A program made the translations under genes and the position numbers. Shown here in pieces: positions 1 to 24,231 of a DNA stretch of 24,231 nt (within the stretch, counting starts at the first letter, position 1; each line of letters starts with the position of its first letter). The notes below the pieces were generated by a model that saw only the letters and a program-made list of their open reading frames with translations, had not been told where the DNA came from and did not search any database. Source of the stretch: a virus. The DNA lies in the IMG/VR virus record IMGVR_UViG_3300034374_002780, positions 1 through 24,231 of that record; one strand, 5' to 3'.

Positions 1-492
1 AGCAGGCTGTGTTGAGCGCCTGGCGCCAGCCAGACCAGTAGCGAAGGTGCGGTCAGTGCCGGAAGAACTGTCACCTTCACCAAACGCACCAAGAATGCTG
101 AATGTCTGGCGACGGCCAAAGTTGCCGTCAACAGAACGACCAGACACCACCTTGATTGAACAGGTTTCAGTCGGGTTGCCAGCGGCATCAACGCCACGAG
201 TGCAGGTTTCGTCGTGGTAATCTTCCAGCTTCAAAACTTCCTTCGTCTTGTTGCCGTTAGCGTCAGTCTTTTTGTGCATATATGTAAGCGGCACCCGCGC
301 ACACGACCGTTCACCATCTAGCGAAACGCTGGGCATTGGAAAGCTGCCACACGCCTTGCCACTGAAACCCACACGGGCCAAGCCAGACTGTTGCTCGAAA
401 TAGATTGAGTTTTTGTCGCCCGCAAAGGCTTCGTCAGTTAGTGCTGTTAGAAACAGGGCCACCGCCCCCATGATCGTCAGTGTAACTCGCAT
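1..492 (-). CDS. Exported protein with signal peptide, 3' end cut by window edge
   Basis: I do not recognise this gene. An open frame starts at ATG 492 and runs without a stop to base 1, giving 164 visible codons. The N-terminus is a clear Sec signal peptide: MRVT, a hydrophobic core through residue 18, then a likely cleavage after AFA at residue 24. The mature part is polar and contains four cysteines (near residues 48, 63, 102 and 115), which would suit disulfide bonds in the periplasm. A GGAGA Shine-Dalgarno sequence lies 7 nt before the ATG. The gene starts inside the preceding lipoprotein gene, overlapping it by 59 nt in another frame. It is the last visible gene of the lysis-like block. 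It could be a periplasmic lysis partner, a secreted accessory protein or a host-altering cargo gene; the sequence does not decide. The open frame and signal peptide are seen directly; function is unknown. Confidence 0.72.
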   Translation of the reverse strand, partial: MRVTLTIMGAVALFLTALTDEAFAGDKNSIYFEQQSGLARVGFSGKACGSFPMPSVSLDGERSCARVPLTYMHKKTDANGNKTKEVLKLEDYHDETCTRGVDAAGNPTETCSIKVVSGRSVDGNFGRRQTFSILGAFGEGDSSSGTDRTFATGLAGARRSTQPA

Positions 493-661
493 CACAAATT
501 CTCCGTTCTGTTATCTTCGTCACGATTGCCGCTTGGCTTGGTGCCACCATCCCCAGGGCGTAGATCGTCCTTTCGTGGTTGCATTCTAGGCCACCGAGGC
601 CAGCGCATCCACTTAGGCCAAGCAGACCAGCGAGGCCAATTGCTCCAACTCGACATATCAC
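434..661 (-). CDS. Small lipoprotein
   Basis: This 75-residue protein starts with GTG at 661. The N-terminus is hydrophobic (MICRVGAIGLAGLLGLSGC) and ends in an LSGC lipobox with the acylated cysteine predicted at residue 19, so the mature protein would be about 57 residues on a membrane. The GTG overlaps the stop of the holin-like gene (GTGA, 4 nt), and its 3' end overlaps the next gene by 59 nt out of frame. A small lipoprotein just after holin and endolysin genes recalls the outer-membrane spanin Rz1. However, it is not proline-rich, and the neighbouring exported protein is not a coiled-coil Rz partner. I would call it a lipoprotein and leave the spanin role as a possibility. Confidence 0.65.
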   Translation of the reverse strand: MICRVGAIGLAGLLGLSGCAGLGGLECNHERTIYALGMVAPSQAAIVTKITERRICDASYTDDHGGGGPVSNSTN

Positions 662-819
662 TTGGACTCTTTCAGGATGATTGCCACAAACGCCAGTGCG
701 CCGGTAATAGCGCCAACGTAAATATCAAACTCATCCTGACTCATGCCGAACAACAGTCCCAAGCCAGCAAGCCCAGCCCAGGTCGATGGTTCTTTAAGTC
801 GATCAATCAAGGTGTTCAT
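658..819 (-). CDS. Small two-TM holin-like protein
   Basis: A 53-residue protein that starts with MNTLIDRLKEPSTWAGLAG. It has two hydrophobic segments, about residues 13-25 and 35-48, separated by a short acidic turn (SQDEFD), and ends in a short charged tail. The KEPSTWAGLAG opening matches what I recall of small holin-like proteins found beside phage endolysins. Two short helices with both termini on one side would fit a class II holin, which would let the M15 peptidase reach the cell wall or depolarise the membrane. ATG 819 has an AAAGGG stretch upstream, and the stop overlaps the GTG of the lipoprotein gene. No domain name can be assigned with certainty, but size, topology and position agree. 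Confidence 0.68.
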   Translation of the reverse strand: MNTLIDRLKEPSTWAGLAGLGLLFGMSQDEFDIYVGAITGALAFVAIILKESK

Positions 820-851
820 CTTTCTTACCCTTTCTTGTGTAAACCCGCTTT

Positions 852-1007
852 TTATTCGGTATCTTCCTCTGGCGAAACAGGGGCGATTGTAGCGTCAAAG
901 CGGAAATACAACGCCGCCCAGATGGATTCAATGATTCCGTCGAGTTCTTCTTTCGTCGCCTGCCTCTTTTCTTTCCTGTACTCATCCAGATAGATTAATT
1001 CGCCCAT
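852..1007 (-). CDS. 51-residue protein of unknown function in the lysis block
   Basis: A small frame starts at ATG 1007, which overlaps the stop of the M15 peptidase gene by one base (TAATG), and ends at TAA 852. The product begins MGELIYLDEYRKEKRQ, is highly charged, and is probably helical through residue 35, followed by an acidic tail (SPEEDTE). I see no signal peptide or membrane segment. The coupled start and position between peptidase and holin-like genes support it being real. The LxxLDEYRKxK opening is a pattern I associate with small phage proteins of unknown role. It is preferred over the competing frame at 803-985, which has a basic, low-complexity product and no coupled start. Confidence 0.6.
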   Translation of the reverse strand: MGELIYLDEYRKEKRQATKEELDGIIESIWAALYFRFDATIAPVSPEEDTE

Positions 1008-1420
1008 TAATAGCTCCAAATTGTTGGTTCTGTCCTATCCATCCCCAGATGGATAAACCGCCCTTCATAACGCCCCTTTTGGTTGACGCCAAAGCGCGTG
1101 AAGCCCCGTTTATGGGCCAAGATCAAAAGGTCTAGGGCATCGCCCCACTTTACCTGTATATCGGCTGCACGGCCCGTTAAATGGCCGCTGGTTCCACTGC
1201 CGCCGACCGCCCTGTTGTGCGCCTCGCAACGATGGCCGCTGGTCACTGGCATAGGCTTGCCGTAGGCATCGCGCAGCCATTGCAGGGAATCCATAAATTG
1301 AACGTCAACGAAGGAATCACATTCACCACAACGGCAAAGCATCTCTTTTGGCGTGAACGACACCCAACGCCACGCAACAAAACCGCCGTCAGAAGTCCTT
1401 ATTTTGTCCAACTCACCCAT
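1007..1420 (-). CDS. M15-family peptidase, probable endolysin
   Basis: This 137-residue protein matches the Peptidase_M15_3 type of zinc D,D- or L,D-peptidase, which cleaves peptide cross-links in peptidoglycan. The diagnostic block is VTSGHRCEAHNRAVGG (59-74) followed by SGHLTGRAADI (78-88), which supplies zinc ligands H80 and D87; FIHLGMD supplies H124. A CRCGEC cysteine cluster at 29-34 precedes the domain, as in several phage members I recall. There is no signal peptide, so it would need a holin or other route; a holin-like gene lies two genes downstream. ATG 1420 lies 22 nt inside the end of the metallophosphoesterase gene, with a GGGG-type ribosome site about 12 nt upstream. TTG 1411 is a less likely start. 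The family is well supported; use as the lysis enzyme rather than as a virion component is inferred from position. Confidence 0.85.
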   Translation of the reverse strand: MGELDKIRTSDGGFVAWRWVSFTPKEMLCRCGECDSFVDVQFMDSLQWLRDAYGKPMPVTSGHRCEAHNRAVGGSGTSGHLTGRAADIQVKWGDALDLLILAHKRGFTRFGVNQKGRYEGRFIHLGMDRTEPTIWSY

Positions 1421-2622
1421 GACTTAGACGCCCCTTTCTTTTTGTCTTCGAGGTAAATAGGCATCTGGTGCGTTATGCCGCGATCAGAGTGAGTGATCCA
1501 CAGTGCCTGCGCCGGGACTTCATACGAAAAATTGCCCTGAAACGCATATTCGTCATAACCCTTGAGCGAGCCGTTGACGATCAGGTTAGGCAATTGCATC
1601 AAAGTATGAAAATGGCCGACGATCATTGTCTGAAACGGCATGTCAATTGCCGCGTTGCGCGATGCCTTCTTGTGTCGCCCGCGCGTGATAGGGCCAAGCG
1701 GCCCGATCATGCCATCACCGCCTCTGAACTGGTCGCCGTGTGACAATAGATATTCGTGATCGTATATCTTAAACAGGCAGTCGGAACCTTCGGCAACATT
1801 AAACTGAATTCGGTCATCCCCTGAAAAATGCTTTTCCAGAAGGCAATAGACCAGCCAATCAAAATTGGTGGCGCTGCGTTCTTTCGCTTGAACCTTCTTT
1901 GTGTTCCTGCCGTGGTTGCCGGTAACACACGGAACATAGACCCGCCCAAACCTGTCCGCCAGGGTTGATATGCACCAAATAAGATTCTCGAACAAGTCAA
2001 CCACCGTCGGCATTATAGGCGCGTCATTGGTCTTGGATAGTTCTTCGTGAATGTCGCCCGTGATCATGTCGCCGCCCAGAGCAAAGACAATGCCGGGGTA
2101 ATCGGGGTCTTTAAATTCGCTAGTCAGCAGGCCAACAGCCGTATTGATTAGCGACCTGCACCGCGCCTTGGCAATCTCCAGGTCGAACTTGTTGACGCCA
2201 TGAATCTCATCGGGATTTACAACCTCGCCCCAATGCCAGTCTGATGCAAACAGTGTTGGCACACCCAGACCGGCGCGTTTGCTTGGCTTAACTATCCATT
2301 TTGGCGGCGCTTTTTCTTTTTCCGATACAAGACCAACCCATGACCGCACATTTGCGCGGGTAATCTCCTCGCTTTTGATCTGCGTAAGAAGAAGCCGCGC
2401 ATCGCGCAACTCCTGCTTTACAACGTCCAGTTCGTCAGGCTCGATAGGGATTGATCCCGGAGATGGCACAAATCCCGCGTCACGTGCAGACTTTAGGCGA
2501 TGTGAAAAGGCAGGCTGTTTGCACGGCCATTTTGTGTGCCGCGAAGCCTCGCTGACGCTAGAATGCCGCGCCAATAAATCTACAGCTTCTTGTAGTTGTT
2601 CGTCTGTCAGTGATGTTGTCAT
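1399..2622 (-). CDS. Calcineurin-like metallophosphoesterase with N-terminal HTH-like region
   Basis: This 407-residue protein carries the full metallophosphoesterase signature: DWH (D128, H130), GGD (D185), GNH (N236, H237), SHGD (H295) and GHFH (H337, H339). These residues hold two metal ions that hydrolyse phosphodiesters or phosphomonoesters. Residues 8-50 look like a helix-turn-helix (LLARHSSVSEASRHTKWP), followed by a charged linker with coiled-coil potential (62-100), so DNA or RNA may be the target. Similar proteins in phages are often labelled metallophosphoesterase or DNA repair exonuclease, but I cannot say which substrate applies. It is unusual that it sits in the late block directly before the endolysin rather than with replication genes. 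ATG 2622 overlaps the previous stop (ATGA). The enzymatic fold is certain; the role is unknown. Confidence 0.85.
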   Translation of the reverse strand: MTTSLTDEQLQEAVDLLARHSSVSEASRHTKWPCKQPAFSHRLKSARDAGFVPSPGSIPIEPDELDVVKQELRDARLLLTQIKSEEITRANVRSWVGLVSEKEKAPPKWIVKPSKRAGLGVPTLFASDWHWGEVVNPDEIHGVNKFDLEIAKARCRSLINTAVGLLTSEFKDPDYPGIVFALGGDMITGDIHEELSKTNDAPIMPTVVDLFENLIWCISTLADRFGRVYVPCVTGNHGRNTKKVQAKERSATNFDWLVYCLLEKHFSGDDRIQFNVAEGSDCLFKIYDHEYLLSHGDQFRGGDGMIGPLGPITRGRHKKASRNAAIDMPFQTMIVGHFHTLMQLPNLIVNGSLKGYDEYAFQGNFSYEVPAQALWITHSDRGITHQMPIYLEDKKKGASKSWVSWTK

Positions 2623-3026
2623 GCGGCCACCTGTAAAAAAATGTATGACACGATGGACAACGCCGATGCAATCCCGGCCAGCCCCGCCAGCCGCCGTACA
2701 TTACGCCGCCAATCGGCTCCAGCCGTCAGGTTCCAATATGAGACCACCGCCATTGTCGACGCGGCCACCAGCCATAGGCGGCTAACCACGGCAAACAGGA
2801 CAAAATTAACATTCTCCGGCCCTGCGCCGACTTCATGCCACCCGACCTGCCAAAACAAGATCGAGACGATCATGCAAAGCGCAACGCACTGAACCGCGCG
2901 GGCGTCCATTCTCATTGACCCTGTTGTGTTGTGAATCCATGCCATTCGCTGTTTGACCCAGACAGCCATGACGACGATCATTAGATAGCCCAAAAAATCC
3001 CTGCAAATATCCAAAAGGTCAAACAT
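2619..3026 (-). CDS. Four-TM membrane protein
   Basis: A 135-residue integral membrane protein with four likely TM helices: about residues 11-25, 44-63, 73-98 and 113-133. Charged loops include RMDAR (39-43) and DWRRNVRR (105-112). The start overlaps the previous gene's stop by 8 nt (ATGTTTGA), and its own stop overlaps the metallophosphoesterase start by 4 nt. I do not recognise a family. Its place among small membrane proteins and a peptidase makes a holin, antiholin or superinfection-exclusion role possible, but nothing in the sequence selects one of them. Confidence 0.72.
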   Translation of the reverse strand: MFDLLDICRDFLGYLMIVVMAVWVKQRMAWIHNTTGSMRMDARAVQCVALCMIVSILFWQVGWHEVGAGPENVNFVLFAVVSRLWLVAASTMAVVSYWNLTAGADWRRNVRRLAGLAGIASALSIVSYIFLQVAA

Positions 3027-3171
3027 CTTCCCTTTGTGCCTTTAATTGTTGTGATAATTTCTCAATTTCACCCCTTAAGACGCGCGACGATTCCTTATGA
3101 TCTCTTATCGCCTTGTCCGCGCCTTTCAAACATTCATGTTTAATTAAAATCTTTATAATCTTCCGCATCAT
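3019..3171 (-). CDS. Small basic helical protein, 50 residues
   Basis: It starts at ATG 3171, inside the sequence CAATGATG where the previous gene ends, so the two are coupled by an ATGA overlap. The product (MMRKIIKILIKHECLKG at the N-terminus) is basic. It has a short hydrophobic start and then a charged helix that could form a coiled coil (EIEKLSQQLKAQRE, 35-48). The same frame stays open back to 3396, but the upstream part reads as basic, low-complexity sequence out of frame with the better-supported gene at 3168-3365, so the short version is chosen. Function is unknown. Confidence 0.58.
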   Translation of the reverse strand: MMRKIIKILIKHECLKGADKAIRDHKESSRVLRGEIEKLSQQLKAQREDV

Positions 3172-3365
3172 TGACCGCGCCCCATGAGATGCGTGCGGAT
3201 ATCTGTGATGGCGGTTGCGATTGTTTGCTGACTCGCGGCGTTTTCGCTCAAGGCTTGTGTCAAATCCGTAATCGCCTTGGCCTGCCTGTTGTCGCGGTAT
3301 AATTGCCACACCAACCACATTCCTAGGGGGCCGTATCCTAACAGCGGGTCTAGCCAACTCTCCAA
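3168..3365 (-). CDS. One-TM coiled-coil protein, BhlA/holin-like
   Basis: A 65-residue protein starting with TTG 3365, preceded at a good distance by CAGGGGC. Residues 7-22 (PLLGYGPLGMWLVWQL) form one membrane segment, followed by YRDNRQ and a helical polar tail to residue 60. This layout, one N-terminal TM helix plus a cytoplasmic or periplasmic helix, resembles small BhlA/UviB-type holin-like proteins and, more loosely, inner-membrane spanins. It is the first gene after one of only two gaps longer than 50 bp in the window, so it may head the membrane/lysis block. The family assignment is by resemblance only. Confidence 0.62.
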   Translation of the reverse strand: MESWLDPLLGYGPLGMWLVWQLYRDNRQAKAITDLTQALSENAASQQTIATAITDIRTHLMGRGQ

Positions 3366-3421
3366 AATCGCGCCCCTGTTTTAGCTTGTTGATCATAAAA
3401 AAACATACTTATATAGAGGGG
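3366..3421 (-). promoter_or_regulatory. AT-rich gap before the membrane/lysis block, possible promoter or translation-control site
   Basis: This is one of only two intergenic stretches over 50 bp. On the coding strand it reads CCCCTCTATATAAGTATG, then a run of seven T (complement of 3397-3403). TATATA/TATAAG could be a -10 element, but I see no convincing -35 box 17 bp upstream. CCCCT near the upstream end is complementary to AGGGG in the ribosome site of the TTG-started gene, so the leader could fold back on it. A 6-bp inverted repeat with a 5-nt loop (3432-3448) lies just before, inside the end of the upstream gene. A regulatory role is inferred. Confidence 0.3.
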
Positions 3422-5455
3422 TTAATTTGAAATGACATATGGTGTCATGCGGTTGGCGAAAGACGAAGCCGAACGGGCGCCAGCCATCCCGATCCGATCA
3501 ACTTCACGCTCCAGCATGTAAGACTTGAACAAATCAGCAATAAGTTTTTGCTGATTTTCATTTAATTCCGTAGCACCAAGCTGCAATAGCTCACCCGCTG
3601 TCGTCCCCGCAGCGTCACGCTGGCCCGCCGAAGTCATGGCTTCTGTGAGCGTGTCGAAGGCGGTGGCCGGTGTGCGGAATTTGCTAACAGCCCTTGAAAT
3701 AAGGCTAGGGTTTTCTTCAATGGCCTTCATCTTTGCCGCCATGTTCTTTGTCCGCGACCCGGTAAGAATGGCGTCCTCGGTACGGGCCATGCTTTTTTCT
3801 ATGTCTGCGCGTTGAAGGTAGTTTTCCACGGCCTCTGGATTGGTAGAAATCTTGGCCAGCTTGCGGCGCATGGTTTCATTATTCAGGCGACCTACCACAT
3901 TGATTGTGTCAGACGGGCGCATAACATTGTCCTGAATGCTTTCCATTGCACTCTGGCGGTAAAGCGCCTGTTCTGTTGCAGACATGTCTTTCATGGCATT
4001 AGCAACATCATTTTCAGAAGCCGTCCAGAACTTCTTGCCAGCTTTCAGCGCGTCTTGCCCCTCTGACTTGCCGCGCCAAACCTGTCGAGCCTGTTCGTAT
4101 TCAGGGGAAATTTTCTCCATTGCAGAAATCAGCTTACGGCGCGTTTCTTTGGCGATACCGGCTAGGCCACCTTTACCGTCTTTGTAAAGCTGCGTCACCT
4201 TATCGTCCAAAGCACGCTGGATGTAATCAAGGGTCTGCATATTTGGGGAGCGCACCAAACGAACCTGCCCTGTTTTTGCATTTTTAACAAAGATATTGTC
4301 CAGCGGGGGCAAATCCTTGTTAATCAACATTCCAGCCGAACGCTCTGCGTCATACAGACGCAAAGCATCATCGTAAGCCTCTTTAACAATGTCACTGTCT
4401 AGCAGCCGCAAGGTATCAAGATCACCAATCTGCGCAGGATTAGCATATGCAGCCTGATAAAGATCGTCTGCCTCCCTGCGTGCCGCATCCAGAATTTCGT
4501 CTTCAGCCTGTATGCGGTTAATGGGCGACTGGCCCGTCAAACTAACGGCGTCATCAGTAATTCGCCCGTACTGGTTGGCGCGACGGGCAGACATGAAATC
4601 CACCGTTTCATCCAGCATCGGGTTTCCAGGAATAGCCGCCGCTGCCTGCATTTCTGCCAGCGTGTTAGCTCCCCCTATATCCGCTACCGTCTGCTGTTTG
4701 CCCGGCACACGACGCAGCTTGTTCGGATTGAAGGCGTCAAGCCGCAAGTCTTCCATCAACAGGCGTTGCGCTTTGTTCAACTTCTGGATGCCTGGGTCCA
4801 AAAATCTACCCACGTTCCGCGCAACAGACTGCGCCGCAGGACGACCAGCGGCTAGAAGATAAGGCGCAACGCCGCCAAGGGTGGCCCCGACGCCACCTGT
4901 AAAGGCGCGATTGACAAAACCGCCCTCCCCTTCACCAAATCCCGCAATTGCGCCCTCTGTCGCGCCAATCTTCGCTGTTTGCCCCAGCGTGCTACCCGTG
5001 CCGCCCAACCCAGCGCGACCAGCAACCAAGCCAGTCAGAACCCCGCCGCTACCTTCCATGACAGGTGCAAGAACAGGGTTTTTATCCCGGTACTCATTGA
5101 GAACACGGCGGTTAATGTCCAGCCGCTTGTCGTAATAGTCGCTGCCTTCGCCCGTAATCAAGTCGGTGAATGACCCTTCCGGGCCAGAAATCAGCGTAGC
5201 CAAGGCCGCGTTTATTTCGTCGCCGTACCCCAGCAAAGAGCCGTGCCCCATTTGAGCCAAAGCTCCTTGCACCCCGCTATGGGCCTTCTTTTGGAGATCA
5301 TAAATGCTCTGATATTCGTCGTCGCCTTGCTGCGCCGCTCTGTAACGGCGAGCCATTTCTTCCGCTCTCCCACGAAGAACTTCATCGGGCGTATTTTCAT
5401 CTGGATAGTCAAATCCATACTCATAACCGTCAATGACTACTTCATATCTAGGCAT
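3422..5455 (-). CDS. Large internal virion / DNA-ejection-like protein
   Basis: A 677-residue protein and the last of the structural genes. The first 45 residues (YEVVIDGYEYGFDYPDENTP, then a helical RGRAEEMARRYRAA) match an N-terminal motif I know from many large phage virion proteins. Residues about 65-75 (GSLLGYGDEIN) and 100-135 continue that family pattern. Residues 140-205 are rich in Gly and Ala and moderately hydrophobic, which could interact with membranes. The rest is long, mostly helical and charged. A large helical protein downstream of the tail genes in a short-tailed phage fits a protein carried in the capsid and ejected with the DNA. No enzymatic motif is visible. ATG 5455 has only a weak GGTGATG ribosome site. 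Confidence 0.6.
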   Translation of the reverse strand: MPRYEVVIDGYEYGFDYPDENTPDEVLRGRAEEMARRYRAAQQGDDEYQSIYDLQKKAHSGVQGALAQMGHGSLLGYGDEINAALATLISGPEGSFTDLITGEGSDYYDKRLDINRRVLNEYRDKNPVLAPVMEGSGGVLTGLVAGRAGLGGTGSTLGQTAKIGATEGAIAGFGEGEGGFVNRAFTGGVGATLGGVAPYLLAAGRPAAQSVARNVGRFLDPGIQKLNKAQRLLMEDLRLDAFNPNKLRRVPGKQQTVADIGGANTLAEMQAAAAIPGNPMLDETVDFMSARRANQYGRITDDAVSLTGQSPINRIQAEDEILDAARREADDLYQAAYANPAQIGDLDTLRLLDSDIVKEAYDDALRLYDAERSAGMLINKDLPPLDNIFVKNAKTGQVRLVRSPNMQTLDYIQRALDDKVTQLYKDGKGGLAGIAKETRRKLISAMEKISPEYEQARQVWRGKSEGQDALKAGKKFWTASENDVANAMKDMSATEQALYRQSAMESIQDNVMRPSDTINVVGRLNNETMRRKLAKISTNPEAVENYLQRADIEKSMARTEDAILTGSRTKNMAAKMKAIEENPSLISRAVSKFRTPATAFDTLTEAMTSAGQRDAAGTTAGELLQLGATELNENQQKLIADLFKSYMLEREVDRIGMAGARSASSFANRMTPYVISN

Positions 5456-5468
5456 AGCATCACCATTC

Positions 5469-6752
5469 TTATTCTACACGGCGCACGGTTACATTGGTTG
5501 TGTCCGGCGTAACCATCAATTCTCTTTCCATTCTGCCTTCTTCCACATAACTCCGTTTCGGATCATATGGCTCCATGTAGGCCCGCTGTGCGGCCTCCAG
5601 CCCTTCATGCACGATGGCGTTCAGCACCTTGCCATACCGGGTCAGGTTATAAGCAAGCTGGTTAGGATCATTGGCCTGGTCAAACGTACCGCTCACAGAC
5701 TGCAACATGCTCAATTCAATGTTACTGACATTACCCAGCGTACCACCTGTTGTAGACTGGTCACGCATCAACTGAAGGCGGTCAAACCCAATATTGGCGA
5801 TAATGGCCTGAAGTTCTCCAGCAAGCCTCTTGGCATCTGTGCCTGGAACCCACTGCAATGCCGCCCCAAAACCTGTCGTATATGGCGTGATGTTATTCAG
5901 GGCATTAGTGATAAAGCTATTCATCATAGCATTACTTTGGGCGCTAGCAGCCGCCTTCAGTTTCGAAGCATCGTCTTCTGCCCGCAACTCACGGCCCGTA
6001 GAGGCGTCTACATAGTTCCGGTTCCGCACTGCTTCTGTCTTCGGAACGATAACTATTTCACCCGTTCTCTTGTCCATAACCTGGATAGGATCTTGGTCTG
6101 CCCGCGCCTTTGCCTCCGCGCTTGCGATCATGCCTGCCGTGTTAGATGCGGATTCATCAAAGTTGGGAACGGTCGCCACCGTGAAGTCATCATTCAAAAC
6201 CTGCCCTTCGCGAAGGGGAGGTGTGTATCGGTCAACAGTATCAGGAGAGATACCGGCAACCCTCAATGAACGGGCATACCGGGCAGCAGGACCACTTCCC
6301 TTTGACCTTATGTCATTAACATATTTCCCCATAGACGGTAGATTACCAAGCATTGCCTCTTGATCGGGGGTAAAGACGGTTCGATTGGTGACGGCGCCGC
6401 CAACCATAGTATCATCCAGCGTGACACCAAGGCGCTTTGCTGCGTCAACAGCTTCGCGAGAGAAAGCCTGTCCTGTTGCCGCGTACTGGCTAGCTGCTGT
6501 CGCTAAAAAGTCTTGATCCGCATCAATCTGGCGCGTCGTTTCCAAAGCGCGTGATGCCGCGCCCCGCGCTTGGTCCGCCTGAAGCTGGGCAACAGCTCGG
6601 TTGTAGTCCAAAAATTCTTGGCGCTGCCGGTTCTTGTGATAATCACCTTGACCAAACAACCACAAAACACGATCCCGCCAATCACGGTTTTCTTTAGCGT
6701 ACTGGCGCTGTTCGTCTGTCAGGCCGTCTGCACCGTACCTCTGATCTGCCAT
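5469..6752 (-). CDS. Probable internal virion protein with conserved C-terminal block
   Basis: This 427-residue protein opens with the motif GLTDEQRQ, RDWRDRVLWLFGQGDYH and RQRQEFLD (10-49). The motif is shared with the next gene upstream in transcription order. Residues about 300-375 contain WVPGTDAKRL, NIGFDRLQLMRDQSTTGGTLG and SMLQSVSG. This C-terminal block recurs in many phage structural/DNA-transfer proteins that I recall, although its mechanism is not established. The middle is polar and mainly helical. Size and position, between tail genes and the large ejection-like protein, suggest a component stored in the head or tail and released on infection. ATG 6752 follows AGGGTAATATC. Confidence 0.65.
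   Translation of the reverse strand: MADQRYGADGLTDEQRQYAKENRDWRDRVLWLFGQGDYHKNRQRQEFLDYNRAVAQLQADQARGAASRALETTRQIDADQDFLATAASQYAATGQAFSREAVDAAKRLGVTLDDTMVGGAVTNRTVFTPDQEAMLGNLPSMGKYVNDIRSKGSGPAARYARSLRVAGISPDTVDRYTPPLREGQVLNDDFTVATVPNFDESASNTAGMIASAEAKARADQDPIQVMDKRTGEIVIVPKTEAVRNRNYVDASTGRELRAEDDASKLKAAASAQSNAMMNSFITNALNNITPYTTGFGAALQWVPGTDAKRLAGELQAIIANIGFDRLQLMRDQSTTGGTLGNVSNIELSMLQSVSGTFDQANDPNQLAYNLTRYGKVLNAIVHEGLEAAQRAYMEPYDPKRSYVEEGRMERELMVTPDTTNVTVRRVE
6606..6725 (-). repeat. Duplicated N-terminal module, copy in the 427-residue protein
   Basis: Encodes residues 10-49 with WLFGQGDYHK and RQRQEFLD, paired with 6978-7094. The downstream parts of the two proteins are unrelated by eye. 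Confidence 0.8.
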
Positions 6753-6761
6753 GATATTACC

Positions 6762-7124
6762 CTACCTTCTTACCCGACGGACAGGACCGCTCAAACCATA
6801 AGAACCAAGACCGTTAATGGCGCCTGATAGCATCCCCATGCGCTGCCCCATAGTGGGGTCATAACCTGTCTGCCCCATTTGGTAGGGCACCTGAACCTCT
6901 GCCATAGCCTGATCTATGATGCCCTGCTTACGCTTCTGTTGAGCAAGACCGCTCATTTGGCGCTGACGCTCGTTTTCGTCCAGAAAATCTTGGCGCTGGC
7001 GTTCTTGGTGATAGTCACCCTGGCCAAAAAGCCAAAGAACCTTGTCTCGCCAATCTCTTTTTTCAAGACTTTTGCGCTGCTCGTCCGTCAGGCCGTTTGA
7101 ATTATATGCCTGATTGTCCATCAT
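6762..7124 (-). CDS. Small structural protein paralogous to the N-terminus of the next gene
   Basis: A 120-residue protein whose residues 11-49 (GLTDEQRK, RDWRDKVLWLFGQGDYHQ, RQRQDFLD) are nearly the same as residues 10-49 of the 427-residue protein just downstream. The rest is different: a glutamine- and methionine-rich middle and a Gly-rich tail ending in PVRRVRR. It starts at ATG 7124 after GGGGGCAGC; the second Met at 7121 is also possible. The shared head points to a common docking site in the virion or a local duplication. Function beyond that is unknown. Confidence 0.62.
   Translation of the reverse strand: MMDNQAYNSNGLTDEQRKSLEKRDWRDKVLWLFGQGDYHQERQRQDFLDENERQRQMSGLAQQKRKQGIIDQAMAEVQVPYQMGQTGYDPTMGQRMGMLSGAINGLGSYGLSGPVRRVRR
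6978..7094 (-). repeat. Duplicated N-terminal module, copy in the 120-residue protein
   Basis: Encodes residues 11-49 with WLFGQGDYHQ and RQRQDFLD. Pairs with 6606-6725; many bases match as well as the residues. Confidence 0.8.
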
Positions 7125-7132
7125 GCTGCCCC

Positions 7133-8296
7133 CTAACGCTGCTTCATTCCACTAGCAAAATTACCCAGCCCCGATGCTAGGTCACCAATACCAGAGGCAA
7201 CACTGCTGCCGCTTCTCTGGTTGCCGATACTGCTAATGGCGCCTGTAAGAAGGCCCATCTTCTTGAACGGGAAGTCTTGCTCTGCGACGTACTGCTCATA
7301 GTTAAATGTCGGCAACAACTGGTCATACTGCTGCTGCGTCAAACCTGCGTCAAGCGCCAGCTTCCTAAATGCGGCATCCTGCTGGCCTGCCTGCGACCCT
7401 GCATAAGCCATGATCTGACTGGCGTCTAATCCCGTATCAGCCGCCAACTTGGCTACCGCCAGCCCCATATCTGCATTCTTCGTAGAAGCGTCCAAAAGGC
7501 CAGATGCATCAGCCAATGCGGCGTCGGCGTTAATGTCAGCCTGTTTCATATTGGCTTCGGAGGCCAACTTCGCATTGGCTAAAGCCACTTCATTCGCCGC
7601 CGTCTGGTTCGCGCCCTGGGCGGTAAGGCTCCGATCAGCGTTAGAAACACCAGCATTATAACGACGGTCAATATCGCCAACAGCCAGGTTTGACGCTGTG
7701 TCATAGCCAGTACGGTACAGATCAGCAATTGTCCCTGCCGCTGTGCGGTCAAAGACGCCTGTTGTTTCTGCCGTCAACACCTGCATTCGAGGGTCATTGG
7801 TAAAAGCGCCCGCCGCCGCACCAGAGGCCCGATCAGCAACGCGCTGCACCTCCCGATTGTAATTTAGATCAGACATTGTGGCGTCGATCACATTCCGAAT
7901 ATACGGGTTCATGTAATCGTCCATATTGGCGTCAAGGAATGACCCCGCCTGAACGTCCTGTGATGTCACCATTTGAGGAGCGGCAACAGTCGGCGCCGCC
8001 GCTACCGTTGTAGGAGCAACATTGGTGTATTGAATCTGTTGCGGCCTGTACCCCGCCGCTGTATTGGCAGCACCCTGCGCCGTCGACACAGCCTGATCGA
8101 ACATGCCTTGGCCGGGGTTTGTTGCCGTCGCTGCATTGTTAATGGCCGTAGACAGGACATTATTCATCGGGGCAACGGCTTCACCCTCATACGGATTGAA
8201 CGACGTGGAATTGTAAACATCCCACGCTTCGCCAAGTATCTTCTTACCCTGCTTTTTCAGATATTTTGGTGTGCCACCGCCGCTAAACAAGCCCAT
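7133..8296 (-). CDS. Ala-rich probable internal virion protein
   Basis: A 387-residue protein starting with MGLFSGGGTPKYLKKQGKKI at ATG 8296. This start lies 5 nt after the previous stop and has GGAG 8 nt upstream. A longer reading from 8368 would overlap the previous gene and has no comparable ribosome site. The body is strongly alanine- and glutamine-rich and mainly helical (residues 60-110 and 200-330), with tracts such as ANAKLASEANMKQADINADA. The C-terminus is Gly/Ser-rich. This composition and position fit a helical protein that forms part of an ejection assembly. I do not recognise a named family. Confidence 0.6.
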   Translation of the reverse strand: MGLFSGGGTPKYLKKQGKKILGEAWDVYNSTSFNPYEGEAVAPMNNVLSTAINNAATATNPGQGMFDQAVSTAQGAANTAAGYRPQQIQYTNVAPTTVAAAPTVAAPQMVTSQDVQAGSFLDANMDDYMNPYIRNVIDATMSDLNYNREVQRVADRASGAAAGAFTNDPRMQVLTAETTGVFDRTAAGTIADLYRTGYDTASNLAVGDIDRRYNAGVSNADRSLTAQGANQTAANEVALANAKLASEANMKQADINADAALADASGLLDASTKNADMGLAVAKLAADTGLDASQIMAYAGSQAGQQDAAFRKLALDAGLTQQQYDQLLPTFNYEQYVAEQDFPFKKMGLLTGAISSIGNQRSGSSVASGIGDLASGLGNFASGMKQR

Positions 8297-8300
8297 ATCG

Positions 8301-9296
8301 TCAACTCCAAAAGTCCGGGCCGTTACGCCCTTTAGTACCAATGCCGGTGCTTTGGTAATGTATGTCAATTTCGTGAAGGAACGGAGCTTGGTTCAAGGTA
8401 TCCGCTGTCCTTGTCGCATGACGCCAGGTTCGCACCATTATCAGGCCATCAACCTCCAACAAATCAGTATCAAGAACGCGATACCTGAAAGCGTCTTGTG
8501 CGCTGACCGTCGTAGAGGCGTTGTCTGCAAGAGTAACAGAAGTGGTACTGCTATATCCAGAAATTGTTGTTTCCAGATCAGCCCCTCCAGAACCAGCGCC
8601 CACAATCGTCACAGTCCGCCCAATATCTGCTGCCGTAAACAGTGCAGAAGCCGCCGTTAAGGCTGCTGTTCCGCTGGTGATTGAAACATTGACCGTAGCC
8701 GGTGAAATCAACCCACCAGACGCAGAACATTCAACCTCTGCAATCTGGTGCTTGAAAGCAGTTGGTGACGATTGCGTAACCGACACCGTAACAGGAGAAC
8801 CGCTACCGGCTGTTCCCTCAAAAACAGCCTGATCGTACCCCTTGGCATAAGCCAGATCGAACAGCCAATTCACATCGCCTGTGCTAGCTGCATCAACAGA
8901 CCAGTGAGTATGCACATATAGGTCAGTACCAACAGCATAATCGTGCGGCATGTGGTATTCGTTGAATACTTCTTGCTCTTGGCTGGCGCTGTCAAAATTC
9001 CACTGATAGATGTCACCGATATACTGACTGAACGCAGGGGGGGCGTTGCCGCCCGTTCTGGACAGGATATGACCGCGCAAATCCTTCCACGGATAGGTCG
9101 GTTCTATAGGGTCAACCTGGACGCCCCAACCTTCAATAGAAGGGTAGATAACACGCTCAACGCGGGTTCCGTCGTTACCGCCAACAATCAAATCTTCACC
9201 AACCTTGCGTGATTGTCGGGCCAGCGCCTCAACTTGGGTGCTGAACAAAAGCTGGTAATCAATGTTCCATTGGTCAGGGACAGGCGGGAACCGCAT
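8301..9296 (-). CDS. Conserved phage structural protein with inserted beta domain
   Basis: This 331-residue protein matches a widespread phage structural family that I recognise by two ends: FPPVPDQWNIDY, PTYPWKDLRG and MPHDYAVGTDLYVHTHWS in the N-terminal half, and LDTDLLEVDGLI, then DIHYQSTGIGTK at the C-terminus. Its exact role is not established; a tail or decoration role is likely. Between the two halves, roughly residues 195-270, lies extra beta sequence (LFTAADIGRTVTIVGAG, TTISGYSSTTSVTLADNAST) like that found near the N-terminus of beta-helix tailspikes. The start ATG 9296 directly follows the previous TAG and has GGGAGAG upstream. Confidence 0.7.
   Translation of the reverse strand: MRFPPVPDQWNIDYQLLFSTQVEALARQSRKVGEDLIVGGNDGTRVERVIYPSIEGWGVQVDPIEPTYPWKDLRGHILSRTGGNAPPAFSQYIGDIYQWNFDSASQEQEVFNEYHMPHDYAVGTDLYVHTHWSVDAASTGDVNWLFDLAYAKGYDQAVFEGTAGSGSPVTVSVTQSSPTAFKHQIAEVECSASGGLISPATVNVSITSGTAALTAASALFTAADIGRTVTIVGAGSGGADLETTISGYSSTTSVTLADNASTTVSAQDAFRYRVLDTDLLEVDGLIMVRTWRHATRTADTLNQAPFLHEIDIHYQSTGIGTKGRNGPDFWS
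8487..8714 (-). other. Inserted tailspike-type beta module
   Basis: Residues about 195-270 of the protein at 8301-9296. The core is DIGRTVTIVGAG followed by TTISGYSSTTSVTLADNAST, a pattern I associate with phage tailspike and pectate-lyase-like proteins. The flanking segments, AFKHQIAEVE before and FRYRVLDTDLLEVDGLI after, read as one continuous fold in other family members as I recall them. The borders are approximate. Confidence 0.5.
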
Positions 9297-10778
9297 CTAA
9301 CGCTCTCCCGCTACTTGAACCTCAATACGCGGAACGCCCCAGCGCCATTCTTTTTCCCCCGTGCTTTCGACCTTTACGGCCATCTGGCGCCCCGTGAAGC
9401 GCATATCTGTGTAGTTTCCGGGGGTATATGGCCCATATGTCGTTTGGTCGCCTGTAGGGGACGCTGCGCCGATGAACGATACCTGCAAATCACCTAAAGT
9501 GTTTTCGTCTGGAACAAGGCTTGTGACCCATGCCCAATATCGCCCCATCCCCATTTCAATAGGACCGCTTTGGGCATAAACAGAAGCACCGCCTACAGAA
9601 AAACCTGTTTCATGCTTGTACCAGTACCCATCCGTTGAAACGAATAGCGGTACATCATAGGCGCCAACGTCCACACCGCACGACCGATCCATTGAACCAA
9701 CCGACCAATGGCCTTCGATGAAATTATAGGAAACGTAACTGTCGCATTCGTCGCCTGCCGTTGACGGATAAAAGAACCAAACCTCATTAAACAGGCTATT
9801 TGACGTTGCGGCAATCTTCGCCTTCTGGTCCCAATTCACATTAGCCTTTAGGTAATCTGTTACCTCACACGGGACAGGACGAACAGCGGAACCGTCATAC
9901 ACATAGAAGGTGCCCTGATAAGACGCCCACATAACATTGCCGTTTGGAAGTGAGACAACAGCATTTGGCGCAACCAAACCGCAATTGTCGCCCACCTTGG
10001 AGAACGAATAAATAAATGGCGGGCCGACATAATTCGCGACATGTGCATCAATATCAGTCAGCAAAATCGCTTGTCCACGGCCACGCATCCCATTCATTAA
10101 CTTGCCGTTAGTAGTCAGTTCTTTAGAGCCAGCCTGATTAGTAGAAGCCGCCGTCCAGACCGTGTTGTTCTCTTGGTCGCACCATGACACTTTTCGACCA
10201 TTCCCATCTGCGCCAAGAGCGAACACGAACCGTTCATCGGTTGTCATTACTGCATTGCAGCTTGTTGGTGAATTACTGATCTGCGCGGCAACACCAGATG
10301 TTGTCCATTCATACAACTTTCCGTCCGAAGTCAGACACCCCACAAGGTTTTGACCCCAAACATCCAATGACCATGTATCGGCGTCATCCAAAGAAGTCGC
10401 ATCACTACGCGGCGTACCGTATTCATAAGCACCATACAAACCACCGCCATAGCCGCTAATGGCCGTGCTGTCTTCGTTACCCGTAGTCAAGCCGACCGGC
10501 GTAATGTCGGAAACCGTCTGCGCCTCATTCACAGAATACAGCTTCGATGCCGTCCCCGTGACCAATCGAGCATCACCTGAATTATCGGTCCACCCTAAAG
10601 CACCACGCGGGACACCAGTCATTTGCGTTGACGTAAATGGTGCCCAGCCGCCGACAGGAAGCATGGTGCCGTTACGCCAGCGCACAAGATTGGCGTCATA
10701 CCAGCGCCCCATTGACTGATATTCCGTGCCATTCCGGAAGATACCAGGCGGGATTTCTATTTTCTGCAAGTCAGGCAT
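9297..10778 (-). CDS. Tail nozzle/hub-like beta protein
   Basis: A 493-residue protein beginning MPDLQKIEIPPGIFRNGTEY. The segment GRWYDANLVRWRNGTMLPVGGW (28-49) is typical of a phage tail family whose members form a repeated-beta, propeller-like structure at the tail tube or nozzle of short-tailed phages. The body is rich in Gly, Trp, Tyr and Thr with several aromatic repeats, and there is no signal peptide. ATG 10778 overlaps the previous stop by one base (TGATG), and I prefer it to the ATG 12 nt further upstream, which has no ribosome site. It probably lies at the DNA exit end of the tail. Structural class is by family resemblance; exact position in the virion is inferred. Confidence 0.7.
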   Translation of the reverse strand: MPDLQKIEIPPGIFRNGTEYQSMGRWYDANLVRWRNGTMLPVGGWAPFTSTQMTGVPRGALGWTDNSGDARLVTGTASKLYSVNEAQTVSDITPVGLTTGNEDSTAISGYGGGLYGAYEYGTPRSDATSLDDADTWSLDVWGQNLVGCLTSDGKLYEWTTSGVAAQISNSPTSCNAVMTTDERFVFALGADGNGRKVSWCDQENNTVWTAASTNQAGSKELTTNGKLMNGMRGRGQAILLTDIDAHVANYVGPPFIYSFSKVGDNCGLVAPNAVVSLPNGNVMWASYQGTFYVYDGSAVRPVPCEVTDYLKANVNWDQKAKIAATSNSLFNEVWFFYPSTAGDECDSYVSYNFIEGHWSVGSMDRSCGVDVGAYDVPLFVSTDGYWYKHETGFSVGGASVYAQSGPIEMGMGRYWAWVTSLVPDENTLGDLQVSFIGAASPTGDQTTYGPYTPGNYTDMRFTGRQMAVKVESTGEKEWRWGVPRIEVQVAGER

Positions 10779-11401
10779 CAGGACACCCACATAACAAATG
10801 GCGTAAAGTCAGGCACATCTTCTGTTGTGATTTCCAACTTAGGGTCTTTCGACGTGCCGGGTTCGTCGCTCGTATGATAAATGGACCAATCAATAGACGC
10901 AGGGGCAATGCCGTCAATCGTGTCAGTACCAATAATAAAATAGGTGTAACCCGTTTTATTAACAGCGTCAGCCATCCCCGCTTCCGACGTAAAAGCATAG
11001 TATGTGTCAGCGGTCCAACCGCCAGAAACATCATATTCTGCTAAAAGTGAGTTATCGGACCAAGGATATTGCCAATCGGCTGTTGCCAGGGTTGGCCCCC
11101 ATGAATAGTTCCGCGCCTGCATTTTATAGGACCGGCTTGCTGTGTCACCAGCGTTCAACGACAAAACAGAAGTCAAAACCTCTGACGCATCGGGGATAAC
11201 AGAAGTGTCGAACCCAAGAAACCCCTGATAGACAAGATAAACTGACTCGACCTTGCTTTTCCCCGCCGCCGTTGTTGCATATTCCCCTGTCGTTACGTCA
11301 GTCACCTGCACCGTGCCGCTGCCGTCTTTTGCGTTAAGCCAAACAGTGTCAGAGCAAAAAAGACCGCCGCCTGTGTCCATATAGACTGTGTAGCTACCCA
11401 T
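10778..11401 (-). CDS. DNRLRE-like beta-sandwich tail protein
   Basis: This 207-residue protein starts at ATG 11401 within an 8-nt overlap (ATGGGTAG) and has GGGG upstream. A longer frame from 11473 would add a misleading hydrophobic leader. Residues 59-84 (QGFLGFDTSVIPDASEVLTS) follow the pattern FDTS-IP-A-I-SA of DNRLRE-type beta-sandwich modules, which in bacteria often bind carbohydrates. Aromatic residues are frequent after residue 90. Encoded between fibre-like and nozzle-like genes, it may be an adhesion or decoration protein of the tail. Confidence 0.6.
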   Translation of the reverse strand: MGSYTVYMDTGGGLFCSDTVWLNAKDGSGTVQVTDVTTGEYATTAAGKSKVESVYLVYQGFLGFDTSVIPDASEVLTSVLSLNAGDTASRSYKMQARNYSWGPTLATADWQYPWSDNSLLAEYDVSGGWTADTYYAFTSEAGMADAVNKTGYTYFIIGTDTIDGIAPASIDWSIYHTSDEPGTSKDPKLEITTEDVPDFTPFVMWVS

Positions 11402-11657
11402 CAAAGAACCCCGAACTCTGCATGATAAACACAAGGACATCGCTAGGATCAGCAGACCCTTCTCCATCCACAAGAGGCGGGTTTACGATAGTCCACGGAT
11501 TGCTGAATGGCAGAGATTGACCATTGGCAGAAAGCTGAACCTGAACACACAGGTGCTTTTCCCCAAACGTCACATCAGACAAGCGAACGTCTAGGCCGTT
11601 ATTCAAGGAAAAGGCGCGATAGTCACCGATATGATCTGCAAGGGTCTGAACATCCAT
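11394..11657 (-). CDS. Small tail-region protein of unknown function
   Basis: An 87-residue protein starting at ATG 11657, coupled by TGATG to the stop of the fibre-like gene; an adjoining TTG one codon upstream is less likely. Composition and hydrophobic spacing suggest a compact beta fold (LDVRLSDVTFGEKHLCVQVQ). There is no membrane segment. Its position between the fibre-like and DNRLRE-like genes suggests a tail accessory or fibre-assembly protein, but I do not recognise it. Confidence 0.55.
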   Translation of the reverse strand: MDVQTLADHIGDYRAFSLNNGLDVRLSDVTFGEKHLCVQVQLSANGQSLPFSNPWTIVNPPLVDGEGSADPSDVLVFIMQSSGFFDG

Positions 11658-12700
11658 CAATACGTCGCTCTTAACTGTAGAAGAACCTGCAACCCGCGTG
11701 GCGCAGACGCAGAAATGGCATCAACGTCAATTTCCAGATAATCGCCGTCAGCGAATGTCTGCGCACCATCCAACGTCCCGCCTGTTGACGCTGTGCCGCC
11801 ACTAGCAATAGACATTACCGCACTGAATATCGTTGTTCCGTTCTTGTGAACATCAATAGTAGTCGCGCCGGTTGTCCCCGCCGTATCCACGTATGCCTTG
11901 GCGGCAACAACCGACCAGCTAGAGCCTGGCGGCGCATAAATGCGGCCCATAATGTTCGTATCAACAGAAAGAAGCGTTGATTGCTCAACAGCCCGCGCCA
12001 TCATGTGCTGGTCAACCGTGACCGGCATATCAACGGCAAGAACCTTTTTATGCTCGGTCGCGTCAGCGTCATAGACCATCACATAGTCAGCATCTTTATC
12101 GACAGATGACAAAGCTGTAAGGCCATCAATATCAACATTAAGCGTGCGGGACGTAGTTATATCACCGCCACCAGAAAGCCCCTCACCACCACTGATCGAA
12201 ATAGACGTATGCGCCACATGCTCGGTTTCGACAAAACCATACAAAGCATCGTGAGCAATATTCTCAATCAGAATGCGCTTATGCGCAGATGCCGACGTGT
12301 CATAAGCCAGAAGATAGTCAGCCGCTTCATCTGGAAACTCGTCTTCTGTCAGCGCATTCACATCAAGCGTAATAGAACGATTGGCGGTAATGTCCCCGCC
12401 ACCAGTCAAAGCGCCACCCGCCGAAATAGAAACAGCAGAATGGTCAACATGCTCATTGGCGACAAAGTTTGTTAGCGCGTCATGGTCAATATTGGCCGTA
12501 CCTGTGACTGTTATAGTGCCGCCGACAGTCAGTGTTTTACCAGAACCAACATTCAAACCCACACTTGTGCCGTCACCAGCGCCGCTAAATAGCGCGTCAA
12601 TCAGGTCCATATCAGTATTGAGTTTGCCGCCCCATGTATCAGATGAAGCGCCATCTTCCGGCTTTGTCAGGCCCAAATTTGTCGTTGTTGCATCAGCCAC
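11657..12700 (-). CDS. Tail fibre-like protein with two 77-residue repeats
   Basis: This 347-residue protein starts with GTG 12700 after GGAGTGAATT. The first 40 residues ([20 protein letters not shown], then [12 protein letters not shown]) are a common N-terminal motif of phage tail-fibre proteins. Residues 73-149 and 150-226 form two repeats sharing [24 protein letters not shown] and ADY-L-YD---HK. Residues 255-347 are a separate beta domain ([20 protein letters not shown]) resembling trimeric fibre tips. It probably contributes to host attachment or a short side fibre, and no enzymatic motif is seen. Confidence 0.7.
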
Positions 12701-12711
12701 AATTCACTCCA

Positions 12712-13341
12712 TTAACCGATTACGCGCTTTGACCGCATGTTAAGCGTTCCCGTGGGATACCGGGACCGATCATCTTCTTCAATCATCAGTTCCAATGCCG
12801 CCTCAAACTCTTGGGCAAAATATATCAGGCGATTGTCCTGCATCATTCCAGCAACGTGCTTACAGACACCAAAGAAATAAACCTGCGGGTAGTTCGTCAC
12901 CAACCAGTTCGTCGCACCGTCGGCATCTAGGCTGTCCAATTTCTTGTAATAGGTCATTTCAGCCTGCAAGGCTTCATCTGGAACCGGCATTAACTCCATT
13001 TCGTCACCAATGATCGAAAAGAACTTCGGATCATTCGCAACGGTATATTCCGGCTTCCACTGATCCATCAAGTCAGGGCGCAAGAACTCAAGGTGATTAA
13101 CCGGGTCAGAATTGATCTGAACCCCGACCATGCCAAGGAAGTCAGAAGGAAGCGACGTAAAGCGAGAAGTCACACTGGCCGTTGAACGGCCTATTTGATG
13201 CCGAATACGGACCTTGGAATTAACCTGCGCTTCAACCTGGTGGATGGCCGCTACGGTGTATTCTACAGGCGCAGTAGAGCGGAACTGAAATTGAACTGCC
13301 TGCTCAAGTGATTGCCTGTCCGTAATTTCTGAAAACGCCAT
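12712..13341 (-). CDS. SU10-type adaptor / head-tail connector paralog 2
   Basis: A 209-residue protein with LPSDFLG (64-70), a central beta region and the block TNWLVTNYPQVYFFG, followed by a helical tail. The same layout occurs in the gene just upstream (13348-13992), so the two are paralogs. This pattern matches adaptor or connector proteins that attach below the portal in SU10-like and related short-tailed phages. ATG 13341 lies a few bases after the previous stop, with GGGGTAATG upstream. The presence of two copies suggests distinct rings or a specialised second adaptor. Confidence 0.65.
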   Translation of the reverse strand: MAFSEITDRQSLEQAVQFQFRSTAPVEYTVAAIHQVEAQVNSKVRIRHQIGRSTASVTSRFTSLPSDFLGMVGVQINSDPVNHLEFLRPDLMDQWKPEYTVANDPKFFSIIGDEMELMPVPDEALQAEMTYYKKLDSLDADGATNWLVTNYPQVYFFGVCKHVAGMMQDNRLIYFAQEFEAALELMIEEDDRSRYPTGTLNMRSKRVIG

Positions 13342-13347
13342 TTGGCA

Positions 13348-13992
13348 TTACCCCATCCGTGCGCCGCCGCTTTCAAGAGAACGCCCGCCCGGCGCCTGTG
13401 CAGCGTCAGGAGCGCGGGTTGTCCGGTCAAACCGGCGCTGCGTTGTTAGCTCATTCATGGCCGATGCTAGGTTTTCGCCATAAATACTAATCCGCTCTTG
13501 GTCCCGAATGTAAATGGCGGCTTCCATTGCGGCGCCGTACAAATACACATCAGGTGCATCTGTAATCAGCCAATTCGTCGTGTTCAGCGAAGTCAGCGCC
13601 GGAATGCGCTGGTAGTAATACAGGGTGGCAGAAACATTGGCAGAAGGCCGCACAATGATCGTGGTGCCCGAAATACCAACATATTGCGGATTGGCATTAG
13701 GGCGGTGACGAAACAGAAATTCATCGCTGTCTACATCAACAATTTCTGGAAAACTGGTCGGCGTTGTCGAGCAGGACAACATCTTGTATTCCAGAAAATC
13801 GGAAGGCAATGTAGCCTCACCATCAGCGTTCAAAGACAGTGCTGATGTTGTTTCCATATCGCGAGTGCGGATCAAACGATTAAACCGCGCTTCTGCCTGC
13901 GAAATGAAGCCTTCGACCTCATTATCCAGATCAGACCGGCCCAACAGGTCTGTTACCGCTGATTTCAGTGTTGAGAAATTCGTAATCGTCAT
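13348..13992 (-). CDS. SU10-type adaptor / head-tail connector paralog 1
   Basis: A 214-residue protein. The N-terminal helix pair (FSTLKSAVTDLLGRSDLDN, then FISQAEARFNRLIR) leads into LPSDFLEYK and a beta region. The block TTNWLITDAPDVYLYGAA and a helical, basic tail follow. This order is what I recall of portal-bound adaptor proteins of short-tailed phages. ATG 13992 has GGAG 8 nt upstream. It follows the glycosyltransferase gene by 5 nt. The family is well supported; stoichiometry and exact location are inferred. Confidence 0.75.
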   Translation of the reverse strand: MTITNFSTLKSAVTDLLGRSDLDNEVEGFISQAEARFNRLIRTRDMETTSALSLNADGEATLPSDFLEYKMLSCSTTPTSFPEIVDVDSDEFLFRHRPNANPQYVGISGTTIIVRPSANVSATLYYYQRIPALTSLNTTNWLITDAPDVYLYGAAMEAAIYIRDQERISIYGENLASAMNELTTQRRFDRTTRAPDAAQAPGGRSLESGGARMG

Positions 13993-13997
13993 ATCGG

Positions 13998-14648
13998 CTA
14001 CTCCGCTGCCTCTTTGCCCTCAACATCTTTCAACATGAAAGCATGTTCACTTGAGAACTCAAACGTCCCGGCATGACGGACACTCTGCGATAGATCGTGG
14101 TCAATCATAACCTTGTGACCCGCTTGCCGCAACTGCCCGCAAAAATAAATGTCCTCACCCTGAAACTGATTGGTCCGGGGGGAGTAACCAATCATAAACC
14201 ACGGTAAGGACAAATCCTTGAGAATGTCAGCCTTCACCATAAAGACACCCATACCCACCGCCAAACATTCTTCAAGCCCCGTGCTGTCTGGGGCGGTATA
14301 AAGGTATTCATCCAACATAGGGCTGGTGAAGGCGACAGGGTGCGTTGGCGCATTCCTTGTTGAGTAATTAGACGCTACAACAGGAACATCATGCGCCATT
14401 AACCGCTGAATTGTGTCTTTTGGAAACCGCATATCACTGTCCAGGAACAAGATATAATCGGCATTATTTTCAAGCGCCCGGAAAGCCAAATCTTGCCTTT
14501 GATCGGCAATTAGCGTGCCCGCACTGTGTAACAACACAACACGATCATCAGTATGTTTCATATGAAACCCTACCATTTTCGCCAAATCCAGCGAAAACAT
14601 GGTATTCACTTCGTCACGGGCTGGTACACATACAGCAATCGTCGGCAT
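13998..14648 (-). CDS. GT-A (GT2-like) glycosyltransferase
   Basis: This 216-residue protein has a GT-A fold opening (IAVCVPARDEVNTMFSLDLA) and the metal/nucleotide-sugar motif ILFLDSDMRFP with D70-S-D72. A later GEDIYFC segment is consistent with the acceptor/catalytic acidic region of GT2-like enzymes. It would transfer a sugar from an activated nucleotide-sugar to a virion protein, host glycan or DNA-linked acceptor, none of which can be identified here. It has no membrane segment. ATG 14648 overlaps the previous stop (TAATG) with AGGGG upstream. A glycosyltransferase between capsid and adaptor genes is the odd feature. Confidence 0.8.
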   Translation of the reverse strand: MPTIAVCVPARDEVNTMFSLDLAKMVGFHMKHTDDRVVLLHSAGTLIADQRQDLAFRALENNADYILFLDSDMRFPKDTIQRLMAHDVPVVASNYSTRNAPTHPVAFTSPMLDEYLYTAPDSTGLEECLAVGMGVFMVKADILKDLSLPWFMIGYSPRTNQFQGEDIYFCGQLRQAGHKVMIDHDLSQSVRHAGTFEFSSEHAFMLKDVEGKEAAE

Positions 14649-14956
14649 TAAACGTCCCCTGGTCGTGTTCTGAAAAAGCGGTTATCTGGATCATTGAGCC
14701 ATTTCTTTAGCTCATTTTGATCGTCGATAATCCCCTTCTGTTTTAATTCAAAGAAAAGGTGCAAAGGAATAGAAGCAACAAGCTGACCGTCACCCCACCG
14801 GGTAGGTGCATCATTAAATCGGGCCTTGTTGAAGTCAAGCAACGGCTCTGCGTCCTGCTGCTTCTCAAGAACAAACGTGTCATCGTCAGAATTATAGTGA
14901 AAAAAGGTCGATATTCCCGTTCTTGGATCAACCTCAAAAAGTCTCTTGTCAGACAA
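14648..14956 (-). CDS. Small conserved protein downstream of the capsid gene
   Basis: I choose TTG 14956, preceded at 5 nt by AGAAGGGGG, giving a 102-residue protein that starts with MSDKRLFEVDPRTG. Longer starts would translate through the hairpin at 14976-14997. Residues 17-50 (FHYNSDDDTFVLEKQQD, then LDFNKARFNDAPTRWGD) and the C-terminus (KKWLNDPDNRFFRTRPG) match a small protein often encoded after phage capsid genes. Its role is not established; capsid-related assembly is plausible from position. Confidence 0.68.
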   Translation of the reverse strand: MSDKRLFEVDPRTGISTFFHYNSDDDTFVLEKQQDAEPLLDFNKARFNDAPTRWGDGQLVASIPLHLFFELKQKGIIDDQNELKKWLNDPDNRFFRTRPGDV

Positions 14957-14975
14957 GATAGCCCCCTTCTGTGAG

Positions 14976-14997
14976 TGAGGGGGCCGAAGCCCCCTCA
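14976..14997 (-). terminator. Stable C(UUCG)G hairpin after the capsid gene
   Basis: On the coding strand the sequence is a 9-bp perfect stem (TGAGGGGGC with GCCCCCTCA) closed by a TTCG loop, the extra-stable UUCG tetraloop in its usual C-G context. It starts 13 nt after the major capsid stop. No T-run follows, so a strong factor-independent terminator is unlikely. A partial attenuator, RNA-processing site or 3' stabiliser for capsid mRNA fits better. Confidence 0.7.
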
Positions 14998-15010
14998 AAC
15001 CATGACTTCA

Positions 15011-15976
15011 CTAGGAAGTGGTCAAGTCAGCGGCAATACCGCAAGAGGCTTCTGCCCCGACTTCCAGACCATATTCACAGATAATCATGCGCTTTTCAGC
15101 ATCGCCAGTCTTTGCAAGCTGCTCCTGCGTCATAGGACGCAGTTCACGCACTGCCAGATGTGAAAAGTCAATCACAAAGGCGTCACGCGCACGCTGGAAG
15201 CGATTGGGAACAATCGACAGGTTGCCAAAATCAGACACATAGATGTCTGCGGCGCCAATGATTGTTGACGCACGGTTGCCCCGCACGTTGAACCGCTGAC
15301 CAGCAATACCAGTGAAGGCAGAAACAGCCTGCTTGTTGAAAGTGCCAACCATCAGGGTTGATGGATTACCGCCTTCGTCATAAACCTGCTTCACAACATC
15401 CTTAAGGATGGTTTCGGTAAATGCACGCTGCGTACCGTCAGTACGGGCCGCATTCACAATACCACCGGAAACAGTCGGATCAGAACCACCAGAACCAGCG
15501 TTGGTGTTGGTCCGAAGGAAGGCAGGAAGGCCAGCCGTAGTACGGGCTGTTGTCGTATTACCAGCGCCTGCGGCCTGGTTATACAGCAAGATTGCTTCCA
15601 TATCGCGCTTCAGTTCAGAACCACGCTTGGCAAGCTGATAAGACAGTTCAGACTTGCGCCCGGCCTTGTCCACAACTTCCGTCGTTCCTGAAATCACAAC
15701 ATCCTTGCGGCTGATCTGCGTATAGTTACCCAACCGTGTGGTCGGCGTAACAGCGGCAAACGATGCAACATCGTCACCATCAAGAACAGCATTGGATGTA
15801 CTGGCTGCGTTCAATGCATCAGACTGCCATTCAAACAAGGTCTGTTTGGCTGACTTTCGGGCTGCATTGGAAATAAACGGTGTTTCTTCCGGGCTGATAT
15901 TATAGATAATATCAGACAGGTCTTCACGAATACCCACCGCGTCGTATGTCGTGAATGTATTTGCTACGATAGCCAT
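15011..15976 (-). CDS. Major capsid protein, SU10/DUF5309-like
   Basis: A 321-residue protein. The N-terminal block TTYDAVGIREDLSDIIYNIS, then PEETPFISNAARKS, is the hallmark of the DUF5309/SU10-type major head protein. Further segments fit this HK97-fold family: RLGNYTQISRKDVVISGTTE, YQLAKRGSELKRDMEAILL and the C-terminal KRMIICEYGLEVGAEAS. It forms the icosahedral shell. It follows the scaffold gene by 11 nt and has AGGAG before ATG 15976. The strong hairpin immediately downstream may favour capsid transcript abundance. Confidence 0.9.
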   Translation of the reverse strand: MAIVANTFTTYDAVGIREDLSDIIYNISPEETPFISNAARKSAKQTLFEWQSDALNAASTSNAVLDGDDVASFAAVTPTTRLGNYTQISRKDVVISGTTEVVDKAGRKSELSYQLAKRGSELKRDMEAILLYNQAAGAGNTTTARTTAGLPAFLRTNTNAGSGGSDPTVSGGIVNAARTDGTQRAFTETILKDVVKQVYDEGGNPSTLMVGTFNKQAVSAFTGIAGQRFNVRGNRASTIIGAADIYVSDFGNLSIVPNRFQRARDAFVIDFSHLAVRELRPMTQEQLAKTGDAEKRMIICEYGLEVGAEASCGIAADLTTS

Positions 15977-15987
15977 GATGGCTTCTC

Positions 15988-17004
15988 CTACAACATAGTT
16001 TCGATTACACTGGCCGCATCATTCAGCGTACCAGTCTTTGCAAGACGCTGCTTGGCTCGTGTTGATTTGGAGACATTACGCTTTTGCTGCGCATCAGAAG
16101 AACCAGGTCGCATATTTTTCGACGGCTTAACGCGCTTTTTCACCACGCGCTTCTGGCCTTTGTCGTAAAGCCATGCTTTTCGCATCATCCCAAGCATATC
16201 GGCGTTATCAATGCCTTCCACTGCGTCTTCGGTCATACCCTGATCCAGCGCCCAACTTTTAATTTGGGTTAGCTCGTCAGCCATGACCTTCTGGTCGCCC
16301 CATTCAGAGACAACAGACGGCAACCGCTCGATTTCAGATGCAACATGATGCTGATACCGCGCCTGCGCGTCCTGCTGGATTGCCGCATTCACCCGCTCTT
16401 GTTCAGAACGAATAGCTAACAGCTTTTCCTGTTGGGCCGCATTACGCTTATCCCATTCATGCTTTACCTGTGTCGCCCGAATTGGGTCTGTCTCAAACAT
16501 TGCATCCAGATCAGGCGCTTCTTCCATTGTGCTTTGCAATTGGGCCTCTAAAAGCGGCAAAAGATGTGCGTACTGTTGACGCTCACCCTCAATGCTACTC
16601 CGAAGGCTATCCATATCCTTGCGCTGCTCCGCAAGAGCCATTGTCTTGCGTGTGTAATCCTGGGTCCGGCTGTAACCGTCCAACAGTTCATCAATCGTTA
16701 CCTCAAGTTCTTCGCCATCAACTTTTACGGCGTAGACCTCTGTCTGGTCGTCTTCACTGTCTTCGGCTTCACCTTCTTCTGGATCACCTTCATCGTCATC
16801 TGTTTCAGGGTCGGCTTCGTCCGTTTCCACTTCAACATCGTCTTCGATGTTCTCAAGCTGGTCATCAGCTTGTGGGCTATCGCCCTGATCGCCGCCTTCT
16901 TCGTTATCCTCTACAGGGTCCAGAAGATCGGCAATCTGACTTGCTGCATCACTTACTCCGATCCCGATTTCAGCACCGGGGTTGTCGGCATCATTGATGT
17001 CCAT
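15988..17004 (-). CDS. Scaffold protein
   Basis: A 338-residue protein with an extremely acidic N-terminus (residues 25-90, nearly all D/E/G/S). The motif VKVDGEELEVTIDELLDGYS with RTQDYTRKT follows at about 93-122, a pattern widely found in phage scaffolding proteins. The centre (120-270) is long, helical and glutamine-rich, and the C-terminus is basic (KKRVKPSKNMRPGSSDAQQK), as expected for the part that touches capsid protein. It is placed immediately before the major capsid gene. ATG 17004 has GGAG upstream. No protease motif is visible. Confidence 0.85.
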   Translation of the reverse strand: MDINDADNPGAEIGIGVSDAASQIADLLDPVEDNEEGGDQGDSPQADDQLENIEDDVEVETDEADPETDDDEGDPEEGEAEDSEDDQTEVYAVKVDGEELEVTIDELLDGYSRTQDYTRKTMALAEQRKDMDSLRSSIEGERQQYAHLLPLLEAQLQSTMEEAPDLDAMFETDPIRATQVKHEWDKRNAAQQEKLLAIRSEQERVNAAIQQDAQARYQHHVASEIERLPSVVSEWGDQKVMADELTQIKSWALDQGMTEDAVEGIDNADMLGMMRKAWLYDKGQKRVVKKRVKPSKNMRPGSSDAQQKRNVSKSTRAKQRLAKTGTLNDAASVIETML

Positions 17005-17016
17005 GCAAAAACTCCA

Positions 17017-17271
17017 TTACGTTTCTTTGTTTATCACCTGTTGCGCGAATTTTCCGTTTTCCATAACGGCACGCAACCTTGTCTCTACCTCACCTATCGC
17101 CTTGTATTGGCGATAAATAAATTCCCGCTTCAGAATCTGGTGCCAGGACGTTGATTTCCAAGCCTCAAACAAATCGAGCGAAACCTGCTCTACAGCCCCT
17201 CGGTAAATTTCATCAGACAGTATTCTTTCTGCCTGTTTACCTTGGGCGGCTAGTTCATAATCTTTAGCCAT
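17017..17271 (-). CDS. Small post-portal protein
   Basis: An 84-residue charged helical protein beginning MAKDYELAAQGKQAERIL. ATG 17271 overlaps the portal stop by 8 nt (ATGGCTAA) and has AAGGG close upstream, so I prefer it to a frame start at 17316. The pattern SLDLFEAWKSTSWHQ, then FIYRQYKAIGEVETRLRAVM, then GK near the end, matches small proteins commonly found after the portal gene in short-tailed phages. Their role is unclear. Confidence 0.68.
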   Translation of the reverse strand: MAKDYELAAQGKQAERILSDEIYRGAVEQVSLDLFEAWKSTSWHQILKREFIYRQYKAIGEVETRLRAVMENGKFAQQVINKET

Positions 17272-19369
17272 TCGGCCCTTCTTTGTTTTGTCGCGCCGCA
17301 TTTCTTTCGCGCTCAATATCCGCTTTTATTAGCTGCACGTCAACTGCTGCACCCCAACGGGCCTCAATTTCAGCGGCACGAAGGCGAATATCGGCATCCA
17401 ATTTATCTCGCTCAAGATCATCCTTCATCAATGCTTCCTGGCGCTCAAGGTCAATCTTATTGGCGTCATTCATCGCATCAGCCTGCGCTTTTGTCGCCTC
17501 TGCCTGTGCAATAATCATATTCGGGTCAGGCTGCGCTGGCTCTGGTGGCGGCGGTGTCCATTGCGCCGGGTCAACAAAGAACTTTTCAGGCGACTTGAAG
17601 CCCATCAATTCCGTCATTGCGGCCAGCGTGTTGCGATATTCCTGCAAACCGGCAATAGGATTTTGTGGCCCCATCGCCTGAATAGCCTGCTCCTGCTTGT
17701 CAGCAATAGCCGATAAATAGGTCATTTTGGCCTCAAGGTCGCCAATACCCAACCCGACATTCACGGAAACATCCATGCCAGCGTCCCATGCCCGTGGGTC
17801 GATTTCTACCCACTTGCCACGAAGACGAACAACACGCGGCCTATCCTGATTGGCAACCGTCAATTTCAAGATGCCACGGAACAGCGGAACAAGCCCCATT
17901 TCAGCAAAAATACGCCCAATCAACTCTGTACGCTCCTGCGCAGAGGAAAGAGTTGCGGCAACAGCGGCCCGCGTCGAAGATTGCAAGGCGTCAGGGTCCA
18001 AACCAACAGCGGCCTTGGTAATGCCTGTGCGGTTTTCCCGCATATTGTCCATGTATTCCAGCGCAGAGAAGCCGTGCTGACCAACAAAAGGTGTTTCAAG
18101 CGGGAACGCCATACCCGGCTGGCGCATACGAACAACAGCGCCAACTTCCGTGTTCAGCACGTCGTCCATATTCACCATGCCTTCAACAACACCCATTCGC
18201 GGCGTTGTGGCCAAAGCCAGGCTGTCCAGAACATTCCGCATGACGCTGGATTTAATAAGCTGAATATCGTCCACGTTGTCGCCTACGCCCGTGCCCAACC
18301 ATGTATGCGGTTCAGGGTCAGGGCAAAGATCGACAAACGGACAGAACGGCACTTCCTCATTGGCAACAATGTTCTTGCTGTCACCAATCACACAAATCTT
18401 GCGCAATTCCGCGAAACCGTCACCGTCATAATCGACGCGGATATAGGTTTCGGCGTAAAACACCAACTCCATGCTTTCATGGGCGGCACGATCAGTCGGC
18501 ACCATTTCATCAATGCGGCGTGCCTGCCGGTCCATCGAATATTCCAACTTGTCAGAACCCGTATGGTCCCGCACCATTTCGTAGTCGTAGCCCATTTCAA
18601 CCAGATCAGAGACCGTCACAAGCGACTGGTGCCCGACCATCAGAGCATCTTCAATAGACGTGGCACGACTGGAAATAACAAATTCTTCTGGCGGCACGGA
18701 CGCCACCTTGACCCGACCATTCGATATTTCACGGGACAGGCGAACATCATATGTTTCCATACCCATTTCATCGGCGGTCATATTAACGACCTCAATGGTC
18801 AATTCCGGGTCGGCGCCCAAAACGGCCATATCAATCTGGTCGATGCCTGAAAGCTCCCACGCTTCGACCTCAAGGCTTTCATCCCACCAGTATTTAATAA
18901 TCCCGGTTTTCAGCAACAAGGCGTCCTTGAACGCCTCATAGAACACCTTGAACCCCGGATTGTCGTTCTGGATGATGTAATTGACATAATCCGTTGCCTG
19001 TCGGGCCGCTTCGTCATCCCCCGGCCCCTTCGGGACAAACTCGACGATATTTTGCGCACCAAAGAACATGCGCATCAATCCCGGCATCATTGCTTGGATC
19101 GTGTCCCGAACATCACGGGATATAACCTGGCTGCGACCATCTTCCTCATTACCAAACGGCCTGCCGTGGTAATAATTCAGCAACCGCGCCCGTTCTGTTG
19201 AAAGAAAGCCCTCTTGCCACGTTTGGGCGTCTTCAAGCTCACGCTTGACGATACCTTCCAGTTCTTCAAGCGTGATCGGGCCTTCCTCCATCATTTCAGG
19301 ATCGGATGCGCCACCCGCAATTTCATCCATTGCTTCTTCAAGGATTTCTGCCGCCTCTAACGCATCCAT
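17264..19369 (-). CDS. Portal protein
   Basis: A 701-residue protein. It has an acidic N-terminus, then ERARLLNYYHGRPFGNEEDG, SQVISRDVRDTIQAMMPGLM and RMFFGAQNIVEF, which are typical of P22/SU10-type portals. Conserved later blocks include LLLKTGIIKYWWDE, CPFVDLCPDPEPHTWLGTG and TGITKAAVGLDPDAL. The last 100 residues (from about 600) form a long polar helix rich in A, E, K and R. It is the gatekeeper ring through which DNA is packaged by the terminase encoded two genes upstream. Start ATG 19369 has AGGGGC upstream. Length matches large portals of short-tailed phages. Confidence 0.88.
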   Translation of the reverse strand: MDALEAAEILEEAMDEIAGGASDPEMMEEGPITLEELEGIVKRELEDAQTWQEGFLSTERARLLNYYHGRPFGNEEDGRSQVISRDVRDTIQAMMPGLMRMFFGAQNIVEFVPKGPGDDEAARQATDYVNYIIQNDNPGFKVFYEAFKDALLLKTGIIKYWWDESLEVEAWELSGIDQIDMAVLGADPELTIEVVNMTADEMGMETYDVRLSREISNGRVKVASVPPEEFVISSRATSIEDALMVGHQSLVTVSDLVEMGYDYEMVRDHTGSDKLEYSMDRQARRIDEMVPTDRAAHESMELVFYAETYIRVDYDGDGFAELRKICVIGDSKNIVANEEVPFCPFVDLCPDPEPHTWLGTGVGDNVDDIQLIKSSVMRNVLDSLALATTPRMGVVEGMVNMDDVLNTEVGAVVRMRQPGMAFPLETPFVGQHGFSALEYMDNMRENRTGITKAAVGLDPDALQSSTRAAVAATLSSAQERTELIGRIFAEMGLVPLFRGILKLTVANQDRPRVVRLRGKWVEIDPRAWDAGMDVSVNVGLGIGDLEAKMTYLSAIADKQEQAIQAMGPQNPIAGLQEYRNTLAAMTELMGFKSPEKFFVDPAQWTPPPPEPAQPDPNMIIAQAEATKAQADAMNDANKIDLERQEALMKDDLERDKLDADIRLRAAEIEARWGAAVDVQLIKADIERERNAARQNKEGPNG

Positions 19370-19381
19370 TTTTAGCCCCTG

Positions 19382-20155
19382 CTAGTCAGCTTCTACCGGC
19401 ATGTGCCAGTATTTCCAGCCGTCATATTCTGAAATATTGACCTCAACGCCCAATACTTCCCTCACGGCATCCCCAACGCCTTTCATTGGGTAATCGTCAC
19501 CGCCAATAATGCCACCAGCCTTCACTTTAGGCAACCACGCGACAATATCACGCTTTACGGTGTGATAATCATGCCCTGCATCCAGCCAAACAAAGTCAAT
19601 CGAACCATCCTTGAACTTACTGGCGGCTTTTTCGCTGTCAGACGTGTGAACTGTCAAATCCAGCCCCGCCTGAACACACGGCTTCATGTTTTCTTCAAAC
19701 ACAGCCTTCAAATTCCGCACTTCCGGGTCATTCTTGTGTGCGTCTTCATCCGACCCTTGGAAATGGTCAACACAATGAAAGGCAATATCCTTGCCGCTGT
19801 TCAGGATTTCTACGCCCATATAAGCGGCACTTTGGCCCTTCCAGCACCCAACCTCCACAAAAGTCGCTTCCTGCCCTGCACGGGCCACCATTTCGCCGTA
19901 AAACAGATGAAATTTGCACCACCCCTGAATGTTCTGCCAGTAATGAGGTGGAATTGTCACAGAAGCCGCCCTTTCTGCTTTTTTAGGGGCTTTAGGCTCT
20001 GGCGCTAGTTCCGGCTTGCGGTCTTCCTGGGCGACAACTTGCTCATTGGCAACCGGCTTTACCGTTTCATGCGCCTCAAGTGGACGCTTCCGGGGGCGCC
20101 CGCGCTTGCGTTTTGGCTGCGGAATACCCTTATCATTGGTGACAATCTCGTTCAT
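19382..20155 (-). CDS. Class I SAM-dependent methyltransferase with AT-hook
   Basis: A 257-residue protein of the Methyltransf_24 kind. SAM motif I is FVEVGCWKGQSAAYM (99-113) and motif II ends at D130. FVWLDAGHDYHTVKRDI (188-204) and KAGGIIGGDDY (212-222) supply the usual acidic and His residues. Family members often methylate small molecules or sugars. The basic N-terminal extension carries an AT-hook-like core, KRKRGRPRKRP (15-25), followed by a Pro/Glu/Lys-rich linker, which suggests contact with DNA or another polyanion. The start overlaps the terminase stop (ATGA). The methyltransferase fold is secure; substrate is unknown. Confidence 0.82.
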   Translation of the reverse strand: MNEIVTNDKGIPQPKRKRGRPRKRPLEAHETVKPVANEQVVAQEDRKPELAPEPKAPKKAERAASVTIPPHYWQNIQGWCKFHLFYGEMVARAGQEATFVEVGCWKGQSAAYMGVEILNSGKDIAFHCVDHFQGSDEDAHKNDPEVRNLKAVFEENMKPCVQAGLDLTVHTSDSEKAASKFKDGSIDFVWLDAGHDYHTVKRDIVAWLPKVKAGGIIGGDDYPMKGVGDAVREVLGVEVNISEYDGWKYWHMPVEAD

Positions 20156-21567
20156 ACGACACCTTTTACCCTTCGTTTTATTGGTTTCGACCAGTTTCCA
20201 TTATAGGACGTTCCATAAATGGCAACTGCGGCTTCTGTGGCCATCGTCAATGCCACCGCATCACCGCGATCAGGGGAAGAAAAGCCACGACGCTTCATGT
20301 CTTCCTTGCTTTCCAGCTTCATACGGCCATTGGACGTGAAACTATACTTTGGCGTGACCAAATCCGCAAATAACCCTTCATCATTGGGAATGCGGCAGTC
20401 TCTTTTCTCCAAAAAACCCTTCAAACTGCCCCATAATTCAGCCCGAAGGTTAATATATCCGCTTTTCATGCTGGGATTTTCAGAAACATTGATGTCTCTG
20501 GCCGGTAATCCCAATTCTCGCAGTCGATCACACACACCAGCACCCACACCGATGCTATCAACCAGTATTTCGACCGGCTTTGTTTCGGCATTGTCGTATA
20601 ATTGCTTTACAAAGCCGACAACCTGCATCAAATCAAGCTGCTTTTTAACCTCAAGTGGGTGAATTGTCTTGCCCTGGCGGCGTGCCAGCACCGTGCTATC
20701 CGAACCAAACCGGGCCACGTCCAGACCCCACACTTCTGGTGCCATAACATCCAGTTCAATATCACGCTTCATGGCGCTTTCGACTAGTTCCAGCGGGATC
20801 ATGGTATCATCATCACGAACCGGGAACTCGCCAAGCACGCGGACACGGAAAACATTACTTTCTTCGCCGTGCCGCTGCGCCTGTTCTTCGATATATTCCT
20901 TGGAAACACGCGGGCTGTCTTCACAGGACACCCGCATCGTCCACCACCCCTCTTTCAAGCGCGTATGCGTGTCAAAAAACAAGCCAGATGTTCGTGTTGG
21001 ATTGCCCAACAAGATCGTCGTCGCATTATGGCCCGACATTGACCCGCTTGCGGCCTCAAACACTTGTTCTGGAATACCAGACGCTTCATCGCCAATCAGC
21101 AACACATTGTCAGAATGAACGCCCTGCAAGGCTTCCGGTGTTTCAGATCGGGACGTTTTAGCGGCCACAAAACTCTCGGAAGGTGCCGCTAGAAGCTCAA
21201 TTCGCTCTGATTTTACGTCCAAAAGCACTTTAACCGGCTCTTGCAGCTTGTTAATCCAGCTTTTGACCTCTGAAAACAGCGCATCGAACAACTGGCTGGA
21301 TGTTGGCGCCGTAATCACTGTTTTTTGCGGAAAACGGAACAATAAATGCCAAACCACCAGCCATGACGCTACCGCCGACTTGCCCACGCCATGACCTGAC
21401 CGGACAGAAATGCGTCTTTCGCCCTTGGCCACCGCCTCTAGCAGTTTGGCCTGCCATTCATCCGGCGTAACGCCCAATTCATAGGTCACAAAAGCAACAG
21501 GGTCGTCGGCATATGCCGCGATCCATTCTTCCATGATCGCGACGGCACTTTCAGCGGTTTCAGCCAT
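20152..21567 (-). CDS. terL: Terminase large subunit
   Basis: A 471-residue DNA-packaging motor. The ATPase part has Walker A GHGVGKS (58-64) and Walker B VLLIGDEAS (D160, E161), with coupling region ILLGNPTRTSG. The nuclease part has GLDVARFGSD (D283), VDSIG (D337) and SPDRGDAV (D433, D436), the usual metal-binding acids of the RNase H-like domain that cuts concatemeric DNA. ATG 21567 overlaps the small-subunit stop by 8 nt (ATGGCTGA). A TTG one codon upstream is less likely. It works with the portal encoded downstream. Confidence 0.93.
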   Translation of the reverse strand: MAETAESAVAIMEEWIAAYADDPVAFVTYELGVTPDEWQAKLLEAVAKGERRISVRSGHGVGKSAVASWLVVWHLLFRFPQKTVITAPTSSQLFDALFSEVKSWINKLQEPVKVLLDVKSERIELLAAPSESFVAAKTSRSETPEALQGVHSDNVLLIGDEASGIPEQVFEAASGSMSGHNATTILLGNPTRTSGLFFDTHTRLKEGWWTMRVSCEDSPRVSKEYIEEQAQRHGEESNVFRVRVLGEFPVRDDDTMIPLELVESAMKRDIELDVMAPEVWGLDVARFGSDSTVLARRQGKTIHPLEVKKQLDLMQVVGFVKQLYDNAETKPVEILVDSIGVGAGVCDRLRELGLPARDINVSENPSMKSGYINLRAELWGSLKGFLEKRDCRIPNDEGLFADLVTPKYSFTSNGRMKLESKEDMKRRGFSSPDRGDAVALTMATEAAVAIYGTSYNGNWSKPIKRRVKGVV

Positions 21568-22012
21568 CAATCACCTTACCACGTGACCGCAACGCATTCA
21601 GGTGCATTTCATTCAGGTTCAAATTGATGTTGATGCCGCCGTGGTCGTCACCATACTTCTCCGGGGCCAGGTTTTTGGCCATCCATCGACGGTTTTCAAC
21701 CCGAAGTTTAGCGCGATTGACCGCGCCATTATCAACACGTTCATTTCCTTCCGCGTCGATATAAATGCCCAAATCTTCATCATCCACAATTGATTGAATT
21801 TCCTCGATGCACTGGTCGGCGCGTATGGATTTCGCCTCTTTCCATGCATCAATGTTTTCTGGCCTGCGCAAATGCTTGCTTAAGGCCATAGCCGAAAATC
21901 CAAGGTCTTTTGCAATTTTGCTCAACCCTTCGCCGTCAACATAGCGCTTTATCAAGTAGTCAACCCCGCCGCGCTCTGCCAAAGCAGGCGCCAATGTTCC
22001 ATATTTCGACAT
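21560..22012 (-). CDS. terS: Terminase small subunit
   Basis: A 150-residue protein with a helix-turn-helix near residues 29-50 (GLSKIAKDLGFSAMALSKHL), as used by small terminase subunits to recognise packaging DNA. A charged helical oligomerisation region follows, then RWMAKNLAPEKYGD and an Asn-rich C-terminal tail that likely contacts the large subunit. ATG 22012 overlaps the previous stop by one base (TAATG) and has GGAGGG 6 nt upstream, so I reject the longer frame from 22054. Confidence 0.85.
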   Translation of the reverse strand: MSKYGTLAPALAERGGVDYLIKRYVDGEGLSKIAKDLGFSAMALSKHLRRPENIDAWKEAKSIRADQCIEEIQSIVDDEDLGIYIDAEGNERVDNGAVNRAKLRVENRRWMAKNLAPEKYGDDHGGININLNLNEMHLNALRSRGKVIDG

Positions 22013-22596
22013 TATGCACCCTCCAATACTGCATTTTGCTTCCGTGACGGCCATGCATCGACCTTATTCATCAGGGATGTGCGCAATTCTTCCGCGTCAA
22101 CGTCCAAAAGAAACGCCAATCGGGCCGTTTCGTCCTGATTCCCGAAGAAAATATCCTCAAACTTGAAGGCGTCGATGCACCAGCACCTCAAACGGGCATA
22201 CATTGTGGCAATTTCACCCACAAAGGCGTCAACATCGCCCCACGGGATCATTTTCGCCATATCATCGACGCGATTTTCCAGATCATGCCCCCGCAAGGAA
22301 GAAATCTGGTCTTCCGCGTTACGAAACAGCGGAATAATCACCATTCGACTGCCAAGATGCATCTTGAACATCGGCAACCAGATAAAAGTAGGCCATCCGG
22401 TGATAATCACGTCCTGGCGCTCGGATAACGACATCACCATGCGCAAAAACTCATAGGCTTTATCCGCATAGCGGAAATCACCCTTTATGCCCTCATGCAA
22501 TACCACCGCATCCGGGCGCAGACGCCCCAATGTGGCGCATAATGTCTGCGTGCCACACCGGCCCGCCGACAGAAAGAAATAGACTTTGTTTTTCAC
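22012..22596 (-). CDS. Sulfotransferase-like protein
   Basis: A 194-residue protein. FLSAGRCGTQTLCATL (8-23) matches the 5'-phosphosulfate-binding loop of PAPS-dependent sulfotransferases (S/A-GR-GT pattern), and IPLFRNAEDQISSL (88-101), with R92 and S99/S100, matches the 3'-phosphate-binding motif RNP-D-S. The family transfers sulfate from PAPS to hydroxyl or amino groups of sugars, peptides or lipids. It has no membrane segment. GTG 22596 follows GGGGGAAGAA. Placed directly before terS, it is out of keeping with the usual packaging module. It is shorter than typical sulfotransferases, so activity is unproven. Confidence 0.7.
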   Translation of the reverse strand: MKNKVYFFLSAGRCGTQTLCATLGRLRPDAVVLHEGIKGDFRYADKAYEFLRMVMSLSERQDVIITGWPTFIWLPMFKMHLGSRMVIIPLFRNAEDQISSLRGHDLENRVDDMAKMIPWGDVDAFVGEIATMYARLRCWCIDAFKFEDIFFGNQDETARLAFLLDVDAEELRTSLMNKVDAWPSRKQNAVLEGA

Positions 22597-22605
22597 TTCT
22601 TCCCC

Positions 22606-22791
22606 CTAGCTAACTACGGTCCATGTCACATCATCGCCATCTTCCACAGACCAAATGCCACTTTCACCGTTTTCCGGCGTCCACGTCACCGTGTCACCGT
22701 CTTCGGGCGACCATAAAATAGCCGCCAACCCAAACAGGACAAACTCACCCGAAGACCCGCCCAAACCAGATAAGACAAAAGCCCCACTCAT
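22606..22791 (-). CDS. Small Trp-repeat protein
   Basis: A 61-residue protein. A Gly-rich hydrophobic first part (residues 4-26) is followed by three and a half 10-residue repeats with Trp at 27, 37, 47 and 57: WSPEDGDTVT, WTPENGESGI, WSVEDGDDVT and WTVV. ATG 22791 overlaps the previous stop by 4 nt. It may be a small tail-associated or adhesin-like piece belonging with the large repeat protein before it. No family can be named with confidence. Confidence 0.55.
   Translation of the reverse strand: MSGAFVLSGLGGSSGEFVLFGLAAILWSPEDGDTVTWTPENGESGIWSVEDGDDVTWTVVS
22624..22713 (-). repeat. Three 10-residue Trp repeats
   Basis: Codons 27-56 of the 61-residue protein: three units of consensus W-[ST]-[PV]-E-[DN]-G-[DE]-x-x-x with exact 30-nt spacing, followed by a partial unit starting at Trp 57. 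DNA copies differ mostly at third positions, so the peptide pattern rather than recent copying seems conserved. Confidence 0.75.
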
Positions 22792-24231
22792 GTCGTGCGC
22801 GTAACCGTTTGCGGGTTATCAGCATCATCAACCGTAAAGGTCGCCGCCGCAGAACCGGAAATATCCGGCACCGTCAATGTCACACCCGACTTCGTAGGCT
22901 CCAGCACCCGCTGGTGCAGCATCATCATCGCTTGAGCCAGTGTCGGCACCACGCCATTCGCCGCGTAGCTCTCCGTAATCTGCGTCGTCAGGATGTCACC
23001 AACAGAAATATCGTTGAGCGCCGCAATCAGCCCCGGCACATCATCGGATTGTAGCTCGTTCGTATCGGCCTCAATATCAGCAACCGCCTTGCCCAGCGTC
23101 CCCGCCGTTGTGTGACCAGAAAGCGCCTCGTCCAACACCGCATCAGCAATCGCTGCTGCTGTGGGGTCGTTCAAATTGGTATTGGCCGTCAATGTGCGCG
23201 TTACCGCCGCCCATACATCGGCGGCTGCAATATCATTCAACCCGCTGATCTGCGCCGGAATAGTAGTTCCCGTATCCACAAGAACAGCGTCTACATTGCT
23301 GTCAACTGTCGCCAAGTTCGCAGCCGTGGCCAAGGCCGCATCGGCAATGGCAGTATCGACTTCCGCGTTGACTTGTGCCGCTGACAAGTCGTTCAGTGCT
23401 GCGATTAACCCCGGCACATTGTCACTCTGCAATTCGTTCGTGTCGGCCTCAATGTCTGATACTGCTTTACCCAAAGTCCCCGCTGTGGCGTGGCCTGCCA
23501 ATGCTTCATCCAACACTGCATCGGCAATATCCGCCGCCGTTGGATCATTCAGTGCAGCCAGACCAGCGTCAAGTTCGGCTTTCGTCGGGCCGTCATAGTC
23601 GGCGAGGGCTGTATCCACTTCCGCATTAACCTGGGCGGCTGAAATATCATTCAACCCGCTGATCTGCGCTGGAATAGTCGTGCCGGTATCCACAAGGATG
23701 GCGTCAACATTCGCGTCTACAGTCGCAAGGCTCGCCGCCGTTGCCAGTGCCGCGTCTGCGATGGCCGTGTCAACCTCTGCGTTGACCTGTGCCGCCGAAA
23801 GATTATTCAGGGCCGCAATATCGGCAGGCAACGATGTTCCTGTGTCAACCAGAATGGCGTCAACATTTGTGTCAACCGTTGCCAGAGCCGATGCCAGCGC
23901 TGCACTGTCTGTCCCCCGCATGAACCTGTTTTCAATCGAGAACGAACCAGCAACAAAGCTGACCGTCTGGCTGTCAATGGTCACGCTAGAAATAATCACA
24001 ACGTAATCATTCCCCGCTGCAAAGAAACCGGCATCCGTATTGTCGCTGGTATCAATCGAAATAGCGTGAATACCGGTAATCGTGTCAAAGTCCGTCGAGA
24101 CGGTGTACCCTGCATCGCTGCTGCGCTGGGTCGTGCCACCGTTCTTGTAAATCTCAATATCGCTGGTCGCCAGGCCGGTCAACGTAACAGACGCGCCATT
24201 GCTGTCGTAGCTGGCGAAGTTCAAATATACC
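22788..24231 (-). CDS. Repeat-rich tail/baseplate-like protein, 5' end cut by window edge
   Basis: A large protein whose reading frame runs to base 24231. The visible TTG at 24224 is probably not the start, since codons GTA and TAT continue upstream and related proteins have about a dozen residues before this point. The N-terminal 100 residues (NFASYDSNGASVTLTGLATS, IEIYKNGG, DTITGIHAISIDTSDNTD) form a beta domain common in phage tail or baseplate proteins. Residues 136-405 are Ala/Asp-rich tandem repeats, and residues 425-478 form a beta-rich C-terminus. It stands upstream of the terminase genes. It is likely a virion surface or fibre protein, by family resemblance. Confidence 0.72.
   Translation of the reverse strand, partial: VYLNFASYDSNGASVTLTGLATSDIEIYKNGGTTQRSSDAGYTVSTDFDTITGIHAISIDTSDNTDAGFFAAGNDYVVIISSVTIDSQTVSFVAGSFSIENRFMRGTDSAALASALATVDTNVDAILVDTGTSLPADIAALNNLSAAQVNAEVDTAIADAALATAASLATVDANVDAILVDTGTTIPAQISGLNDISAAQVNAEVDTALADYDGPTKAELDAGLAALNDPTAADIADAVLDEALAGHATAGTLGKAVSDIEADTNELQSDNVPGLIAALNDLSAAQVNAEVDTAIADAALATAANLATVDSNVDAVLVDTGTTIPAQISGLNDIAAADVWAAVTRTLTANTNLNDPTAAAIADAVLDEALSGHTTAGTLGKAVADIEADTNELQSDDVPGLIAALNDISVGDILTTQITESYAANGVVPTLAQAMMMLHQRVLEPTKSGVTLTVPDISGSAAATFTVDDADNPQTVTRTT
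23028..23405 (-). repeat. Long protein repeat, copy 2
   Basis: Residues 274-399, a 126-residue unit directly following copy 1. It keeps the same start and end patterns but loses 12 residues in the middle, where WAAVTRTLTANTN replaces the segment around DYDGPTKAELDAGL. Confidence 0.8.
23406..23819 (-). repeat. Long protein repeat, copy 1
   Basis: Residues 136-273 as counted from TTG 24224, a 138-residue unit. It starts IAALNNLSAAQVNAEVDTAI and ends with DIEADTNELQSDNVPGL. It contains shorter repeats LATVD-NVDAILVDTGT and LND-SAAQVNAEVDTA. Confidence 0.8.

Follow-up and report, generated by a model that had tools for sequence, protein, structure and literature searches.

A glycosyltransferase, a methyltransferase and a sulfotransferase-like protein encoded in the head operon of an environmental podovirus-like phage: a possible glycan-decorating set

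The window analyzed here is the entire viral contig of IMG/VR record IMGVR_UViG_3300034374_002780 (24,231 bp). Nearly all of its genes were encoded on the minus strand and make up the late genes of a podovirus-like phage belonging to the SU10/LUZ24/phiM5 head-module group. The large terminase (TerL) showed 53% identity to that of Sinorhizobium phage phiM5, and the gene order was the same as in phiM5. The genes described below all lay on the minus strand and are given in the direction of transcription. A gene for a sulfotransferase-like P-loop protein of 194 aa (hereafter ST; 22012..22596) was located between a 61-aa ORF and the small terminase gene (TerS; 21560..22012), followed by TerL (20152..21570), a Methyltransf_24-type SAM methyltransferase of 257 aa (MT; 19382..20155), the SU10-type portal (17264..19369), a small conserved head-module ORF assigned to phrog_8161 by PHROGs (17017..17316), a scaffold homologue recognized by its position and its homology to annotated relatives (15988..17004), the SU10-type major capsid protein (MCP; 15011..15976), a protein assigned to phrog_3982 (14648..14998), a GT-A glycosyltransferase of 216 aa (GT; 13998..14648), and the first connector, a tail-tube-A-like protein (13348..13992). 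In Pfam and PHROGs searches, the neighbors of ST, MT, and GT were identified as SU10 portal (1.2e-205), SU10 major capsid (4.1e-101), TerS (Sf6_terminase, 1e-14), and TerL (1.5e-08).

Each of the three enzyme genes occupied an optional slot of its own: ST was located before TerS, MT between TerL on the left and the portal on the right (slot A), and GT between the phrog_3982 protein on the left and the first connector on the right (slot B). ST started 9 bp after the stop codon of the 61-aa ORF, and its own stop overlapped the ATG of TerS by 1 nt (TAATG). MT overlapped TerL by 4 nt and was separated from the portal by 12 bp, while the ATG of GT overlapped the stop of the phrog_3982 protein by 1 nt and the connector followed 5 bp away. 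Hydrophobic segments suggestive of a membrane protein were absent from all three products, which appear to be soluble. Scans for promoters and terminators gave no signal above that of shuffled sequences, and the assignment of ST, MT, and GT to the operon is therefore based on gene packing. A preliminary description had placed the three enzymes among packaging, head, and connector genes, and this was confirmed by the intact ORFs, their tight junctions, and their genuine head-gene neighbors; both GT and MT thus lay within the structural operon.

By single-sequence search, the GT gave only a weak match (Anp1, 1.5e-07), and a profile built from 17 sequences matched Mnn9 (2.7e-07) and A197 of STIV (4e-05). 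Its structural model (pLDDT 93.4) adopted a GT-A fold, and the nearest solved folds were STIV A197 (2c0n; Z 19.6), residues 295-536 of LH3 (Z 19), Mnn9 (Z 17.2), and COLGALT1 (Z 17), which we take to belong mostly to protein-glycosylation systems. The superposition on A197 covered 170 residues with an rmsd of 2.3 and 20% identity. Foldseek matches also included 2p6w, a structure of a PBCV-1 capsid-glycosylation GT (E 2.1e-05), and the top viral structural match was a 788-residue phage protein annotated as FkbM methyltransferase. The window GT contained a DxD motif (D70-S-D72) and an acidic site (E165-D166), together with R98 and H192; D70, D72, E165, and D166 were intact in 140 of 142 GTs. The window GT is accordingly modeled as a glycosyltransferase of GT-A fold, with sugar transfer as its predicted activity.

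The MT matched Methyltransf_24 well above the curated cut-off (Pfam 4.5e-20, 72.9 bits against 26.3). It carried an N-terminal basic extension with the AT-hook-like motif RKRGRP, which was missing from the MT of contig L166, described below, and from most other homologues. In other phages, homologues of the MT domain were fused to GT25/RXYLT1 domains. A neighboring multi-domain protein carried WavE. The PHROG family of the MT is labeled "DNA methyltransferase".

In the ST, a 5'-PSB-like motif (SAGRCGTQTL) was read near the N-terminus and a 3'-PB-like motif (RNAEDQISSL) further on, and the Walker-A lysine of kinases was missing. Scans of viral contigs found a single relative, on contig L166, with 35-36% identity and with SAGRCGTQTL and R92/S100 conserved. 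The window protein had no Pfam match, and the L166 homologue matched Sulfotransfer_4 only below the cut-off (E = 0.15, 12.3 bits; cut-off 22.8). Since no match to a sulfotransferase family exceeded the cut-off, we refer to the protein as sulfotransferase-like and not as a family member. Its model showed a P-loop fold with low confidence; the best structural matches were kinases and a few sulfotransferases were among the matches, and a PDB profile search with the ST returned nothing meaningful. Judging from the motifs, the ST is a probable sulfate-adding enzyme, and this is the least certain of the three identities. Protein searches found no relatives in phage records (window and L166 proteins as queries) or in plasmids (L166 protein as query), and none were found in genome contigs. 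Likewise, a full-text literature search for a sulfotransferase in a comparable phage context returned nothing relevant. In L166, the ST gene was found at the same position before TerS, and MT and GT were also present, so that both ST-bearing contigs in the viral contig scans contained all three genes. ST is the unusual member of the three-enzyme set.

To place the three genes among related phages, contigs were gathered by similarity to the capsid, GT, MT, ST, or TerL, and their genes were mapped with window-seeded profiles. GT was found in 42 of 73 readable contigs sampled by MCP, nearly always in slot B and usually unaccompanied by the other two genes. Where it was lacking, the flanking genes almost abutted, with gaps of 0, 1, 8, 11, 23, -3, or -54 bp. 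Across this phage group, GT is an optional gene with a wide distribution. Among 135 backbone loci, 29 carried both GT and MT, 31 GT only, and 10 neither, and none carried MT only; the others were unreadable on one side. MT was thus present solely in GT-bearing phages (29/29 readable loci). In the MCP and MT scans, GT accompanied MT at all 26 MT-bearing loci and was present at 15 of 22 MT-less loci, a difference for which the Fisher test (p 0.002) ignores ancestry. Pair tests that respect ancestry, applied to the MT-GT association and to slot-A cargo, had 3-6 informative pairs and were underpowered; none was significant, the MT-GT association included. Slot A held other MT, GT25, or GT-like genes in 18 of 27 GT-bearing lineages vs. 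0 of 8 GT-lacking ones (dereplicated rows), a count that takes in cluster c3, GT-like by motif only. Considered as a second GT, cluster c3 was rejected: it had no Pfam, PHROG, or meaningful PDB profile match, and hhalign gave a probability of 1.2% with GT. Unrelated genes (DUF7178, LAGLIDADG-like, and fibre-like) were also hosted by slot A. A viral contig scan based on TerL added one near relative, lacking GT, MT, and ST. The MCP scan of genomes yielded prophage-like loci, many of them alphaproteobacterial, with GT in three and MT or ST in none. Further, neither sugar epimerase genes nor thymidylate-synthase-like genes (base hydroxymethylating) were found in 21 GT-bearing records, many of which are fragments.

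One clade of relatives carried GT in the TerL-portal slot adjoining MT, with the usual GT slot empty where it was readable. These relocated GTs formed a single clade (100/99 support), which indicates one relocation event. In a quick tree of portal and capsid, the window grouped with contig L020 and then with L166 (both 100 SH-aLRT). L020 and L019 were 99.99% identical and represent one genotype, sharing much of the window backbone. In this genotype ST was absent, the 61-aa ORF being followed by TerS after 8 bp, and an 877-aa DUF7178 ORF stood in place of MT. Its GT had NPD for DxD and DAE for GED, the sole such case among the 142 GTs, and the decay counts as a single event. In the simplest reading of these sequences, an ancestor carried the complete trio, after which ST and MT disappeared and GT was inactivated in the line leading to L019/L020. 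In the GT tree, however, the L020 protein formed a long branch that did not join the window GT, making replacement from another phage possible; ST may likewise have been gained independently.

Taken together, these data suggest that GT and MT, perhaps with ST, work together on a modified sugar for phage particles or for the host surface. The preliminary description had joined all three enzymes into one possible glycan-building or glycan-decorating set and proposed neighborhood co-occurrence as a check. The comparison supported that reading in part. In favor of a link between GT and MT, MT was confined to GT-bearing phages, GT had moved beside MT in one clade, and MT-GT fusions exist; a wider set is also in line with the two ST phages possessing all three genes and with the motif-less GT of the sister lineage devoid of ST and MT. 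A strict set of three is disfavored, as GT was common without MT or ST (31 loci) and stayed intact in many such phages, ST occurred in two contigs, and the ancestry-corrected association was not significant.

We therefore favor, with a probability of roughly 0.5, a late-expressed glycan-decoration set built around GT, with MT and ST as optional tailoring enzymes and a virion protein as the most likely target. The GT would take a nucleotide sugar supplied by the host, a source that fits the absence of sugar epimerase genes from GT-bearing records, and would link the sugar to an acceptor protein, most probably a virion protein undergoing assembly. The MT may then O-methylate the attached sugar, and in the window lineage ST may sulfate it from PAPS. 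GT would act alone in many relatives, and MT and ST would be optional additions, each from a cargo slot of its own. By shielding, the altered sugar on the surface could change particle recognition or adsorption. A virion protein is favored as the acceptor on account of the kinship of GT with protein glycosyltransferases and the presumed late co-expression, and the former leans toward the virion rather than the host surface as the site of the glycan. A more specific version, which we regard as doubtful, is modular tailoring: GT would prime a virion protein, and interchangeable MTs, extra GTs, and here ST would be swapped in and out of slots reserved for them in the head operon, giving even closely related phages differently methylated or sulfated coats. 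In that version, the loss of GT motifs where the tailoring enzymes are missing would mean that the GT product is useful there only when tailored.

The strongest competitor, somewhat unlikely in our view, is that the target lies not on the virion but on the host surface (LPS, capsule, or exopolysaccharide), which the enzymes would alter during infection, for instance to prevent superinfection or to keep progeny from sticking to debris. The GT25-type (LPS-biosynthesis-type) domains among slot-A cargo of relatives keep such a target possible, and the GT25/RXYLT1 domains fused to MT homologues, the WavE on the neighboring multi-domain protein, and the fact that sulfation and O-methylation of surface polysaccharides are well-known chemistries all count in the same direction. 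However, no gtr-type membrane protein or flippase was seen adjoining ST, MT, or GT, the three enzymes have no hydrophobic segments of their own, their expression would be late and together with the head genes, and most of the nearest folds of GT are protein glycosyltransferases.

It is unlikely that the three genes are unrelated morons, each having entered a mosaic operon on its own at a tolerant slot and each having a separate function. Their three different slots, the many loci with GT alone, the restriction of ST to two contigs, the unrelated genes also taken up by slot A, and the non-significant ancestry-corrected tests would all be expected from such arrivals, whereas the lack of any MT-positive, GT-negative phage among readable loci, the relocation of GT beside MT, the MT-GT fusions, and the coincidence of ST/MT absence with lost GT motifs in the sister lineage would not. 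Least probable by a wide margin is that GT and MT hypermodify bases of the phage DNA close to packaging, ST being unconnected with them. The adjoining terminase, the PHROG label of the MT family, and the RKRGRP extension of the window MT point to DNA, but the extension was not shared by L166 or most homologues, sugar enzymes are fused to MT homologues, and the absence of thymidylate-synthase-like genes (0/21 GT-bearing records) is at odds with the usual route by which glucosylated DNA is made.

To our knowledge, virion glycosylation has been documented in few phages, and here a GT is found in a fixed optional slot across a large group of environmental podoviruses. As related phages naturally occur with GT, without it, or with a catalytically altered copy, its role can be tested by comparison. 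If methyl and sulfate tailoring proves true, coat chemistry would be diversified through the exchange of small enzyme cassettes, and these phages would offer compact sugar-modification enzymes. As far as could be judged from our searches, a sulfated glycan on a phage coat would be without precedent.

The backbone of the window is closest to the head module of phiM5 (MF074189; PMC10386132) and LUZ24-like podoviruses, with the same order and 53-54% homology in TerL and MCP. In contrast to the window, phiM5 lacks GT; its GT region contains a GDSL/SGNH hydrolase that was detected in the phiM5 particle proteome, and the phiM5 ORF at the position of the phrog_3982 protein has likewise been recorded among the proteins of the particle. 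Glycosylation of mycobacteriophage virions is the subject of Freeman et al. (2023), as cited in PMC11256854 and PMC13313380. For the GT itself, the best structural match, STIV A197, is likewise a single-domain GT-A protein; it is essential and possibly glycosylates the capsid protein B345 (PMC10551542), but it originates from an archaeal virus and shares 20% identity with the window GT.

For the proposed set as a whole, the closest precedents are A064R of chlorovirus PBCV-1 and gp35-gp38 of Corndog. A064R combines two rhamnosyltransferases with an O-methyltransferase, all serving the capsid glycan (PMC7019647), and resembles the proposed window set in that a glycosyltransferase and a sugar O-methyltransferase cooperate on the glycan of the major capsid protein. 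Unlike the window set, A064R is a single protein with three domains and comes from a eukaryotic virus with further GTs, and sulfation is not mentioned in the excerpt considered (PMC7019647). Corndog, a cluster O mycobacteriophage, is an actinobacterial siphovirus whose genes are contiguous, and in the excerpt considered no sulfotransferase is mentioned; it is likened to the window by gene content and not by sequence (PMC4351075). As described there, its gp35-gp38 include glycosyltransferases as well as an O-methyltransferase and are encoded between the portal and protease genes, and the products were found in infected cells and not identified in purified virions (PMC4351075). Its authors propose that these proteins put methyl and glycan groups on the capsid (PMC4351075), and in Corndog, as in the window, methyltransferase and glycosyltransferase genes lie within the virion structural operon, with the portal as a neighbor.

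The optional cargo site between TerL and portal, which holds the Methyltransf_24 methyltransferase (MT) in the window, harbored a family of ~232 aa in related contigs (L113:4221-4922 and 14 homologues), with NDD, SDD, and HHVG motifs, that may represent a second, unrecognised GT-A-like family. Its gene was often followed by either of two unrelated methyltransferases (L156:4425-4982 or L153:4430-4945). Another family in this slot (300-350 aa; L017:5481-6446, L097:1569-2627, and L008:2912-3805) adjoined a GT25-type gene in two phages; no Pfam match was identified for it, and by eye it resembles beta-propeller glycosidases. In addition, a family of ORFs of 50-60 aa (cluster c1, 51 members) was repeatedly found between TerL and portal in most relatives, being encoded between the GT-A glycosyltransferase (GT) and MT genes in L142, L144, L167, and their relatives. 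In the window's sister lineage, an ORF of 877 aa that carries a DUF7178 domain (L019:3626-6259; same position in L020) was present between TerL and portal, in the place of MT.

The N-terminal extension of the window's MT (20062-20155, minus strand) contained an AT-hook-like motif, RKRGRP, which was missing in L166, the only other contig found with the sulfotransferase-like gene, and in the majority of homologues. Upstream in the window, a fibre-like 478-aa ORF (22788-24224) consisted of repeated units rich in alanine and aspartate, e.g., LNDISAAQVNAEVDTA; in the relatives L019 and L020, its length differed only due to contig ends.

The GT slot also takes other genes, since phiM5 (L005) encodes a GDSL/SGNH hydrolase (L005:7728-9038) in the region of GT in relatives; this hydrolase is included in the phiM5 particle proteome listing.
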